Part shown: piece by piece, positions 1-64,000 of the stretch
Layout: the number at the start of each line of letters is the position of its first letter
Numbering within the stretch: position 1 is the stretch's first letter
Assembly (NCBI RefSeq): GCF_037023755.1
Contig: NZ_CP146100.1
Coordinates: forward strand, 1,924,501 to 1,988,500
Length of the DNA stretch: 64,000 nt
Source of the DNA: Saccharopolyspora sp. SCSIO 74807
Lineage (GTDB): Bacteria; Actinomycetota; Actinomycetes; Mycobacteriales; Pseudonocardiaceae
Direction of reading: 5' to 3'
Position numbers and translations under genes: made by a program
The notes under the pieces: generated by a model
Told to the model about the DNA's origin: nothing
Databases searched by the model: none
Seen by the model: the letters and a program-made list of their open reading frames with translations, nothing else

Positions 1-1095
1 GACCGGAGCGGTGGCCGCGTCCGCGCCCGGCGTCCCGGCGCGGCAGGCGCGCATCGCGGCCTCCAGCACGGCGGCGTGCACCAGGGCGGCCAGCTCGTCG
101 CCCGCCAAGCCCGCCTCCTGCCCGCGCTGCCGCGCGGTGTCGGCGACGTCCTGGGAATACCACGGCCGCAGGTGGAAGCCCATGTCCTCGACCTCGATGA
201 CGCGCCGGTACAGCCGCCAGTGCAGGTGGCGGCTGTGCAGGACGTCCCCGGACGCCGAGCGCGCCCGGGTGCCGAACACGTAGCTCTGCAGGCCCGGCGT
301 CCGGCGGAGGTCGTTCCACAACGCCCACAGGTCGCGGTGCGCCCGGCGCCGCCGGAACCAGCGCGGCACGGCGCGCACGCGCGGCGCCACCGCCGCCCAG
401 AGCACTCCGGCGAACAGCAAGGTGAATGTCGTGACCACCAGCACCACCAGGACGGAACCCGGAACGATGCGGTGCGCCAGGTCGAAGGTCTGGATCGCGG
501 CGGTCACGATCTTGGCCGTGCAGAAGGCGAGCCCGCCGAGGCATCCGGCGCCCATCACCCGCAGGCCCACCCGCAGGTCGCGCGCCGGGGCGTGCCCTGC
601 GAAGCGCGCCACCAGGAGCACTCCGTCGATCATGGCCCAGCCGCACAGGGCCAGGAACGTGATCTGCCAGGCCGCGGCGCTCGGCGAGCTGTCGATGACC
701 CGGAACCCGTAGTCCTTCGTCCGCTCGTCGGCGCCGAGCCAGGCCAGCGCGAGCACGACCGCGGCGGCGGCGAACAGCCCCCGGCGCACCCGCGCGGCCC
801 GCGTGGCCGCGAGCCGGTCGCGGGTGCTGAACAGCAGGAACACCTGGAAGCTCGTCGCCGCCCAGAGCACTCCGATGTGCCAGACCGTGCTCGCGGCGGC
901 TTCCGCGCCGGGGATCGTCCGCAGCGCCGGCGTCGAGGCGATCATGATGAGCACCAGCCCCAGGGCCAGCGCGGTGTGCACGACCGCCCGAACCGCCCGG
1001 TTGTCCGGATCGCGGGCGACGTCGCGCGCCTTGAACGCGGCCGTGCACAGCAGGAACACGCCGACGACCGGATACAGCAGGGTGATCAGCGCCAT
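1..1095 (-). CDS. Multi-pass membrane protein, MAB_1171c-like (partial)
   Basis: The reading frame starts at ATG 1095-1093 and runs off the left edge, so the C-terminus is missing. The translation begins MALITLLYPVVGVFLLC and has at least six hydrophobic segments separated by short Arg-rich loops, followed by a soluble region of about 130 residues. This layout matches the actinobacterial MAB_1171c family of putative transporters, whose function is unknown. The start codon overlaps the stop of the ImmA-like protease by one base (TAATG), so the two are probably translationally coupled and work as a pair. Family membership is by recognition of the sequence pattern; a transport role is not shown. 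Confidence 0.7.
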   Translation of the reverse strand, partial: MALITLLYPVVGVFLLCTAAFKARDVARDPDNRAVRAVVHTALALGLVLIMIASTPALRTIPGAEAAASTVWHIGVLWAATSFQVFLLFSTRDRLAATRAARVRRGLFAAAAVVLALAWLGADERTKDYGFRVIDSSPSAAAWQITFLALCGWAMIDGVLLVARFAGHAPARDLRVGLRVMGAGCLGGLAFCTAKIVTAAIQTFDLAHRIVPGSVLVVLVVTTFTLLFAGVLWAAVAPRVRAVPRWFRRRRAHRDLWALWNDLRRTPGLQSYVFGTRARSASGDVLHSRHLHWRLYRRVIEVEDMGFHLRPWYSQDVADTARQRGQEAGLAGDELAALVHAAVLEAAMRACRAGTPGADAATAPV

Positions 1096-1703
1096 TACGC
1101 CCAGCCTCGTCGTTCGGTGAAGGACGAGGCCAGCCGCGCGATGGCGTCGTGCTGCCCGGCCAGCCGGGCAACCGGTTGATCACCGGTCACGTCGGCCCAC
1201 CAGCGGATCGTCGTCGCGACCCGTTCGGCCTCGTACTCGGCGAAGTCGTCCTGGTACTGGTGCCGGTGCCGGCCGAACATCCGGTCGATCAGCTCGGGCG
1301 AGACCGTGGGGAACAGCCCGTGCAGCAGCTCGGACGGTTTGACGTCGCTCGTGGTCGTCGAGTGCCCGGCGATCAAGTGGCCGAGCTCGTGCGCGATGCA
1401 TTGGAAGGTGTGCAGCGGACCGGTGTTGTCCGGGTAGAGGATCACGTCCATCTCGTCGGTGCGCCACCACGAGGCGACCGGACCGCCGGGGCGAGCGCCG
1501 AACGGCATCAGCTCGATGCGGCGGCCGCGATCTTCGCCGAGCGCGGTGCACAGCTGGCCGATGTCCAGCGGTACCGGCAGATCGAGCCGCCGCAGCAGCC
1601 GCCGGCATTCCCGTTCGAGCTGCTGGATCCGGCGCAGCTCCGCGCGCCCACCCGGCACTTCGGTACCGCCCAACGTTCCCAGCCAGCACAGCAGTCCTCG
1701 CAC
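1095..1703 (-). CDS. ImmA/IrrE-like zinc metallopeptidase
   Basis: A 202-residue protein with the zinc-protease motif HELGH at residues 105-109 (His105, Glu106, His109), typical of the ImmA/IrrE (DUF955) family. Known members cleave XRE-type repressors, but no XRE gene lies beside this one in the window. I chose GTG 1703 because a TACTCT -10 box lies 6 nt upstream with TTCACC 16 bp further out, suggesting a leaderless transcript. The frame stays open further upstream, but that part is basic and unlike the family. It is coupled to the downstream membrane protein by a 1-nt overlap. The substrate is unknown. Confidence 0.75.
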   Translation of the reverse strand: MRGLLCWLGTLGGTEVPGGRAELRRIQQLERECRRLLRRLDLPVPLDIGQLCTALGEDRGRRIELMPFGARPGGPVASWWRTDEMDVILYPDNTGPLHTFQCIAHELGHLIAGHSTTTSDVKPSELLHGLFPTVSPELIDRMFGRHRHQYQDDFAEYEAERVATTIRWWADVTGDQPVARLAGQHDAIARLASSFTERRGWA

Positions 1704-1709
1704 GCTGCG

Positions 1710-1737
1710 AGAGTATGCGCACAGCCCGCACGGTGAA
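1710..1737 (-). promoter_or_regulatory. Promoter of the ImmA-like gene, leaderless
   Basis: On the minus strand TTCACC (1737-1732) and TACTCT (1715-1710) are separated by 16 bp, and the -10 box ends 6 nt before GTG 1703. This is the spacing expected for a leaderless sigma-A type transcript. It is a sequence inference only. Confidence 0.45.
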
Positions 1738-1812
1738 TACAAGATCTTCCGGACCGGACGACCGGCCACCGCGGACCGCGGGCGCAGCGACCGCGCGAGC
1801 GGGCCGGACCGC

Positions 1813-2451
1813 TCAGGCCAGGACCGCGAAACCACCGCCGATGATCAACGCTCCCGCCAGCGCGCCCGCGACGACCTGGGCTGTCGTGTGGTCCCCCAGT
1901 CGTACCCGCGACCAGCCGATCCCGGCCGTGACCAGGCCCAGCAGCCACCACGCAGGTCCGTAGAACAGCGCCAGCACGACCGTGGCGCCGCCGCCGGCCG
2001 CGGCGTGCATCGAGATCTTCCACTTGGTGGTGATCGCCCCGGCGACGATCACCAGCGCGAGCATTCCGGCGTCCAGCGCGGTCATCGCCCGCGGTGCCCC
2101 ACCGGTCACCAGCAGCACCAGTCCGATCGTGCCCGAGCCGATCAATGCGATGAACGGGATCAGCCGCCCGGCGCGGTCGCGCACGTGGTGCCCGTCCCAC
2201 CGTCCCCGCGCGGCACCGACCGTCATCACCGCCTGCGGGATCAACGCGCTGGTGGCCGCCACCAGCACTCCCCATCCCAGCGCTGGCCACCAGCGGTAGC
2301 CGGTGGCCTGCCACGCCACTCCGATCGGCAACAGCGTGATCAGCACCCATGGCGCGAAGATCTCGGTGACGGTCCGCGCGAGGCGCAGGGATGCCGTGGT
2401 CTTCGCCGACGGTTCAGCAGCCGGAGTGGGCTCGAAGGCAGTGTTGCTCAT
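1813..2451 (-). CDS. PAP2-like membrane protein (phosphatase superfamily)
   Basis: A 212-residue membrane protein with about five hydrophobic helices after a short Ala/Ser/Thr-rich N-terminus. Residues near the C-terminus (WSRVRLGDHTTAQ) resemble the third PAP2 phosphatase motif SRx5Hx3D, but Gln stands where the motif has Asp. The middle motif reads SMHA instead of SGH. It may be a divergent lipid phosphatase or an inactive relative. ATG 2451 is chosen because the upstream extension is Gly/Arg-rich non-membrane sequence. The gene stands alone, 109 bp upstream of the ImmA-like gene on the same strand. Confidence 0.6.
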   Translation of the reverse strand: MSNTAFEPTPAAEPSAKTTASLRLARTVTEIFAPWVLITLLPIGVAWQATGYRWWPALGWGVLVAATSALIPQAVMTVGAARGRWDGHHVRDRAGRLIPFIALIGSGTIGLVLLVTGGAPRAMTALDAGMLALVIVAGAITTKWKISMHAAAGGGATVVLALFYGPAWWLLGLVTAGIGWSRVRLGDHTTAQVVAGALAGALIIGGGFAVLA

Positions 2452-2720
2452 GCGCGCTGGTCGGTCCTCGATCACGGCGGCGACAGGTACCGGCAGAGTG
2501 GCACAGGCCCCGCCGCGGAACCCTCTCGGGCCCGCGAAACCGGTATCGCCGCGACGCCGGTGAGCCGCTCCGCCGCGACCGGTGTGTTCCACAGCGCACT
2601 CGCCGCCCCTGTCCGGACGGGTGAACTCGCAGCTCAGTTACCCTTTGGAAGTACTGCTGGACATCCACCGGGGCTCGGCACCGAGCAGGTGGATCTGCAC
2701 GAACCGGGGGAGCATCGCCC

Positions 2721-2960
2721 GTGGCCCGAGTCGTCGTCGACGTCATGCCCAAGCAGGAGATCCTCGACCCGCAGGGTCAGGCGGTGGCCAATGCGCTGCC
2801 CCGGCTCGGTTTCGAGGGCGTTTCGGAAGTCCGCCAGGGGAAGCGGTTCGAGCTTCAGGTCGCCGACGACGTCGACGACGCCACCCTCGCCAAGATCGCC
2901 GAGACGTTCCTGGCGAACCCGGTGATCGAGGACTGGACGGTTCGGCGGGTGGAGTCATGA
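2721..2960 (+). CDS. purS: Phosphoribosylformylglycinamidine synthase subunit PurS
   Basis: A 79-residue protein of the PurS family. In the three-subunit FGAM synthase, PurS bridges PurL and the glutaminase PurQ, so that ammonia from glutamine reaches FGAR in step four of de novo IMP synthesis. The length and the opening [16 protein letters not shown] are typical. It starts at GTG 2721 with GGGGGAG about 8 nt upstream. Its TGA overlaps the purQ ATG (ATGA), so it is the first gene of a translationally coupled purS-purQ-purL operon. Confidence 0.95.
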
Positions 2961-3634
2961 GCGCGAAGATCGGTGTCATCACCTTCCCCGGCACCCTCGA
3001 CGACGTGGACGCGCAGCGCGCCGTGCGCCGCGCGGGCGCCGAGGCGGTCGCGCTCTGGCACGCCGATGCCGACCTGCGCGGCGTGGACGCGGTGATCGTG
3101 CCCGGCGGGTTCTCCTACGGCGACTACCTGCGCTGCGGCGCGATCGCGAAGTTCGCCCCCGTGATGGGCGAGGTGGTGCGCGCCGCCGGGCAGGGGATGC
3201 CGGTGCTGGGCATCTGCAACGGCTTCCAGATCCTCTGCGAGGCCGGCCTGCTGCCGGGCGCGCTGACCCGCAACTGCGCGCTGCACTTCGTGTGCCGCGA
3301 CCAGTGGCTCAAGGTGGAGAACAACACCTCGGCCTGGACCACCCGCTACGACGCGGGCGCAGAGCTGCTGGTGCCGCTGAAGTCCGGTGAGGGCGCCTAC
3401 ATGGCCGACGAGTCCGTGCTCGACGAGCTCGAAGGCGAAGGCCGCGTGCTGCTGCGCTACGTCGAGGACAACCCGAACGGTTCGCTGCGCGAGATCGCCG
3501 GGATCACCGACGCGCGCGGCCGGGTGGCCGGCCTGATGCCGCACCCCGAGCACGCCATCGACCCGCTGACCGGGCCTACCGACGACGGGCTCGGCATGTT
3601 CCTGTCCGCTCTCGACGCACTGGTGGCAGCGTGA
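2957..3634 (+). CDS. purQ: FGAM synthase glutaminase subunit PurQ
   Basis: A 225-residue class I glutamine amidotransferase that supplies ammonia to PurL. The catalytic triad is visible: nucleophile Cys87 in GICNGFQ, and His196 and Glu198 in PHPEHA. The oxyanion region PGGFSYGD is also intact. Length and motifs fit PurQ rather than other GATase1 proteins. It overlaps purS (ATGA) at its start and purL (GTGA) at its end, consistent with equimolar synthesis of the complex. It is expected in the cytoplasm. Confidence 0.97.
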
Positions 3635-6051
3635 CGAACGATCCCGAAGACGTGACCGCTAGCGGTTCGGGCACCCACGCCGTGGCAGGCGGCCCGACGA
3701 CCGAGACCGGCACCGGTGAGCGGTTCTCCGAGGACGCCCCCGCTGCGGAGGTCCCCGCCGCGAAGGCCGCCGCGCTGGACACCGTGCTCGCCGCGGAGTC
3801 CACTCCGGACACTCCGCAGCCGCACCGCGAGCTGGGACTCAAGGACGACGAGTACGAGCGGATCCGCGAGATCCTGGGCCGCCGCCCCACCGAGGCCGAG
3901 CTGGCGATGTACTCGGTGATGTGGAGCGAGCACTGCTCCTACAAGTCCTCCAAGGTGCACCTGAAGTACTTCGGCGAGACCACGACCGACGAGATGCGCT
4001 CGAAGATGCTGGCGGGCATCGGCGAGAACGCCGGCGTGGTGGACATCGGCGACGGCTGGGCGGTCACGTTCAAGCTCGAGTCGCACAACCACCCGTCCTA
4101 CGTGGAGCCGTACCAGGGTGCCGCGACCGGCGTCGGCGGCATCGTGCGCGACATCATGGCGATGGGCGCGCGCCCGGTCGCGGTGGCCGACCCGCTGCGG
4201 TTCGGCCCCGCCGATGCGGACGACACCCGCCGGGTGCTGCCGGGCGTGGTCGCCGGGGTCGGCGGCTACGGCAACTGCCTGGGCCTGCCGAACATCGGCG
4301 GGGAGGTCTCGTTCGACTCGTCCTACGCGGGAAATCCGCTGGTCAACGCCATGTGCGTGGGCGTGATGAAGACCCAGGACCTGCACCTGGCGCACGCCAG
4401 CGGCACCGGCAACAAGATCATCCTGTTCGGCGCGAGCACCGGGCTGGACGGCATCGGCGGCGTGTCCGTGCTGGCTTCGGAGACCTTCGAGGGCGACTCG
4501 GCGGATTCCGGCTCCGGGCGCAAGAAGCTGCCCAGCGTGCAGGTCGGCGACCCGTTCACCGAGAAGGTGCTGATCGAGTGCTGCCTGGAGCTGTACCACT
4601 CCGGGCTGGTCGTGGGCATCCAGGATCTCGGCGGCGCCGGATTGTCCTGCGCCACTTCGGAACTGGCCTCGGCCGGGGACGGCGGGATGCGCGTCGACCT
4701 GGACCGGGTGCCGCTGCGCGCGGAGGGCATGACCCCGGCGGAGGTCCTTTCCAGCGAGTCCCAGGAACGCATGTGCGCAGTCGTCGAACCGTCCAGCGTG
4801 GACGCGTTCATGGACGTGTGCGCCAAGTGGGACGTGACCGCCACGGTGATCGGCGAGGTCACCGACGGCGAGAACCTGGCGATCTACTGGCACGACGAGC
4901 TGGTGGTGGACGTGCCGCCGCGCACCGTCGCGCACCAGGGTCCGGTCTACGAGCGCCCGGTGGAGCGGCCCGCCGAGCAGGACCTGATCACCGCGGACAA
5001 CCCGAACACCCTCGCGCGTCCGTCCACTCCGGACGAATTGCGGGAGGCGCTGCTGCAGCTGGCCGCCTCGCCGAACCTGTGCTCCCGCGAGTGGGTCACC
5101 AGCCAGTACGACCGCTACGTCCGCGGCAACACCGTGCTGGCGCAGCCTTCGGACGGCGGAGTGCTGCGGGTCGACGAGGAGACCGGGCGCGGCATCGCGG
5201 TCGCCACCGACTGCAACGCCCGCTACGCCCGGCTCGACCCGTACGCGGGCGCGCAGCTGGCGCTGGCCGAGGCGTACCGCAACGTCGCGACCACCGGCGC
5301 CACCCCCATGGCGGTGACGAACTGCCTGAACTTCGGCTCGCCCGAGGACCCGGGTGTGATGTGGCAGTTCCAGCAGGCGGTGCGCGGGCTCGCGGACGGC
5401 TGCGCGGAACTCGGTATCCCGGTCACCGGCGGCAACGTCAGCTTCTACAACCAGACCGGCAGCCGTCCGATCCTGCCCACGCCGGTCGTCGGGGTGCTCG
5501 GCACGATCGACGACGTGACCCGCCGCATCCCCACCGGAATCGGCGGTGAGCAGGGCGAGACGCTGCTGCTGCTCGGCGACACCCGCGAGGAGTTCGGCGG
5601 CTCGGAGTGGGCGAAGGTCGTGCACGGCCACCTCGGCGGTACCCCGCCGCAGCCCGACCTTGCGCGGGAGAAGCTGCTCGCCGAGGTGCTGCTCGCCGGT
5701 TCCCGCGACGGCATGATCTCCGCGGCGCACGACCTGTCCGACGGCGGCCTGGCGCAGGCGCTGGTCGAGACCGCGTTGATCGGTGAGTGCGGTGCCCGCG
5801 TGGTCCTGCCGGAGGACGCGGACCCGTTCGTGCAGCTGTTCTCGGAGTCCGCGGGCCGCGTGCTGGTGGCCGTGCCGCGCAGCGAGGAGCTGCGGTTCAC
5901 CGAGATGTGCTCGGCCCGCGGCCTGCCCTGCGCGAAGATCGGCGTCGCCGACGCCGGTGTGTCCACACTGGACATCCAGGACGTCGCCGACGTCCCGCTG
6001 GCCGAACTCCGCGAGGCCTGGGAAGGCACTCTTCCCGCGCTGTTCGGCTGA
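3631..6051 (+). CDS. purL: FGAM synthase synthetase subunit PurL
   Basis: An 806-residue small-type PurL that uses ATP and ammonia from PurQ to turn FGAR into FGAM. Family signatures include [12 protein letters not shown] near residue 100, the ATP-binding stretch ESHNHPS, and the Gly-rich [11 protein letters not shown]. The first 65 or so residues are an Ala/Thr/Pro-rich acidic extension not needed by the fold, which explains the length above the usual ~740. The start is GTG 3631, inside the purQ stop (GTGA). It is the last gene of the operon and is followed by a palindromic repeat at 6064-6113. Confidence 0.97.
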
Positions 6052-6063
6052 CCGCTCGGCTCC

Positions 6064-6113
6064 GAGTGAACGGACCGTTCGCCTGATCCGTCGGGACGAG
6101 CGGTCCGTTCACT
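6064..6113. repeat. Intergenic palindromic repeat, copy 1
   Basis: A 50-bp imperfect palindrome with arms GAGTGAACGGACCG and CGGTCCGTTCACT around a centre of about 22 bp. It lies between the convergent purL and pentapeptide-like genes. Related copies are at 11961-12012, 25076-25120 and 35985-36035. It could act as a bidirectional terminator. The copies share sequence and not only shape, which points to a repeat family. Confidence 0.75.
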
Positions 6114-6278
6114 TCGCGGTCCGCCCCGCTCGTCGAGCGGTTCGACCGCTGCGTGGCGAGCCGACGAGGTGCTCAAGGGTTCGACGCTGACAGCCACCCC
6201 CGATCACCCTCGGCGGCGCCGAGTGACCGCAGCCCGCGAACGGTGCCGGGCCCGCACCGACGCAGCCGCGGGCCCGAC

Positions 6279-7241
6279 CTACTCGGTCTCGGCGCAGGCG
6301 CGCGTCGTCAACGCGAGCAGCGAATCCAGGTCCGCGTCGGCGACCGTGGCGCCGTCGCTTTCGAGCGGCCCGGCGAACCTGGCGCCGTCGAAGGTCACGC
6401 CCGAGTGCAGCTTCGCCTGGTCGAAGCGGGCTCGCCCGCGGAATTCGGAGCGGTCGAACGCCGCGGGCCCGCCGAACTCGACACCGGAGAACTGGGCGCG
6501 GTCGTGGAAAACGGTGTCCTTGCAGCGGAACTTGCCGTCGTCGGCGAAGACCACGCGGGTGAACCACACCGGACCGGTGATCTCGCACCGGCTCAGGTTG
6601 ATGTCGCGGAAGATCCGCGCGTGCCGAGCCGTCAACGTGCCGATGCGCCGCCCGGACAGGTCGAGGTACTCCAGCTTGGCGTTGGTCAGGTCGAGGTCGT
6701 AGGCGGGCGCCGCGGTGTCGGTCGCCTGCGGCAGCAGCGTCGCGATCAGGCGCTGCGCAGTGCGCCGCACCTGGAGCTTGCGCTCCGCCTCGTGCTGTTC
6801 GTCGCGCTGCCACTCGCCGTCGTCATACCGCGGATGCAGGAACGGTCTCCGCAAGTACGAGCAAAGCACGTCCAGAACCGTTTGCGTCAGTCCGGGATTG
6901 CTGCGCGCCAGCCCGGCCAGTGAATGCAACGCACCCACCCGCACTTGGTCGGCCTCGTGCCCGAGCAATTCCACGGCGCGGGCGAACCGCTCGTCGCTGA
7001 CCCGCTCCTGATCCAGCCGGACCTGCCGGCCTTCCTGGAGCTGCCGGTTCTCTTCCACCCGTCGCCTGCGGTCGTTGAGCCACAGCGCGTACAGCGCGAC
7101 GACCGAACCCCCGGCGAAACCACCGGTGCGCAGCGCGTCCGCGCCGTTGACACGGGGATCGAAGACGAGCAGCGCCAGGCTCACCCCGAACACCGCCAGC
7201 ACCGCGAACGCGATGGTCGCGGCCAGTCCGAACTTACGCAC
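6279..7241 (-). CDS. Membrane protein with pentapeptide-like repeats, paralogue A
   Basis: A 320-residue protein. Residues 1-60 contain two hydrophobic helices ending in LYALWLNDRRRR. A charged helical linker, a conserved block (RFARAVELLGHE) and a C-terminal region follow. In the C-terminal region, hydrophobic/aromatic residues recur every five positions (LTNAKLEYLDLSG and onward to the end), as in pentapeptide-repeat beta-helices. Its N-terminal 200 residues closely resemble the upstream gene, so the pair arose by duplication. It starts at GTG 7241 with AGGAG 7 nt upstream and overlaps the upstream stop by 8 nt, implying coupling. No enzymatic motif is seen; a membrane scaffold role is a guess. 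Confidence 0.7.
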   Translation of the reverse strand: MRKFGLAATIAFAVLAVFGVSLALLVFDPRVNGADALRTGGFAGGSVVALYALWLNDRRRRVEENRQLQEGRQVRLDQERVSDERFARAVELLGHEADQVRVGALHSLAGLARSNPGLTQTVLDVLCSYLRRPFLHPRYDDGEWQRDEQHEAERKLQVRRTAQRLIATLLPQATDTAAPAYDLDLTNAKLEYLDLSGRRIGTLTARHARIFRDINLSRCEITGPVWFTRVVFADDGKFRCKDTVFHDRAQFSGVEFGGPAAFDRSEFRGRARFDQAKLHSGVTFDGARFAGPLESDGATVADADLDSLLALTTRACAETE

Positions 7242-8382
7242 GTGAACTCTCCTGTTGCGGCACATGGGTTTCCGGAGTCGCCCACGCCGGGAGGTCGGAT
7301 CCGGTGCCCGCCCGGAAGTCGTCGAGCAGCACCGCACCGGCCGGTTCGTCCGGCCCCAGCGCGATCCCGCCGTGCAACCGCGCGTGCCGCAGGTCCAGGC
7401 CGGCGCCGAACTCGGCCCCGCGCACGTACCACTTGGCCGCGCAATCCATCCGCTTCCAGTCCACCTCGTGCTCGAACCGCGCCCGGTCGAAATCGCACGT
7501 CTCCAGCGCGCGGATGCCGCGCAATTGCAAGCCGTGCTCGAAGACCGCCTCCGTCGCCCGGATCCGCCCCAGGAACACCGAATCCCGCAGCGCCAAGTGA
7601 CCGCGGAACACCGCGCGGCTGAAGTTCGTGCTGTGCCGGAACCGGCAGCGGTACGCCGCGATGCGCCCCACCACGCGGTCGGACAGGTTGAACCGCTCCA
7701 GCCAGGCGCGCGTCAGGTCCAGGTCGTAGGTCGGCGGGTCCGGCTCGTCCCGGGTCGGCAGCAGCTCGATGATCAGCCGCTGCGCGGTCTGGCGCGCGTG
7801 CCGCTCGCGCTCCATCTCCGGCGGGATCGGCGGCAGGTCCGCGAATTCGGCGAGTTCCTCCGGGTCCATCCACTTCGGATGGTCGAACGGCCGCCGCAGG
7901 TAGGAGCACAGCACGTCCAGCACGGTCTGGGTGTACTGGGAGCGCGTCCGCGCGAGCCCGGCCAGCGCGTGCATGGCGCCGACCCGCACCTGGTCGGTCT
8001 CGTGCCCGAGGAGTTCCACGGCGCGGGCGAAGCGCTCGTCGTCGGCGCGGTCGCGGTCGTGGTCGGTGCGGCGGTCCTCCAGGTCCTGGCGCTGCCGCTC
8101 CAGCTCGTAGCGCTCCCGGTCGAGTTCCTGGCGGCGCTGGTCCAGCTCCTGCCTGCGTTCCTCCACCCGGCGCCTGCGGTCGTTGAGCCACAGCGCGTAG
8201 AGCGCGACGATCGAGCCCGCGGCGAGCCCTCCGGTGCGCAGCGCGTCCGCGCCGGTGGCTCGCGGGTCGTACAGCAGCAGCGCCGTGCTCACCCCGGTCA
8301 TCGAGAGCACGGCCAGCGCGATGGTGAGAGCCAAGCCCACCCTGCGGTTGCGCGCGCGGTCCTCACCCATCGCGGGGATCAT
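7234..8382 (-). CDS. Membrane protein with pentapeptide-like repeats, paralogue B
   Basis: A 382-residue paralogue of the downstream gene. It has two N-terminal membrane helices and then a longer coiled-coil stretch (about residues 75-120) built from repeated RRQELDQ-type heptads. The shared RFARAVELLGHE block and a degenerate pentapeptide-repeat C-terminus follow. Only the coiled coil is expanded compared with paralogue A, suggesting an oligomerising partner. Either ATG 8382 or ATG 8370 may be the start; neither has a strong ribosome binding site. The 8-nt overlap with paralogue A makes a two-gene operon. The function is unknown. Confidence 0.65.
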   Translation of the reverse strand: MIPAMGEDRARNRRVGLALTIALAVLSMTGVSTALLLYDPRATGADALRTGGLAAGSIVALYALWLNDRRRRVEERRQELDQRRQELDRERYELERQRQDLEDRRTDHDRDRADDERFARAVELLGHETDQVRVGAMHALAGLARTRSQYTQTVLDVLCSYLRRPFDHPKWMDPEELAEFADLPPIPPEMERERHARQTAQRLIIELLPTRDEPDPPTYDLDLTRAWLERFNLSDRVVGRIAAYRCRFRHSTNFSRAVFRGHLALRDSVFLGRIRATEAVFEHGLQLRGIRALETCDFDRARFEHEVDWKRMDCAAKWYVRGAEFGAGLDLRHARLHGGIALGPDEPAGAVLLDDFRAGTGSDLPAWATPETHVPQQESSRA

Positions 8383-8456
8383 CGCATCCGGCGGTGCCGG
8401 TGCGGGCCCGGTTCGCGGAATCGCGGTGCCGAGCCCGCGGCCCGGCGCCGCCGGGC

Positions 8457-9293
8457 TCAGCCGGTGGCCAGCGCCTGCAACTGCTCGTAGGCGCCGTTGA
8501 ACGAGTTCTGGTCGATCGGCGACGAGCTGTACTGCCAGAAGGTGTGGAAGCCCCAGCCCGCGGGCAGCGCACCGGGCGAGTCCGCGTACCGCGCGATCCA
8601 CAGTGGACTCGTCGCGCCGAAGTCCCCGCCGGTGCACTGGTTCCACCAGCTGGTGCTGGTGTAGATCACCGGATACCGCCCGGTGCGGGCGAAGTAGGTG
8701 TCGCTGAAGTCCTTGATCCAGGCCGTCATCGACCCCGGGTCGTGCCCGTAGCAGGTGTCGCCGTACGGGTTGTACTCCATGTCCAGCGCGCCGGGCAGCG
8801 TCTTGCCGTCGGGCGACCAGCCGCCGCCGTGGTCGACGAAGTAGTTCGCCTGCTCCGCGCCGCTGGAGACGTCCGGCAGCGCGAAGTGGTAGGCGCCGCG
8901 GATCATGCCGACGTCGTAGGAACCGTTGTACTGCTGGGCGAAGTAGGGGCTGCGGTAGGTCGTGCCCTCGGTCGCCTTGACGAACGCGAACCGCTTGCCC
9001 TGGCCCCAGTACGCCGGCCAGTCCACGTTGCCCTGGTGGCCGCTGACGTCGATGCCCTCGACCGCGGCCAGCGGCAGCGCGCGTTCCGGCGCGGCCTGCT
9101 CACCGCCGCCTTCGTGCTTGCGGATCTGCGAGCCCATCGCGTGATCGTTTTGTGCAGAGCTCATCGCCTGCTCCGTTCGGGTAAGGGAACTGCCGGCGTG
9201 CGCGGGCGCGGCGAGCAGCAGAGCACCGGCCCAGGTGATCGAGAGTAGGGAGATCAGCCCGCGGTTGCGAGCACGTCCACTCGGATGCGTCAT
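8457..9293 (-). CDS. Secreted GH25 muramidase (lysozyme)
   Basis: A 278-residue protein. A signal peptide occupies about residues 1-33 (Arg-rich start, hydrophobic core, AHA cleavage site). A glycoside hydrolase family 25 domain runs from about residue 80 to the end. Signature pieces are GIDVSGHQGNVDW with Asp82, and ALDMEYN with Asp171 and Glu173, the Asp-x-Glu pair that holds the catalytic acid. Such enzymes cut the MurNAc-GlcNAc bond of peptidoglycan outside the cell. ATG 9293 gives a proper signal peptide and has AGAGG upstream. It is 74 bp upstream of the paralogue pair on the same strand, but no link in function is evident. Confidence 0.9.
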   Translation of the reverse strand: MTHPSGRARNRGLISLLSITWAGALLLAAPAHAGSSLTRTEQAMSSAQNDHAMGSQIRKHEGGGEQAAPERALPLAAVEGIDVSGHQGNVDWPAYWGQGKRFAFVKATEGTTYRSPYFAQQYNGSYDVGMIRGAYHFALPDVSSGAEQANYFVDHGGGWSPDGKTLPGALDMEYNPYGDTCYGHDPGSMTAWIKDFSDTYFARTGRYPVIYTSTSWWNQCTGGDFGATSPLWIARYADSPGALPAGWGFHTFWQYSSSPIDQNSFNGAYEQLQALATG

Positions 9294-9662
9294 CGAAGCA
9301 GGACCTCTCGGGGAGTAGTCGCCTGGTGGGACCGCCACCGGCGGTACCGGGATCGCCATCGCGAAGCGTTTACTGCTTACGCGGGCTCGGGGTGGGAAAA
9401 CAACCACAATGGCGCAATCCGGACAACGCCGATCCACATCTCAACCGCAGACCGCACGGCGCGCATCTTTTCCGCGACCCGCGCTGCACCGGACGAGTGA
9501 GCATCGGCTCGTGCGCGACTCGCTGCGGCCGGGTGGCGCACGCGCGTTGGGCCAACCTGCCCTGCTGGTTCAACGCGGATGACTACCCTGGGTGGGGATG
9601 TGGCGACTGTTCGACCCCCCGGCGGAGCCGGTCGTATGCTCCGAACGACCAGGGGCCGCCGC
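9294..9662. other. Divergent intergenic region
   Basis: A 369-bp spacer between the muramidase gene (leftward) and the GGDEF-EAL gene (rightward). The part near 9400-9470 is noticeably richer in A and T. A GTTGGGCCAAC near-palindrome lies at about 9555. I see no convincing open frame and no RNA gene. Confidence 0.4.
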
Positions 9663-11891
9663 ATGACCGACGAGGTCCGGGCGGATTCGCCGTACCAAGA
9701 CCGAGAGTGGAGGGGCGCCACGGGCATGACCGGGTGGACCGCGCCGGTGCCGAGCGCTCGACCGGCGGACTCGACGGTGAGCAGGACCGATCGCCGCCGG
9801 TTCGCTGCGGTCTGGGCGCAGTCCCTGATGGGCACCAGCTACGTGCCGATGACCAGCGCCGAGGTCGAGGGCAGGTTGCTGGGCTACACCGACGAACTGG
9901 TCGCGGCCCTGCTGTCCGAGCCGTTCGACCCCGCGCCCGCGCACGTCGTGGGCGACGACCTGGTGGCCGTGCACTTCACCAGCGCGGAGTCCCTGGCGCG
10001 CAGCGTCGACCTGCTCGGCGAACGGTTCCTGGCCGAGCTGAACCTGCCCGAGGACTCCGGCCGCAGGCAGCGCGTGTCCGCCCTGCAGAGCTCGCTGTGC
10101 ACCGGCTTCGTGCACGCCGCGCGCAAGCGCACGCTCGACGAGCAGGAAGCCATCCGGCAGGCGGTGCTCGACGCGCGGGACGCGGTGGAGCAGGCGCTGC
10201 GCACCAGCGAAGCCCGCTTCCGCGCGATCTTCGCGGAGGCCGCGATCGGCATCAGCATCGCGGACATGAACGGCCGCATCCTGGAGGTCAACTCCTCGCT
10301 GCGGCGCATCCTCGGCCGCCCCACCGAGGAGCTGCGCCGGATGACCACGCACGACCTGCTGCACCCGGCCGACTCCGAGGGCGTCTGGCGGCTCTACGAA
10401 GAACTCGTCCGCGGCGAACGCGACCAGTACCGCATCGAGAAGCAGTTCATCCGCCCGGACGGCAGCCGCGCCTGGACCGAACTGATCATGTCGCTGGTGC
10501 GCGGCGAGGACGGTCTCCCGCTGTACCAGGTGGCGATGATCGAGGACGTCACCGACCGCAAGATGCTCCAGGACCGGCTGCGCCACCAGGCGATGCACGA
10601 CCCGCTGACCGGGCTGCCGAACCGGGCGCTGTTCCTGGAGCGGCTCACCGCCGCGATGCGCGATCGCAAGCCCGAGCACCGGGTCGCGCTGTGCTACATG
10701 GACCTCGACGGGTTCAAGGTGATCAACGACAGCCTCGGCCACCACGTCGGGGACGACCTGCTGGTCGCGGTCTCCGAACGGCTGGCGCTGTCGGTGCACG
10801 GCGCCGACCGGATGGTCGCGCGGATGGGCGGCGACGAGTTCGTGATCCTCATCGAGGACTCGGCCAGCACCGAGCAGGCCATCGAGATCGCCGACGAGAT
10901 CCTGGACACGCTGGTCGAGCCGATCCGCATCGGCGGCCACGAGCTGTCCGTCTCGGCCAGCATCGGCATCGTCGAGCGCTGCATCGCGAACCAGAGCGCC
11001 GCGGAGCTGATGCGCGACGCCGACGTCACGCTGTACTGGGCCAAGGCCGAGGGCAAGGGCCAGTGGGCGCTGTTCGACCCGGAGCGCAACGCCACCGAAG
11101 TCGCCCAGTACCGGCTCTCGGCGACCATGCCCGCCGCGCTGGAGCGCGAAGAGTTCTTCGTGGAGTACCAGCCGCTGGTGGGCCTGCGCGAGTTCGGCGT
11201 GGTCGGGGTGGAGGCGCTGGCCCGCTGGTGGCACCCGGACCTGGGCAGGCTCGGCCCGGACCGGTTCATCGCCCTGGCCGAGGAGACCGGGCTGATCGTG
11301 CCGCTGGGCCGCTGGGTGCTGCGCCAGGCGTGCAGGCAGGCCAAGCAGTGGCACGAGGAGTTCGGCGAGCCGGCCCCGTTCGTCAGCGTCAACCTGGCGG
11401 TGCGCCAGTCCCGCGACCCGAACCTGGTCTCCGACGTGCAGTCGATCCTGCGCGAAACCGGGCTGGAACCGTGCCGGTTGCAGCTCGAACTGACCGAGTC
11501 CGCGGTGATGGGCACCGCCGACGAGCCGATCGAGGCGCTGGGGACGCTGGCCAAGATGGGCGTGCGGATCGCCATCGACGACTTCGGCACCGGCTACTCG
11601 AACCTGGCCTACCTGCGGCACCTGCCGGTGCACGAGCTCAAGATCGCCGGGTCGTTCATGTCCGGGCTGCGCGATCCGGAGCGGGCCGACCCGGTGGACG
11701 CGCGGATCGTCGGCACGCTGGTGGACCTGGCGCACACGCTCGGGCTCACCGTCACCGCGGAGGGCGTGGAGACGCACGCGCAGGCGCGGCGGATGGCCGA
11801 CATCGGCTGCGAGACCGGGCAGGGCTTCTTCTTCGCCCGCCCCTGTTCCACCGAGCGCATCCGCGCCTTCATCGCCGACCACGTCTCCTGA
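9663..11891 (+). CDS. PAS-GGDEF-EAL c-di-GMP turnover protein
   Basis: A 742-residue cytoplasmic protein. The order is an N-terminal helical sensor-like region (1-170), a PAS domain (about 180-300), a GGDEF domain with intact MGGDEF at 388-393, and an EAL domain with VEAL at about 516-519 plus DDFGTGYSNL downstream. Both catalytic motifs look intact, so it could make or degrade cyclic di-GMP. No RxxD inhibitory site precedes GGDEF. The layout resembles the Streptomyces Rmd-type proteins that control development. ATG 9663 is chosen for AGGGG 7 nt upstream; ATG 9726 is an alternative behind a more distant GGAGG. It is convergent with the glucose dehydrogenase gene. Confidence 0.9.
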   Translation: MTDEVRADSPYQDREWRGATGMTGWTAPVPSARPADSTVSRTDRRRFAAVWAQSLMGTSYVPMTSAEVEGRLLGYTDELVAALLSEPFDPAPAHVVGDDLVAVHFTSAESLARSVDLLGERFLAELNLPEDSGRRQRVSALQSSLCTGFVHAARKRTLDEQEAIRQAVLDARDAVEQALRTSEARFRAIFAEAAIGISIADMNGRILEVNSSLRRILGRPTEELRRMTTHDLLHPADSEGVWRLYEELVRGERDQYRIEKQFIRPDGSRAWTELIMSLVRGEDGLPLYQVAMIEDVTDRKMLQDRLRHQAMHDPLTGLPNRALFLERLTAAMRDRKPEHRVALCYMDLDGFKVINDSLGHHVGDDLLVAVSERLALSVHGADRMVARMGGDEFVILIEDSASTEQAIEIADEILDTLVEPIRIGGHELSVSASIGIVERCIANQSAAELMRDADVTLYWAKAEGKGQWALFDPERNATEVAQYRLSATMPAALEREEFFVEYQPLVGLREFGVVGVEALARWWHPDLGRLGPDRFIALAEETGLIVPLGRWVLRQACRQAKQWHEEFGEPAPFVSVNLAVRQSRDPNLVSDVQSILRETGLEPCRLQLELTESAVMGTADEPIEALGTLAKMGVRIAIDDFGTGYSNLAYLRHLPVHELKIAGSFMSGLRDPERADPVDARIVGTLVDLAHTLGLTVTAEGVETHAQARRMADIGCETGQGFFFARPCSTERIRAFIADHVS

Positions 11892-11960
11892 CCGCTGCAC
11901 TCGGAGCTTGCCGGGGTGCCGACACGCGCGGACGTCATCCGCCGGAAGCGATCGGCCATG

Positions 11961-12012
11961 GAGTGAACGGACTGCTGGTCCGAATAGATTGGGCGAGCAG
12001 GCCGTTCACTCC
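11961..12012. repeat. Intergenic palindromic repeat, copy 2
   Basis: Begins GAGTGAACGGAC and ends GGCCGTTCACTC, with ATAGATTGGG in the centre. It lies between the convergent GGDEF-EAL and glucose dehydrogenase genes. It belongs to the same family as 6064-6113, 25076-25120 and 35985-36035. Confidence 0.75.
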
Positions 12013-12058
12013 GGCAGAGCGTGGGTTGATCGGGTGGTGCGCGGGCGTGTCGGCGGGC

Positions 12059-13105
12059 TCAAGCCTGCAGGTCGACGACGACCTTGACGTCGGAGTCGTG
12101 CCGGGTGAACACGTCGGTCCAGTCGCCCAGCGGAACCCGGCGGCTGAGCAGCTTGCGCAGCCAACCGTGGTCGGCGTCCCGCAGCGCGCCCACGGCCTGC
12201 TCGTAGTGCCGCAGGTTCGCGTTCACGCTGCCGACCACGACGTCGTTGTCCAGCACCAGCTCGTCGTTGATCGCCCCGGCGGGCACCGGCAGCGTCCGCT
12301 CGTGCCCGGCGATGCCGGTGAGCACGGTGACCGCGTTGCGCGCGGTGCGGCGCAGCACGTCGAACACGACCTCACCGGCACCGGTCGCCTCGATCACCAC
12401 GTCCGGTTCGCAACCCAGGTCGTCCAGCGTCGTGTGGTAAGTGGCGCCGAGCTCACGCACCAGCTCCGGCTTCGGCCCGTCGGTGACCTGGTCCAGCACG
12501 TGCACGTCCAGCCCGCGCTGCACGCCAAGCAGCGCACCGAGCAGGCCGATCGCGCCCGCGCCGGTGATCAGCGCGTGCCGCGGCCGGTAGTAGTAGGCGC
12601 GGCGGCCGATCAGCTCGGCCTGCTCCCACGCCTTGGCGACCACCGAGGCCGGTTCGGTCAGCACGGCGAGCTCGCCGAGCCCGCCGCCCGCCTTGATCGC
12701 GAACCGCGGTTCGATGGTCCAGCGCTGCGCGCCGAAACCGTCCAGCTGCTTGATGCCGCACTCGGTGTACTCGCCGTTGAGGCAGAAGTCCCACTGCCCG
12801 GCCGCGCAGGCTTCGCACGGCCGCGGATCGGGCCTGCGCACCACGCCGACCACGTAGTCGCCCTCGCGGAAACCGCTGATCGCGGGGGCGTGCAGCACGC
12901 GGCCGAGGGATTCGTGGAACAGCACCATCCGGTCCTGCCCCGGCGGCAACGCCCCGTGCGAGGAGTGCGTGACGTCGTGGTCGGTCGCGCACACCCCGGT
13001 CAGCAAGCCCTCCACCAGCAGCTCGCCCGGCCGCGGAGCGGGGTCCGGCAGCTCGGAGACCGCCGCCAGGTCCGGCTTGCCGGGCACCACCGTCGCCGCC
13101 CTCAC
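12059..13105 (-). CDS. Glucose 1-dehydrogenase, zinc-dependent MDR family
   Basis: A 348-residue medium-chain dehydrogenase with the layout of archaeal and halophile glucose dehydrogenases: catalytic-site region VCATDHDV, structural Cys cluster RPCEACAAGQWDFC, and a Rossmann fold starting ITGAGAIGLLGALLG near residue 180. It would oxidise D-glucose to gluconolactone with NAD(P)+. It begins at GTG 13105, overlapping the stop of the GH15 gene by 4 nt (GTGA). Coupling to a glucose-releasing hydrolase supports glucose as substrate. Other MDR substrates remain possible because specificity cannot be read from sequence alone. Confidence 0.8.
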   Translation of the reverse strand: MRAATVVPGKPDLAAVSELPDPAPRPGELLVEGLLTGVCATDHDVTHSSHGALPPGQDRMVLFHESLGRVLHAPAISGFREGDYVVGVVRRPDPRPCEACAAGQWDFCLNGEYTECGIKQLDGFGAQRWTIEPRFAIKAGGGLGELAVLTEPASVVAKAWEQAELIGRRAYYYRPRHALITGAGAIGLLGALLGVQRGLDVHVLDQVTDGPKPELVRELGATYHTTLDDLGCEPDVVIEATGAGEVVFDVLRRTARNAVTVLTGIAGHERTLPVPAGAINDELVLDNDVVVGSVNANLRHYEQAVGALRDADHGWLRKLLSRRVPLGDWTDVFTRHDSDVKVVVDLQA

Positions 13106-14979
13106 CGCGATCCCCCTCCGTTTCGCCTGCTCATCTCGCCCCGAGTGTGCCCGCCGTAGAGCACGGCGGCCGAATTGACCAGCGCCAGGTGGGAGAACGC
13201 CTGCGGGAAGTTGCCCGCGAACAGGCCGGTTCGCCCGTCGTATTCCTCGGCGAAGAGGCCGACGTCGTTGGACAGCTGCACCAGCTCGTCGAACATCTCC
13301 TCGGCCTCCTGCCTGCGCCCGCTCAGCGCCAGCGCGTCGACCAGCCAGAACGAGCAGGCCAGGAACGAGCCCTCACGCCCGGCCAGGCCGTCCACCGAGC
13401 TCGCCTCCTCGTCGGTCGAGTAGCGGTCCACCAGCACGCCGTGGCGCAGCTCCCGCTCCACCGCGCGGATCGTGCTCCGCACCCGTTCGTCGGAGCCGGG
13501 CAGGAAACCCACCGACGGCATCAGCAGCGTCGCGGCGTCCAGCGTGGTGCCGCCGTAGTACTGGGTGAACGCGCCGAGCTCGTCGTTCCAGCCGTGCTCC
13601 AGGACTTCGGCGTGCACCGCGTCCCGCAGCTCGCGCCAGCGCTGCACCTGACCCGGCAGTCCGTCCTCCTCAGCGGCGCGCACCGCGCGGTCGAACGCGA
13701 CCCAGACCATCACCCGCGAGTGCGTGAAGTGCCGGTCCGGCCCGCGCACCTCCCACAGGCCCTTGTCCGGCTGCTGCCAGACCTTTTCCAGGTGCTTGAT
13801 CATGCCCCGTTGCAGCGCCCAGGTGTCGGCGTTCTCCCGCACGCCGCGTTCCCGCGCGAGGTGCAGCGCGTCCATGACCTCGCCGTAGACGTCGAGCTGC
13901 AGTTGCCGGTACGCCCCGTTGCCGACCCGGACCGGCTGTGCGCCGTGGTAGCCGGAAAGCCAGTCGACCTCCCATTCCAGCAGGTGCCGCTGCCCGTCCA
14001 CGCCGTACATGATCTGCGCGTCCGCGGGGTCGCCCGCGACGGCGCGCACCAGCCACCGGCGCCACGCCTCGGCCTCGTCGGAGCAGCCGAAGTTGTCCAG
14101 CGCCAGCAGCACCAGCGTGGCGTCCCGCAACCAGCAGTAGCGGTAGTCCCAGTTGCGGCTGCCGCCAGCGGTCTCGGGCAGCGACGTGGTCGGCGCGGCG
14201 ACCATGCCGCCGGTGGGCGCGTAGGTGAGGGCCTTGAGCGTGGCCAGCGACCGGTACACCGCGCCGGCGTGCGGACCGGTGTAATTGATCTTGCCGGTCC
14301 ACTCCTGCCAGAAGTCCTCGCTGTCCCGGGTCTCCTGCACCGGGTCCATCGGCGGCGGGACTTCCTCGTGGTCCTGCGACCACTGCATCACCCACGACCG
14401 GCGCTGCCCGGCTTCGAGCGCGAACACCAGCTCGTGCGCGCGCTCGTGCGCGACCCGCTGCGGCAGCAGATCGCCGCGCAGCACGGCGGTGTGCGGACCG
14501 GCGATCGCCAGGATGTACTCGTCGTGCTCCGGGCTGGTCTGGCGCACGTGCCGCACCCACGGCACCGAGTCGCCGTAGGCGAACCGCACGATCCAGCGCA
14601 TCCGGACCTGCACGGACCCGGACACGCACTCCAGCATCCGCACCAGGCACGGCTGGTCGAACTGGTTCTTCTCGTGCGGCGGCATGCTGTCGACCAGCCG
14701 CAGCACCCCGTCGTCGGTGTGGAAATCGGTCTCCACGACCAGCGAGTTGTCCCGGTAGCGGCGCCGGACCTCGCGCACCGGCCCGGCCGGTGCGATCTGC
14801 CAATGCCCGTCCCGCTCGTCGCCGAGCAGCCGGCTGAAGCAGGACGGCGAGTCGAACCGCGGCAGGCACAGCCAGTCCACCGAGCCGTCGATGCCGACCA
14901 GCGCGGCGGTGCGCAGATCGGATAGCAGCGCGTAGTCGCCGATGCGACCGGGCTTGCCGGAGTGGTGATCGTTGCTCAC
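13102..14979 (-). CDS. GH15 family glucosidase/trehalase-like protein
   Basis: A 625-residue cytoplasmic protein of the actinobacterial GH15 group. It has the N-terminal domain opening RIGDYALLSDLRTAALVG, then an (alpha/alpha)6 barrel with NWDYRYCWLRDA and a later EEYDGRTGLFAGNFPQAFSH block carrying the general base region. Mycobacterial relatives hydrolyse trehalose and others cut alpha-glucans, so the substrate is open. GTG 14979 is chosen because TAGCCT lies exactly 7 nt upstream (leaderless); ATG 14997 is an in-frame alternative. It is coupled to glucose dehydrogenase downstream, so the released glucose could be oxidised at once. Confidence 0.85.
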   Translation of the reverse strand: MSNDHHSGKPGRIGDYALLSDLRTAALVGIDGSVDWLCLPRFDSPSCFSRLLGDERDGHWQIAPAGPVREVRRRYRDNSLVVETDFHTDDGVLRLVDSMPPHEKNQFDQPCLVRMLECVSGSVQVRMRWIVRFAYGDSVPWVRHVRQTSPEHDEYILAIAGPHTAVLRGDLLPQRVAHERAHELVFALEAGQRRSWVMQWSQDHEEVPPPMDPVQETRDSEDFWQEWTGKINYTGPHAGAVYRSLATLKALTYAPTGGMVAAPTTSLPETAGGSRNWDYRYCWLRDATLVLLALDNFGCSDEAEAWRRWLVRAVAGDPADAQIMYGVDGQRHLLEWEVDWLSGYHGAQPVRVGNGAYRQLQLDVYGEVMDALHLARERGVRENADTWALQRGMIKHLEKVWQQPDKGLWEVRGPDRHFTHSRVMVWVAFDRAVRAAEEDGLPGQVQRWRELRDAVHAEVLEHGWNDELGAFTQYYGGTTLDAATLLMPSVGFLPGSDERVRSTIRAVERELRHGVLVDRYSTDEEASSVDGLAGREGSFLACSFWLVDALALSGRRQEAEEMFDELVQLSNDVGLFAEEYDGRTGLFAGNFPQAFSHLALVNSAAVLYGGHTRGEMSRRNGGGSR

Positions 14980-14986
14980 ACCGCCG

Positions 14987-14992
14987 AGGCTA
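14987..14992 (-). promoter_or_regulatory. -10 box of the GH15 operon
   Basis: TAGCCT on the minus strand, 7 nt before GTG 14979. This fits the TANNNT-N7-start pattern seen at several genes in the window. No clear -35 is visible. Confidence 0.4.
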
Positions 14993-15034
14993 GGCATCCA
15001 CGCGGCTGCCGACCACCATCCGCGCGCCGGTGCG

Positions 15035-15619
15035 TCAGCTCGCGGAGTCGTCCACGAGCGTGCTGTGCGGGATGACCGCGCGCACCGTCTCGTCCAGGTT
15101 CAGCCCCAGGTCCAGGCCCGCCAGCAGCTGCGGCAGCGCGTCGCCGGGGACGCGGCGGGTGCCCGGCCAGCTCTCCGGCACCCGCTCCTGCGAGGTGCAG
15201 GCGGGCACCAGCTGGCTGCCGTCGTCCAGCTCGGCGGCGTAGACGGCGAGTTCGCCCTCGCCGTTCTCCGGGTCGTAGAGCAGCACCTCGGCGGCCAGCA
15301 CGGCGGGCGGCAGCTCGTCCTCCGGCGCCTCGCCGCCCGCGATCCGCTGCAGCACCCGTTCCAGCTCGTTGACCGGCTCCGGCAGCTCGATCGACACGTC
15401 CGACGGCTCGTACTCGTCGTTGAACTGGAAGTCCTCGTCGATCTCGCCGTCGGCGTCGATGTGGTACGCGCCGATCACGCCTTCCGGCGGCACGTCCTCC
15501 CCGGAGTCCTGGTAGCCGGGGTCGACGATGTAGAGCCAGCTGTTCGGCGTCTGCCGGGCCTGTTCCCGCATCTCGTCGGTGATCGGCGGCGGGCCGGCCT
15601 GACCGGGCTGCTCTGACAT
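15035..15619 (-). CDS. Type VII secretion system-associated protein
   Basis: A 194-residue acidic protein beginning MSEQPGQAGPPPITDEMREQARQ. The block PPITDEMR...NSWLYIVDPGYQ...VPPEGVIGAY is the pattern I recognise from actinobacterial proteins annotated as T7SS-associated, which have an SseB-like C-terminal half. No signal peptide or membrane helix is visible, so it is probably cytoplasmic. No ESX genes lie within the window, so the association rests on the family only. It is divergent from the PRC-barrel gene and its role is unknown. Confidence 0.55.
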   Translation of the reverse strand: MSEQPGQAGPPPITDEMREQARQTPNSWLYIVDPGYQDSGEDVPPEGVIGAYHIDADGEIDEDFQFNDEYEPSDVSIELPEPVNELERVLQRIAGGEAPEDELPPAVLAAEVLLYDPENGEGELAVYAAELDDGSQLVPACTSQERVPESWPGTRRVPGDALPQLLAGLDLGLNLDETVRAVIPHSTLVDDSAS

Positions 15620-15927
15620 GCTGGCGTCCTTCGTGGTCGGTGAGTTGCCTTCGGGCCCCGCGCTCGGGTACCCGGGAGCGTGTCAGTTCTACCCGTCCCC
15701 GCGATGCCTCCGGCGGGCGCCCCCGGGACGGTCCAGGTCGGACGGTGCGGTGCTGCGGGGCGGTGCGGATTCGCCCGTGCGGCAGGAGTTTTCCGCGCGG
15801 CGGGATCAGCCGTTCCGAGGTGCCGGTGCCGCGGCGGCGGGGGCAGACTGGGCGGGAGTGGCCGCTGCTCGGCCGGGCGGGCGCGTTCGGCGGCAGCCGG
15901 TGCGGTCGAGTTCGGGAGGCGGTCGGC
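15620..15927. other. Divergent intergenic region
   Basis: A 308-bp spacer between the T7SS-associated protein (leftward) and the PRC-barrel gene (rightward). It holds the GGGAGG ribosome binding site of the rightward gene. I see no RNA gene and no credible small open frame. Confidence 0.35.
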
Positions 15928-16371
15928 ATGATCGGTCAGCGGGAAGCACTGCGGTTGTTCGGCTGCGAGGTGTTCGACCCGGCCGGGCAGCGGGTCGGCA
16001 TCGTCGGGCAGCTGTTCCTGGACGAAGCCACCGAGCAGCCCGCCTGGATCACCGTCCAAACCGGACTCTTCGGCACGAACGAGAGTTTCGTGCCGCTGGA
16101 CGGCGCCGCGTTCGACGGCGACACGCTGACCGTTTCGGTGCTCAAGGAGACGGTGCGGCAGGCACCGCGGGTCACTCTCGAGCAAGGCGATCTGCTGCTG
16201 GAGCAGGAGCACGCGCTGTACCTGTACTACGGCCTCGAGTACGGCGTCGCCCCGGCGGGCGGTGAGCGGCAGGCGGACTCGGTCCCCGCGGAGGACTCCG
16301 CGGCCGAGCTGCCCGAGGAGTACGTCGAGGCGGTGCGGTTGAAGCTGCGCCGCTGGGTCGCGGCGACCTGA
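15928..16371 (+). CDS. PRC-barrel domain protein
   Basis: A 147-residue protein whose first 80 residues form a PRC-barrel: FDPAGQRVGIVGQLFLDE...PAWITVQTGLFG...FVPLDGA. Such small beta-barrels occur in RimM, photosynthetic reaction centres and many actinobacterial stress proteins. A hydrophilic acidic linker and a short basic C-terminal helix follow. ATG 15928 has GGGAGG 8 nt upstream. No partner gene is adjacent, so only the fold can be named. Confidence 0.8.
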   Translation: MIGQREALRLFGCEVFDPAGQRVGIVGQLFLDEATEQPAWITVQTGLFGTNESFVPLDGAAFDGDTLTVSVLKETVRQAPRVTLEQGDLLLEQEHALYLYYGLEYGVAPAGGERQADSVPAEDSAAELPEEYVEAVRLKLRRWVAAT

Positions 16372-16780
16372 GCGCATTCCGTTCGTGCTGCCGCGAACCT
16401 CATCGGTGCGCGGATTCGGCCCGCTCGATCGCGCGCTGTCGCGGCGGATGCGGCCGATCGAGTGAGCGATGAGCACATTATCCCCTAATTGCGGGCGCGT
16501 TTCGCGCGCAGATCCGACGCGTTGCGTGCGGCTCTCCGGCGGGCGCGGCAACGGCGTCAATTTCCAATTGAAAACGCTGCGCAAGGCCGTTCGGGTGAAA
16601 ATCACCCGGCATGTTATCGGGTGATCCGAAAAAGATGCGGAACGCCGTTACCCTTCCGGCGCAAGTGTTTGGCGACAAGTCGCCAAACCGCCCGGTTCGC
16701 TGCATTTCCGTGCTTTCGTCGGAACAGCACCATCAGATTTCATCCGGCCCCACCCGGATGACGCTGAAGGGGAGGCAACC
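16372..16780. other. Upstream region of the subtilase gene
   Basis: A 409-bp spacer with clearly more A and T than its surroundings (for example ATTATCCCCTAATT near 16480). It contains the perfect inverted repeat at 16667-16688. It is probably the promoter and control region of the S8 peptidase. No other gene is seen. Confidence 0.45.
16667..16688. promoter_or_regulatory. Perfect inverted repeat, candidate operator
   Basis: GTTTGGCGAC-AA-GTCGCCAAAC is a perfect 10-bp inverted repeat with a 2-bp spacer, 93 bp upstream of the S8 peptidase start. Its size and symmetry suit a dimeric repressor site. The cognate regulator is unknown; no adjacent gene is an obvious candidate. Confidence 0.5.
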
Positions 16781-17974
16781 ATGTCCGAATCGCCAGTCCG
16801 GCGCCGGTGGGCGGGAGCGGGCGCGGGCCTCGCGGCCGCCGCGCTCGCGTTCGCCGGAGCTCCCGCGAGCGCCGCACCCGACCAGACCCTCGCACCGCTG
16901 ACCATGCACCCGGAAGACCAGGTGATCTCGGCGGACGGAACCGCCGACTCCTACATCGTCAACCTCGAAGACGGCCAGGACGCCGCGGCCGTCGCCGGGG
17001 AGCTCGGCGTGCGCGCCGAACACCTCTACGCGCACAGCCTGAACGGCTTCTCGGCCACGCTCAGCCCGCAGCAGCTGCAGCGCGTGCGCGAGAGCAACGA
17101 CGTCGAAGGCGTCTCGCAGAACTTCCACATCCAGACCGACCCCCAGCCCCGGGCGGAGGCCGGCTCCTGGGGCCTGGACCGGATCGACCAGCCGAACCTG
17201 CCGCTGGACGGCCAGTACGACACCAACGGCACCGGTGCGGGCGTGACCGCCTACATCATCGACACCGGGATCGCCCCGGACCACCCGGACTTCCAGGGCC
17301 GCGCCTCGGTCGGCCACGACGCCACCGGCGGCGACGGCACCGACGGCAACGGCCACGGCACGCACGTCGCGGGCACCATCGGCTCCGCCACCTACGGGGT
17401 CGCCAAACAGGCCGAGCTGGTCGGGGTGAAGGTGCTCGACGACAACGGCAGCGGCACCACCGCCGACATCGTCGCGGGCATGGACTGGGTGGCGCAGAAC
17501 GCCGACGGCCCTTCGGTGGCGAACATGTCGCTGGGCGGTGCGAAGGATCCGGCGCTGGACGAGGCGGCCACCGGGCTGGTCGATTCCGGCGTGTTCCTCG
17601 CGGTGGCGGCGGGCAACGAGTCGCAGGACGCGGAGAACACCTCGCCGGCCAGCGCGGAGGGCGTCTACACCACGGCGGCTTCGGATCGCGACGACTCCTC
17701 CGCGGAGTTCACGAACTTCGGCGCCACGGTCGAGGGCTACGCGCCCGGTGTGGACATCCTCTCGCTCGCGCCCGGCGGCGGAACGGCGACGCTCAGCGGC
17801 ACGTCGATGGCCAGCCCGCACGTGGCCGGTGTCGGCGCGCTTTTCCTGGAGGCCGGTCCGGACGCCGCTCCGGCGGACGTGATCTCGGGGTTGCAGGGCA
17901 CCGCCGCGGCAGGCGTCATCAACGGGGCGCCGGAGGGTACGACCCCGGATCTGCTGCAAACCGGAGAACTGTGA
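16781..17974 (+). CDS. Secreted S8 (subtilisin-like) serine peptidase
   Basis: A 397-residue preproenzyme. A signal peptide covers about residues 1-32 (ending ASA). An inhibitor I9-type propeptide covers about 55-118 (YIVNLEDG to HIQTD). The catalytic domain carries Asp161 (YIIDTG), His192 (GHGTHVAG), oxyanion Asn279 (AAGN) and Ser342 (GTSMASPH). It belongs to the proteinase K/aqualysin type. No C-terminal domain or anchor is present, so it should be released. It starts at ATG 16781 with GGGGAGG 6 nt upstream. A strong hairpin at 17991-18028 ends the transcript. Confidence 0.95.
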
Positions 17975-17990
17975 ATGTGAATCGTCACCT

Positions 17991-18028
17991 CGGCGGGCCG
18001 TTCCTCGTTGCTGAGGAAAGGCCCGCCG
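17991..18028 (+). terminator. Terminator hairpin after the subtilase gene
   Basis: CGGCGGGCCGTTCCTC pairs with GAGGAAAGGCCCGCCG (16 bp, one mismatch) around a 6-nt loop, starting 17 nt after the stop. No T-run follows, as is common in actinobacteria. Confidence 0.75.
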
Positions 18029-18221
18029 TGCCGTTCCCGGCGGAACCGGTGCGCCGCGCGCTGAAGCGGTGCCGGAAATGTGCCTGCGCTGCTGCATTCG
18101 GGGGATGAATTCCCGCCGCCGAACGGGGTTAGCCGAAGGTCGAACGTCGTCATCCCGCAAAAGTGGGTTCCCAGCCGGGTCTCCCGGTGCATACGTTCCC
18201 TCCCAGGAGGGGACCGGCTCG

Positions 18222-18311
18222 ATGCTCGCAGCAACACTGGTCCAGACCGGAGTTGTCCGGGCGCGTCATGGAAGGTTGTGCCGTGTTGTCCGGATTCACC
18301 GAGGCGCCTGA
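18222..18311 (+). CDS. Possible short upstream ORF (29 aa)
   Basis: ATG 18222 follows AGGAGGGG at 18205-18212 and opens a 29-codon frame. It overlaps the first 44 nt of the regulator gene in another frame. The ribosome binding site is better than that of the regulator itself, so translation here could affect regulator expression. Nothing in the peptide is recognisable, and it may be chance. Confidence 0.2.
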   Translation: MLAATLVQTGVVRARHGRLCRVVRIHRGA

Positions 18312-19074
18312 ACGCACGCCGGATCGGGCGGCCCCGCGGGTCGCCGAACAGGCCGTGCAAGCCCAGGCCGAGGCGCGCGAAGCGGTGGCCTCGGTCGCCC
18401 GGGTCGCCAAGGCGCGGTCCGGAGCGGGCGGAGTCCTGCAGGTCGTGCACGGTGCGCGCCGCGTCGGATGGGCCGCCTACGAGTTGCAGCGCAGCGCGAC
18501 AGAGCTGGTGCAGGGCGTGGCGAAACCGCCCTACGCCGCGACCGGAGCGTTGGATTCGCTGGAATCCCGCAAGCTCGCCGAAGGCGTCGAGTACCAGGTG
18601 CTCTACGACCGGGCGGCGCTGGCGCGCCCGCCGCAGCTGGAGCTGACGGCCAAGCTGGTCTCGCTGGGCGAGCAGGCGCGGGTCGTGCACGTCGCCCCCG
18701 CGAAGATGATCCTGGTCGACAACGAGGTGGCGCTGCTGCCGCTGACCACCACCGAGCAGACCGTGGACAGCGCGGTGGTGATCCGGCACTCGGCGCTGCT
18801 GGTCGCGGTGATGCGGATCTTCGAGGACCTGTGGCGGTTCGCCGCGCCGTTCGCCTCCGGCGAGCGGGTGATCAGCGGCGACGAGCAGCCTTCCGAGGAA
18901 GAGCGCTGGATCCTGTCGCTGCTGGCCTCCGGTGCCACCGATGACACGATCGGACGGCTGATGGGCTTCAGCGCGCGCACCGCGCACCGGCGGGTGCGGG
19001 AGCTGGTCGCGCGGTTAGGGGTGGAGACGCGCTTCCAGGCCGGGATGCAGGCGGTCAAGCTCGGCTGGTTGTGA
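18268..19074 (+). CDS. LuxR-type helix-turn-helix transcriptional regulator
   Basis: A 268-residue protein. The N-terminal Ala-rich helices are followed by a TrmB-like middle domain (about 95-195) and a C-terminal helix-turn-helix (about 205-265: EERWILSLLASGATDDTIGRLMGFS, then RTAHRRVREL). The C-terminal domain matches the LuxR/GerE DNA-binding type used by many Streptomyces orphan regulators. ATG 18268 is the first in-frame ATG; GTG 18283 behind GGAAGG is an alternative. It lies downstream of the subtilase but behind a terminator, so it is probably independent. Targets are unknown. Confidence 0.75.
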   Translation: MEGCAVLSGFTEAPERTPDRAAPRVAEQAVQAQAEAREAVASVARVAKARSGAGGVLQVVHGARRVGWAAYELQRSATELVQGVAKPPYAATGALDSLESRKLAEGVEYQVLYDRAALARPPQLELTAKLVSLGEQARVVHVAPAKMILVDNEVALLPLTTTEQTVDSAVVIRHSALLVAVMRIFEDLWRFAAPFASGERVISGDEQPSEEERWILSLLASGATDDTIGRLMGFSARTAHRRVRELVARLGVETRFQAGMQAVKLGWL

Positions 19075-19113
19075 TCTTCGGGCGGCCCGGACCGTGCGCT
19101 GCGGTGCTGCTCG

Positions 19114-19119
19114 TAAGCT
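19114..19119 (+). promoter_or_regulatory. -10 box of the sterol-carrier gene
   Basis: TAAGCT ending 6 nt before ATG 19126, with no ribosome binding site between them. This suggests a leaderless transcript. Confidence 0.4.
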
Positions 19120-19125
19120 TGCGCC

Positions 19126-19527
19126 ATGCCTCCGCGTCGACGGGTCGATCCGAACGAGATGCGCGCCGCCGTGGCCGCCGTAGCGCCGTGGCTGGCGGAC
19201 CCCTGGGCCGAAGACGCGGCGCAGCGCCCGTCCCGCGCGGAAACCGCGTCCGCGGTGAAGCTGAGCCTGCGCACCCTGGAAGCCGTCGCGCCCGGCCGCA
19301 CCGTCGAGGTCCGCGTACCGCCGTTCGCGGCCGTGCAGTGCGTCGCCGGACCGGAGCACACCCGCGGCACCCCGCCGAACGTGATCGAGACGGACGCGCG
19401 CACCTGGCTGCTGCTGGCCACCGGCAGGCTGGATTTCCCGGCAGCGGTCGAATCCGGACTGGTCAGCGCCTCGGGCTCGCGGGCCGACCTGACCCCGTGG
19501 CTGCCTTTGGTCCGCGTCGAGGGCTGA
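19126..19527 (+). CDS. Sterol carrier family protein
   Basis: A 133-residue protein of the actinobacterial sterol-carrier (SCP2-like) group: RAETASAVKLSLRTLEAVAPGRTVEVRVPPFAAVQC, then TPPNVIETDARTWLLLATG and a short C-terminus. In mycobacteria a relative sits just before purF; here purF is about 6 kb further on, past the MarR, CLC and XRE genes, so the neighbourhood is expanded. The function is unknown. It appears leaderless (TAAGCT at 19114). It ends 6 bp before the convergent MarR gene. Confidence 0.75.
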   Translation: MPPRRRVDPNEMRAAVAAVAPWLADPWAEDAAQRPSRAETASAVKLSLRTLEAVAPGRTVEVRVPPFAAVQCVAGPEHTRGTPPNVIETDARTWLLLATGRLDFPAAVESGLVSASGSRADLTPWLPLVRVEG

Positions 19528-19533
19528 AGCCGA

Positions 19534-20043
19534 TCAACGCTCGTAGGTGTCGGCGGCGTCGTAGGGCGAGCTGCTGACCGGCGGTTCTCCGCCCGCCTGC
19601 GTGAAGGCCGTGAGCGCGTCGACCATCCCGCGCCGCGCCGTGGCGGGCATCCGCCGCACGATCCGCGCGATCTCGGTGCGCCGGTGCTCGGTGACCTCCC
19701 GCACCACGTCGGCCCCGGCCGCGGTCACCGACACCGCGCTCTCCCGCCGCGAGGTGGGGCTGACCTGCCGGTCCACCAGGCCCGACGTGACCAGTCGGTT
19801 GATCATCCGGGTGACCGTGGACGGGTTCACGCCCAGCAGCTCGGCCACCGCCGCGTGCTTGAGCGGGCCGCGTCCGTGCAGCGCCACCAGCAGCCGGAAC
19901 TGCGGCAGCGTGAGCGAGTCGTCCACCGCGGCGATGGAGCGCGCGGAGGCGGCCACCAGCAGCCGGGATGCGGTGAGCATCGCGTCGGTGACCGCGTCGA
20001 TGTCCTCGACCGGCAGCTCGTCGTCGACGTCGGGGCGGGGCAT
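19534..20043 (-). CDS. MarR family transcriptional regulator
   Basis: A 169-residue winged-helix protein. LPQFRLLVALHGRGPLKHAAVAELLGVNPSTVTRMINRLV forms helix-turn-helix and wing entry, followed by GLVDRQVSPTSRRESAVSVT, the usual MarR wing. ATG 20043 has GGAG directly upstream. An extended start at 20097 is possible but adds Gly/Pro-rich sequence. It is divergent from a CLC channel gene, and the 95-bp gap holds a TTGCAT-C-ATGCAA palindrome, a typical MarR-size site. It probably represses itself and the channel gene; the ligand is unknown. Confidence 0.85.
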   Translation of the reverse strand: MPRPDVDDELPVEDIDAVTDAMLTASRLLVAASARSIAAVDDSLTLPQFRLLVALHGRGPLKHAAVAELLGVNPSTVTRMINRLVTSGLVDRQVSPTSRRESAVSVTAAGADVVREVTEHRRTEIARIVRRMPATARRGMVDALTAFTQAGGEPPVSSSPYDAADTYER

Positions 20044-20123
20044 GGGCTCCGTTGTACCGGAGCCGCCGCCGGGCCGGTGCTGCCCGGTGTTCCGCATCTT
20101 ACATTTCGTGCCATGGGCAACTG

Positions 20124-20136
20124 TTGCATCATGCAA
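20124..20136. promoter_or_regulatory. TTGCAT-C-ATGCAA palindrome, candidate MarR operator
   Basis: A perfect 6-bp inverted repeat with a 1-bp centre in the MarR/CLC divergent gap, ending 2 bp before the chosen CLC start codon. Placement and symmetry fit a MarR dimer site blocking the channel gene. Confidence 0.5.
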
Positions 20137-20138
20137 GA

Positions 20139-21926
20139 GTGGTTGCGACGTACGAATCCCGCCGTCCCGCACTGCCTGACCGCCACGGAATCGGGACGTG
20201 GCTGCGGGAGCGGACGTCCGGTCTGGTCGCGCTCGCCGTGGTCATCGGCGTCGGCGCCGGACTCGGCGCGATCGTGTTCCGCTGGCTGGTGCAGTCGTTC
20301 ACCCGGGTGCTGTCCGGAACCGCCGACTACTCCGTCGCGGGCGGGGTGGCGCACCCGTGGCTGCCCGCGCTCGGGCCGTGGTTCGTGCTGTTCACACCGG
20401 TCATCGCGGGACTCGTGTACGGGCCGCTGGTGCAGCGGTTCGCGCCGGAAGCGCGCGGGCACGGGGTGCCGGAAGTGATGTACGCGGTCGCCGAGCACGG
20501 CGGCCGCATCCCGGCGAAGGTCAGCTTCGTCAAGGCGCTCGCCTCCGCGCTGTGCATCGGCTCCGGCGGCTCGGTCGGCCGCGAAGGGCCGATCGTGCAG
20601 ATCGGCTCCGCGCTCGGTTCCTCGCTCGGCCGCAGGGTGCGGCTGCCGGAGTCGCGGCTGCGGGTGCTGGTCGCCTGCGGCGCGGCAGGCGGCATCGCCG
20701 CGACCTTCAACGCGCCGCTGACCGGCCCGTTCTTCGCGATGGAGCTGATACTGAGCAGCTTCGCGGTGGACTCGTTCGCCGCCGTGGTCGTCGCCAGCGT
20801 GACCGCCAGCGTCATCGGCAGGGCCGTGCTGGGCAACGAGGCGTTCCTGGAGCTGCCGAAGCTGTCGCTGACGGGTTCGCACGAGTACCTGCTGATCGTG
20901 CTGCTGGGCGTGCTCGCGGGCGCGCTCGGGATCGGGTTCAGCCGGGTGCTGTACCTGGTCGAGGACCTCTGCGACCGGTTGTGGCGCGGGCCGGAGTGGC
21001 TGCGCCCGGCGGTCGGTGGGCTGCTGGTCGGCGGCATCCTGCTGGTGCTGCCGGAGATGTACGGCGTGGGCTACCCGGTGCTGCAGAACGCCATCGGCGG
21101 GAAGTACGCGGTCGCTTTCCTGCTGCTGCTGGTGGTCGGCAAGATGCTCGCCACGAGCCTGACGATCGGCGTCGGCGGTTCCGGCGGGGTGTTCGCGCCG
21201 TCGTTGTTCATCGGCGGCATGGCGGGCACCGCGTTCGGCGCGGTGGTGCACGAGCTGATGCCGGGCGCGACGGCGGCACCCGGTGTCTACGGGATGATCG
21301 GCATGGGGGCTGCCTTCGCCGGGGCGGCGCGGGCGCCGATCACGGCCGTGATCGTGCTGTTCGAGCTCACCGGCGAGTACTCGATCATCCTGCCGCTGAT
21401 GGCGGCGATCGTGATCGCGACGCTGGTCAGCCGCGCGATGAGCAAGGGCACGATCTACACGCTGAAGCTGCGGCGCCGCGGCGTCGACCTGGAGGCCAGC
21501 CGCGCGACCTGGCCGTTGACGAGCCGCGGCGTGCACGGGGTGGTGCAGCCGTTGCCGGAGGCGTTGCGCGCCGAAGCGGAGCTCTCCGATGCCGCGCAAC
21601 AGCTCGCGCTGTCCGGATACGGCGTGCTGCCGGTGGTCGACCCGGACGGCGAGTACCGGGGCTGCGTGACGACCCGGGCGGTCGCGCAAGCGTTGGGCGC
21701 GCAGCGGCTCGAACCGGGCGGCGAGGACCCTCGCAGGCTCACCGGTGATCTGGCCGAACTCCCACCGCTGATCACCGACCGCGCCACGCTCGCCGAGGCG
21801 CTGGACGCGCTGGCCTCGGCGCCCGGCGGCGCGCTGCCGGTGCTCGACGAGTCCGGTCGCGAACTCTCCGGCTGGCTCACGCACCGCCGAGTCCTCGGCG
21901 CCCTCCGCGAGGTCCCGGCGTCCTGA
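20139..21926 (+). CDS. CLC-type chloride channel/transporter with CBS domains
   Basis: A 595-residue protein. About ten membrane helices (residues 25-430) are followed by a cytoplasmic pair of CBS-like domains (about 455-590). The CLC selectivity signatures are GHGVP (for GSGIP), GREGP with the gating Glu, and GVFAP (for GxFxP). A gating Glu suggests chloride/proton exchange rather than a pure channel. The start is uncertain: GTG 20139 sits only 3 nt past the palindrome, and no good ribosome binding site is visible. It is expected in the cell membrane, probably under the divergent MarR protein. Confidence 0.85.
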   Translation: MVATYESRRPALPDRHGIGTWLRERTSGLVALAVVIGVGAGLGAIVFRWLVQSFTRVLSGTADYSVAGGVAHPWLPALGPWFVLFTPVIAGLVYGPLVQRFAPEARGHGVPEVMYAVAEHGGRIPAKVSFVKALASALCIGSGGSVGREGPIVQIGSALGSSLGRRVRLPESRLRVLVACGAAGGIAATFNAPLTGPFFAMELILSSFAVDSFAAVVVASVTASVIGRAVLGNEAFLELPKLSLTGSHEYLLIVLLGVLAGALGIGFSRVLYLVEDLCDRLWRGPEWLRPAVGGLLVGGILLVLPEMYGVGYPVLQNAIGGKYAVAFLLLLVVGKMLATSLTIGVGGSGGVFAPSLFIGGMAGTAFGAVVHELMPGATAAPGVYGMIGMGAAFAGAARAPITAVIVLFELTGEYSIILPLMAAIVIATLVSRAMSKGTIYTLKLRRRGVDLEASRATWPLTSRGVHGVVQPLPEALRAEAELSDAAQQLALSGYGVLPVVDPDGEYRGCVTTRAVAQALGAQRLEPGGEDPRRLTGDLAELPPLITDRATLAEALDALASAPGGALPVLDESGRELSGWLTHRRVLGALREVPAS

Positions 21927-21988
21927 GCACGCATTGGCTCGTGGTGATCACACGCTGTCCAAGAAGCACCGCGCTCGGTAATCTGATC

Positions 21989-22011
21989 TCTCCGCCGAGG
22001 ATCGGCGGAGA
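21989..22011. promoter_or_regulatory. Inverted repeat upstream of XRE regulator 1
   Basis: TCTCCGCCGA-GGA-TCGGCGGAGA, a perfect 10-bp inverted repeat. It lies 62 bp after the CLC stop and 20 bp before GTG 22032. It may end CLC transcription or be an autoregulatory operator of the XRE protein; sequence alone cannot decide. Confidence 0.45.
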
Positions 22012-22031
22012 TTCGGCAGAAGAGGATCACC

Positions 22032-23027
22032 GTGTCCGAGACCTTCGGGCAGGCCCTCCGGCGGTTTCGGCTGGCCGCCGGCCTGTCCCAACCGGCTGTT
22101 GCGCGACAGGTGCACGTTGATCAGGGCAACCTGTCCCGGTACGAGAACGATCGGCAGCGCCCGTCGCCGAACACCGCGGGCCACTTGGACGAACTCCTCG
22201 GCTCGGGCGGTGAGCTGCGGAGGTTGGCCACCGGTGACATCGCGCCGGACGTGCTCACCTCGGACGACCGCGATCGCCTCGGTCGAGTGCGGGAACGTCC
22301 GCACAAGTTGGACGGTGGTGCGGTCGCCGCGCTGGCGAGCGTGCTCGCGGCACAGCGGCGCCTGGACGACACCATGGGTCCGGGACCGCTGATTCCGGCG
22401 ACGCTGGCGCAGGTCCGGATGGTCACGGACCTGGTGCGGCAGGCGACCGGACCGCATCGCGGTGCGCTCGCCGAGGTCGTTGCCGAGTGGGTGCAGTTCG
22501 CGGGGTGGCTGTACGCCGAGACTCGTCAGGACGAGGAAGCCCTGCGCTGGCTGGCCGATGCGGAACAGGCGGCTGACGAGATCGGGGACGGTGTGCTCGC
22601 GGCGCAGGCCGCGAACTTCCGCGGCTACGTCGCCCGCCAGCGAGGCAATTGGCGCGGTGTGGCCCGCTGGTTCCTGGCCGAGCACCACACGCCGGGTGCG
22701 AGCGTCCATCAACGTCTCGGAGCTGCCGCGCAGGCCGCGCACGGCGCGGGACGGCTCGGGGATCGCGACGGCGCACGACGGATGCTCGAGGTGGCCGACG
22801 GTCTGCTGGAGGAGTCGGCCCGGCATCCCGCGCCCAGAACGGCCTACTGGCTCAACCCGACTTTCCACCGGCTCAACCTCGGCTTGGCGCACATGTCGCT
22901 GGCCTCGTTCGACGTCGCGGCCGATCATCTCGAACAGGGGCTGAACGGTCTGCCCGCAGACCAGCAAGGTGCCGCGTGGACGGGCGAATACCGCAAGGCT
23001 TTCGCCGACGCGGCAGCCGCTCAATAG
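22032..23027 (+). CDS. XRE family regulator with TPR-like domain, copy 1
   Basis: A 331-residue protein. The N-terminal Cro/C1 helix-turn-helix (LRRFRLAAGLSQPAVARQVHVDQGNLSRYE, residues 9-38) is followed by a helical TPR-like region from about 125 to the end. The type is common in actinomycetes near secondary metabolism and signalling genes, and is thought to sense a small ligand through the TPR part. It starts at GTG 22032 with GAGGA 5 nt upstream. It is followed 73 bp later by one copy of a 220-bp repeat; a second XRE-TPR gene with the same repeat follows. Confidence 0.85.
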   Translation: MSETFGQALRRFRLAAGLSQPAVARQVHVDQGNLSRYENDRQRPSPNTAGHLDELLGSGGELRRLATGDIAPDVLTSDDRDRLGRVRERPHKLDGGAVAALASVLAAQRRLDDTMGPGPLIPATLAQVRMVTDLVRQATGPHRGALAEVVAEWVQFAGWLYAETRQDEEALRWLADAEQAADEIGDGVLAAQAANFRGYVARQRGNWRGVARWFLAEHHTPGASVHQRLGAAAQAAHGAGRLGDRDGARRMLEVADGLLEESARHPAPRTAYWLNPTFHRLNLGLAHMSLASFDVAADHLEQGLNGLPADQQGAAWTGEYRKAFADAAAAQ

Positions 23028-23100
23028 CTCCCGATGCGCGGTTATGCGCATGGCCGCGCAACTACTTCACTCTTCGTGATCAAGCAGCGACATTAAGTGC

Positions 23101-23320
23101 ATGCCGCAATCGCCTCCAGTGCAGAGCCGACCGCCGGGCTGTTCCCGTCTCCGGCCCGTCCTCCCCGCGGCCTGCCTGGATCGCGGGCGCGGCTTCCGCT
23201 GCCTTGGTGCGTCGTGGTCCTCCCAGCGCATCGTGCCGGGGCAGTGGGTCGGCGGGGCCGGTGGTGGTGCCCCCGAACACCCCGGCCCCGCTCGGCACAC
23301 CTGCGGGAGCGACTGTCATG
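23101..23320. repeat. 220-bp direct repeat, copy A
   Basis: Matches 24674-24893 with no gaps and about 12 differences, eight of them packed into 23171-23185. The first 70 bp and about 110 bp of the right half are identical. Each copy begins at an ATG and ends at another ATG, and each follows an XRE-TPR gene. Here the final ATG opens only a 10-codon frame (23318-23350). No terminal inverted repeats or transposase are seen. Frames are open on both strands, so the coding state is unclear. Confidence 0.85.
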
Positions 23321-23426
23321 GCCGCCAGCGTGGAACTGCTGGAGCGGTGATGACCGCGCCTGGCACTCTGGGCGTGCCTCTCCGCCGGTGCGCGGCGGAC
23401 CTTTCGGTGAAGCGGGGTGTGTTCGG

Positions 23427-24605
23427 ATGGCGGAAGCACCAGGTGAGACGCTCCGCGAGATCCGCAAGGCGAGAGGCAAGAGCCTCGCGGTGATCGCCGG
23501 GCTCGCGGGGATTTCCACGTCGTACCTGTCGCGGCTGGAGTCCGGCGATCGCGCGCTCGACCGCCGTTCGTTGATCACCCGGCTCGCGGAAGCCCTGGAC
23601 GTGGCGCCGAGCGAGATCATGCGCACCGCGGTTCCCAACAGCGGTGAGCCGGAAGAGGACCGCGGACTCAACGCCGTACGGCTGGCGATGCTCCAGGCGA
23701 GCATGGGCGAGCCAGGCGGTGCGGTTGCGCCCGTTGACGCCCTCGCGTCGAGGACCGCCGAGGTCTTGAACGCTCAGCGGGATTGCGATTACGGCCTCGT
23801 GGGCGCGAGGCTTCCCGCGCTGATCAAGGATCTGCACACCACGCTCGAGACCGGGCGGGATGAGCGTGCGCTGCTGCGGTTGGCCGTCCTGACGCACGTG
23901 CAGGGCACCCAGGCATGGCTCGGGGATCTCGGCGCGAACCTCGATCTGTCCTGGCAGGCGTCGATGCTGGCGCGGAGTGCGGCGGAGCGCTTGGAAGAAC
24001 CCGCCTACCACGCGGTGAGCGCGTTCGGAACCGCGTTCGGCCTGCTCGGAGCGGGTGGGGCAGATCTTGCTTCGCGGACGTTGGCGGCGGCCGATCCCGG
24101 CACCGCCACATCGGCGGCGATGCAGCTGACCGGGATGGTCGCGCTCACGTCCTCGCTCGTGACGGCTGCTCGAGGTGATCACGCCGGACGGCTTTCGGCG
24201 CTCGAGCACGCGGCCGACCTGGCATCCCGGACCGGTGAGGGCAACGCGATGTGGTTCGGGTTCGGCCCGTCGAACGTAGGCGTGTGGCGCATGTCGGTCG
24301 CCCTGGAGGCCGACGAACCTGCCGAGGCAGCGCGGATCGCGGAAGACGTCGATCCGGAGGCGTTGCCGTCGCCGACGCGGAAGGCGGCGTACTGGCGCGA
24401 GTACGGGCGCGCGCTCACCCACCTGCCGAACCGTCGCGACGATGCGGTGCTGAAGCTGCGCAACGCAGAGCAGATCTCGCCCACGCGCATTCACCGCCAC
24501 CCGTTCATGCGCGCCGTCCTCGCCGAGCTCTTGGCGAAGTCGAAGCGAGATGCCTCCGGCCGCGAGTTGCGCGGCATGGCCTACCGCGCGGGTCTGCGGG
24601 TATAG
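23427..24605 (+). CDS. XRE family regulator with TPR-like domain, copy 2
   Basis: A 392-residue protein with an N-terminal helix-turn-helix (LREIRKARGKSLAVIAGLAGISTSYLSRLESGDR, residues 9-42) and a long helical TPR-like sensor region. It belongs to the same broad class as the gene at 22032, but the two proteins are only distantly alike, so this is not a recent tandem copy even though the adjoining repeats are nearly identical. ATG 23427 lies about 77 bp past the repeat-A minipeptide. No strong ribosome binding site is visible. The frame stays open upstream through the repeat, but that part has no helix-turn-helix character. Confidence 0.85.
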   Translation: MAEAPGETLREIRKARGKSLAVIAGLAGISTSYLSRLESGDRALDRRSLITRLAEALDVAPSEIMRTAVPNSGEPEEDRGLNAVRLAMLQASMGEPGGAVAPVDALASRTAEVLNAQRDCDYGLVGARLPALIKDLHTTLETGRDERALLRLAVLTHVQGTQAWLGDLGANLDLSWQASMLARSAAERLEEPAYHAVSAFGTAFGLLGAGGADLASRTLAAADPGTATSAAMQLTGMVALTSSLVTAARGDHAGRLSALEHAADLASRTGEGNAMWFGFGPSNVGVWRMSVALEADEPAEAARIAEDVDPEALPSPTRKAAYWREYGRALTHLPNRRDDAVLKLRNAEQISPTRIHRHPFMRAVLAELLAKSKRDASGRELRGMAYRAGLRV

Positions 24606-24673
24606 CAGCCACCCGTCCGAGTGATTGCCTGCGAGGCAAAACTTCGACGGCTCATCGGGGCGAAGGTTGGGCC

Positions 24674-24893
24674 ATGCCGCAATCGCCTCCAGTGCAGAGC
24701 CGACCGCCGGGCTGTTCCCGTCTCCGGCCCGTCCTCCCCGTGGCTCGGTTGGGATGCGGGCGCGGCTTCCGCTGCCTTGGTGCGTCGTGGTCCTCCCAGC
24801 GCATCGTGCCGGGGCAGTGGGTCGGCGGGGCCGGTGGTGGTGCCCCCGAACACCCCGGCCCCGCTCGGCGCACCTGCGGGAGCGTCCGCCATG
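24674..24893. repeat. 220-bp direct repeat, copy B
   Basis: Second copy of the repeat at 23101-23320, in the same orientation, 68 bp after the stop of XRE regulator 2. Its final ATG (24891) opens a 55-codon frame instead of the 10-codon frame seen in copy A. The repeated position behind two unlike regulator genes argues for conversion or transposition of the repeat and against duplication of the whole gene. Confidence 0.85.
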
Positions 24894-25058
24894 GGTAAGC
24901 ACGAGAAGCCCGCGATGCCCCTGGACCGTCGCGTCCCGCAAGCATCCGAAGCCGCGCAGCTCGACCGCCGCCTGTCCTGGTCCGGCCGGATCCACCCGGA
25001 GCCCTGCCGGGACTTGAACCTCCTGAACCGGGTGCACGAGCGCCTGCGCCGGCTATGA
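24891..25058 (+). CDS. Small hypothetical protein (55 aa)
   Basis: ATG 24891, the last codon of repeat copy B, opens a 55-residue basic, hydrophilic frame (MGKHEKPAMPLDRRV and on, ending HERLRRL). It has high GC at third positions. There is no clear ribosome binding site and no recognisable domain. It may be a real small gene whose start region lies in the repeat, or chance. Confidence 0.3.
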   Translation: MGKHEKPAMPLDRRVPQASEAAQLDRRLSWSGRIHPEPCRDLNLLNRVHERLRRL

Positions 25059-25075
25059 CCGCCGTGTTCCGCACC

Positions 25076-25120
25076 GAGTGAACGGACCGGTCGCCCGATG
25101 CAGCCGCGTCGGCGGTCCGT
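25076..25120. repeat. Intergenic palindromic repeat, copy 3 (degenerate)
   Basis: Starts GAGTGAACGGACCGGTCGCCC and continues to GGCGGTCCGTCGG, so the left arm is intact and the right arm decayed. It lies between the 55-aa frame and purF, both rightward. It is the only copy of the family not between convergent genes. Confidence 0.6.
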
Positions 25121-25281
25121 CGGAAATGGAACGCGCACGGTGAGCGGGCAGCTTCCCTCCGAATTCGCCGCGGCGATGACCGGCTTCACATCGCCGTGAT
25201 CCGCTTCACGGATTCCCAGGTCAGCGGGCCGTTCCGGGGAGATTGGCGCAGGTGGCCGGTCACCACGCCGTCGGGCTCCGT

Positions 25282-25297
25282 TTACACTTGGGTGTAA
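25282..25297. promoter_or_regulatory. TTACAC-N4-GTGTAA palindrome upstream of purF
   Basis: A perfect 6-bp inverted repeat with a 4-bp centre, 28 bp before the purF start and just upstream of its AAGGAG. It is well placed to control purF. The protein that binds is unknown, and it is not the PurBox of low-GC bacteria. Confidence 0.45.
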
Positions 25298-25325
25298 CTC
25301 CGATTCCGTCCGCAAGGAGTTCTCG

Positions 25326-26930
25326 GTGGTCATCGACCGGCCAGACCCGAGCAGTGCGCCCGGCGCACCCGCCTCGAAGCCCGACACCGATCCCTACGAG
25401 CAGGACGTACCGCACGAGGAATGCGGTGTTTTCGGCGTCTGGGCGCCCGGTGAAGAAGTAGCCAAGCTCGCCTTCTACGGCATGTTCGCGCTGCAGCACC
25501 GCGGCCAGGAAGCCGCGGGCATCGCCGTCGGCGACGGCTCGCAGATGCTGGTCTACAAGGACCTCGGCCTGGTCAGCCAGGTCTTCGACGAGCAGGTCCT
25601 GGCCACGTTGCGCGGCCACGTCGCCGTCGGGCACAACCGCTACTCCACGACCGGTGGCGCGACGTGGGAGAACGCGCAGCCCACCTTCCGCACCACGGCG
25701 GGCGGCGGCGGACTCGCGCTGGGCCACAACGGCAACCTGGTGAACACCGCCGACCTGCGGGAACGGCTGGTCGCCGAAGGCGCGGACACCATCGCGGCGA
25801 ACACCTCCGCGCCCGCGTCCGGCTGCGAACGCGCCACCACCGACTCCGACCTGGTGTGCGGGCTGCTGGCCACGCGCGCCGCGGACAAGGGGATCGAGCA
25901 GGCAGCGCTGGAGCTGTTCCCGTCCGTGCAGGGCGCCTTCTCGATGGTGTTCTCCGACGAGTCGACCCTCTACGCCGCCCGCGACCCGCACGGCGTGCGC
26001 CCGCTGGTGCTCGGCAGGCTGGAACGCGGCTGGGTGGTGGCCAGCGAAACCGCGGCCCTGGACATCGTCGGAGCCTCGTTCGTGCGCGAGGTCGAGCCGG
26101 GCGAACTGCTCGCCATCGACGCCGACGGGCTGCGCTCGCAGCACTTCGCCCACCCCAAGCCGAAGGGCTGCGTGTTCGAGTACGTCTACCTGGCGCGCCC
26201 GGACACCACGATCTCCGGGCGCTCGGTGCACAGCACCCGCGTGGAGATCGGCCGCAGGCTCGCCCGCGAGCACCCGGTGGACGCCGACCTGGTGATCCCG
26301 GTGCCGGAGTCCGGCACGCCCGCGGCCGTCGGCTACGCGCAGGAATCCGGGATCGCCTACGGCAACGGGCTGGTGAAGAACTCCTACGTGGGCCGGACCT
26401 TCATCCAGCCCTCGCAGACCATCCGCCAGCTCGGCATCCGGCTCAAGCTCAACCCGCTGCGCGAGGTGATCCGCGGCAAGCGTCTGGTCGTCGTGGACGA
26501 CTCGATCGTGCGCGGCAACACCCAGCGCGCCCTGGTGCGGATGCTGCGCGAAGCGGGCGCGATCGAGGTGCACGTGCGGATCGCCTCGCCGCCGGTGAAG
26601 TGGCCCTGCTACTACGGGATCGACTTCGCCTCCCGCGCCGAATTGATCGCGAACGGCTCGGACGCGGACGGCATCCGGCGTTCGATCGGCTCGGACAGCC
26701 TCGGCTACGTGTCGCTGGACAGCTTGATCGCCGCCAGCGAGCAGCCCCGCAACCGGCTGTGCGCGGCGTGCTTCGACGGGCACTACCCGATCCCGCTCCC
26801 GGAAGAGGCGCGGCTGGGCAAGTACCTGCTGGAGAACTCCTCCGAAGAGACCGAACGCGGCGTGGCGGGCCCCGCCGAGCCGGTGCTGCCCAATGGCTAC
26901 GGCGGTGCCGACGCGCTGCGCAGGCCGTGA
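25326..26930 (+). CDS. purF: Amidophosphoribosyltransferase PurF
   Basis: A 534-residue enzyme of the first step of purine synthesis: PRPP plus glutamine to 5-phosphoribosylamine. A propeptide of 32 residues precedes the N-terminal nucleophile Cys33 (EECGVFG). The glutaminase domain runs to about 260 and the PRPP-binding site is VVVDDSIVRGNT. Cysteines at positions typical of the B. subtilis-type Fe-S cluster are present (GCVFEY, WPCYYG, LCAACFDG), so an iron-sulfur cluster is likely. It starts at GTG 25326 with AAGGAG 6 nt upstream. purM follows 224 bp later. Confidence 0.97.
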   Translation: MVIDRPDPSSAPGAPASKPDTDPYEQDVPHEECGVFGVWAPGEEVAKLAFYGMFALQHRGQEAAGIAVGDGSQMLVYKDLGLVSQVFDEQVLATLRGHVAVGHNRYSTTGGATWENAQPTFRTTAGGGGLALGHNGNLVNTADLRERLVAEGADTIAANTSAPASGCERATTDSDLVCGLLATRAADKGIEQAALELFPSVQGAFSMVFSDESTLYAARDPHGVRPLVLGRLERGWVVASETAALDIVGASFVREVEPGELLAIDADGLRSQHFAHPKPKGCVFEYVYLARPDTTISGRSVHSTRVEIGRRLAREHPVDADLVIPVPESGTPAAVGYAQESGIAYGNGLVKNSYVGRTFIQPSQTIRQLGIRLKLNPLREVIRGKRLVVVDDSIVRGNTQRALVRMLREAGAIEVHVRIASPPVKWPCYYGIDFASRAELIANGSDADGIRRSIGSDSLGYVSLDSLIAASEQPRNRLCAACFDGHYPIPLPEEARLGKYLLENSSEETERGVAGPAEPVLPNGYGGADALRRP

Positions 26931-27154
26931 CTCCCCGGCCCCGGCCGAGGTGGCGCGCCGCGTAGCGTGGTGCGCTCGCGTCCGGCCGCGTGCATCGATC
27001 GGCGAATCCGGGAAACCTCGCGGCGGGACCGGATGCAGGCGCCCGCGCCTGTGGTAAGCAACGGGCGGGCGCCCGCGCCCGGAGCGCCCCGCCGAACGCG
27101 TCGCCGGACTTCCCGCCACCCAACCGCAAACTCACATCAGATGTGGAGTCAGTC

Positions 27155-28267
27155 GTGTCCGAAGACCTGCTCGCGGGGTCGCAAGCCGCCGAGGAAGCCA
27201 AGGCCACCTACGCGACCTCGGGGGTGAGCATCGAAGCCGGTGACGAGGCCGTGCAGCAGATGCGGCCCTGGGCGCAGCGGGCCACCCGGCCCGAGGTGCT
27301 GGGCTCCCTCGGCGGTTTCGCCGGACTGTTCCAGCTCAAGCTGGACCGCTGGAACGAGCCGGTGCTGGCGTCCTCGACCGATGGCGTCGGCACCAAGCTC
27401 GCCGTGGCGCAGGCGATGCAGAAGCACGACACCGTCGGGATGGACCTGGTCGCGATGGTCGTCGACGACCTCGTGGTCTGCGGCGCGGAACCGCTGTTCC
27501 TGCAGGACTACATCGCCGTCGGCAAGGTCGAGCCGGAGCGGATCGCGGACCTGGTCAAGGGCGTGTCCGAGGGTTGCGTGCAGGCCGGCTGCGCGCTGCT
27601 GGGCGGGGAGACCGCCGAGCACCCCGGCATGATGGCGCCCGGCGAGTACGACCTCTCGGCCACCGGCGTCGGCGTCGTCGAGGCCGACGCGATGCTCGGC
27701 CCGGACAAGGTGCGCCCGGGCGATGTGGTGATCGCGATGGGTTCCTCCGGGCTGCACTCCAACGGCTACTCGCTGGCCCGGCACGTGCTGCTGGAACTGG
27801 CCCGGATGCCGCTGGAGGGCCACGTCGAGGAGTTCGGCCACACGCTCGGCGAGCAGCTGCTGGAGCCGACCCGGATCTACGCCAAGGACTGCCTGGCCCT
27901 GGCCGCCGAAGCGGAGGTGCGCACTTTCGCGCACGTCACCGGCGGTGGACTGGCCGCGAACCTGGCACGGGTCGTCCCGTCCGGGCTGACCGCCGTGCTG
28001 GACCGCGGAACCTGGACGCCCGACCCGGTGTTCCGGATGATCGCGCAGCGCGGCCGGGTGGAGACCGAGGAGATGGAGCGCACCTTCAACATGGGGGTGG
28101 GCATGGTCGCGGTCGTCACCGCCGAGGACGTGGACCGGGCGCTGGCGGTGCTCACCGCCCGGCACGTGCCCGCGTGGGTGCTGGGCGAGGTCGCCAAGCA
28201 GCCGACCGTCGAGGAAGCCGCCGAGGACCAGCGCGTCGTGCTGCGCGGTAACCACCCGCGGTTCTGA
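27155..28267 (+). CDS. purM: Phosphoribosylformylglycinamidine cyclo-ligase PurM
   Basis: A 370-residue AIR synthetase that uses ATP to close the imidazole ring of FGAM. Family signatures are YATSGVSIEAGDEAV at the N-terminus, STDGVGTK, and LLGGETAEHPGMM. It starts at GTG 27155 with GGAG 6 nt upstream. The long gap from purF suggests its own ribosome loading. In that gap lies a GC-rich near-palindrome CAGGCGCCCGCGCCTG at about 27034. Product and substrate channel between the purSQL and purF/M loci. Confidence 0.97.
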   Translation: MSEDLLAGSQAAEEAKATYATSGVSIEAGDEAVQQMRPWAQRATRPEVLGSLGGFAGLFQLKLDRWNEPVLASSTDGVGTKLAVAQAMQKHDTVGMDLVAMVVDDLVVCGAEPLFLQDYIAVGKVEPERIADLVKGVSEGCVQAGCALLGGETAEHPGMMAPGEYDLSATGVGVVEADAMLGPDKVRPGDVVIAMGSSGLHSNGYSLARHVLLELARMPLEGHVEEFGHTLGEQLLEPTRIYAKDCLALAAEAEVRTFAHVTGGGLAANLARVVPSGLTAVLDRGTWTPDPVFRMIAQRGRVETEEMERTFNMGVGMVAVVTAEDVDRALAVLTARHVPAWVLGEVAKQPTVEEAAEDQRVVLRGNHPRF

Positions 28268-28308
28268 TCCCCGCTCCGCCTGCCGAGTCCGCGCCGATCG
28301 CCTGGAAT

Positions 28309-28325
28309 ATACCCCCTGGGGGTAT
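28309..28325. promoter_or_regulatory. CsoR-like operator ATACCCCC-T-GGGGGTAT
   Basis: A perfect 8-bp inverted repeat of TACCCC/GGGGTA type around one central base, 47 bp upstream of the DUF4396 gene. G-tracts flanked by TA are the hallmark of sites for CsoR/RcnR-type metal or sulfur sensors. No csoR gene is in the window, so the regulator would act from elsewhere. Confidence 0.65.
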
Positions 28326-28372
28326 CGTTTCAACTGGCGATCGCCGGGAAAGACCTCTTCCGAGGAGCAGCG

Positions 28373-28852
28373 ATGACTCAGCAGCCGGACACGTCCCACC
28401 AGCACCACGCCGCGCCCGGTTCGTCCTGGCGGATGGCGGTGTCGGCGACGTTGCACTGCCTCACCGGCTGCGCGATCGGCGAGATCCTGGGCATGGTGAT
28501 CGGGACCGCGGCGGGCCTGCACAACGTCGGCACCGTGGTGCTGTCGGTCGTCCTCGCGTTCGTCTTCGGCTATGCGCTGACCATGCGGGGCGTGCTGCGC
28601 TCCGGAGTGAGCTTCGCCGGCGCCGTCCGGGTGGCGCTCGCCGCCGACACGCTCTCGATCTTCGTGATGGAGGTCGTGGACAACGCGGTCATGGTGGTGG
28701 TGCCGGGCGCGATGGACGCCGGTCCGACGACCGCGCTGTTCTGGGCATCGCTGGCCTTCGCGCTGGCGGTGGCGTTCGTGCTGACCGTGCCGGTGAACAA
28801 GTGGATGATCGCCCGCGGGCGCGGCCACGCGGTGGTGCACGGGATGCATTGA
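28373..28852 (+). CDS. DUF4396 membrane protein, probably metal-responsive
   Basis: A 159-residue protein with a His-rich N-terminus (TSHQHHAAPG) and four membrane helices starting WRMAVSATLHCLTGCAIGEILG. This opening is the signature of DUF4396, a family often encoded near copper genes. It starts at ATG 28373 with GAGGAG 5 nt upstream. The CsoR-like operator just upstream supports copper (or related) control. Transport, metal binding or detoxification cannot be distinguished; conserved Cys and Met residues in the helices are compatible with Cu(I). Confidence 0.75.
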   Translation: MTQQPDTSHQHHAAPGSSWRMAVSATLHCLTGCAIGEILGMVIGTAAGLHNVGTVVLSVVLAFVFGYALTMRGVLRSGVSFAGAVRVALAADTLSIFVMEVVDNAVMVVVPGAMDAGPTTALFWASLAFALAVAFVLTVPVNKWMIARGRGHAVVHGMH

Positions 28853-29122
28853 GCCGTTCGCCGAAATCTGCGGCGCCGGCGGGAATTCTGCGGGGCGCCG
28901 CACTCGTTGTTCGGGGTGGCCGGTGTGCGCGTGCCCCCGGGCTCCATCACCAAGCCTGTAGGGAATACCGTTCGGCTGGAGCCTTACAGCGCCATCCGCC
29001 GAGAGGCGGCCCGCACACCGGCCCCTTTCACTTCACAGTCCTTTTCCGGGCCTGGTAGGCGCCCGAGCATCCCCAGGCTCCGCCCGGTCCCGGACCGGGC
29101 ACTTCTTCCGCAGCGCAAACGA

Positions 29123-29150
29123 GAAGTGCGCCGGTTTCCCGGCGCACTTC
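29123..29150. terminator. Hairpin GAAGTGCGCCGG/CCGGCGCACTTC
   Basis: A perfect 12-bp stem with a 4-nt loop between two convergent genes. It could stop transcription from DUF4396, though it lies about 270 bp past that stop codon. Confidence 0.55.
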
Positions 29151-29326
29151 GCTGGTACTGCGTGTTCGGTTGATCGTCGGAGTTGCTACGCCCGGCCGGC
29201 GGAGCGCTTGCGGCGATCAAGCGCAACCGCAGGCCCGCCCACCGCGAACGATGTCGAACGAGTGGTGGCTCCACCCGGCTCGGCACCATCCGGACCCGGA
29301 TGCGATCAGGTCGTCTGCCGACACAG

Positions 29327-29361
29327 AACACCGAGTGGACGGTGCTCGTCCACTCGGTGTT
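29327..29361. terminator. Bidirectional terminator after the DUF3073 gene
   Basis: AACACCGAGTGGAC and GTCCACTCGGTGTT form a perfect 14-bp stem with a 7-nt loop, followed on the plus strand by TTT. It lies 10 bp past the DUF3073 stop, so it probably ends that leftward gene and blocks read-through from the left. Confidence 0.75.
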
Positions 29362-29370
29362 TTCGTGCCG

Positions 29371-29550
29371 TCAACGCCGGTAGTCGTCGTACCCGTCGTC
29401 GTATGCGTCGGCGCGGTCCTCCTCGGACCACTCGCCAGGCGAATCCGAGGACAGCTCGCGCTGCAATGCATCGACGTCCATGGTGGGGGAGCTGTACTTC
29501 AGCTCACGGGCCACCTTCGTCTGCTTGGCCTTAGCCCGGCCGCGCCCCAT
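29371..29550 (-). CDS. DUF3073 family small protein
   Basis: A 59-residue protein beginning MGRGRAKAKQTKVARELKYSS and ending in an acidic Asp/Tyr-rich tail (DAYDDGYDDYRR). This is the DUF3073 pattern, conserved across actinobacteria and found beside purM in mycobacteria (Rv0810c). A basic head and acidic tail suggest nucleic acid or ribosome contact, but no role is known. ATG 29550 follows a GAGGGGG ribosome binding site. It ends at the hairpin at 29327-29361. Confidence 0.9.
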   Translation of the reverse strand: MGRGRAKAKQTKVARELKYSSPTMDVDALQRELSSDSPGEWSEEDRADAYDDGYDDYRR

Positions 29551-29811
29551 GGCTCGACCCCCTCGCGCAGGGTGTGCGGGGCGGCCAGGGGAACGGCGGC
29601 CCCGCATGATCTCGACAACTTTTCCTGTAACTACCGTACCGTGCCGATGCGGTTCTACGCGACGTGGTGCCACCCCACGTCTCCGTGTCGCGGGTGATCC
29701 AGCCCGCAGATCGCGCAGGCGTCGCCATCGGCCCGCGCGCCGCGTCGCCATCGGCTCCGACGTGCGGCGGGTAGTCACCGGCCGCCGCAGCGCGCATGGC
29801 ACGATACTCGC

Positions 29812-30690
29812 GTGCCAGAGCCGTTCGTCGCCTATCTGCGGGTGTACGAACCATTGTCGTCGTTCGACTCGCCCACCCGTGAACAGCTCGCCGCGACCGT
29901 GCAGCGCGGCGCGCTCGACGTCACCGGTGCCGCGACGCGGGAACAGGACCAATGGTTGCGGACCCAGGTCTGCGCCCCGCCCAGGTTGCTTCCCGGCGAG
30001 GACTCCAGCGGTGCCGCGCAGGGCGCCGGCGACGTCCTCGTCCTCGACCCGGAATCGGTGCCCAGCAACCCGGCGGCGAGCGTCGGCCCGGGGCCGCTGG
30101 TGTGCCCGCTGGACCTGCGCGGCCGTTCGGCCGCCGCGCTGGTGGGCTTCCTCGGTGCCGCCGAGGTGCCGCTGCGCGCGGCCGCGGTCGCGGTGCCGGT
30201 GGACAAGGCCCGGACCAGGGCCAGCGCCGTGGTCAGCGAGCTGTCCAGCAGCGCGGTGCACGTGCTCTCGTCGACCTGGACGGTCCCGCTGCCGTGGTTC
30301 GTGGTGGTCGATCCGCCGGAGCGGCGGACCGTCGCCGACAACGGGGACCGGCGGGTGTTCTGGCGGGCCGCGATGGCCGACGCGCGGCGCAGGGTCGCGC
30401 GGGCGCACTCGGTCGCCCGGGACTCGATCGGCGACGAGGGGCCGACCAAGATCCTGCGTGAGACCGGGCGCTGGCTGGAACGGTTCCACCCGCACTCGGC
30501 GGTGGAGCTGGACTACGGCGGCCTGGTGCAGATGATGAACGAGGCCGACCTGGACGCGGACACCTCGGCCGAGGACGTGCACGCGATCATCGACGCGATG
30601 GAGGCCGGTGACGCGGGCGAGGTCGGCGAGCGCTACGAGGCGCTGCGGGACTTCTGGGCGGAGTTCGCCGCCCGCGAACGCTTCAACTGA
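29812..30690 (+). CDS. Conserved actinobacterial protein of unknown function
   Basis: A 292-residue soluble protein beginning MPEPFVAYLRVYEPLSSF. It has no signal peptide, membrane helix or catalytic motif that I recognise. The sequence WFVVVDPPERR followed by a charged helical C-terminal third (VFWRAAMADARRRVARAH to the end) is familiar from uncharacterised proteins next to purM/DUF3073 in related genomes. The start is GTG 29812; no ribosome binding site is visible. It is divergent from the DUF3073 gene and convergent with the asparaginase gene. Confidence 0.7.
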   Translation: MPEPFVAYLRVYEPLSSFDSPTREQLAATVQRGALDVTGAATREQDQWLRTQVCAPPRLLPGEDSSGAAQGAGDVLVLDPESVPSNPAASVGPGPLVCPLDLRGRSAAALVGFLGAAEVPLRAAAVAVPVDKARTRASAVVSELSSSAVHVLSSTWTVPLPWFVVVDPPERRTVADNGDRRVFWRAAMADARRRVARAHSVARDSIGDEGPTKILRETGRWLERFHPHSAVELDYGGLVQMMNEADLDADTSAEDVHAIIDAMEAGDAGEVGERYEALRDFWAEFAARERFN

Positions 30691-30763
30691 TCGCCGGACG
30701 GCGGACCAGCCGTCCTTGTGCGCGCTCGTCCCGTCGACCGCCGCTGCCTGAACTCGCCGGTGA

Positions 30764-31699
30764 TCAGTCCAGCGCGCCGGGGACGAGCCGCACGGTGCCG
30801 ACCGGTTCGCCCCCTCCGAGCAGCGGTTCCTCCGCGAGTCCGGCGAGCGCGCCCCGCTCGACGCCGAGCGCGCGCAGCGCCCCGACCGCGACCGGCAGCC
30901 GCGCCCGCGCGGCACCGTCCGAGATCTTCGCGGCCACCGCGCGCCCGTCCGGCAACGCCAGCGCCAGCACGCCCTCGGCGCCCGCCTTGGACAGCAGGCC
31001 CGGCACGGCCCGCATCAGCTCCGTGTCCTCCCGACCGGTTCCACCGACCAGCCACGGATGCGCCCGCATCGCATCGGCGACCCGGCGGCCGTCGCCGGTG
31101 ACCAGGGAGCGGAACAGCCGCGCGAGACCGGTCAACGTGATCGCGAACAGCGGTGCGCCGCAGCCGTCCACAGTGGTCCGGTCGATCTCGTCGCCGGACA
31201 GCTCCGCGATGGTGTCCCGCACGCCGCGTTGCAGCGGGTGTGCCGGATCCAGGTAGTCCGCGGTGGACCACCCGCGCTGCACGCACGTCGCCAGCATCGC
31301 CGCGTGCTTGCCGGAGCAGTTCATCGCCAGCCGTCGCTCGCCGGCGCCGTCCGAGATGCGCTCGGCGCGAGTGGGTTCGTGCAGCGGCAGGTCGGCCGGG
31401 CAGCGCAACGCGTCCTCCGCGAGCCCGTTCGCGCGCAGGATTCCCGCGGCGCGCGAGGTGTGCTCCGGTTCGCCGTTGTGCGAAGCGGCCGCCAGCGCCA
31501 GGTCGGCGTCGTCGGGCAGCTCGAGCCCGGCGCGCAGCATCGCCAGCGCTTGGGCGGGCTTCGCCGTGGAACGCGGGTACATCGGCGCGGACACCGAACC
31601 CGCCGACCACCGGACCGAGCCGTCGGCTTCGAGCAGCACCGCCGAACCGAAGTGCACCCCTTCGCGCAGCCCGCCGCGAACGAGTTCGACCAGCGGCAC
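30764..31699 (-). CDS. Asparaginase (R. etli AnsA-like type)
   Basis: A 311-residue protein of the thermolabile asparaginase family, distinct from E. coli AnsA/AnsB. Markers are STAKPAQALAML, ASHNGEPEH, MNCSGKHAAML and VDGCGAPLFA; the Ser and Lys in NCSGKH lie in the catalytic region of this family. It would hydrolyse asparagine to aspartate and ammonia. GTG 31699 is taken as the start; TTG 31711, overlapping the RsiG stop by 4 nt, is an alternative that would make the coupling tighter. It is probably co-transcribed with rsiG. Confidence 0.8.
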   Translation of the reverse strand: MPLVELVRGGLREGVHFGSAVLLEADGSVRWSAGSVSAPMYPRSTAKPAQALAMLRAGLELPDDADLALAAASHNGEPEHTSRAAGILRANGLAEDALRCPADLPLHEPTRAERISDGAGERRLAMNCSGKHAAMLATCVQRGWSTADYLDPAHPLQRGVRDTIAELSGDEIDRTTVDGCGAPLFAITLTGLARLFRSLVTGDGRRVADAMRAHPWLVGGTGREDTELMRAVPGLLSKAGAEGVLALALPDGRAVAAKISDGAARARLPVAVGALRALGVERGALAGLAEEPLLGGGEPVGTVRLVPGALD

Positions 31700-31707
31700 G
31701 GCTGCGG

Positions 31708-32268
31708 TCAACGCCGGTCCCGCTCCGCGGCCAGCAGGTCGTCCACGGATGCGGCGCCTTCGCGGTAGCGGCGGGCGATCTCGGCGTTGAGCCGGTCCAC
31801 CACCGCCTGCACCTCGCGGCGGCGCTGCGAAACCGAATCCTCTTCGGAGGTGTAGGCGTGCAGCGCGGTGTCCAGTTTGGCGTCCGACAGCGACATCACG
31901 TCGGACAGATCCACATCGGACACCAGCGCCTCGACGTGCCTGCGGTGCGCCTCGGCCCGCGACGGCTCGGTGGTCTGGTAGCGGCCGGAACCGGTGGCCG
32001 GGCCGACCGCGTTGTCCGAGAGGATGTTCGCGAGCTGCTCCACGACCGAGGCCGAGCCGCCTTCGCGGCGCCTGCGCTGCTCGGCGCGCACGATGTCGAT
32101 CCGCGCGTGCAGCATCCTGCGCAGGTAGGACAGGTCCGTCTCCTCCTGCGCGGCTTCGTCGCGCAACTCGCGGACCTCGCCGAGATCGTGCTGCTCGATC
32201 CCGTCGGTGTAGGCCGGGGACAGCACCCGGTCGATCCGGCGGCGCCCACCGGGGCGGACTTCGATCAC
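31708..32268 (-). CDS. rsiG: RsiG-type anti-sigma factor with c-di-GMP motifs
   Basis: A 186-residue coiled-coil protein. It carries two copies of the c-di-GMP signature E-x3-S-x2-R-x3-Q-x3-D known from Streptomyces RsiG. The first is Glu43, Ser47, Arg50, His54 (in place of Gln) and Asp58. The second is complete: Glu143, Ser147, Arg150, Gln154 and Asp158. In Streptomyces, RsiG loaded with c-di-GMP holds the sporulation sigma factor WhiG; no whiG lies in this window. It starts at GTG 32268 with GGAGG 8 nt upstream. Two c-di-GMP turnover genes are nearby (9663, 52497). Confidence 0.85.
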   Translation of the reverse strand: MIEVRPGGRRRIDRVLSPAYTDGIEQHDLGEVRELRDEAAQEETDLSYLRRMLHARIDIVRAEQRRRREGGSASVVEQLANILSDNAVGPATGSGRYQTTEPSRAEAHRRHVEALVSDVDLSDVMSLSDAKLDTALHAYTSEEDSVSQRRREVQAVVDRLNAEIARRYREGAASVDDLLAAERDRR

Positions 32269-32377
32269 GTGCCCATCCTCCGTCGGTCGTGCCCACCGGC
32301 GCCGGGTGCCGGAGGGACACCGCGGCTGTCGGCGAGGCGGCTGCGTCCAGTGTGCCTGGCGCGCGAGTGCGGCCGCA

Positions 32378-33130
32378 TCAAGTCCCGGCTCCCGAAATCC
32401 CGGATCCCGGAGTCCCGACTCCGAGGATCGGAGCGGCTTGCGCGGGCGGCAGCGGCGGTCGTTGTGCGATCTTGGCGACTCCGGCGGCGCGGGCCGCCAG
32501 TTGCGCGTCGTCCTTGGCCCGCACCCCGGGGGCGTACCCGGCGTGGTCGGCCATGCCGGTGCGCACATGAGCTCCGGCGGCCAGCGCGGTCAGCAGCACC
32601 GGGACGCCCGCTTCGCCCAAGCCGGTCGCGGTGCACGAGGTTCCTTCGGGCAGCTGGCCCAGCGCGGCGGCGAAACCCGGGACGTCGCCGGTGAGCCCCG
32701 CGCCGAACACCAGCACCACGTGCGTCGGTGCGGGAACTTCCCGCAGCGCGGCCAAGTCCGCGGGCGAACGCGCTTCGTGGTGCACGGCGATGCCGCGTTC
32801 CCGGGCGCCTTCGCGCAGATCCGCGGCGAATTCGGCGGGAGCGCTCAGCGGGCAGGAGATGATGTGCGACCCGGCGTCGAGCAGGCCGGTCAGCGTCTCC
32901 CCGCGGGCGTGCGCGGTGATGCGCACGAGCAGGGAGGTGCGTTCGCGCACGGCGGCCACGGTTTCCGCGAGCCCGGCGTCCGGCACCAGGTCCACCACGG
33001 CCGCGCCGACCCGCGCGCAGTCCTCGGCGGCGGCCGCGACCTCGGCCGCGGGCCGCGGCGCGGTGTCCTGCCGGACCTGGACGGGGGCGACGGTGAGGAC
33101 CGTGCCCGGCGGTGCGGGCGACCGAGTCAT
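32378..33130 (-). CDS. BKACE family (3-keto-5-aminohexanoate cleavage-like) protein
   Basis: A 250-residue TIM-barrel-like protein resembling the beta-keto acid cleavage enzyme family. Pieces include APVQ near the N-terminus, a VRITAHARGE strand, HHEARSPADL, and GLGEAGVPVLLTALAAGAHVRTGMADH near the end. Family members transfer the acetoacetyl-type fragment of a keto acid to acetyl-CoA and need a metal. The protein is shorter than typical members (about 270-310) and the usual N-terminal metal motifs are not plain, so activity is uncertain. ATG 33130 is the start; ATG 33148 is possible. The tail ends in Gly-rich low-complexity sequence. Confidence 0.6.
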   Translation of the reverse strand: MTRSPAPPGTVLTVAPVQVRQDTAPRPAAEVAAAAEDCARVGAAVVDLVPDAGLAETVAAVRERTSLLVRITAHARGETLTGLLDAGSHIISCPLSAPAEFAADLREGARERGIAVHHEARSPADLAALREVPAPTHVVLVFGAGLTGDVPGFAAALGQLPEGTSCTATGLGEAGVPVLLTALAAGAHVRTGMADHAGYAPGVRAKDDAQLAARAAGVAKIAQRPPLPPAQAAPILGVGTPGSGISGAGT

Positions 33131-33326
33131 GGGGTGATCTTGGCACATCCGCGCCCGCCGCGTCGTTGGGCTGATCCGCCAATCATCCGGTTGACATTGC
33201 GCCCGCACCACGGCCCGTGATCGTGCTGCTCCGGACGCGCGGCGAGCTTTCCCGACCGGTCAATGGGACGGACGACGGGTAGCCCGGTGCTCAGTGACCG
33301 CCCGATGTTCAGTGGCCGCCCGATGT

Positions 33327-34490
33327 TCAGTGACCGCGGAGCCCCCGGGCGGCCAGCCGCCCCGGCGGTTCCCCGGAGTCCGGCGGCACCGAGTCCGGAT
33401 CGACCGCCGCCGCGACCGCCCGCTCCTGCTCGGCGTCCCCGGCGACCAGTTCCACGTCCACCGGCGCGGTCCGCTTCAGCAGCGCCAGCGCCACCGGCCC
33501 GAGCTCGTGGTGCAGCACGACCGAGCCGATCCGGCCGACCTTGCGCTCCCCGTGCAACACCGGATCCCCGGTCTCCGGGCGGACTTCCACCGACCCGTCC
33601 AGGTGCAGCAGCACCATCCGGCGCGGCGGCTTGCCGACGTTGTGCACCTTGGCCACGGTTTCCTGCCCGCGGTAGCAGCCCTTCGCCACGTGCGCGGCGG
33701 TGTGGATCCAGCCCATCTCGTGCGGGATGGCGCGTTCGTCGGTGTCCAGGCCGACACGCGGGCGCAGTGCTTCGACGCGCAGCGCTTCGTAAGCGAGCGT
33801 GCCCGCTGGGCGGAAACCCGTGTCGGTCAGCCGCATCCACCAATCCACCAAGGACTTCCGCGGCACCACGAGGTCCACCGTGAACAGTCCGCGGAACGGC
33901 ACGTGGCGGGCGAAGCCGCCGCCCGGCAGGCCCACCACCTCCCACGGCGCGGACGGGACCGCGTCCACGCCGGCTTTGCGCAGCAGCTCGGCCGCGTCCG
34001 GACCGATCGCGCTCAACAGCGCGAACTCGTCGGTGGCGTCCCGCGGTTCGACCTTCGACCAGAAGCGCATCGCCTCCAGGTACTCCGGCAGCGTCTGCTT
34101 GCCGTCCACACCGATCGTCGGCAGCGCGCTGGTCGCCTGCGCACCCGCATCGGTGTCGAGGTACACGGCGCCCTCGTGGTGGGCGAGCATCAGGTGGCAG
34201 TCGATGTGGCCCTGGCTGTCCAGCACCAACGCCTCGGTGCCCTGTCCCTCGGGCAGTTCGGTGAGGTGCTGCGAAAGCACCAGGTGCAGCCAGCTCAACC
34301 GCTCCTCGCCGGGCACCGCGATCACCTGGCGGTGCGAGCGGTCCACCAGCACCGCCGAGCGGGCCGCGGAGCGCTGCTCGGCGAACGGGTCGCCGAAGTG
34401 CCACGGCACGCCCACGTCGAGCGAGGAGTCCAGCGACGCCTCTTCCGGAGCCGCGACGGCTCCGGGCAGCTCCAGCAGGGGTGAGTTCAT
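33327..34490 (-). CDS. ygfZ: YgfZ/GcvT-like folate-binding protein
   Basis: A 387-residue protein of the aminomethyltransferase-related family. It has the diagnostic KGCYRGQE motif of YgfZ (near residue 270), whose Cys is conserved in proteins supporting Fe-S cluster assembly. The N-terminal domain begins after an acidic leader of about 30 residues. It matches Rv0811c by position. ATG 34490 overlaps the fur stop (ATGA) and has GAGGAGG upstream, so it is made with the Fur protein. That pairing suggests a link with metal or Fe-S status. Confidence 0.9.
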   Translation of the reverse strand: MNSPLLELPGAVAAPEEASLDSSLDVGVPWHFGDPFAEQRSAARSAVLVDRSHRQVIAVPGEERLSWLHLVLSQHLTELPEGQGTEALVLDSQGHIDCHLMLAHHEGAVYLDTDAGAQATSALPTIGVDGKQTLPEYLEAMRFWSKVEPRDATDEFALLSAIGPDAAELLRKAGVDAVPSAPWEVVGLPGGGFARHVPFRGLFTVDLVVPRKSLVDWWMRLTDTGFRPAGTLAYEALRVEALRPRVGLDTDERAIPHEMGWIHTAAHVAKGCYRGQETVAKVHNVGKPPRRMVLLHLDGSVEVRPETGDPVLHGERKVGRIGSVVLHHELGPVALALLKRTAPVDVELVAGDAEQERAVAAAVDPDSVPPDSGEPPGRLAARGLRGH

Positions 34491-34942
34491 CGTGCCTCCT
34501 CGGCCGCGCGGTGATCGGCGCCGCGGGTGCCGCGGCAGCCGCGGCAGGATCCGGACAGCGCCAGGTGCGTGGCGTCCAGCGCGAACCCGCACCGCTGGTC
34601 GAGCAGGTCCGCGAGGTCCGCCAGCAGTTCACTGGGCACCTCGTCGACCTCCCCGCAGCGGTGGCACACCAGGTGCACGTGCTCGTGCTCCTCCGCGGAG
34701 TACGTGGGGGCACCGTGCCCGAGGTGCGTGTGCCGCACCAGGCCGATGTCCTCCAGTACGTCCAGCGCCCGGTAAACGGTGGTGATGTTGATCGTCTCGG
34801 CGGTGCCCTGCACCCTGCGGCACACCTGCTCCGGCGTGGCGTGCCCGAGTTCGCGCACCGCGTCGAGCACCAGCTGGCGCTGCGGGGTCACCCGCATGCC
34901 GTGCCGGTGCAGTGTGGTGCGCAGCGATGCCTTCTCACCCAC
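34487..34942 (-). CDS. Fur family metalloregulator
   Basis: A 151-residue protein with an N-terminal winged helix (LRTTLHRHGMRVTPQRQLVLDAV, then TVYRALDVLEDIGLV) and a C-terminal dimer domain with metal ligands HEHVHLVCHRCGEVDEV and a second Cys pair, SCRGC. The two CxxC pairs form a structural zinc site. Iron, zinc or peroxide as the signal cannot be told from the sequence. It starts at GTG 34942 with AGGAG 6 nt upstream. It is coupled to ygfZ (ATGA). Confidence 0.9.
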   Translation of the reverse strand: MGEKASLRTTLHRHGMRVTPQRQLVLDAVRELGHATPEQVCRRVQGTAETINITTVYRALDVLEDIGLVRHTHLGHGAPTYSAEEHEHVHLVCHRCGEVDEVPSELLADLADLLDQRCGFALDATHLALSGSCRGCRGTRGADHRAAEEAR

Positions 34943-35101
34943 TGCTGGCTCCTGTGCTCGACGGGTTCGGCTTGCCGGTTCCGATCGTATGCCTCGCGGG
35001 TACTGTCCGGGCGGACCTGCCGGAAAGCCGGTGCCGCGTCCGGCGCGACCGTCCTGCGCAGCGGTGACGAGGCCGGTTGCTGCGGCGCCGTGCGGGGCTC
35101 C

Positions 35102-35107
35102 TAGGCT
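35102..35107 (+). promoter_or_regulatory. -10 box of the PabC-like gene
   Basis: TAGGCT ends 7 nt before ATG 35115 with no ribosome binding site between, indicating a leaderless transcript. Confidence 0.45.
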
Positions 35108-35114
35108 GCCCACC

Positions 35115-35960
35115 ATGCGCGTGTTGGCTCTGCTGGACGGAACGCTGGCCGATCCGGAGGCGCCGCTGATGCGCGCCGACGACCTCTCGGTCACCCGCGG
35201 CGACGGTGTTTTCGAGACGATCCTGGTCGTCGACGGCAAGCCCCGTGCGCTCGGCCCGCACTTGGACCGGCTGCGGCGTTCGGCCGACATGCTGGACTTC
35301 GACCCGCCGGAACGCGCCGGCTGGGAACGCGCGGCGCAGGCCGTGATCGACGCCTGGCCCTGGCAGGACGAGCGCGAGATGGCGCTGAAGCTGGTGTGCA
35401 GCCGGGGCGTGGACGGCGACGAGACGCCGCACGGGTTCGCCCTCGGCATGACCGTCGGCCCGGACACGCTGCGCAAACGCGCCGATGGCCTGGCCGCGAT
35501 CACCCTCGACCGCGGGTACGCGCCCGATCTGAAGGAGCGTGCGCCGTGGCTGCTGCTGTCGGCGAAGACGCTGTCCTACGCGGTGAACATGGCCGCGATC
35601 CGGGAAGCGCGCCGCCGCGACGCCGACGAGGTGATCTTCACCGCGACGGACGGCACCGTGCTCGAAGGCCCCACCTCGACCGTCGTGCTCGCTCGCGGGC
35701 GCACGCTGCGCACTCCGCCGCCGAGCACGGGCATCCTGCCCGGCACGACGCAGGACGCGCTGTTCCGCGCCGCGGAGCAGGCCGGTTGGGAAACGCGGAT
35801 CGAGCCGTTCGGCCAGGAGGAGCTGCGCAATGCGGACGGCCTGTGGATGGCCTCCAGCGTCCGGCTGATCACGCCGGTGCACACCCTCGACGGCACCTCG
35901 ATCAACACCGACCCGCAGCTGCACGCCGAACTAACGGACCTCTACGAGTCCCAGTACTGA
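35115..35960 (+). CDS. pabC: Class IV aminotransferase, probable 4-amino-4-deoxychorismate lyase
   Basis: A 281-residue PLP enzyme of fold type IV. The start TRGDGVFETILVVDGKPRALGPHLDRL is the class signature. LLSAKTLSYAVNMAA carries the PLP-binding Lys, and DGTVLEGPTSTVVL and TGILPGTTQD follow. By position it matches Rv0812, a 4-amino-4-deoxychorismate lyase of folate (p-aminobenzoate) synthesis. A branched-chain or D-amino acid aminotransferase is the alternative. It appears leaderless. It is convergent with the FABP-like gene across palindromic repeat copy 4. Confidence 0.75.
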   Translation: MRVLALLDGTLADPEAPLMRADDLSVTRGDGVFETILVVDGKPRALGPHLDRLRRSADMLDFDPPERAGWERAAQAVIDAWPWQDEREMALKLVCSRGVDGDETPHGFALGMTVGPDTLRKRADGLAAITLDRGYAPDLKERAPWLLLSAKTLSYAVNMAAIREARRRDADEVIFTATDGTVLEGPTSTVVLARGRTLRTPPPSTGILPGTTQDALFRAAEQAGWETRIEPFGQEELRNADGLWMASSVRLITPVHTLDGTSINTDPQLHAELTDLYESQY

Positions 35961-35984
35961 CCCGCCGCAACGCAATTCCTCCAG

Positions 35985-36035
35985 GAGTGAACGGCCTGTT
36001 CGCCCAATCTATTGGGACCAACGGTCCGTTCGCTC
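35985..36035. repeat. Intergenic palindromic repeat, copy 4
   Basis: GAGTGAACGGCCTGTTCG ... CAACGGTCCGTTCGCTC, with a nested CCCAATCTATTGGG palindrome at the centre. It lies between convergent pabC-like and FABP-like genes. With copies at 6064, 11961 and 25076 it defines the family; this copy keeps the centre best. Confidence 0.75.
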
Positions 36036-36046
36036 CGGGTCGAGGA

Positions 36047-36688
36047 TCAGCCGACGATGCGCTCCAGCTTCGCCGACAGCCGCGGCTGGAGCTCGTGCTC
36101 GGTGGTGGCGCGTTCCTCGACGTAGGCCAGCGAGCCCTCGACCACGCCGTAGAGCCTGCTCGCGGCGGTGACGTCGTCGCCGGTCGGCGTGCGGATCACC
36201 GCGTCGGTCGACAGCTCCCACGTGGTCTTGTTCTTCGGCCGCCCGAAGAACATCTCGGACACGCCGGTGTGGTGCACGATCAGCAGCTCGATCACGTCGT
36301 CCGGCTGCGGGCGCCAGAAGCCGACCTCGCGGACGTCGGGACCGACGACCTGCCCGCCCTCGCCGTCGAGCCGCCAAGAACGGCTCTCGTAGAACAGGAA
36401 CGGACGCCCGTCGTGGGCGAAGGTGACCTGCTGGAAGAACCGGTAGGTCTCGTCCTGCGAGGGGTGCGCCGCCTCGCCCTCGCCGCGCCACACACCGACC
36501 AGCGGCAGCAGCTGCAGGCAGGCGCTGTGCAGGTCCGGGCCTTCCCGCAGGTTCGCGGTGTCGCCGACCCCGGGGAGGTCGTCGAAGCTCGGCACGTTGC
36601 GGTGGCGGGTCTTCTCGGCGCGCTCGGCGGCGGCCTGCACGGCCGCGTCGCCGCTGCCGGGCTCGGGCCGGTCGGGTGTCGCAGTCAT
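36047..36688 (-). CDS. Nitrobindin/FABP-like beta-barrel protein
   Basis: A 213-residue protein. After a disordered N-terminus of about 55 residues comes a ten-stranded barrel of the nitrobindin (DUF1794) type, with LLPLVGVWRGEGE (the GxWxGxG signature) and SWRLDGEGG. Mycobacterial relatives such as Rv0813c bind fatty acid-like ligands or heme b. The heme-ligating His is expected near the end of the barrel and cannot be fixed here. ATG 36688 has TAATCT 7 nt upstream, a leaderless arrangement. Confidence 0.8.
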   Translation of the reverse strand: MTATPDRPEPGSGDAAVQAAAERAEKTRHRNVPSFDDLPGVGDTANLREGPDLHSACLQLLPLVGVWRGEGEAAHPSQDETYRFFQQVTFAHDGRPFLFYESRSWRLDGEGGQVVGPDVREVGFWRPQPDDVIELLIVHHTGVSEMFFGRPKNKTTWELSTDAVIRTPTGDDVTAASRLYGVVEGSLAYVEERATTEHELQPRLSAKLERIVG

Positions 36689-36695
36689 CCCCGGC

Positions 36696-36701
36696 AGATT
36701 A
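36696..36701 (-). promoter_or_regulatory. -10 box of the FABP-like gene
   Basis: TAATCT on the minus strand, 7 nt before ATG 36688. Confidence 0.4.
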
Positions 36702-36732
36702 CCCGCGCCACCAGCGCCGGAGCGGGTGCGGG

Positions 36733-36843
36733 TCAGTCGCTGTAGAGCCGGTACACCACGTACCCGGCGAACCACAGGACCGCGATCGTGGCGATCCCGA
36801 GCAGCGTGACGAGGCCGTAGTGCAGGAAAGGTATGAGTTCCAC
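36733..36843 (-). CDS. Single-helix membrane peptide (36 aa)
   Basis: GTG 36843 opens a 36-residue frame that is almost entirely one hydrophobic helix (FLHYGLVTLLGIATIAVLW) ending YVVYRLYSD. A TATCCT box lies exactly 7 nt upstream, the same leaderless arrangement as at mshD and phoU, which supports a real gene. It lies 44 bp upstream of the FABP-like gene on the same strand. No homologue is known to me. It could be a membrane microprotein. Confidence 0.5.
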   Translation of the reverse strand: MELIPFLHYGLVTLLGIATIAVLWFAGYVVYRLYSD

Positions 36844-36850
36844 GCGCCAA

Positions 36851-36856
36851 AGGATA
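36851..36856 (-). promoter_or_regulatory. -10 box of the membrane peptide gene
   Basis: TATCCT on the minus strand, 7 nt before GTG 36843. It is identical to the -10 box of the leader peptide at 39612-39617. Confidence 0.4.
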
Positions 36857-36942
36857 ACCACCGCGAACGCCCGGTGGAGTGTGGCGTCCGGCATGATTTG
36901 CGAGGTAGTGCCTACCGCTAGCGCTGGGGAGAACCGGGCCTG

Positions 36943-37689
36943 ATGACCGATTTCGAGACGGTGCGCGAGCGCGCGCTCGCGTTCCGCACCGACCTGCTCG
37001 CGCGCAAGGACGAGATCGCGCCCGAGGACTTCGGTTGGTATCCGTACGACACGATGGCCAACGTCTTCCACCTGGACGCCCTGCTGTCCGGGCCGCAGCG
37101 GGAGGTGTTCGACTCGCTGGCCGGCGCGCGGATCGCCGACATCGGCGCGGCCGACGGGGACTTCGGGTTCTTCCTGGAGCACGAGCTGGGCTGCCGGGTG
37201 GACGTGCTGGACAACCCGCCGACGAACTTCAACGGGCTGCGCGGCGCCCGGCGGCTCGTCCACGAGCTCTCGTCATCGGTGCAGGTGCACGAGGTCGACC
37301 TGGACGCCCGGTTCGAGCTGCCCGCAGCGCGCTACGGCGCGGTGTTCTTCCTCGGGCTGCTCTACCACCTGAAGAACCCGTTCCACGTGCTCGAAGCGCT
37401 GGCCGAGCGCGCCGAGCTGTGCTTCCTGTCCACCCGCGTGGCCAGGCAGGCCCCGGACGGCACGCCGTTGCAGGCGCAGCCGGTGGCGTACCTGCTGGAT
37501 CCGGCGGAGGCGAACGACGACGCCACGAACTTCTGGATCTTCTCCGAGGCGGGGCTGCGGCGGTTGTTCACCCGCACCGGCTGGGACGTCGTGGACTTCG
37601 TGACCGTCGGCTGCCAGGACGGCTCCGAACCGGCCCGCGCCGACCGCGACGAGCGCGCCTTCGCCCTGCTGCGCTCCCGCGTGATCTGA
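36943..37689 (+). CDS. Class I SAM-dependent methyltransferase
   Basis: A 248-residue protein with SAM-binding motif I IADIGAADGDFGF (about residues 64-76) and the acidic strand-2 end VDVLDNPPTNFNG. FFLGLLYHLKNPFHVLEALA resembles the DUF1698/CmoB-like group. The opening FGWYPYDTMANVFHLDALL is typical of actinobacterial members. The substrate is unknown; CmoB-type tRNA modification is unlikely without its partner CmoA. ATG 36943 has only a weak GAGA element upstream. A bidirectional hairpin follows at 37722-37759. Confidence 0.75.
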   Translation: MTDFETVRERALAFRTDLLARKDEIAPEDFGWYPYDTMANVFHLDALLSGPQREVFDSLAGARIADIGAADGDFGFFLEHELGCRVDVLDNPPTNFNGLRGARRLVHELSSSVQVHEVDLDARFELPAARYGAVFFLGLLYHLKNPFHVLEALAERAELCFLSTRVARQAPDGTPLQAQPVAYLLDPAEANDDATNFWIFSEAGLRRLFTRTGWDVVDFVTVGCQDGSEPARADRDERAFALLRSRVI

Positions 37690-37721
37690 CTCGACGCTCG
37701 ATCGACCCGGGCCCGGACATG

Positions 37722-37759
37722 CGAAAGGAGCCGCACCCGGGCGGGCACGGCTCCTTTCG
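37722..37759. terminator. Bidirectional terminator
   Basis: CGAAAGGAGCCG and CGGCTCCTTTCG form a perfect 12-bp stem with a 14-nt loop. It lies between the convergent methyltransferase gene and sseC, 10 bp from the sseC stop. Confidence 0.75.
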
Positions 37760-37768
37760 GCTACGCCG

Positions 37769-38074
37769 TCAGGCCACGGCGATGTCCACCGGGTGCACCC
37801 CGGGGCCGGAGGCCGCCACATCGGACTGGCCCTTGCCCTCGCGGTGCAGCGCGCGCACCGTCCACGAACCGGGCGCCGCGTAGAACCGGAAGTCGCCCTC
37901 CGGCGAGGAGACCACCTCGGCGGTGAACTCCCCGGAGGCGTCCAGCAGCCGCACGAACGCGCCGCCGACCGCGGCCGAGCCCGCGCGCACCTTTCCGGTC
38001 ACCACCACCTGGTCGGTGTCCTCGGCGACCGCGGTAGAAGTCTGCTGCGGCGCACCGCATCCATCCAGGCTCAT
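37769..38074 (-). CDS. sseC: SseC-like DUF1416 protein
   Basis: A 101-residue protein with a DUF1416 beta-sandwich: VVVTGKVRAGSAAVGGAFVRLLDASGEFTAE and SPEGDFRFYAAPGSWTVRAL. The family is always near sulfurtransferases in actinobacteria (SseC2/Rv0814c), yet its role is unknown; a carrier or partner of the rhodanese is likely. ATG 38074 follows the sseA stop by one base and has GGGAG 6 nt upstream, so it is the last gene of the DUF4395-sseA-sseC operon. Confidence 0.9.
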   Translation of the reverse strand: MSLDGCGAPQQTSTAVAEDTDQVVVTGKVRAGSAAVGGAFVRLLDASGEFTAEVVSSPEGDFRFYAAPGSWTVRALHREGKGQSDVAASGPGVHPVDIAVA

Positions 38075-38075
38075 G

Positions 38076-38921
38076 TCACGCTCCCTGTTCGCTCGGGTTC
38101 TCGATCGGCACGCCGATCAGCGAGCCGTACTCGGTCCAGGACCCGTCGTAGTTCTTCACGTTCTGGTGGCCCAACAGCTCGCGCAGCACGAACCAGGTGT
38201 GCGAGGAACGCTCCCCGATCCGGCAGTAGGCGATGGTGTCCTTGCCGTCGTCCAGGCCGGCCTCGCCGTAGACCTGCTTGAGGTCATCGTCGGACTTGAA
38301 CGTCCCGTCCTCGTTGGCGGCCTTGCTCCACGGCACGTTGATCGCCTGCGGGATGTGGCCGCCGCGCTGCGCCGACTCCTGCGGCAGGTGCGCCGGGGCG
38401 AGCAGCTTGCCCGCGAACTCGTCGGGAGAACGCACGTCCACCAGGTTCTTGGCGCCGATGGCGTCGACGACCTCCTCGCGGTACGCGCGGATCGAGGAGT
38501 CCTGCTCCTGGGCGCTGTAGCTGGTGGCCGCGCGGTTCGGCTCGTCCTTGACCAGCTGGCGGCCGTCCAGCTCCCACTTCTTGCGGCCGCCGTCGAGCAG
38601 CCGCACATCGGAGTGGCCGTAGAGCTTGAAGTACCAGTAGGCGTAGGCGGCGAACCAGTTGTTGTTTCCGCCGTAGAGGATCACCGTGTCGTCGTTGGCG
38701 ATGCCCTTCGCCGAGAGCAGCTTCTCGAAGCCCGCCCGGTTGACGAAGTCGCGGCGCACGTGGTCCTGCAGGTCCTTGCGCCAGTCCAGCTTGATGGCCC
38801 CGGGGATGTGGCCGCCGTCGTAGGCGGTCGTGTCCTCGTCCACCTCGGCGAACACGACCTTGTCGGTGTTCAGGTTCTGCTCGGCCCACTCGGTGGAGAC
38901 CAGGACATCTGCACGGCTCAT
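38076..38921 (-). CDS. sseA: Thiosulfate sulfurtransferase (tandem rhodanese) SseA/CysA
   Basis: A 281-residue protein with two rhodanese domains: inactive N-terminal (1-125) and active C-terminal (150-281). The active loop CRIGERSS holds Cys233, matching thiosulfate sulfurtransferases (CRxGxRS) and not mercaptopyruvate types (CGxGVTA). It moves sulfane sulfur from thiosulfate to acceptors such as cyanide or thioredoxin. It starts at ATG 38921 with AAGGAG 7 nt upstream. It is flanked by DUF4395 and sseC and controlled from the Cys leader peptide upstream. Confidence 0.92.
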   Translation of the reverse strand: MSRADVLVSTEWAEQNLNTDKVVFAEVDEDTTAYDGGHIPGAIKLDWRKDLQDHVRRDFVNRAGFEKLLSAKGIANDDTVILYGGNNNWFAAYAYWYFKLYGHSDVRLLDGGRKKWELDGRQLVKDEPNRAATSYSAQEQDSSIRAYREEVVDAIGAKNLVDVRSPDEFAGKLLAPAHLPQESAQRGGHIPQAINVPWSKAANEDGTFKSDDDLKQVYGEAGLDDGKDTIAYCRIGERSSHTWFVLRELLGHQNVKNYDGSWTEYGSLIGVPIENPSEQGA

Positions 38922-38989
38922 CGAGCGACTCCTTCTCGTTGTCTCGTTGCTGGAAAGCTTTCCGGCGGACGTCGTCCGGCGGTGAAGGT

Positions 38990-39421
38990 TCAGACGCGGC
39001 CGATCGGCGTGAAACGCTGCAGCACCAGGTACATCCGGCAGCCGAGGCAGAAGCCGAACACGGCGTTGAGCAGTGCCGCGACCAGGGCGAACACGTTGGC
39101 CGTCACGCCGAGCGCGGTCCACTCAGCGGCGTATCCGACCGTGGCCACCAAGGCGAAGGCGAACCCGACTCCTTGCGAGAACCGCACCGGTGCGGGATCT
39201 TCGCGCTCCTGCTCCGGCACCGGTTGCAACCGCGGCGCCACCGCGCTGCGGAACATCGCGCCCCAGGGGTTCAGGCCCATGCCGATGAACGCGCACAGCG
39301 CGAACAGCACGGTCTGCGCGGCCAGCACCCGCCAGCTACCGGTGACCAGCCCCACCGCCAGGATCACGCTCGTGATCGCGGCCGTGAAGCGGACCCCTCG
39401 CGGGTCGAGCGTGGCGGGCAT
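38990..39421 (-). CDS. DUF4395 membrane protein
   Basis: A 143-residue protein with four membrane helices and a C-terminal FGFCLGCRMYLVLQ, the CxxC pair typical of DUF4395. It is often encoded with thioredoxin-like and rhodanese genes, so a thiol-redox or sulfur-transport role in the membrane is likely. It starts at ATG 39421 with GGAGGAG a few nt upstream. It is the first full gene of the operon behind the leader peptide, 108 bp from the leader stop. Confidence 0.88.
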   Translation of the reverse strand: MPATLDPRGVRFTAAITSVILAVGLVTGSWRVLAAQTVLFALCAFIGMGLNPWGAMFRSAVAPRLQPVPEQEREDPAPVRFSQGVGFAFALVATVGYAAEWTALGVTANVFALVAALLNAVFGFCLGCRMYLVLQRFTPIGRV

Positions 39422-39529
39422 GGAACTCCTCCGTCGGCGGCTGGCTGGTGAACCAGCGGTTCGCTTGCTGCGACCGCCAGGTCCGGCGGCGGGGACGCGA
39501 GCCCTGCGGCTACGTCGTTCCTCGCCCGG

Positions 39530-39604
39530 TCAGTGCCGCCAACACAGGCTGCTGCCCACGCGGCAAAAATCCACCGCGCGCCTTCGGGTCAGCAGTACGT
39601 GCAC
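39530..39604 (-). CDS. Cysteine-containing leader peptide (24 aa)
   Basis: GTG 39604 opens VHVLLTRRRAVDFCRVGSSL and then CWRH: 24 residues with two Cys near the end. The RRRAVDFCRVGSSLC pattern matches the actinobacterial putative leader peptides found before sulfur-assimilation operons. It has TATCCT exactly 7 nt upstream (leaderless), like the cysteine-responsive short ORFs shown in mycobacteria. It probably senses Cys-tRNA or ribosome stalling to attenuate DUF4395-sseA-sseC. A GCTGGTTCACCAGC hairpin lies just before the DUF4395 ribosome binding site. Confidence 0.75.
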   Translation of the reverse strand: MHVLLTRRRAVDFCRVGSSLCWRH

Positions 39605-39611
39605 GGGGCGG

Positions 39612-39617
39612 AGGATA
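39612..39617 (-). promoter_or_regulatory. -10 box of the leader peptide transcript
   Basis: TATCCT on the minus strand, 7 nt before GTG 39604. The distance fits a leaderless start of the sulfur operon transcript. Confidence 0.5.
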
Positions 39618-39831
39618 CCCGCACCGACCGATCGGCGGGAAGCGCGTTCACCTGCTGAGATCGAGCGCTGCTGCTGCGTTGGTCCGCATCCGCGCCGAAA
39701 CGGCAGGTCACGGGAGCCCTGGCGGAGCAGCTCCGGGTCGTGCGGATCGGCTGCCGAGCACGGGCGTGCCGCCGCTCCCAGCATCCGGACGGTCAGCACC
39801 CGGACCGCAGCGGGCGCAGCGCTCGCGGCGT

Positions 39832-40284
39832 TCACGGCAGGTGCGGCCGCAGCGCGGCGGCCAGCTCGTCGCGGCGCGGCACGCCGCCCACCCGGAACAG
39901 CTCGTGGCCGTCCGAGTCCAGCGCGAGCGTCGTGGGCGTGCGGTGCACGCCCAGCGGCGTGGACCACTCGGGATGATCGGTGAGGTCCACTTCCACGTGC
40001 CGCATCCCTTCGGTGCGCCCGGCCAAGTCGGCCAGCAGGATGCGGGTGTGCCTGCACGGCGCGCAGAACGTCGTGGACAGTTGCAGCAGCGTCACCCCGG
40101 AACCGTCGAGGTCCCCGAGCCGCGCGCGCAGGCCGTCGGGCAGCTGATCGAGCACGGTTCCTGCAACGCCCGCACCCGCCGCGGTCTTCCCGGCGGTCCG
40201 CACCCGGCCCTCGCGGGCTCGCCACACCAACCCGATGACCAGCGTCACCGCTACCGCGGCCAGCAGCGCCCACCAGCCGATCAT
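39832..40284 (-). CDS. thiX: Membrane-anchored thioredoxin-like protein
   Basis: A 150-residue protein with one N-terminal membrane helix (about residues 4-22) and then a thioredoxin fold with the redox pair Cys74-Ala-Pro-Cys77 in STTFCAPCRHT and the cis-Pro region HRTPTTLAL. It matches ThiX (Rv0816c) by position. ATG 40284 overlaps the stop of the DUF2993 gene (ATGA). It ends 227 bp before the leader peptide start, so it is a separate unit from the sulfurtransferase operon, though it may serve it as a sulfur acceptor. Confidence 0.85.
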   Translation of the reverse strand: MIGWWALLAAVAVTLVIGLVWRAREGRVRTAGKTAAGAGVAGTVLDQLPDGLRARLGDLDGSGVTLLQLSTTFCAPCRHTRILLADLAGRTEGMRHVEVDLTDHPEWSTPLGVHRTPTTLALDSDGHELFRVGGVPRRDELAAALRPHLP

Positions 40285-41105
40285 CCGGTGCTCACTCCGC
40301 CGGGACCGATCGTCACGTTGTCGGCCTTGCCCTCCATCACCAGCGCGCCGCGCTCGACGCGGACCGCGGTCGGGGTCACCTCGAACGGCAGCATCCCGGG
40401 ATCCAGCGTGGTGGTGAACTGCTGCAGGATCGACTCCTCGAACACGTCGCCCATCGGGATCTCCGACAGCGACCGGTCGGCCAGGTCCAGCTTCTTCGGC
40501 TCGATCTTGAGCTGGCCGTTGAGCAGCGACAGCACCGCGATCACTTTGACGCGCACGTTGGTGCCCGCGATGCCGATCGTGCCGTCGAGCGCGACCGCGG
40601 CCCGGCTGGAGTCGGTCGCGCCGCCCTGGCCGGTGCCACCGCTGCCGTCGCCGGAGCTGCTGCTGCCGCCGTCGCCGGACGACTCGTCCAGCGCGTCCTT
40701 CGGCGCCGGGTTGATCGTGAGGTCGGTGATGCCGATGATCCGCCCGACGTCGGAAGCCTTCAGCTTCATCCGGCCCACCAGCTCGTCCACATCGATCTTG
40801 TGCACCTTGCCCGCGAGCACGTCGTTCAGCGGGAGCCGCGCGTGGTGCAGGTTCGCCTCCACGCCGAGCTCCTTGAGCTGGCCCGCCTGCACGGCCTTCG
40901 CAGCGACTTCGACGTCCTTGTAATCGCCCGCGACCGCCTGGGTCAGGAACGGGAAGCCGTGCACCCGCACCGAGGGGTCCTCGGCGAGTTTCAACTGCTT
41001 CTTCATCTGCTGCGAGACCTGGTACTCGGCGAAGGACGCCGCGCCGTAGTCGGCGGCCACGAGCAGGCCGAGGACGATGACGAGGGTGATGGCGAGCTTC
41101 TTCAC
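40281..41105 (-). CDS. LmeA-like DUF2993 phospholipid-binding protein
   Basis: A 274-residue protein with an N-terminal membrane anchor or signal (KKLAITLVIVLGLLVAADYGAASFAEYQVSQQ) and a DUF2993 beta-rich domain. A Ser/Gly/Asp-rich insertion lies near residues 140-165. Mycobacterial LmeA (Rv0817c) binds phospholipid and supports lipomannan elongation. The start is GTG 41105; no ribosome binding site is visible. It is coupled to thiX (ATGA). It probably acts outside the membrane face; the ligand is not shown here. Confidence 0.8.
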   Translation of the reverse strand: MKKLAITLVIVLGLLVAADYGAASFAEYQVSQQMKKQLKLAEDPSVRVHGFPFLTQAVAGDYKDVEVAAKAVQAGQLKELGVEANLHHARLPLNDVLAGKVHKIDVDELVGRMKLKASDVGRIIGITDLTINPAPKDALDESSGDGGSSSSGDGSGGTGQGGATDSSRAAVALDGTIGIAGTNVRVKVIAVLSLLNGQLKIEPKKLDLADRSLSEIPMGDVFEESILQQFTTTLDPGMLPFEVTPTAVRVERGALVMEGKADNVTIGPGGVSTG

Positions 41106-41366
41106 CGCGAGCGGTCCGTTCTGTCGGGGGCAGGCGGGTCGGTGGACCAGGCCGCTGTGCTGGTGATCTTGTGCCGGGTCCGGGGCGTGATCGGGCGGTG
41201 CTCACCTTCGCACCTCCACCGCCCGGGCCGACAGGTGTGCTCGGCAACATCCGGATCACCGGCCGCGCTGCCGAGTCGCACCGCTGTGCAGAACTCGCGG
41301 TGCACGGCGCCCGCATCGAGCTCGCGCCGTGCCGCCGTGGGGGCATCGCGCCGCTCGAAACGCGGC

Positions 41367-41421
41367 GTTCACACGGCTTCCCGCGCGCTTCACATTTGTG
41401 ACCCGAGCAGCTTCACCTGGG
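41367..41421 (+). promoter_or_regulatory. 11-bp phased repeats upstream of glnR
   Basis: Five 11-bp units (GTTCACACGGC, TTCCCGCGCGC, TTCACATTTGT, GACCCGAGCAG, CTTCACCTGGG) lie 190-136 bp before glnR. The first and third resemble PHO-box or GlnR-type half sites. They precede TATTCT at 41442-41447, a possible -10. The rest of the 41106-41556 gap shows nothing else. Confidence 0.4.
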
Positions 41422-41556
41422 ATTTTCGTTCTCGCGTCAGTTATTCTGCTGGGCATCCACAGGCAACGAAGCCGGGTCGTCCGGCCCCTCGCGCGTGCCG
41501 AGCGGCCTTCGTGCGCCGGCGCTCTCGGCGCCGGCCTTGGTACGGGAGGCCCATTC

Positions 41557-42315
41557 ATGAGTTCGGAACTTCTGCTGCTGACCGGCGAGCGATGCGGCGA
41601 TGCCGTGCTGCCCGCGCTGGCGCTGCTGCCGCACCGGGTGCGCCTCCTGCCCGCGGATCCCGGCGCGATGCAGTCCGCGGGCGCGCACGACGCAGTGCTC
41701 GTCGACGCCCGCTCCGACCTGGTCGCCGCCCGTGACCTGTGCCGCGTGCTGGCTTCCGGGGACGCGCCGCTGATCGCCGTGGTCAACGAGGGCGGGCTGG
41801 TCACGATCAGCGCCGAGTGGGGCGTGGACGAAGTGCTGCTGCCCGGCACCGGCCCGGCCGAGGTGGACGCCCGGCTGCGGCTGCTGACCACCCGCCGCAC
41901 CGGCGAGAACGCCGCCTCGGACGATTCGCTGTCGGTGGGCGACCTGGTGATCGAGGAGGCCACCTACACCGCCCGGCTCAAGGGGCGCGCGCTGGAGCTG
42001 ACCTACAAGGAGTTCGAGCTGCTGAAGTACCTGGCCCAGCACGCGGGCCGGGTGTTCACCCGCGCACAGCTGTTGCAGGAGGTGTGGGGCTACGACTTCT
42101 TCGGCGGCACCCGCACGGTCGACGTGCACGTGCGGCGGCTGCGGGCCAAGCTCGGCGCGGAGTACGACTCGATGATCGGCACCGTGCGCAACGTCGGCTA
42201 CAAGTTCGTCCGCCCGTCGCGCGGTTCGCAGAAGGCTGGGCAGCGTCCGGCGACGCGGGACGAAACCTCCGCGGTCGCCGAAGCCGAGGCCATCGTCGCT
42301 TCTTCGCAGCGCTGA
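41557..42315 (+). CDS. glnR: GlnR-type nitrogen response regulator
   Basis: A 252-residue OmpR-family regulator. The N-terminal receiver (1-115) has Asp50 in AVLVDARSD at the usual site but is degenerate elsewhere, as in GlnR, an orphan without a known kinase. The DNA-binding winged helix (about 130-225) includes [22 protein letters not shown] and [15 protein letters not shown]. GlnR controls ammonium uptake and glutamine synthetase genes. It starts at ATG 41557 with GGGAGG 7 nt upstream. Adjacency to pst genes and the phased repeats upstream suggest nitrogen-phosphate crosstalk. Confidence 0.92.
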
Positions 42316-42455
42316 ACGGGTTTCCCGGCGCGCGGGGAAAGCGCGCTCGGCGGCTCGGAATGATCTGCGGTGCATCCGATCGCGGTCGTGCCGCCCGCCG
42401 ATCCTCCGCGACCGCTGCGCGATCCCGCTCGTGCCAACTCGCGGCGCGAGGTGGG

Positions 42456-42461
42456 TAACGT
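42456..42461 (+). promoter_or_regulatory. -10 box of mshD
   Basis: TAACGT ends 7 nt before GTG 42469, with no ribosome binding site, so mshD looks leaderless. Confidence 0.45.
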
Positions 42462-42468
42462 CAGGGCC

Positions 42469-43425
42469 GTGCAGCTTACGTGGCGGAACGGACTGGACCA
42501 GGCCGAGGTGGCCGAGGTGATCGACCTGCTCGCGGCGGCTGAGCAGGCGGACGGCGTGGCGCCTGCCGGCGAGCACGTGATCCTGCGGCTGAGAGCGCAC
42601 CGGGACGTGGTGCACCAGATCGAACCGGTGCAGGCGGACGTGCGCTCGGAGCACTACGTGGTGCGCGACGCGGGCGGCACGCTCACCGGTTACGCGCATC
42701 TGGACACCGAGAACGAGGACGCCGGCCTGCTGGTCGCCGAACTGGCGGTGCACCCGGAACACCGGCGGCAAGGCGCCGGGACGCAGCTGGTCGAGGCGCT
42801 GCTCGACCGCGCGGACCTGCCGTCCGCCCCCATGGACGGGGCCGACACCGGCAAGTTGCGGATCTGGTCGCACGGCGAGCATCCCGGTGCGCTGGCGCTG
42901 GCCGAGCGGTTCCGCTTCGCGCGCCCGCGCGAGTTGTGGCGGATGGGCGTGGAAGTCGGCGGGGCCGAGCTGCCCGCGCCGGAACTGCCCGAGGGCGTCA
43001 CGATCCGTGCATTCCGCCCCGGTCAGGATGAAGCCGACGTCGTGCGCGTCAATCACCGTGCGTTCCGGTGGCATCCCGAGCAGGGCGAGATGAGCGAGCA
43101 CGACCTGCGGGAGAAGGAAGGCACCGACTGGTTCGATCCGGCCGGTTTCCTGCTCGCAGTGGACGCGCAGGAAAGGCTCCTCGGCTTCCACTGGACCAAG
43201 GTGCATCCGGACGGCGCCGGCGAGGTCTACGTCGTCGGCGTGGATCCGGACACGCAGGGTAATGGGCTCGGCCGGTCGCTCACGGTAGCGGGGATGCGCT
43301 ATTTGCAGGACATCGGGTGCCCGCGGGTACTGCTCTACGTGGAGGCGGACAACGTCCCGGCGGTCAAGGTTTACCAGCGTCTCGGGTTCGAGAAGTGGGA
43401 TGTCGACGTGCAGTTCGGGCGCTGA
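42469..43425 (+). CDS. mshD: Mycothiol synthase MshD
   Basis: A 318-residue protein of two tandem GNAT domains. The N-terminal half has LAVHPEHRRQGAGTQLVEALL and the C-terminal half has VVGVDPDTQGNGLGRSLTV, each with a Q/R-x-x-G-x-G/A acetyl-CoA loop. It acetylates Cys-GlcN-Ins in the last step of mycothiol synthesis, the low-molecular thiol of actinobacteria. Size and double-GNAT layout are diagnostic, and it lies in the same place as Rv0819. It starts at GTG 42469, leaderless. Confidence 0.92.
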   Translation: MQLTWRNGLDQAEVAEVIDLLAAAEQADGVAPAGEHVILRLRAHRDVVHQIEPVQADVRSEHYVVRDAGGTLTGYAHLDTENEDAGLLVAELAVHPEHRRQGAGTQLVEALLDRADLPSAPMDGADTGKLRIWSHGEHPGALALAERFRFARPRELWRMGVEVGGAELPAPELPEGVTIRAFRPGQDEADVVRVNHRAFRWHPEQGEMSEHDLREKEGTDWFDPAGFLLAVDAQERLLGFHWTKVHPDGAGEVYVVGVDPDTQGNGLGRSLTVAGMRYLQDIGCPRVLLYVEADNVPAVKVYQRLGFEKWDVDVQFGR

Positions 43426-43550
43426 GCGCCGTCCGGCCCGGTAGCGCGGTGCCTGCCGGGCTCCGGGAGATCACTCGGAGCAAACGACAGGATCACGGCG
43501 AAATGACCTGTCACCCGTTGGTACGTGGCGCTGCTTACTTAGCGTGCCAT

Positions 43551-43572
43551 GTTCACTTCTCGTTCACCTTGT
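43551..43572 (+). promoter_or_regulatory. PHO box upstream of pstS
   Basis: GTTCACTTCTC followed directly by GTTCACCTTGT, two 11-bp units matching the PhoP direct-repeat consensus GTTCACC known from Streptomyces. It lies 92 bp before the pstS start. Confidence 0.7.
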
Positions 43573-43663
43573 GCACGGTGGCAGTCCACTCCGGCTGCTT
43601 AGCGTTCGGATACGAGCGGCAGCGCGCCGCGTCCACGATGTTTCCCTTTGCTGGAGGAACGAA

Positions 43664-44779
43664 GTGAAGATGAAGCGGCACACTGCTGCGCTCGGCTTCC
43701 TCGCGGCGGGCACGCTCGTGCTCACCGCCTGCGGCAGTGACCAGAACATCCCGCAGAACGAGGTCAATCCGGCGCTGGCCGGTTTGAACGTGGAGTGCGG
43801 CACCAAGCCGGTCTCGGCCGAGGGCTCGTCGGCGCAGAAGAACGCGATGGACGTCTTCGCGCGCGACTACAGCGTCAAGTGTCCCGGCCAGGAGCTGCGC
43901 TACACCAAGTCCGGTTCCGGGAAGGGCGTCTCCGCCTTCAACTCCGGGCAGATCGACTTCGGCGGCTCCGACTCGCCGCTGGACGCAGAGGAGGGCGAGG
44001 TCGCCAAGGCCGCCCAGCGCTGCCAGAACAACCCGGCCTGGAACATCCCGATGGTCTTCGGGCCGATCGCGATGTCCTACAACCTGCCCGGCGTTGGCGA
44101 CCTGACGCTCAACGCCGACGTCGTCGCGAAGATGTACCAGGGCCAGATCAAGAAGTGGAACGATCCGGCGGTCGCGGCGCTCAACCCGGGCAAGCAGCTG
44201 CCCGCCATCGACGTCGTGCCGTTCTACCGCTCCGACGAGTCCGGTACCTCGGACAACTTCCAGAAGTACCTCAAGACCGCCACCGGCGGCGCCTGGCAGG
44301 GCGAGGGCAAGCAGTTCAAGGCCGGCCCCGGTGTCGGCCAGGGCAAGGAAGGCAGCGACCAGGTCGCGCAGTCGGTGCAGTCCACTCCGGGCGGCATCAG
44401 CTACATCGAGTGGTCCTTCCCGAAGAACCTCGGCCTGGGCATCGCCAAGATCGACAGCGGCTCCGGTCCGGTGGACCTCAACACCGGCACCGTCGGCAAG
44501 GCCATCGAAGAGGCCAAGATCGAGGGCCAGGGCAACGACCTGCGGGTGGACCTGGAATCGATCTACGGCAACAAGGACGCCGGTGTTTACCCGATCGTGC
44601 TGAACACCTACGAGATCGTCTGCTCGAAGGGGTACGACCCGGAGACCGCCAAGGGCGTCAAGGCCGCGCTGACCGTCGCCGCCAACGCGAACCCCGCGGA
44701 CCTGGAGAAGGCCGGCTACGTGCCGCTGCCTACCAAGTTCAAGGAGAAGGTGACGAACGCGGTCAACGCGATCTCCTGA
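43664..44779 (+). CDS. pstS: Phosphate ABC transporter substrate-binding lipoprotein PstS
   Basis: A 371-residue lipoprotein with a signal ending LTAC (lipidated Cys23). The phosphate-binding fold includes SAEGSSAQKNAM, a Ser-rich ligand loop, FGGSDSPL, and YRSDESGTSDNF (the second phosphate loop). It binds phosphate outside the membrane and delivers it to PstCA. It starts at GTG 43664 with GGAGG 6 nt upstream. It heads pstS-pstC-pstA-pstB under a PHO box. Confidence 0.95.
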   Translation: MKMKRHTAALGFLAAGTLVLTACGSDQNIPQNEVNPALAGLNVECGTKPVSAEGSSAQKNAMDVFARDYSVKCPGQELRYTKSGSGKGVSAFNSGQIDFGGSDSPLDAEEGEVAKAAQRCQNNPAWNIPMVFGPIAMSYNLPGVGDLTLNADVVAKMYQGQIKKWNDPAVAALNPGKQLPAIDVVPFYRSDESGTSDNFQKYLKTATGGAWQGEGKQFKAGPGVGQGKEGSDQVAQSVQSTPGGISYIEWSFPKNLGLGIAKIDSGSGPVDLNTGTVGKAIEEAKIEGQGNDLRVDLESIYGNKDAGVYPIVLNTYEIVCSKGYDPETAKGVKAALTVAANANPADLEKAGYVPLPTKFKEKVTNAVNAIS

Positions 44780-44825
44780 CGCTGAACCTCCGCACGAGCG
44801 ACGAAGTGAGAGGCTGCGAGCAGCA

Positions 44826-45890
44826 GTGACCGACTCGACCGACGAACGCTCCGCGGGCACCGGTACAGCCGGTGCCCGCGAGGGCGAGCCGGCAGCCAGT
44901 TCCGGACCGGAGGCCCCCATTACCGCTCCCGAAGCACCCGCCGCGGACGCGCCCAGGAGGGTCGTCCGCATCGGCGACCGCGTGTTCCAGTCCCTGGCCA
45001 CCGGTTCGGGGGTCTTCATCGTCGCGCTGATCGCGGCGGTGGGGATCTTCCTGCTGGTGCGGGCGCTGCCTTCGTTGCAGGCCGACCAGGTGAACTTCCT
45101 GTTCAGCCGGGTCTGGGACACCAGCGACCCGCAGAGCCTGAGCTTCGGCATCGCCGACCTCGCCTGGGTCACGGTGGCCAGTTCGCTGGTCGCGCTGGTG
45201 CTGGCGATGCCCGTTTCCTGCGGCATCGCCCTGTTCCTGACCCACTACTCGCCGCGCTCGCTGGCGCGCCCGTTCGCCTACATCGTCGATCTGCTGGCCG
45301 CGGTGCCGTCGGTGGTCTACGGCCTGTGGGGCATCACGGTGCTGGCCCCGGTGCTCAAGCCGGTCGCGGTCTGGCTGAACACCAACCTCGGCTGGGTGCC
45401 GATCTTCGCGGCGGGCAACGTGCCCGCGGACAGCGGCTCGAACATCTTCACCGCGGGGATCGTGCTGGCGGTGATGATCCTGCCGACGATCACCGGCGTC
45501 ACCCGCGAGGTCTTCCAGCGCACCCCAACCGCGCAGATCGAAGGCGCGCAGGCGCTGGGCGCCACCCGGTGGGAGGTCGTGCGCACCACGGTGTGGCCGT
45601 TCGGCCGCAACGGCTTCATCGGCGGCTCGATGCTCGGTCTCGGTCGCGCGCTGGGTGAAACGGTCGCGCTGACGATCATCCTCAGCGGCGTCAACATCGG
45701 GCCGGAATACAGCATCTTCGACGCGGGCGCCACGTTCGCCTCGAAGATCGCCCTCGGCTCCAACGAGTTCAACAACAACATGCAGGTCGGTGCCTACATC
45801 TCGGCCGGGCTGGTGCTGTTCATCCTCACGTTCGTGGTGAACGCGCTCGCGCGGTGGATCGAGAACGCCAGCGGCGAGGGGAAAGCATGA
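44826..45890 (+). CDS. pstC: Phosphate ABC transporter permease PstC
   Basis: A 354-residue permease with a hydrophilic Ala/Pro/Glu-rich head of about 50 residues, six membrane helices and the ABC-interaction (EAA) loop EGAQALGATRWEVVRTTVWP near residue 240. The family motif near ALGETVALTIILSG fits PstC. GTG 44826 has a weak ribosome binding site. Its stop overlaps pstA (ATGA). Confidence 0.95.
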   Translation: MTDSTDERSAGTGTAGAREGEPAASSGPEAPITAPEAPAADAPRRVVRIGDRVFQSLATGSGVFIVALIAAVGIFLLVRALPSLQADQVNFLFSRVWDTSDPQSLSFGIADLAWVTVASSLVALVLAMPVSCGIALFLTHYSPRSLARPFAYIVDLLAAVPSVVYGLWGITVLAPVLKPVAVWLNTNLGWVPIFAAGNVPADSGSNIFTAGIVLAVMILPTITGVTREVFQRTPTAQIEGAQALGATRWEVVRTTVWPFGRNGFIGGSMLGLGRALGETVALTIILSGVNIGPEYSIFDAGATFASKIALGSNEFNNNMQVGAYISAGLVLFILTFVVNALARWIENASGEGKA

Positions 45891-46801
45891 GAACGGACAC
45901 CGCTGACGTCGAACGGCCCGCCACCGCGCCCGCGTTCCAGCACCTCGGGTTCGGGCGGAAGCTGAAGAACAACCTGGCGACGGTGGTGTTCACCGGCGCG
46001 TTCGTGATCGCCGTGATCCCGCTGCTGTGGGTCCTGTTCACGCTGGTGCAGAAGGGCGCGGCACCGCTGCTGCGACCGGACTGGTGGAGCCACTCGTTCA
46101 ACGGGCTCACCGCGAACGACACCAACGGCGGCATCTACCACGCGCTGGTCGGCACGGTCCTCGAAGGGCTCGTGTGCGCCATCATCGCGGTGCCGCTGGG
46201 CGTGCTGGTCGGGATCTACCTGATCGAGTACGGCCAGGACTCGCGGTTCGCGAAGATCACGACGTTCACCGTGGACATCCTCAGCGGCCTGCCGTCCATC
46301 GTGGCCGGCCTGTTCATCTACGCGCTGTGGATCACCACGTTCGGGTTCAGCAAGAGCGGCTTCGCGGTGGCGCTGTCGCTGGTGCTGCTGATGGTGCCGG
46401 TGGTCGTGCGGGTCACCGAGACGATGCTGCTGATCGTCCCGGACGAGCTGCGCGAAGCCTCCTACGCGCTGGGCGTGCCCAAGTGGAAGACGATCGTGAA
46501 GATCGTGCTGCCCACCGCGCTGTCCGGCATCCTCACCGGCATCATGCTCGGCCTCGCCCGGGTGCTGGGCGAGACCGCGCCGCTGCTGATCCTGGTGGGC
46601 TACGCGAAGGCCATCAGCTTCAACCTCTTCGAGGGCGAACTGGCCTCGCTGCCGCTGGTGATCTACACCGAGCGCGCCACCGGGACCGCGGCGGGCGACG
46701 CCCGCGTCTGGGGCGCCGCGCTGACCCTCGTGCTCATCATCATGCTGATCAACCTCGCGGCGACGCTGCTGTCGAGGCTGTTCGCCGTCAAGACCAAGTA
46801 G
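45887..46801 (+). CDS. pstA: Phosphate ABC transporter permease PstA
   Basis: A 304-residue permease with six membrane helices and the EAA loop [21 protein letters not shown]. It also has [15 protein letters not shown]. It pairs with PstC to form the membrane channel. ATG 45887 overlaps the pstC stop by 4 nt and has GAGGGG 5 nt upstream. Confidence 0.95.
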
Positions 46802-46811
46802 GGCGGATCCC

Positions 46812-47588
46812 ATGGCCAAGCGTCTCGATATCAAGGACCTGAACCTCTACTACGGCAAGTTCCACGCCGTGCAGGACGCGACGTTGCAGGTCCCGGCCCG
46901 CAGCGTCACCGCGTTCATCGGCCCGTCGGGTTGCGGAAAGTCCACCGTGCTGCGGTCGCTGAACCGGATGCACGAGGTCATCGCCGGTGCCCGCGTCGAC
47001 GGCAAGGTGTTGCTCGACGGGGAGGACATCTACGGCGCCGGGGTCGACCCGGTGCAGGTGCGCCGCACGATCGGCATGGTGTTCCAGCGGCCGAACCCGT
47101 TCCCCACGATGTCCATCCGGGACAACGTGGTAGCCGGGCTGAAGCTGTCCGGGCAGAAGAACAAGAAGCAGCTCGACGACATCGCCGAGCGGGCGCTGCG
47201 CGGCGCCAACCTGTGGGAAGAGGTCAAGGACCGGCTGGGCAAGCCCGGCGGCGGCCTCTCCGGCGGTCAGCAGCAGCGGCTGTGCATCGCCCGCGCCATC
47301 GCGGTGCAGCCGGACGTGCTGCTGATGGACGAGCCCTGCTCGGCGCTGGACCCGATCTCCACGCTGGCGATCGAGGACCTGATCGCCACGCTGAAGCAGG
47401 AGTACACGATCGTCATCGTCACCCACAACATGCAGCAGGCGGCGCGGGTCAGCGACCAGACCGCGTTCTTCAACCTGCGCGCCGTGGGCGAGCCGGGCGA
47501 GCTGGTGGAGATCGACGAGACCGGGCGGATCTTCTCCAACCCCAGCCAGAAGGCCACCGAGGACTACATCTCCGGTCGCTTCGGCTGA
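46812..47588 (+). CDS. pstB: Phosphate ABC transporter ATPase PstB
   Basis: A 258-residue ATPase with Walker [10 protein letters not shown] (Lys43), signature LSGGQQQR, Walker [13 protein letters not shown] and the His switch VTHNMQQ. Length and the PstB-specific LNLYYG start are typical. It powers phosphate import. It is the last gene of pstSCAB and ends at a terminator. Confidence 0.97.
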
Positions 47589-47602
47589 GCGGGTTGCACC
47601 CG

Positions 47603-47634
47603 GCGGGCCGGCCTCCCAGCGGGGGCCGGCCCGC
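47603..47634. terminator. Bidirectional terminator after pstB
   Basis: GCGGGCCGGCC and GGCCGGCCCGC form a perfect 11-bp stem with a 10-nt loop between convergent pstB and the XRE gene. Confidence 0.7.
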
Positions 47635-47651
47635 GGTCGTTTCCGGGGTGG

Positions 47652-48509
47652 TCAGCTCTGCCAGTCGTCGGCGACGCTGGAGATGAACGCGCTGGATTCC
47701 TTCGGGGGCAGCGCGGCGGAGCAGACCCGCTCGAAGGCCGCCAGGTAGTCCGCGGTGTCGGCGGTCTTGTCCAGGAAGCGCGAGCCGGTCCGGTCGCCGA
47801 CGTGCACCACCTGCGGGTCCGCGTCGTCGGGGAACGAGAACACCGAGATCCGCTCGCCCATCAGCGGGTGTCCGCCCAGCCCGAACGGCAGCACCTGGAT
47901 GGTCACGTTGCGCCGGTACCCCATCAGCACGAGGTGCTCCAGCTGCTGGCGCATCACTGCGGGCCCGCCGATCGAGCGGCGCAATGCAGCTTCGTCCAGC
48001 ACCGCCCACAGCTCGAGCGGTTCGTTGCCCAGCAGCCGCTGCTGCCGCGTCGCGGTGACGGTGAGCCGTTCCTGGCTCTCGGCGTCGGCGGGTTCGCGCA
48101 GTTCGCTGCCGAGCAGCGCGCCGTTGTAGTCCGCGGTCTGCAGCAGTTCCGGGATGGGGTCGGCGCCGAAGCAGCTGACCGCTTTGGCCGCGGTCTCCAG
48201 ACCGAGGTGCGTTTCGAAGCCGGGGCGCTGCGCGGTCGTGGGGTACTGCTGCCACCACCCGCGCTCCTTCGAGCCCTGGGCGAGGTCGATCAGTTCGCCG
48301 GTCCGCTCGCCGGGGGCGCCGTAGAACTCGGCCATCAGCCGCACGTCCGAGGTGCGCACCGGCACTCGGCCCAGCTCGATCTGGCTGATCTTGCCCTGCG
48401 AGCAGTCCAGGTGCGCGGCGACCTCGCGGTGGGTGCGGCCGGCGGCTTCGCGCAACTTGCGCAGTTCGCTGCCGAGCCTGCGGCGGTGCACGGTCGGGCT
48501 GTTATGCAC
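47652..48509 (-). CDS. XRE regulator with DUF5753 domain
   Basis: A 285-residue protein with an N-terminal helix-turn-helix (LRKLREAAGRTHREVAAHLDCSQGKISQIELGR) and a C-terminal DUF5753 domain containing GWWQQY, then IPELLQTADY, VLDEAALRRSIGG and ITIQVLPFG-like (VTIQVLPFGLGGH). This Scr1-type architecture is very common in actinomycetes, usually followed by a DUF397 partner, which is missing here. GTG 48509 has GGGAGG 6 nt upstream. It interrupts the pst-phoU neighbourhood, unlike the mycobacterial order. Confidence 0.9.
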   Translation of the reverse strand: MHNSPTVHRRRLGSELRKLREAAGRTHREVAAHLDCSQGKISQIELGRVPVRTSDVRLMAEFYGAPGERTGELIDLAQGSKERGWWQQYPTTAQRPGFETHLGLETAAKAVSCFGADPIPELLQTADYNGALLGSELREPADAESQERLTVTATRQQRLLGNEPLELWAVLDEAALRRSIGGPAVMRQQLEHLVLMGYRRNVTIQVLPFGLGGHPLMGERISVFSFPDDADPQVVHVGDRTGSRFLDKTADTADYLAAFERVCSAALPPKESSAFISSVADDWQS

Positions 48510-48733
48510 CCCGGACCTCCCGCGGCTCGGCGGCGGGGACGGAGTTCGGTACATCGCTGGTGCTCACGATCCCGACGATCGCACACGTCAGTTGATCGAC
48601 CCGGTGCTGAGACCGAGTATTAATACGTCGGTTGCCGATTCGGCGCCGTTCCGGACGAATCCGTGATCCGCCGATCACCCGCCGCGACTGCGACTCGCGC
48701 GACAGCCGCCGCGCGCTGCACCCGCTCAAGTGA

Positions 48734-48762
48734 ACGCCGCCCCGCGGAACGCGGGGCGGCGT
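48734..48762. terminator. Terminator of phoU
   Basis: ACGCCGCCCCGCG and CGCGGGGCGGCGT form a perfect 13-bp stem with a 3-nt GAA loop, 13 bp past the phoU stop. Confidence 0.8.
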
Positions 48763-48775
48763 CGGAGATGCACGG

Positions 48776-49426
48776 TCAGCTGGTGGTGGGCATGCTGCCG
48801 GTAACGGTGAACACCACCCGGCGCGCCACCGCGACCGCGTGGTCGGCGAACCGCTCGTAGAACCGGCCAAGCAGGGTCACGTCGACGGCCGCGGCAACGC
48901 CGTGCGACCAGTCCGAACCCATCATCACGCTGAACAGGTGCCGGTGCAGATCGTCCATGGCGTCGTCGGCGTTCTCCAGATCCCGGGCGGCATCGACGTC
49001 CTGGGAGCGGATCACCTGCGCCGCCCGCCCGGCCAGGTCGACCGCGACCCGGCCCATCTCGTCGAAGTACGGCTGCACCGGCTCCGGCAGCACCGGTTGC
49101 GGGTGCCTGCGCCGGGCCGCCTTCGCGACGTGCAGCGCGAGGTCGCCCATGCGCTCCATGTCCTCGGCGGCGTGGATGGTGGAGATCACCGTGCGCAGAT
49201 CGCCCGCGACCGGTGCCTGCAGCGCCAGCAGGCCGAACGCCTGCTCCTCGGCACGCGCGCGCACGTCGTCGACCTGCACGTCTTCCTCGATGACCTGCTC
49301 GGCCAGGGTCAGGTCGGCCTCCAGCAGCGCACGCGTGGCGCGTTCCATCGCCGTTCCGACCATGGTGGACATCGAGGCGAGTTCCTCGGCGAGCTCGCCG
49401 AGCTGTTCCTGGTAAGCCTCACGCAT
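48776..49426 (-). CDS. phoU: Phosphate signalling regulator PhoU
   Basis: A 216-residue all-helical protein of two PhoU repeats, with the repeat signature [22 protein letters not shown] and later [16 protein letters not shown]. PhoU links PstB activity to the phosphate sensor kinase and keeps the regulon off when phosphate is plentiful. ATG 49426 has TAGGGT exactly 7 nt upstream, so it is leaderless. A perfect PHO box lies about 40 bp further up. It is transcribed away from its neighbour pst genes. Confidence 0.92.
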
Positions 49427-49433
49427 GTCGGTC

Positions 49434-49439
49434 ACCCTA
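49434..49439 (-). promoter_or_regulatory. -10 box of phoU
   Basis: TAGGGT on the minus strand, 7 nt before ATG 49426. Confidence 0.5.
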
Positions 49440-49466
49440 CTTCCGGCAAGAATCGGACAAGACGCA

Positions 49467-49488
49467 CGACGGTGAACCGGTGGTGAAC
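49467..49488 (-). promoter_or_regulatory. PHO box upstream of phoU
   Basis: On the minus strand GTTCACCACCG then GTTCACCGTCG: two perfect GTTCACC units 11 bp apart. This is the PhoP direct-repeat consensus, about 40 bp before the start codon and just upstream of the -10 box. Confidence 0.8.
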
Positions 49489-49697
49489 GAACATGATGCC
49501 GCCGTTCGTCCGGGCGCGCACCGCTCACCAGCGGTGTTCGGGTCGATGCGCTCGGTTCCGCCGCGGCGGCGGTGCCGCGGCCCGCGCTCCGCAGCCCGCC
49601 GTTCGTCCGTGGCCGATCCCGCCGCTACCAGCGTCGCACCCCGCTCCACCGCGGCCAACCACCGCCCGGCCCAGGTCCGGCTGGGAAGATCGACCGC

Positions 49698-51362
49698 CTA
49701 CGCGATCAGCCCGATGCCGGTCACCACGCAGATGATCAGGACCGCGGCCACCGCGGCGACCTGCCAGGTGCGTTTGCTGCGGCGCTTGCGCTGCTCCTTC
49801 TTCCAGTCCATCCGGGAAGCGCCCGCGTCGCGGCCTTCGACGAAGTCGAACGGCATGTCGCGGCCGAGCTCGGGCTCCTTGCGCATCCCGAACAGCCAGG
49901 AGAGCTTCTTGCGGCGCTCGGCTTCCTCTTCGGCGATCTGGTCGTGCACGGCGGAGAACCTGGCCAGCGTCGCGTCGATCTGGCGGACCTCGTCGTCGTC
50001 GTCGTCCTCGACGAACTCGTCGTCGTCCTCGTCGAGGACCGGGGCGGCGACCATCGTTTCGTCGTTGTCCGGCTGCGGGACCGGGGCGACGGTGGTCTGC
50101 TCCGCCGGTCCGTCGGCGGGTTCTTCGGCGGGCACCGCCGGGTGCTGAGCGGTCGCCTCGGGATCTCCGGACGGAGCGGACGGGGCGGGCCGCCCGGGTC
50201 GGCCGGCGGGACGGCCGGGCGCGGCCGGTCGGCCCGAGCCGCTCTGGTCCGGCTTGCGCTGCGGCTTGGCGGGCTCGCCGGAGAGCGCCTGGGTGATCTT
50301 GGTCGATTGGTCGTTCGGCGCAGCGGGCGCGCTGGGCGCTGCGGACGGCGGTGGCGGCGTGGCCTGCGGCCGCTGCTCCTGCGGAGGCCGCTGCGCTGGT
50401 CCGGGAGCGGGGCGACCCGGCTGCGGCGGCGCGGGCGGCGGTGTGGCCGTCCGCGCTTCCGTTGCGTTCGGCTCGGCGGCTGCCGGAGTGCCGTTGCGCG
50501 GTTCCTGCGGGGGCTGCGGACGCGGTTGCTGCGCCGGACCGGGCTGCGGCGCAGCGGGCGGCATCTGGGCCGGCCGCGCCGGGGCTTGCGGCGCCGGTGG
50601 TGCCTGCGACGCGGGCTGGTTGCCGCGGGGCTCCGGATACCTGCCGGTTCCGGGCCGCGACGGTGCGGGCGGGCGCGCGTGCCCTGCGGGCGGACGCGAC
50701 GGGGATTCCGGCGGCGGTGTCCAGTCCGCGCGCCGCTCCGACGGCGGACCGTTGCGGGACTGGCGGCTCCGCGCCGGTGCTTGCGGCGGCCCGGGGTGGC
50801 TGCCGTTCTGCTGCGGACCGGGCTGCTGCCCGTTCTGCCCGTGGTGCGGAGCGCCGAGCTGCTGCTGCCCGTTCTGCTGGTACCCGTCCGGCTGGGGGTC
50901 GTGCTGCGGAGATCCGTGTTGCGGAGCTCCTGGCTGCATCCCGTGCTGCGGCCCGGCCGACCGACGCGGCGGCGCCTCCGGCGGCTGTGCGCCGTTCTGC
51001 GGCGAACCGGCGGGCGCCTGCGAACCGTTCCGCGCGAACTCGCCGGACGGAGTCTCGGGCGGCCGCGAGCCGTTCCGGGATCCCGAAGGTTGCGAGGGTT
51101 GCACCGGAGGCGCGGAGCGTGACCGCCTACCGCCTCCGCTGTCCGACTGCTCCGGTTCGGCGGCCCTGCGGTGCGAGCCGGTGCCCGCACTGGGCGCCTT
51201 GCCGTGCTTGTTGAGCAGGTCGAGGACTCGCGTCCCGCCGGTTCCGTCGTCGCCTAACGCGCGGCGCCTGCGGCCGGCCTGCGGGCTGTCGCCCTCGTCT
51301 GCCGCCCCTGCTGGGTCGGGACTCTGGTGCCCATGCTGGCCGTGCCGGGGGTCCTGCGGCAC
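49698..51362 (-). CDS. Proline-rich single-pass membrane protein; LCP domain absent
   Basis: A 554-residue protein. Residues 1-400 are a Pro/Gln/Gly-rich disordered region. An acidic stretch (about 440-465, DEDDDEFVEDDDDD) follows, then a juxtamembrane helix and a single membrane helix (WQVAAVAAVLIICVVTGIGLIA) at the very C-terminus. At this locus (between phoU and dus) mycobacteria have the LytR-CpsA-Psr protein Rv0822c, which continues into an extracellular LCP domain. Here the stop TAG falls right after the membrane helix, with no room before phoU for a lost domain. The start is GTG 51362 behind GGGAGG. Function unknown. Confidence 0.75.
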   Translation of the reverse strand: MPQDPRHGQHGHQSPDPAGAADEGDSPQAGRRRRALGDDGTGGTRVLDLLNKHGKAPSAGTGSHRRAAEPEQSDSGGGRRSRSAPPVQPSQPSGSRNGSRPPETPSGEFARNGSQAPAGSPQNGAQPPEAPPRRSAGPQHGMQPGAPQHGSPQHDPQPDGYQQNGQQQLGAPHHGQNGQQPGPQQNGSHPGPPQAPARSRQSRNGPPSERRADWTPPPESPSRPPAGHARPPAPSRPGTGRYPEPRGNQPASQAPPAPQAPARPAQMPPAAPQPGPAQQPRPQPPQEPRNGTPAAAEPNATEARTATPPPAPPQPGRPAPGPAQRPPQEQRPQATPPPPSAAPSAPAAPNDQSTKITQALSGEPAKPQRKPDQSGSGRPAAPGRPAGRPGRPAPSAPSGDPEATAQHPAVPAEEPADGPAEQTTVAPVPQPDNDETMVAAPVLDEDDDEFVEDDDDDEVRQIDATLARFSAVHDQIAEEEAERRKKLSWLFGMRKEPELGRDMPFDFVEGRDAGASRMDWKKEQRKRRSKRTWQVAAVAAVLIICVVTGIGLIA

Positions 51363-51609
51363 CTGTGTTCCCTCCCCACCGTCGAGCTCGTCGGTGTCGT
51401 CGTTGGTGTTGGGCGTCAGCGGCCGACCCCCCGAAGCCGTATCGCCGAACGCTGCCGAGATAGTACGGCCGATCGCCCGAACTGACGATAGTGGGCGACA
51501 ATTTCTTCACAATAAGTGCACGAAGCAACAGCTGCCCTAGGCCGAGCTCGCTAACTGTGATAGGTAGCTTGACCGGCGGAAATACGGTCCGTGCCGGATT
51601 CCTGGCCGT

Positions 51610-52497
51610 TCAGTGCCCGAGGGCGTGCGCGCCTGCGCCGGAGTGCTGGTCACTGCTGCGCCCGGCGATGTGCACCTCGTTCCCGGTGCGGTAGGCGACC
51701 GCGTTGCGGCCGGACTGCTTCGCCGCGTACAGCAGCGCGTCGGCGCCGATGAGCTGCTGTTCCGCGGTGTCCTCGGCGCATTCGTGGCCGGTGTCGGGAA
51801 CGTGGGCCATGCCGATGCTGACGGTGACGCGCAGCCCGGGCGCCATCTGTGACCAAGGAAACCGCTCGATCCGGATGCGTGCCGCCTCACACACCGCGAG
51901 CGCGCGTGCGGCGTCGATGGTCGGCAGCACCAGCACGAACTCCTCGCCGCCGTAGCGGGCGCAGAACGCGCCCGAGGGCAGCGCCTCTTGCAGCAGCTCG
52001 ACGACGCGCTGCAGCACGCGATCTCCGAGCAGGTGCCCGTAGGTGTCGTTGACCTGCTTGAACCAGTCCAGGTCGACCAGGCCGACGGCGAGCCCGCCGG
52101 TGCCGGTCACCGCGAGCAGGTCGGCCAGCCGCTCGTCCAGGTAGCGGCGGTTGTAGCTGGCGGTGAGGCTGTCCCGCAGGCTCTGCTCGCGGGCTTCGGC
52201 GTGCTCCTTGCGCAGCCGGTTGACCTCGTGCCGCAGCTGTTCCGGAACGCGCGGGGTGTCCTGGGTGGACAGCAGGTCGAGCGCGGAACGCAGGTGGTGG
52301 TAGGCCTGCCGCCACTGACCGCGCGAGGCCAGCAGCGCAGCGATGGACTCGTGCAGCTCCACCATGCCGCCCTCGCTGGCCAGGTCCTGGCGGGTGCGCC
52401 GCGGCCCGAACTCCGGCGGTGCGGCCGGGCACCACGCCCGCGCGACGTCTTCGCGCAGCGGATCGGGTCCGGCGAAACCGTCGCGCGGTCCGGTCAT
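51610..52497 (-). CDS. GGDEF diguanylate cyclase-like protein
   Basis: A 295-residue protein. An N-terminal helical region (1-115), ending in a coiled coil (RHEVNRLRKEHAEAREQ), leads to a GGDEF domain with LTASYNRRYLDERL, VDLDWFKQVNDTYGHLLGD and YGGEEF as active site. No RxxD inhibitory site precedes it. It probably makes c-di-GMP as a dimer. ATG 52497 has GGGAGG 8 nt upstream. It shares the strand with the Pro-rich protein but lies 247 bp past that gene's start, so it is an independent unit. Confidence 0.9.
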   Translation of the reverse strand: MTGPRDGFAGPDPLREDVARAWCPAAPPEFGPRRTRQDLASEGGMVELHESIAALLASRGQWRQAYHHLRSALDLLSTQDTPRVPEQLRHEVNRLRKEHAEAREQSLRDSLTASYNRRYLDERLADLLAVTGTGGLAVGLVDLDWFKQVNDTYGHLLGDRVLQRVVELLQEALPSGAFCARYGGEEFVLVLPTIDAARALAVCEAARIRIERFPWSQMAPGLRVTVSIGMAHVPDTGHECAEDTAEQQLIGADALLYAAKQSGRNAVAYRTGNEVHIAGRSSDQHSGAGAHALGH

Positions 52498-52762
52498 CGC
52501 TGTCACCTCCCGTCCGTGGTGTCGTCGGCTGCGGCGGGTGCCTTGAGGCGCCGGGACGCGGGCATCTTGTAATTCGCTCATCCGGCTTACCAGCCTTTGC
52601 TCCGAATTGGTGAGCGCTTCTCACGTCGTCGGGCTGTCTTGGTGTGTACCGGGCCGTGCGGGCCGGTGGAAGCGAAACGGCGCGGCCCCACCCGCACGGA
52701 GGAGCCGAGCAGTCTGTGTTTTCTGTCACGCCGATGCAAATCGGAGGTTTCCAGTCCGCGCA

Positions 52763-53191
52763 TCACGACCCTGATCCGCTCGGGCACGGCGCGAAACCGT
52801 GCGTCGTTCCGTCCAGCAGCACGACGTGCTGCGAGCCGACTTGCCTGCCCGTGATCGTCCCGTCCCGGCGCACCGTCACCTCCACACCGACCACGAACAC
52901 CTTTCCGCGCGGCGGCCCGGCGCCGTCCGGCGAGTAGCCGGGGTCCGGGCGCAGCGTGGACAGCGCCGGCTCGAGCTGCACGGTGAGCCCGTCGAGCTCG
53001 CAGACCTGGTCGCCGAACTCGGGGTGCTGGGTCCGATCGAAGAACTCCTGCTGCGCCGCGGATCCCTGCCGCGCGGCGGCGTTGTTCGCCGCGAAGTAAT
53101 CCTGCACCTGCCGCTGCGGCGACGGCTCCTGCGGCGCCGCTGAGCATCCGGCCAGCGCGAGCGCCGCCGAGCACAGGGCGATCGTGCGCAT
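52763..53191 (-). CDS. Small lipoprotein
   Basis: A 142-residue protein with a lipoprotein signal ending LAGC (Cys16). The rest is a mostly beta, hydrophilic domain (VCELDGLTVQLEPALSTL, then VFVVGVEVTVRRDGTITGRQ) with no family that I recognise. It begins 7 nt after the dus stop, so the two are probably co-transcribed. Location outside the membrane is inferred from the lipobox. No partner is evident. Confidence 0.7.
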   Translation of the reverse strand: MRTIALCSAALALAGCSAAPQEPSPQRQVQDYFAANNAAARQGSAAQQEFFDRTQHPEFGDQVCELDGLTVQLEPALSTLRPDPGYSPDGAGPPRGKVFVVGVEVTVRRDGTITGRQVGSQHVVLLDGTTHGFAPCPSGSGS

Positions 53192-53198
53192 TCCCGGC

Positions 53199-54362
53199 TC
53201 AGCCGCCGCTGTGGTCGATCTCAGCGCCCGCGGGGACGCAGCGGTCGTCCGGATCGTCGAGCCAGCCTTCCGGCAGCACCACCTTGCCCGCGGAGCCCTG
53301 CCGCCCGCGTGGGCCTTCCGCGTCGGCGGGGAACGGGACGTCCGGATCGAGATCGGCGAGCAGGTCGTCGAGTTCGGCCAGCGATCCGACGACGCCGGAC
53401 CGATGTCGCAGGTCCGACCCGACGGGGAAGCCGCGCAGGTACTGCGCCATGTGTTTGCGCAGGTCCCGCATGCCCTTCTGCTCACCCATGTGCTCGCAGA
53501 GCAATTCGGCGTGCCTGCGCAGCACCCGGCGCACTTCGCCGAGGTTGGGCGGTTCCGGGGTGGGAAGACCGGCGAACGCGGCCTGCAGATCCCGGAACAA
53601 CCACGGCCGACCGAGGCAGCCGCGGCCGACGACGACCCCGTCGCATCCGGTTTCGGACATCATCCGCAGTGCGTCGGCGGCGCTGAAGATGTCGCCGTTG
53701 CCGAGCACGGGGATGCTGCGGACGGTGTCCTTCAGATCGGCGATCGCCGACCAGTCGGCCTCCCCGGAGTAGCGCTGGGCGGCGGTTCGCCCGTGCAGGG
53801 CGACGGCCGCGGCTCCGTTCTCCTCGGCGAGGCGGCCTGCGTCGCGGTAGGTGATGTGCTCGTCGTCGATGCCGATCCGGAACTTCACCGTCACCGGGAT
53901 CCCCGCCGGCTCGGCTGCGCGCACCGCGGCGGCCACGATGTCGGCGAACAGCCGCCTCTTGTACGGCAGCGCGGAGCCGCCGCCCTTGCGCGTCACCTTC
54001 GGGACGGGGCAGCCGAAGTTCATGTCCACGTGATCGGCGAGGTCCTCGTCCACGATCATCCGGACGGCTTCGCCCATGGTCTGCGGATCGACGCCGTAGA
54101 GCTGCATGGAACGCGGCCGCTCGGCCGCGTCGAACGTGATCATCTCCAGCGTCTTGGGGTGCCGTTCGACCAGCGCCCGGCTGGTGATCATCTCGCAGAC
54201 GTACAGCCCCGCGCCGTACTCCCGGCACAACCTGCGGAACGCGACGTTGGTGATCCCCGCCATCGGCGCCAGCACCACCGGCGGATCGACCGGGTACGGG
54301 CCGATCCGCAACGGTGCGGCACCGGACGCGCTGGGCGCGGCGGGCAGGTCAAGAGCGGTCAT
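53199..54362 (-). CDS. dus: tRNA-dihydrouridine synthase (DusB-like)
   Basis: A 387-residue FMN enzyme that reduces uridine in the D-loop of tRNAs. Signatures are VVLAPMAGITNVAFRRLC, MNFGCPVPKV with the catalytic Cys, and VKFRIGIDDEH plus ALHGRTAAQRYSG. It matches Rv0823c by position. ATG 54362 is taken as start; ATG 54371 is equally possible. The gene is divergent from tRNA-Lys, 114 bp away. Confidence 0.92.
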   Translation of the reverse strand: MTALDLPAAPSASGAAPLRIGPYPVDPPVVLAPMAGITNVAFRRLCREYGAGLYVCEMITSRALVERHPKTLEMITFDAAERPRSMQLYGVDPQTMGEAVRMIVDEDLADHVDMNFGCPVPKVTRKGGGSALPYKRRLFADIVAAAVRAAEPAGIPVTVKFRIGIDDEHITYRDAGRLAEENGAAAVALHGRTAAQRYSGEADWSAIADLKDTVRSIPVLGNGDIFSAADALRMMSETGCDGVVVGRGCLGRPWLFRDLQAAFAGLPTPEPPNLGEVRRVLRRHAELLCEHMGEQKGMRDLRKHMAQYLRGFPVGSDLRHRSGVVGSLAELDDLLADLDPDVPFPADAEGPRGRQGSAGKVVLPEGWLDDPDDRCVPAGAEIDHSGG

Positions 54363-54476
54363 CCCGCCCATTGTCCCCGACCCGACCCGATCACCGGCAG
54401 CAGCCGTACGTTCCCGGGCGACGACCTCCCGCCCGCGCCCCACAAGATCGCCGCGTGCTTGTAGGCTGACCCGGAC

Positions 54477-54549
54477 GGGGCGTTAGCTCAACTGGCAGAG
54501 CAACGGACTTTTAATCCGTGGGTTCTGGGTTCGATCCCCAGGCGCCCCA
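54477..54549 (+). tRNA. tRNA-Lys (anticodon TTT)
   Basis: A 73-nt cloverleaf. The acceptor GGGGCGT pairs with GCGCCCC, D stem GCTC/GAGC, anticodon stem ACGGA/TCCGT with loop CTTTTAA, and T stem CTGGG/CCCAG with loop TTCGATC. The CCA end is not encoded. TAGGCT about 14 nt upstream may be its -10. Confidence 0.97.
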
Positions 54550-54634
54550 CGAGGCGGTGCATGCTGCTGGCCGCAGCTGCGGTTTCGCCGTTGCCCGTTG
54601 TGTTGGTCGCGGGGCCTAGCCCCCGCGGCCCCAA

Positions 54635-54675
54635 GGTGCGGTGGCCGATTTCCGTCGGCTCCGCACCGCTTTTTT
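54635..54675 (+). terminator. Intrinsic terminator with T6 after tRNA-Lys
   Basis: GGTGCGG...CCGCACC with an inner CCGA/TCGG stem, followed by GC and TTTTTT. This classical U-tract terminator is uncommon in such GC-rich DNA. The rest of the 54550-54884 gap shows only a GCGGGGCCTAGCCCCCGC hairpin (about 54609) and no gene. Confidence 0.8.
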
Positions 54676-54884
54676 GTTCCCGGACTGCTCTTTGGGTCAG
54701 CCTTCCGGTGCTAACAGCGTTGGCCGAGGTATTCGTGTTTCGGAAGCGTCAGGTCCACAACAAAACCCAGTTCACAGGGGTCGGGTTGGCGGTTTCCGAA
54801 GCCGGTTGCCTTTTCGGAACTGCTCCGCAGAGTCCACGAAAGTCAGCGCGGCAGGGTTCGCCCGGGAATCCACGAAACGGGTCA

Positions 54885-55232
54885 CTAGCCGGTGATGCAG
54901 AACTCATTGCCGTCCGGATCGGTCAACACGGTCCACACCAGATTTAGACCCGGTGGGCGCTGTTCACCTTGGAGCGCGGCTCCCAAGTCGACCAAGCGCT
55001 GTACCGCGACGTCGCGGGATTCTCCGTGGATGTCGAAATGGACACGATTCTTGCCGATGTGTGGCTCGGGAACGCGCTGCAGGCCAAGGGTGACCGGCGA
55101 TCCTCGGCGTCCGAGCAAGACGAACGAGCCGTGGTCCTCCAGCACGTCCATCTCCAGAGCTCGTGTCCAGAATTCGGCCAGTCGTTGTGGGTTTTCACAG
55201 TTGATAACGACGTTGTGGATGTCGAGCGTCAT
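54885..55232 (-). CDS. VOC (glyoxalase-like) family protein
   Basis: A 115-residue single-module vicinal-oxygen-chelate protein: LDIHNVVINCENPQRLAEFWTRAL at the start, RVHFDIHGESRD mid, and VLTDPDGNEFCITG at the end. His, His and Glu at the expected metal positions (IHNV, VHFD, NEFC) are present. Members include glyoxalase, fosfomycin-resistance and bleomycin-binding proteins, so the substrate is open. Codon use is less GC-biased than its neighbours, hinting at acquisition. Confidence 0.8.
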   Translation of the reverse strand: MTLDIHNVVINCENPQRLAEFWTRALEMDVLEDHGSFVLLGRRGSPVTLGLQRVPEPHIGKNRVHFDIHGESRDVAVQRLVDLGAALQGEQRPPGLNLVWTVLTDPDGNEFCITG

Positions 55233-55317
55233 CGAGCCAGCGTGGCAGCGCTACGCCAGCTCGGCGACACTGTTACCCCGTCATCTGGAGCTGCAGCGGT
55301 TTTCGCCGCGGTCCGGG

Positions 55318-56154
55318 TCAGGTCGCGCTGCGGGCGACTCGGTCGAGCTGTGCGAGCGCGGCCGCCCACCCCGGACCGGCAGGGTCGATGAGCGCGAAGT
55401 GGTCGGCGCCCGGGACCCGGACGAGTTCGACATCGTCTCCGGCGGTCCGGGCCGCGGTGGCGTAAGCATCGCTGATCTCGGGGGCGACGTTGACGTCCGC
55501 ATCGCCGTGCACGACGCCTTGGGGCACGCCGAGCGGGAGTCGCTGCGCCGGGGAGGTGACTGCGTACCGGTCGGGGTGCTGTTGCGGGGTGCCGCCGAGC
55601 AATTCGGCACTGGCATGGCTGCCTTGCTCGAGCTGTTCCGCCAACCGCAGGTCGGCGAGCCCAGCCAGGTCGACCACTCCGACCGGCCGCACGATCGGCT
55701 CCGCGCCGGGCGCCCCGGGTGGGAGTCCCGCACGGGCGGCCGTCCAAAGCGCCAGCTGGCCACCGGCGGAGTGGCCCACCGACACGAGACGCCCGAGGTC
55801 GAGGGGATAGCGCTCGGCGAGCAGGCTGAGGTGGTCGACGCCGGTGGCCACGTCCCGGAAGGTGGCGGGCCAGCCCCCACCGGCGCCCACTCGGCGGTAC
55901 TCGAGGTTCCATGCCGCCCATCCGCGCCTGGCCAGATCGGCACACAGCTCGTCCATCAGGGCACGGGTGAAGTACGCCCGCCAATAGCCGCCGTGCAGCA
56001 CGACCGCGACCGGATGGGGGCCGGAGCCCTCGGGCAGCCACAGATCGCCGACGTGGTCGTCCTCGGGCCCGTAGTGGTAGAGCACCGGGCCGGGCTCACC
56101 CTGTCCGCCTGTCACGCCGGATCCCTCCGTTTGCTTGCCGTGCCGGCCCTTCAT
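55318..56154 (-). CDS. Alpha/beta hydrolase (kynurenine formamidase-like)
   Basis: A 278-residue hydrolase with oxyanion motif LHGGYWRA, nucleophile GHSAGG, and His in ADHFALID. The HGGYW start fits arylformamidase/esterase-type hydrolases. ATG 56154 has AGGAG 4 nt upstream, and GTG 56115 with GGAGGG is an alternative. No tryptophan-catabolism genes lie nearby, so a general esterase is equally likely. Confidence 0.75.
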   Translation of the reverse strand: MKGRHGKQTEGSGVTGGQGEPGPVLYHYGPEDDHVGDLWLPEGSGPHPVAVVLHGGYWRAYFTRALMDELCADLARRGWAAWNLEYRRVGAGGGWPATFRDVATGVDHLSLLAERYPLDLGRLVSVGHSAGGQLALWTAARAGLPPGAPGAEPIVRPVGVVDLAGLADLRLAEQLEQGSHASAELLGGTPQQHPDRYAVTSPAQRLPLGVPQGVVHGDADVNVAPEISDAYATAARTAGDDVELVRVPGADHFALIDPAGPGWAAALAQLDRVARSAT

Positions 56155-56230
56155 GCGGCTCCTGCGTGCAGGAGCCAGCCGGTGTCGATGGCGACTCCGA
56201 CATGTCCGCGAGTGTGCCCTGCCGGTGCGG

Positions 56231-56494
56231 TCAACAGGATCGGCGGAGGTCGTCGACAGGGGCGCCGATGCTGATCCGGAAACCGTAGCTGCACTGGAAG
56301 CGCGGGAGCACTGCCGCGCCGGAGCCCAGCTCGCCGAGCAGGTCGGTCAGGATCCGGTCCCGCTCGGAATCGTCATCCGCGCCCGTCGCGTTGAACCGGT
56401 CGAGCAGTCGCCAGCAGCGTCGCCGGTCCGCGGCCAGGTCGGGTTCGTCGAGGTACCACTCACCGCGCAGCATCCGGTCCTTTTGTTCGCCCAT
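56231..56494 (-). pseudogene. Remnant of sugar O-acetyltransferase (maltose acetyltransferase-like)
   Basis: Starting at ATG 56494, the first 75 residues match the N-terminal Maa domain: MGEQKDRMLRGEWYLD, a helical RRCWRLLDRFNAT block, then FQCSYGFRISIG, where the hexapeptide-repeat beta-helix should begin. Instead the frame ends 12 residues later, and nothing resembling the beta-helix follows before the next gene at 56154. A deletion has probably removed the catalytic part. A residual small protein is possible but should be inactive. Confidence 0.7.
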
Positions 56495-56518
56495 GCAATC
56501 GATCATGGCAGCGGCGGG

Positions 56519-57457
56519 TCAGGTCGCCGGGATGAGGTGTCTGCGCAGGAAGGCTGCTTGGTGGGCGACGGCCGGTTCGTGCCAGGACCGGCCGGACCAC
56601 ACGTCGAAGTGGTCGCACGGGTAGTGCCGGACCTCGGCGCCGCCGTTGAACGCGGCTTTTGCGGCGGCGTGCGGCGGGGCGCTGCGGTCGAGGTCGGCGA
56701 TCTGCACCAGCCACGGGCAGCGCAGCTGCGCCGCGTGGCGGTTCGGGCGGTGCGCGGCGAGTTCCGGGCCGATGCCGGTGTCGGTCTCGTTGCGCCAGGT
56801 GGGGCCTGCGATCGACAGGTAGTCCTCGTAGCAACCGGGCAGCGAAAGCGCTGCCCGCTCACCGGGCTTGCCGACGACCGGCATAGTCGTCGGCGTCCCG
56901 CCGGTGAAAGCGGTGAGCCTGCTGCCGATCCCGGCCGCGAACGAGCGCAGCAGCGCGGTCGGCCGATGCGTGGCCAGCGCTTGCCTCCCGCCCGCGAGCC
57001 CGTCGACGAGCGGGGTCAGCGACACGACCGCCGCGACGTCGTCGCGCCCGGCCGCCGCGGTGATGACGTGTCCACCGGCCAGCGAGACGCCCCACAGCAC
57101 CAGGCGCTGCGCGTGCACATCGGGCAGCTTCGCGGCCGCGCGCATCGCGGCCCGGTAGTCCGCGATCTGCCGCTGCACCGACACCGTTTGCCGAGGCGTC
57201 CCTGCGCTCGCGCCGAAGCCGCGGTAGTCGAACGCGAGGACGTCGAGCCCGGCCGCCGCCAATCCCTCGGCGAAGGGGCGTAGCCCGGAATCCTTGGTGC
57301 CGGCCAAACCGTGCGCCATGACCACGCACGGTCGGCCGTCGGCCGTGCTGCAGGAGTCGTCGGTGGCCGGGAAGTGCCAGGCGTGGCACTGGTCGCCGCC
57401 GGAGTCGAAGGTCAGCGGCCGGTACGGGGACGCCGCTTCTTCCAGGCGTTCGGTCAT
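56519..57457 (-). CDS. Alpha/beta hydrolase
   Basis: A 312-residue hydrolase with VVMAHGLAGTKDSGLRPFAEGLA and the nucleophile elbow WGVSLAGGH. An Asp follows in the region ADLDRSAPP, and His in YPCDHFDVW completes the triad. It belongs to the acyl peptidase/dienelactone hydrolase-like class. ATG 57457 follows AAAGGGACGGAG. It lies 59 bp downstream of the flavin monooxygenase and is probably co-transcribed, which would fit hydrolysis of an ester or lactone made by that enzyme. Confidence 0.75.
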   Translation of the reverse strand: MTERLEEAASPYRPLTFDSGGDQCHAWHFPATDDSCSTADGRPCVVMAHGLAGTKDSGLRPFAEGLAAAGLDVLAFDYRGFGASAGTPRQTVSVQRQIADYRAAMRAAAKLPDVHAQRLVLWGVSLAGGHVITAAAGRDDVAAVVSLTPLVDGLAGGRQALATHRPTALLRSFAAGIGSRLTAFTGGTPTTMPVVGKPGERAALSLPGCYEDYLSIAGPTWRNETDTGIGPELAAHRPNRHAAQLRCPWLVQIADLDRSAPPHAAAKAAFNGGAEVRHYPCDHFDVWSGRSWHEPAVAHQAAFLRRHLIPAT

Positions 57458-57515
57458 GCTCCGTCCCTTTCTCGGTCCGCGGCCGGTGTGCGTTCGATCA
57501 GCGCGGGATGCGGGT

Positions 57516-58856
57516 TCATCCGCCACCGGACGGCGCGGTCCCCGCCGCACGTGCGCGCCGCAGCCCTTCCGGCAGTTCCCGAGTGCGCAGGTCGTGCTCG
57601 TAGATGAAGTAGTCCACCTGCTGGGTGTGCCGCGCCGAGGGCACCATGTGCCCGATGAACCGGCGCTCATCGGCGGTGATCACCCGCTGCATCTCGGCGA
57701 TCGGCGGCAACCGGTACAGCCCGGCCGCCCACGCCGCGAGCAGCCGCGCCTGGCACTCGACGAACGGGAACAGCGTCGGCACCGCCTGCGCGAACCCGGC
57801 GAACGCGAGGTCGTCGAAGCCGGGCTTGAACATCCGCTTGTAGAGCGGGAAGTGGTTGTCCGGGGCGCTGAGGAACTCTTCGTCGAAGAACGGGAAGGTG
57901 ATGTTGTACCCGGTGGCGCAGACGATGACGTCGAACTGACCGCTGGAGCCGTCCTGGAAGTGCACGGTCCGCCCGTCGACGCGCGCCACGTCGCCGTTGG
58001 CCACCAGGTCGCCGGAGCCGAGGCGCACCGGCAGCTCCACGGACTGCGTCGGGTGCGCCTCGAACAGCTTGTGGTTCGGCGTCGGCAGCCCGTAGTCCTG
58101 CGGACGTCCCGCGGCGAGCGGCTGGAGCAGTTGGACCAGCTTGCGCTGCCACGACAGCGGCAGGTGCGGCGTGGTCCGGAAGTACTTGTCCGCCGGAGCG
58201 CCCGCGATGTACTTGGGCACCACCCACGCGCCGGAGCGGGTGGACAGCGTCACCTCGTTGCGCAACGTCTTCGAGGACAGCTCGACGGCGATGTCCGCGG
58301 CGCTGTTGCCGATGCCGACGACCAGGATCGACTTCCCGGTGAGCTCGAGCGGATCGTGCGGGTCCACGTAGGCGTGCGAGTGGATCCGCTCGCCGGTGAA
58401 TTCCCCGTCGAACTGCGGGAAGCGCGGGTCCCAGTGGTGTCCGTTGGCGACCACGAGCAGGTCGAAGTGCCTGCGCTGCCCCCGCTGGGTGTCGAGCTCC
58501 CAGCCGCCTCCCGGAACTCGTCGCGCGTGCAAGACCTCGTTGCCGAACTCGATGCGGTCGGTGAGCCCGAACGCGGCGGCGTAGCCGTCCAGGTACTGCT
58601 TGATCTGCGTGTGGTGCGGGAAGTCCGGGAACTCCGCGGGAATCGGGAAGTCCCGGAAGGACAGCTGGTGCTTGGAAGTGTCGATGTGCAGTGACCGGTA
58701 GGCGCTGCTGCGCCCGTTCGGGTTCCCGAACGCCCAGTTGCCGCCGATGCGGTCGGACGATTCGAAGCAGCTGTAGCCCACCCCGTAGTCGCCGAGCATC
58801 TTGCCCGCGGTCAACCCGCTGATCCCTGCTCCGATGATCGCGGCGGTGGGGGCCAT
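57516..58856 (-). CDS. Flavin-containing monooxygenase
   Basis: A 446-residue class B flavoprotein. FAD site GAGISGLTAG (residues 9-18), FMO signature FTGERIHSHAY (FxGxxxHxxxY) around 150-160, NADPH site VVGIGNSAAD near 178, and ATGYN near 325. It uses NADPH and oxygen to oxygenate N, S or ketone substrates. ATG 58856 has GAGGAG 5 nt upstream. It is divergent from an SDR gene and upstream of an alpha/beta hydrolase. Baeyer-Villiger activity is possible but not proven by the motif. Confidence 0.85.
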   Translation of the reverse strand: MAPTAAIIGAGISGLTAGKMLGDYGVGYSCFESSDRIGGNWAFGNPNGRSSAYRSLHIDTSKHQLSFRDFPIPAEFPDFPHHTQIKQYLDGYAAAFGLTDRIEFGNEVLHARRVPGGGWELDTQRGQRRHFDLLVVANGHHWDPRFPQFDGEFTGERIHSHAYVDPHDPLELTGKSILVVGIGNSAADIAVELSSKTLRNEVTLSTRSGAWVVPKYIAGAPADKYFRTTPHLPLSWQRKLVQLLQPLAAGRPQDYGLPTPNHKLFEAHPTQSVELPVRLGSGDLVANGDVARVDGRTVHFQDGSSGQFDVIVCATGYNITFPFFDEEFLSAPDNHFPLYKRMFKPGFDDLAFAGFAQAVPTLFPFVECQARLLAAWAAGLYRLPPIAEMQRVITADERRFIGHMVPSARHTQQVDYFIYEHDLRTRELPEGLRRARAAGTAPSGGG

Positions 58857-58968
58857 GAGCACTCCTCGCGGAGCGCTTCCGGCGATCCGCCGGTTCGCCC
58901 CTGGTCAACGCAGGTGGCCGGATCGTATGTTGGCAGCAGCCGAAAATCTTGTCCAGACAGGAGTCCAG

Positions 58969-59721
58969 ATGGGTGCTGCGGACCGGACCGGCGAACGAGT
59001 GGCTTTGGTCGTCGGGGGCGCCTCGGGCATCGGGGCCGCCACGGCGCAGGCGCTGCGCGACGACGGCTGCCGGGTGATCACCGCCGATCTCGCCGCCGCG
59101 CAGCACACCCCGGACGTCGCGGTGGACGTCACCGACGAGGAATCGGTGCGCGCGCTGTTCGAGGACGTGGCCGAACACGAGAAGCGGCTGGACGTGGTGG
59201 TCAACAGCGTCGGCGTGAGCACGCTCGCGCTGATCACGGACCTGGCGGCGGAGGAATTCCGCCGGGTGCTCGACGTGTGCCTGAGCGGCGCGTTCCTGGT
59301 GATCAAGCACGCGGGCCGGAACATGTCGTCCGGCGGCTGCGTCGTGTCGCTGGCCTCGCTCAACGCGCGCCAGCCCGCCGAGGGCATGGCGGCCTACTGC
59401 TCGGCAAAGGCCGGTCTGGCGATGCTCACCGAGGTGGCCGCGCTGGAGCTGGCGGCACGCGGCATCCGGGTCAACGCGATCTCGCCGGGCCTGGTCGCGA
59501 CACCGTTGACCGCTCCCGCCCTGGACGTTCCTGGTGTGCACGAGGACTACCTGGCGAACACGCCGCTCGGCCGATCCGGACGGCCGGAGGAGATCGCGGA
59601 CGCTGCCGTGTTCATCAGCCGGAACGAATGGATGACCGGCGAGGTGATGGACCTCAACGGAGGCGCGCACCTGCGGCGCTACCCGGATCTGCTGGGACAC
59701 GTGCGGCGGGAGTTCGGCTGA
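58969..59721 (+). CDS. Short-chain dehydrogenase/reductase
   Basis: A 250-residue classical SDR: cofactor loop GGASGIG (Gly-rich TGxxxGxG type), NSVGVS for the NNAG region, catalytic Ser in SLASLN, YCSAK for YxxxK, and ISPGLVATPL. It probably oxidises or reduces an alcohol/ketone. ATG 58969 has AGGAG 5 nt upstream. It is divergent from the flavin monooxygenase across 112 bp, so the two may be co-regulated. Confidence 0.85.
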   Translation: MGAADRTGERVALVVGGASGIGAATAQALRDDGCRVITADLAAAQHTPDVAVDVTDEESVRALFEDVAEHEKRLDVVVNSVGVSTLALITDLAAEEFRRVLDVCLSGAFLVIKHAGRNMSSGGCVVSLASLNARQPAEGMAAYCSAKAGLAMLTEVAALELAARGIRVNAISPGLVATPLTAPALDVPGVHEDYLANTPLGRSGRPEEIADAAVFISRNEWMTGEVMDLNGGAHLRRYPDLLGHVRREFG

Positions 59722-59745
59722 GCCGGCCCGCCACCGGCCGTCCGG

Positions 59746-60531
59746 TCAGCGTCCCCAGGCGGAGTCGACGGCGAACAGGTAGTTCCGGGTTCCGGTGGTG
59801 ACTTCCGCGGTGCGCACCCAGGAACGCTTGTTCCAGGTGTACATCGCGTACCCGAGCCCGTGCAGGTGGTCGGTGAACTCGGCGGCGCTCGTGCGGTAGC
59901 GGGACAGGTGCCGGTCCTCGATCTCCAGCAGCAGCGTCGGGTGGTGGCGTTCGACGGTCGCCGCCGCGCCTTCGACGACGTTCGGCTCGAAACCTTCCAC
60001 GTCCACCTTCATGAAGTCGACCCGCTCGACGCTCTGCTGCGCGCAGAACTCGTCGACCACGCGGATCGGGGTGCGCCAGGAGCGGGTCTTGGTGAACGTC
60101 GTGTCCGGCCTGGTCTGCCGCACGCCGTCGTTGACGTGCGCGTGCCCGTGGATCGGGGCGAATCCGAACTTCACCGGCAGCGCCATCTCCAGCGACCCGG
60201 GTTCGCTGCCCACCGCGGCGTCGGTGACGCGCACGTTTTGCAAGCCGCACGCGCGAACGCCCGTCCGCAGCACGCGCCGGGGCTTCGGCTGCGGCTCGAA
60301 CGAGTACACCGCGCCCGCGGGCCCGGCCAGGCTCGCCAGCGTGAAGCTGTACATCCCGTAGGCGGCGCCGATGTCGAAGCAGACATCACCCGGGCGCACC
60401 AGCTCCGCCAGCCCCCGCAGTTCCGGCTCCGCCAGCGAAAGCGAAGCGGATCCGCGCAGCGCACCGGCGATCATCGCGAGCCGCCTGCCCGCGGGTCGCG
60501 CGGCCGGGCGGGCAGGAGCGTTCTCGGACAT
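59746..60531 (-). CDS. FkbM family methyltransferase
   Basis: A 261-residue SAM methyltransferase: motif I VCFDIGAAYGMYS, then YSFEPQPKPRRVL and FMKVDVEGFEPNVVEGA, the FkbM signature. Such enzymes O-methylate sugars or polyketides. The HHPTLLLEIEDRH block is also typical. ATG 60531 has AAGGAT about 11 nt upstream. It is convergent with the SDR; no biosynthetic cluster surrounds it. Confidence 0.88.
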   Translation of the reverse strand: MSENAPARPAARPAGRRLAMIAGALRGSASLSLAEPELRGLAELVRPGDVCFDIGAAYGMYSFTLASLAGPAGAVYSFEPQPKPRRVLRTGVRACGLQNVRVTDAAVGSEPGSLEMALPVKFGFAPIHGHAHVNDGVRQTRPDTTFTKTRSWRTPIRVVDEFCAQQSVERVDFMKVDVEGFEPNVVEGAAATVERHHPTLLLEIEDRHLSRYRTSAAEFTDHLHGLGYAMYTWNKRSWVRTAEVTTGTRNYLFAVDSAWGR

Positions 60532-60758
60532 GGCGATCGACGATCCTTCACTGGTCGCTCGGGTGGGCGCGGCGCGATGCGCCGCGCCGTCGCCGAAGTC
60601 TAGCGAGCAGCGCGGGAGGCGTAGGTTGCCCTGGACGGATCAGGGGGGTTCCCCGCCCCTGGCTACACGCGACCCGCGCGCGCTCAGCTCGTGGCCTCAA
60701 CGGGTGAAAGATCTCGAAAAATGCCCGAGAACGGCTTGCTGAAGTCACCATACATCGC

Positions 60759-62837
60759 ATGGCAGCGAACGCCGACGAGATCGTGATCACCAAGGTTGCC
60801 CCGGATGACATCGAGACGGTCGAAGCGTCAATTGCTTTGGGCAACCGGTCCAAGAAGACGCTCGGAATGCTTCCGCACGCCGCCTACTATGGTTATGCGG
60901 AGAAAGGTGGTTTGCTGACCGCAGTCATCGGCGGAGCGATCGTCGGCTACGCGCTCTTCCAATTTCCGCGGAACGAAGTTTCGCTGACCCATCTCTGCGT
61001 CCACCCAGAGAATCGCCGCCGAGGTGTCGCGCAGTTGCTCGTGACCGAGATTAGCAGGCGACATTCGGACAAGCTCGGGGTTCGGGCGAAGTGTCGCGAT
61101 GACTACGAGATGGATGATACTTGGCGATCGTTGGGATTCACGAAGCGCGCTTCCACGCTCGGGCGCGGTAAGGATGCAGCGGCGATGACGGTATGGTGGC
61201 GAGACCACGGGCATCCGGACCTGTTCACTCAGTACGATGAACTGAGCCCACTGGCGGTCGTGGCTGATGTGAATGTCTTGCTGGACCTGTTTATCCGGCC
61301 TGAGCATCCGCGTGCCGCTGACTCGCGAATGCTGCTTGCGGACCACCTGGTAGATCGTTTGGAGGTCGTCACGACCAGAGGGTTGGATCGCGATCTCGCC
61401 CGGCACCCATCCGATGATCAGGAAAATCTTCGCAAGGCGGCGGCGTCTTGTCCGCGCAAGGAAGGTCCACCGTGGGAAGCCGAGCAACTTTACGAACTTT
61501 TGTTATCCGACGTCGTTCGAGACAATCCCGGATTTCCCAAAAACGATCAGGACGTAGGAGACCTGTGGCAGCTCGCGGAAGCGGCCGTCTGCGGTGCTGG
61601 AGCCTTCGTCACTTGGGATGAGGCGTTGATCAGGCGGTTCGGTCCCATCGTGCGAGAGCGCACCGGTCTTCGGGTGATGTCTCCGGACCGCGTGATCACT
61701 CGTCTCGACGAGCTGGCGAACTTCATGGCCTACCAACCGGAAGCTCTGCACGACGGACGGTACACGACGGTGCAGGCGGCTTCGGACTCCGAAGATGAGC
61801 TGCTTGGCTTCTTGAACGCCGATAAAGGGGAACGCAAGAAAGAATTTCGAGACCACCTTCGGTGGCTGGCTCGATCACAGTTCCCGCACTGGATCATCCA
61901 TGGCCCGGATCAGCGAGCGGTCGCGTGCTACGCGGGGTTCAAGGAGGGGTCTGTGTATCACGTTCCGCTGCTACGGATCGTGGATCACCCCATCGTCGAC
62001 ACCCTGGCGCGGCACCTCATCTGGGAGATTCGGCAAGCGGCGCGTAGGCAAGGGGCCAAAGTGGTGGATATCAGTGACGCTGCCCTACCTTCGCTTGTTG
62101 CACGTTTTGCCGAGTATGATGGATTGCGGCACATTGACGGTCATTGGTACGCGTGGATCGTTAACCGCTGTGGAACGAGCTTGGAAGTTACCGCGGAGAT
62201 GAACGCCGCCCGTAATGTCGTCAAGGTGGGCAGCGGGGTGCCATTGCAACCCAACCTCGGTCGACATGCGGTCGCGGAGTTCGAACGTTCGCATTGGCCG
62301 GCAAAGGTCATCGACGGTGAGCTGCCGTGTTTCGCTGTCGCCATTCAGCCCAGGTGGAGTGCAGAATTGTTCGGTGAGCCACGCACGTTAACCCCGCGCG
62401 GTGATCAGCTTTCCCTGGGGGTGGACCATGTATATTATCGCAGCCCCAAAAACGGCTCGCTCGCTTACCCGGCTCGAATTCTGTGGTACATGAGCGAAAA
62501 TATTAAGATGACCGGGAAGGCTCGGTTTATCGGTACATCGCTCCTATACGCGGTCAATGTTGGAGACGCTGCGGAGATGCATACTGCCCTGCGGAATTAC
62601 GGTGTCTTCAGGGTGGCGGACGTGCAAGGGGCCGCCGATCAGGACGGGCGGGTGCAAGTCTTGCGGTTCTCGAACACGGAACTGTTCACAAATCCGGTAT
62701 GGCGCGCGGATTATGACACCTTCGGTCCGGCGATGGGTGGTCCCAGGAACTTCCTCTCCCCGGTGCGGGTCAGCCCTGCTCTCTTCGCGGAGATCTACCG
62801 CCGTGGGGTTCCGGGCGAGGCTGACGACCACCCGTAA
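60759..62837 (+). CDS. GNAT-PIN-PUA-like fusion protein
   Basis: A 692-residue multidomain protein. Residues 5-150 form a GNAT acetyltransferase with the acetyl-CoA loop HPENRRRGVA (82-91). Residues 165-315 form a PIN nuclease with Asp170 and Asp176 (ADVNVLLD), an acidic cluster (Asp263, Asp265, Asp268) and Asp287 (TWD). Residues 345-470 look like a second, degenerate GNAT fold. Residues 525-680 look like a PUA/EVE-type RNA-binding fold (FAVAIQPRWSAELFG, then ILWYMSE, FIGTSLLYAVNVGD, GVFRVADV). GC is about 60% in sampled lines against 73% in an adjacent gene, suggesting transfer. An ASCH gene follows 69 bp later. The function is unknown; an RNA-targeting toxin or defence role is inferred. Confidence 0.75.
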   Translation: MAANADEIVITKVAPDDIETVEASIALGNRSKKTLGMLPHAAYYGYAEKGGLLTAVIGGAIVGYALFQFPRNEVSLTHLCVHPENRRRGVAQLLVTEISRRHSDKLGVRAKCRDDYEMDDTWRSLGFTKRASTLGRGKDAAAMTVWWRDHGHPDLFTQYDELSPLAVVADVNVLLDLFIRPEHPRAADSRMLLADHLVDRLEVVTTRGLDRDLARHPSDDQENLRKAAASCPRKEGPPWEAEQLYELLLSDVVRDNPGFPKNDQDVGDLWQLAEAAVCGAGAFVTWDEALIRRFGPIVRERTGLRVMSPDRVITRLDELANFMAYQPEALHDGRYTTVQAASDSEDELLGFLNADKGERKKEFRDHLRWLARSQFPHWIIHGPDQRAVACYAGFKEGSVYHVPLLRIVDHPIVDTLARHLIWEIRQAARRQGAKVVDISDAALPSLVARFAEYDGLRHIDGHWYAWIVNRCGTSLEVTAEMNAARNVVKVGSGVPLQPNLGRHAVAEFERSHWPAKVIDGELPCFAVAIQPRWSAELFGEPRTLTPRGDQLSLGVDHVYYRSPKNGSLAYPARILWYMSENIKMTGKARFIGTSLLYAVNVGDAAEMHTALRNYGVFRVADVQGAADQDGRVQVLRFSNTELFTNPVWRADYDTFGPAMGGPRNFLSPVRVSPALFAEIYRRGVPGEADDHP

Positions 62838-62892
62838 AGGTGATATCCGAGATACTTTCCCCAAGTCGCTTCGCACTGCTGTGCTAATAGTC

Positions 62893-62898
62893 TAGGAT
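62893..62898 (+). promoter_or_regulatory. Candidate -10 box of the ASCH gene
   Basis: TAGGAT ends 8 nt before ATG 62907, so the ASCH gene may have its own leaderless promoter. The embedded AGGA could instead serve as a ribosome binding site. Confidence 0.35.
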
Positions 62899-62906
62899 CT
62901 CATGCT

Positions 62907-63389
62907 ATGAGTGCCCCCACGATTTCCCCGGTGGAACCCACGTCGCGTCCGTTGCTGCTTTCGTTGCGGCCGCGGTTCGCCGAAGCGATACTGACCGGCT
63001 CCAAAACCGTCGAGCTGCGTCGTACCCGGGTCGCTGCCCCGATTGGCACCGAGCTAGTGCTTTACGCCAGTTCGCCGGTCATGTCCGTCGTGGGCGTTGC
63101 GACGCTGTTGGGCCGGGAATCCGGCACCCCCGATTCGATTTGGCGTAAGCACAAGCAGCACGCAGGCGTACGACGCCGGGAATACGACGAGTACTTCGCA
63201 GGGAGCGGCTTGGCCACTGCGCTGTCCATCGGCAAGGCTCAGGCGTTGGCGATTCCGTACACGTTGGCTTGGCTCCGTGACGAAGCCGCTTTCCAGCCAC
63301 CGCAGAGCTACCGTTACCTGACCTCCGCGGACCCGATATCGCTGCGGAGGCTGGCCGAAATGGAGCCGAACCAAGCTGTGCCCGCGTAA
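62907..63389 (+). CDS. ASCH domain protein
   Basis: A 160-residue protein with an ASCH/PUA-like fold. The start LLLSLRPRFAEAILTGSKTVELRR is the ASCH signature (a Lys/Glu/Arg-containing helix and strand), then ELVLYASSPVMSVVGVATL. The remainder (WRKHKQHAGVRRREYDEYFAG, then ALAIPYTLAWLRD and PPQSYRYLT) matches larger ASCH proteins that follow GNAT/PIN genes. It probably binds RNA or a nucleotide. It is lower in GC like the preceding gene, and the two probably form one module. Confidence 0.85.
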   Translation: MSAPTISPVEPTSRPLLLSLRPRFAEAILTGSKTVELRRTRVAAPIGTELVLYASSPVMSVVGVATLLGRESGTPDSIWRKHKQHAGVRRREYDEYFAGSGLATALSIGKAQALAIPYTLAWLRDEAAFQPPQSYRYLTSADPISLRRLAEMEPNQAVPA

Positions 63390-63417
63390 GGGCGCAGGCC
63401 GGGGTGCATGTGTAGCT

Positions 63418-64000
63418 TCAGCCCTCTTCTCTGCTATTTCCGTTCACCGGCGGGCTCGGGACGCACGGCGGTTCTTCGGCGTCGGCCGGGTCGAGTGCGT
63501 TGAGCACGTACTGCTCGGCGCGGCGGTCGAACGAGATGCCCAAGTGGTCGGTGGCGTTGATCTCGCAACCGTCCTGCAGCAGGACGTTCGTGACGTTCGG
63601 GCCGTCGAGGAAGGCCGAGGTGTACGGGGTCACGATCTCGTCGTAGCGGGTTGCGACGACGGTGTAGTCGACACCGGGAACGGTGTCGCCGCCGGCGTTC
63701 AAGTCGGCCAGGAACGCGGAGTCGTGCATCTGGTCCCGCACCGAGTCACCGAGTCCGGCCTGCAGCAGTTCCGGCACGCCGGGCAGGTGCGCGAGCCCGT
63801 CCACGTCGGTGCCGTGGTTGGACGGCGCGAGACCCACCAAGTGCCGGACCTTGTCCGCGCCGCCGAGTTCCTTCAGGTAGTAGCGCGGCATCATGCCGCC
63901 CTGCGAGTGCCCGACGATGTCGACCTGATCGCTGCCGGTGGCGGCGCGGACCTCGTCGACGAACCCGGACAGTTCAGCGGCCGACTGCGGCACCGGCGCG
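63418..64000 (-). CDS. Lipase/esterase, EstA-like (partial)
   Basis: The C-terminal 193 residues of an alpha/beta hydrolase; the N-terminus lies beyond the right edge. The nucleophile elbow GHSQGG and RYYLKELGGADKVRHLVGLAPSNHGTD are typical of secreted actinobacterial class 2 lipases. The Asp lies near TRYDEIVTPYTSA and the His near NATDHLGI. Two Cys (DGCE and PPCVP) could form a disulfide, consistent with export. The stop is at 63418. Confidence 0.85.
   Translation of the reverse strand, partial: APVPQSAAELSGFVDEVRAATGSDQVDIVGHSQGGMMPRYYLKELGGADKVRHLVGLAPSNHGTDVDGLAHLPGVPELLQAGLGDSVRDQMHDSAFLADLNAGGDTVPGVDYTVVATRYDEIVTPYTSAFLDGPNVTNVLLQDGCEINATDHLGISFDRRAEQYVLNALDPADAEEPPCVPSPPVNGNSREEG

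Follow-up and report, generated by a model that had tools for sequence, protein, structure and literature searches.

Locus and composition

Near the end of the stretch of DNA analysed here (the window, 64,000 nucleotides in full length) two neighbouring genes raise the question whether they form a toxin-antitoxin or defence system, and whether such a system would be a new one. An earlier note on this DNA had read them as a gene for a 692-residue fusion protein followed by an ASCH gene, and both open reading frames (ORFs) are indeed present:

60759-62837, + strand: fusion gene GNAT1-PIN-GNAT2-EVE, long-form GevT/PDC-M11A-like (ORF, 692 aa, ATG start)
60759-61208, + strand: GNAT1, about aa 1-150 (Pfam Acetyltransf_1, E 4.5e-7; motif RRRGVA at aa 86-91)
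61236-61733, + strand: PIN domain, about aa 160-325 (acidic residues D170, D212, D265/D268, D287)
61746-62198, + strand: GNAT2, about aa 330-480, presumed non-catalytic (colinear with the short-form GNAT; invariant Arg406)
62256-62834, + strand: EVE/PUA-like domain, about aa 500-692 (profile matches to the ASCH partner and to the short-form EVE)
62838-62906, + strand: spacer of 69 nt (from the ORF coordinates)
62907-63389, + strand: ASCH gene, GevA/PDC-M11B-like, presumed antitoxin (ORF, 160 aa, ATG start)

The GC content of the pair is low, as the note had stated from sampled lines. The fusion gene has 59.7% GC and the ASCH gene 64.2% (60.2% when both are taken together), compared to 71.0% for positions 1-60500 of the window. 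Inspection by eye of the ORFs listed for 56001-72000 (size limits 80 and 130 aa) revealed no transposase, in agreement with the note, and no integrase; a type I RM or AAA_17 gene was not recognised there either. The neighbours of the pair in the window look metabolic or regulatory, and a defence cluster was not recognised. When the upstream flank was compared with four other genomes of the genus for an empty site, no long match was obtained (fragments of at most 179 bases), and therefore an insertion boundary could not be shown. Within 60400-63600, no convincing promoter was found (one sigma-70-like site, with 0.7 expected from shuffling), and terminator-like sites were absent (2.1 expected). 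The spacers of seven actinobacterial loci, including the one of the window, gave no convincing alignment and no conserved element. A GC content unlike the rest of the window and the isolated position of the pair, next to which no defence gene was recognised, would fit a recently acquired remnant that has no present function in this genome. Nevertheless, we regard this as very unlikely, given that both frames are open, that the GNAT1 motif and the PIN acidic residues are complete, and that relatives of the pair are under purifying selection (see below).

Relationship to (PIN)-GNAT-EVE/ASCH systems

Operons of a (PIN)-GNAT-EVE gene and an ASCH gene have been predicted to be toxin-antitoxin systems (Bell et al., 2020, PMC7641849). 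According to this paper, these operons are often, not invariably, located near a type I RM or AAA_17 gene, none of the modules in them had been characterised by experiment as of 2020, and DNA bases, RNA and aminoacyl-tRNA have been proposed as targets. In the window, PIN, GNAT-like and EVE regions follow each other in this order in one protein, the GNAT2 part being weak when taken alone, and the ASCH gene lies 69 nt downstream on the same strand. Residues 164-690 are colinear end to end with the short PIN-GNAT-EVE proteins (profile comparison, E 7.1e-22). Besides the module order and the adjoining ASCH gene, the defence neighbourhoods of relatives and the patchy distribution are common to the window pair and the operons of PMC7641849. 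However, PIN is placed at the N-terminus in those operons, whereas in the window a further GNAT domain (aa 1-150) precedes it, and thus the fusion is a variant and not a standard (PIN)-GNAT-EVE/ASCH member. While the kind of system was already known, what is added here is, judged from sequence, a distinct longer branch with an N-terminal GNAT added relative to the short form and with an inner GNAT-like region that lacks the acetyl-CoA motif.

The short form together with ASCH is also contained in PADLOC as the candidate system PDC-M11, in which an M11B model recognises the window's ASCH protein (E 8.7e-31). The match of PDC-M11A to the window fusion is partial, covering aa 506-647 (142 residues) and 139 of 486 model positions with E 2.8e-4. 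For the long forms in general, PDC-M11A gives E ≤0.01 in 38 of 39, with 1.3e-18 as the best value, compared to 2.7e-152 for the short form L067. This points to a gap in defence-gene annotation, since the PADLOC large-protein models match the form found in the window in part only. Moreover, the short form is annotated as GevT toxin and GevA antitoxin in Escherichia phage PhiR47_2 (GenBank PV340567.1), between cI and kil. There, a GNAT-EVE gene is followed by an ASCH gene as in the window pair, but GevT has 357 aa and contains neither PIN nor the extra GNAT, and the GevT and GevA genes overlap. The window fusion gave no direct match to phages, and a tblastn search of the window's stretch with a short form gave no match at E 1e-3, so that the fusion is connected with GevT via profile comparison. 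Among the matches listed in a literature search, no paper on GevAT and no toxicity, neutralisation or phage data for the long form were found. The defence or toxin-antitoxin role that had been put forward for the pair gains support from homology, but the idea is not new, as PMC7641849, PADLOC PDC-M11 and the GenBank annotation of GevT/GevA precede it.

Domains of the fusion protein

The four domains named in the earlier note, i.e. an acetyltransferase, a PIN nuclease with its acidic residues, a second degenerate GNAT and a PUA/EVE-like domain, can be upheld with graded certainty. For comparison, the window protein was aligned with 38 further full-length long-form sequences, spread over several phyla, giving 39 rows. 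Active GNAT acetyltransferases are characterised by the acetyl-CoA motif [RQ]xxGx[GAS] and PIN nucleases by four acidic positions. GNAT1, which is recognised directly by Pfam, has the acetyl-CoA motif in 34 of the 39 members, whereas GNAT2 has it in none (0/39); Arg406 of GNAT2 is kept in 39/39.

The PIN assignment is likely right. Pfam PIN gives no match in the window protein itself and PIN_3 matches 11 of the 39 aligned members, and the window PIN matches the PIN part of short-form proteins in profile comparison (E 3e-9), with the acidic positions filled. Since the acid set is complete in 23 of 39 rows (window included) and incomplete in 16, cutting by PIN is not needed everywhere. PDB sequence searches with a PIN-only alignment (24 rows) and with a GNAT2-only alignment (28 rows) returned nothing relevant.

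GNAT2 is the weakest part, likely right as well and placed by colinearity. No GNAT Pfam match was obtained for this region at E ≤1 in the 28 members scanned, and the best Pfam match of the window protein there is DUF4132, under its cut-off (E 0.006). GNAT2 alone matches the short-form GNAT with E 2.6e-5 and a probability of 75%. As GNAT1 matches it no worse (E 8e-6, probability 84%), the designation of GNAT2 as the ancestral GNAT rests on its position. The two profiles GNAT1 and GNAT2 match each other with only E 0.0019 and a probability of 14%, which is close to the values for the unrelated control PIN versus ASCH (E 0.013 and 3%).

The EVE/PUA-like region, likewise probably assigned correctly, is similar to the short-form EVE region (profile, E 3.4e-12) and to the ASCH partner (hhalign, E 1.7e-10). 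Of 31 members, a single one is matched by Pfam EVE (E 0.031), and a PDB search with the EVE-only alignment gave a weak match to ZmASCH (E 0.14). The other PDB matches of that search, a glutathione transferase-related chain (E 0.11) and retroviral integrase chains (E 0.69-1.4), were taken as chance, and so were weak matches to DpdF at aa 595-636 (E 0.0021 in PADLOC, 0.079 in NCBIfam).

The ASCH partner

That the second gene encodes a stand-alone ASCH protein, as had been noticed before, is borne out by the M11B match, by a profile match to the solved ZmASCH (5gus/5guq, E 1.4e-34) and by 36.5% identity to GevA over 115 residues (E 7e-16); the Pfam ASCH match stays under its cut-off (E 0.0084). 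Both ZmASCH and the window protein have the ASCH fold, and equivalents of Y47, Q127 and S128 of ZmASCH are kept. Tyr47 corresponds to Y53, which is invariant in 34/34 aligned ASCH proteins, whereas Lys53 of ZmASCH is Met59 in the window. ZmASCH cleaves single-stranded RNA, weakly and in a Mg-dependent manner (PMC5615036). The pair could accordingly be imagined to serve RNA or tRNA maintenance and to have no toxicity, with GNAT1 and PIN processing or retiring damaged or acetylated tRNA and ASCH acting as second RNA-binding subunit or weak RNase. The RNase activity of the homologue and the invariant tyrosine fit this explanation, and so does the published idea that PIN forms degrade acetylated aminoacyl-tRNA (PMC7641849). 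However, the substituted lysine does not fit it, and a mobile conflict system is in better agreement with the patchy occurrence, with the low GC content and with relatives located on plasmids and near defence genes, which makes a maintenance function quite improbable. A YqfB-type amidohydrolase, and hence a pair that acetylates and de-acetylates cytidine, was also considered. The N4-acetylcytidine amidohydrolase YqfB uses the triad Lys21, Thr24 and Glu74 with Thr as nucleophile (PMC9599836). Placed by eye, K33xxE36xR38 of the window stands where YqfB has Lys21, Thr24 and Arg26. The position of the Thr nucleophile is thus taken by Glu, E36 being invariant in 34/34, and this candidate was rejected.

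Co-occurrence, distribution and selection

The earlier note had suggested a survey of co-occurrence, and it turned out that the two genes travel together. A profile scan of genomes with the fusion alignment alone as query retrieved 49 loci, at 47 of which ASCH is present; a genome scan with the single window protein as query gave no match, and neither did viral contigs. In 45 of 46 measured loci with ASCH the spacer ranges from -29 to +79 nt, and among the close actinobacterial relatives L017-L023 it measures 64-79 nt. In the reverse search, 46 plasmid records had an ASCH match; 40 of them were listed, and 29 of these also contain a fusion relative. Such operons have relatives in both bacteria and archaea, as PMC7641849 also describes. 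Among 100 related genomes, the fusion is present near full length and in one frame in four (its own genome, G256, G264 and G275) and split in two (G271 and G336). Four other members of the genus gave no fusion match when searched, and among 246 genomes of the phylum the own copy alone is full length, the 12 other matches being GNAT-sized. The relatives are under purifying selection, with pairwise dN/dS of 0.075-0.265 for seven close pairs; the two pairs that include the window have dN/dS of 0.26 and 0.18 at dS of 1.9 and 3.0, which is near saturation.

A putative toxin-antitoxin or abortive-infection module

Because of the colinear homology, the M11B-type ASCH, the co-occurrence, the GevT/GevA record and the defence neighbours elsewhere, and also because of the patchy occurrence, the GC content of 60% versus 71% and the purifying selection in relatives, we consider it rather likely that the pair is a longer sub-form of the GevAT / PDC-M11 / (PIN)-GNAT-EVE + ASCH toxin-antitoxin or abortive-infection module, probably acquired horizontally. 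Against this reading stand the partial PDC-M11A match, the location of the pair among metabolic or regulatory-looking genes, the failure of the fusion to match phages directly, the match of GNAT1 to the short-form GNAT, the acid-incomplete PIN of 16 rows, and the outcome of the literature search given above. As to toxicity and its neutralisation, the substrate, the trigger and the domain that is active, we infer the following. The EVE-like domain would bind a nucleic acid that probably carries a modified base, and GNAT1, as the sole GNAT region here with the acetyl-CoA motif, would acetylate either this nucleic acid or an aminoacyl-tRNA that is bound. With its complete acid set, the PIN domain of the window protein is predicted to be able to cut RNA, and GNAT2 may persist from the ancestral short-form GNAT in a structural or sensing role. 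The ASCH protein, which shares its fold class with the EVE domain, would silence the fusion either through direct binding or through competition for the same nucleic acid, and phage infection or gene loss would release the fusion protein. In the long branch, unlike in the short form, the one GNAT region that is likely active, PIN and the reader domain can each be inactivated separately.

McrBC and other defence neighbours

In cyanobacteria, McrB is encoded downstream of the pair in 19 of 22 loci examined, and the McrB of L014, the one tested, resembles McrB 6hz4 (E 4.6e-54). No mention of McrBC beside (PIN)-GNAT-EVE + ASCH operons was found in the available text of PMC7641849. All 14 McrBC-linked alignment rows are without the complete PIN acid set, whereas no McrBC was found in the flanks of the 23 acid-complete rows (window included; the flanks of L027 and L056 extend less than 1.6 kb downstream). 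Two rows without McrBC, L034 (Pseudanabaena) and L052, are acid-incomplete as well. In a tree built without the PIN columns, the presence of McrBC is one change. Since the McrBC-linked rows are one clade and give one independent contrast, the association has no statistical weight and is a lead only. As a tentative and somewhat doubtful idea, GNAT1 may have taken over from the decayed inner GNAT while the killing domain is exchangeable, with PIN decayed where McrBC joined (cyanobacteria) and mostly complete elsewhere; the core of GNAT1, EVE and ASCH would then be an infection sensor able to drive an RNA- or DNA-cutting effector.

The same loci could be read differently, namely as a module that modifies and reads nucleic acid, in which a base is acetylated by the fusion, EVE and ASCH recognise this mark, and a separate restriction enzyme, for instance McrBC, acts on it, so that the fusion would be a specificity or licensing factor and not a toxin. 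Base acetylation by such fusions was proposed by Iyer et al. (2013), as recounted in PMC7641849, and according to the same paper ASCH and EVE folds bind bases. Moreover, BapA, an ASCH-like protein with two barrels, acts in phage defence as a 5hmC glycosylase (PMC13160076), and McrB is downstream in 19 cyanobacterial loci. However, the 23 acid-complete rows, including the window, have no McrBC in the flanks examined, GevT and GevA are annotated as toxin and antitoxin, and the N-terminal part of McrB has no similarity to EVE or ASCH in profile comparison. Due to the latter, the pair cannot be claimed to provide a reader that is missing from McrB; the result speaks neither for nor against McrB lacking a reader of its own. 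Altogether we regard such a module as unlikely.

Natural variants of the long branch differ in whether PIN is complete and in whether McrBC is present. Defence genes of other kinds are found beside relatives as well: in five Bacteroidota loci an upstream frame that includes a DNA-adenine methylase region (E 3.4e-13) is accompanied by AAA and HNH genes, and type IIG genes adjoin L027 and L028. At L052, a short form is located directly upstream of the long form.

A conserved two-gene module

The fusion gene and the ASCH gene, which the earlier note put forward as a candidate two-gene system, form a real, conserved module. Of 49 loci that had been fetched with fusion patterns only, 47 also gave an ASCH match.

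60759-62837, + strand: fusion gene, open frame, 692 aa
62907-63389, + strand: ASCH gene, open frame, 160 aa

The gap between the two genes is 69 nt, and the corresponding spacer ranges from -29 to +79 nt in 45 of the 46 measured loci, the exception being L059, in which the fusion is broken. No ASCH was detected at the remaining two: in L035 the fusion frame ends prematurely at an McrC frame, and in L057 the fusion is broken and lies at the end of its contig. In the reverse search, ASCH matched 46 plasmid records, 40 of which were listed; of these 40, 29 also carry a fusion relative, and the other 11 showed none at the thresholds applied. This kind of module is known as a prediction: PMC7641849 describes (PIN)-GNAT-EVE fusions together with ASCH, close to restriction systems and prophages, and predicts that they act as toxin-antitoxin systems. 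Moreover, the PADLOC candidate PDC-M11A/B covers short forms (PIN-GNAT-EVE without the N-terminal GNAT1) and ASCH, and the annotation of the Escherichia phage PhiR47_2 names the pair GevT toxin and GevA antitoxin. A GevAT paper was found neither among the matches listed nor by exact phrase, with subscription papers and most preprints lying outside the search. The module studied here belongs to a longer branch, which is without description in the literature text covered. Its functional assignment is by homology, and RNA targeting is a putative role.

Domain architecture and the longer branch

GNAT1 was detected directly in the fusion protein (Pfam, E 4.5e-7). PIN, GNAT2 and EVE gave no Pfam match in the protein itself and were assigned from relatives and profile comparisons, which together support the proposed order of GNAT, PIN, second GNAT and EVE-like domain. 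The genome scan gave 49 loci, and sequences from 38 of them were aligned with the fusion itself, making 39 in total. Seven loci (L033, L035, L057, L059, L060, L062 and L065) were omitted as broken, partial or without part of the match, and four more (L020, L041, L045 and L051) as 93 to 100% identical to a retained row. At E 0.01 or better, 38 of the 39 sequences match GNAT and 11 match PIN_3. Residues 164-690 are colinear with the short form (n = 8, from plasmids; E 7.1e-22 by profile comparison). Taken separately, PIN (E 3e-9), GNAT2 (E 2.6e-5, probability 75%) and EVE (E 3.4e-12) each match their short-form equivalents. As GNAT1 also matches the short-form GNAT (E 8e-6, probability 84%), GNAT2 is named its counterpart by position and not by score. 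The EVE region matches the ASCH partner profile with E 1.7e-10, compared with E 0.013 for PIN to ASCH and E 0.34 for EVE to GNAT1 as controls; GNAT1 to GNAT2 gave E 0.0019.

The long branch is set apart by GNAT1, which sits ahead of the region common to both forms. The pattern used for scoring both GNAT domains, taken by us to represent the acetyl-CoA motif, is present in GNAT1 of 34/39 sequences and in GNAT2 of 0/39, so that the acetyltransferase role has, judging from these motifs, probably moved to the N-terminus in the long branch. Arg406 of GNAT2 is present in all 39. The sole GNAT of the short forms has at the equivalent position a loop, GxKxGE, that is conserved (8/8) but non-canonical. 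With the same script this pattern was not found in three GNAT-EVE proteins (L066, L069 and GevT), in L068 or in the short form of L052.

The ASCH partner

The ASCH profile matches ZmASCH, a homologue of solved structure, with E 1.4e-34. According to PMC5615036, ZmASCH is a weak Mg-dependent single-strand RNase involving Tyr47, Lys53 and Ser128, to which Y53, M59 and S134 correspond here. On the plasmids L096 and L097, an ASCH or ASCH-like gene lies on either side of the fusion gene, and the one downstream is encoded on the other strand. A Caulobacter plasmid (L068:1328-3469) encodes a divergent GNAT + PIN protein that tblastn with the fusion did not list; the ASCH match downstream of it is the top of the listed plasmid matches to our ASCH protein.

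Defence neighbours and the PIN acid set

The 140 neighbour ORFs taken from 38 loci (up to two per side) include 14 with a match to AAA_5 and 12 with a match to McrC. A search of all relatives collected placed McrB downstream in 19 loci, at most 150 nt from the ASCH gene in 17 of them, at 1.3 kb in L045 and at 1.7 kb in L048. McrC is likewise present in 19 loci, with L015 lacking McrC among the matches and L035 lacking McrB. All McrB-linked loci are cyanobacterial (19 of the 22 cyanobacterial loci examined; the remaining three are L034, L035 and L057), and there the pair followed by McrB and mostly McrC appears as a four-gene operon. Five Bacteroidota loci (L016, L047, L050, L051, L053) have a common frame, which is a fragment at the locus edge in L050 and includes a DNA-adenine methylase part in L016 (E 3.4e-13); they also share genes upstream of the pair, read by eye as AAA and HNH in L016. 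Type IIG genes occur at L027 and L028. When ten neighbour proteins were compared individually with PADLOC at E 1e-5, half of them matched, namely those of L019, L027, L028 and L036 together with the short form of L052, and the other five did not.

Of the 39 rows, 23 have a complete PIN acid set, and in 14/14 McrBC-linked rows the set is incomplete. No McrBC was seen in the flanks of the 23 complete rows, which mostly cover ~6 kb downstream (<1.6 kb in L027 and L056). This association counts as one event in the tree. The residues lost differ among cyanobacteria, the pattern expected under relaxed constraint. For the pair L043/L048, dN/dS of PIN is 0.295, the highest of the four parts; for L038/L044, GNAT2 (0.337) and EVE (0.286) exceed PIN (0.273). 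L052 carries a short form (601-2229; PDC-M11A, E 4.6e-142) directly upstream of a long form (2229-4220) with an incomplete acid set.

Distribution and genomic surroundings

The aligned relatives are spread over Actinomycetota, Cyanobacteriota, Bacteroidota, Pseudomonadota, Myxococcota, Nitrospirota, Gemmatimonadota and Acidobacteriota, and the Saccharopolyspora copy clusters with those of Lentzea, Umezawaea and Nocardia (in clades of 6 and 7 rows, supported at 99/97 and 100/100). Of 100 related genomes 25 match, yet only four, its own included, near full length in one frame; in two the match is split, and the remaining 19 have short, mostly GNAT-sized matches. The four other genus members among these 100 gave no match.

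The pair is present in one copy in the genome, between an FkbM methyltransferase gene upstream and a lipase gene downstream (Pfam). The other neighbours (FMO-like, SDR, Crp-like regulator and others) appear metabolic or regulatory from by-eye reading of ORF translations; this reading, with profiles for the two flanking genes, recognised no defence gene, transposase or integrase near the pair. Within 56001-72000, tblastn (E 1e-3) found no match to McrB, McrC, a short PIN-GNAT-EVE or three Prevotella-locus proteins. The reported GC content of about 60% in richer surroundings was confirmed, with 60.2% for the pair versus 71.0% in window positions 1-60500. Such a drop, of 3 points or more below the available flanks, occurs in 27 of 38 loci, and is absent in the nearest relatives, L017-L023. 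At 49698-51362 (- strand) lies a long Pro/Gln-rich frame with a hydrophobic segment at its end, in the most GC-rich kilobase of the window (78.5%, AT skew -0.52).
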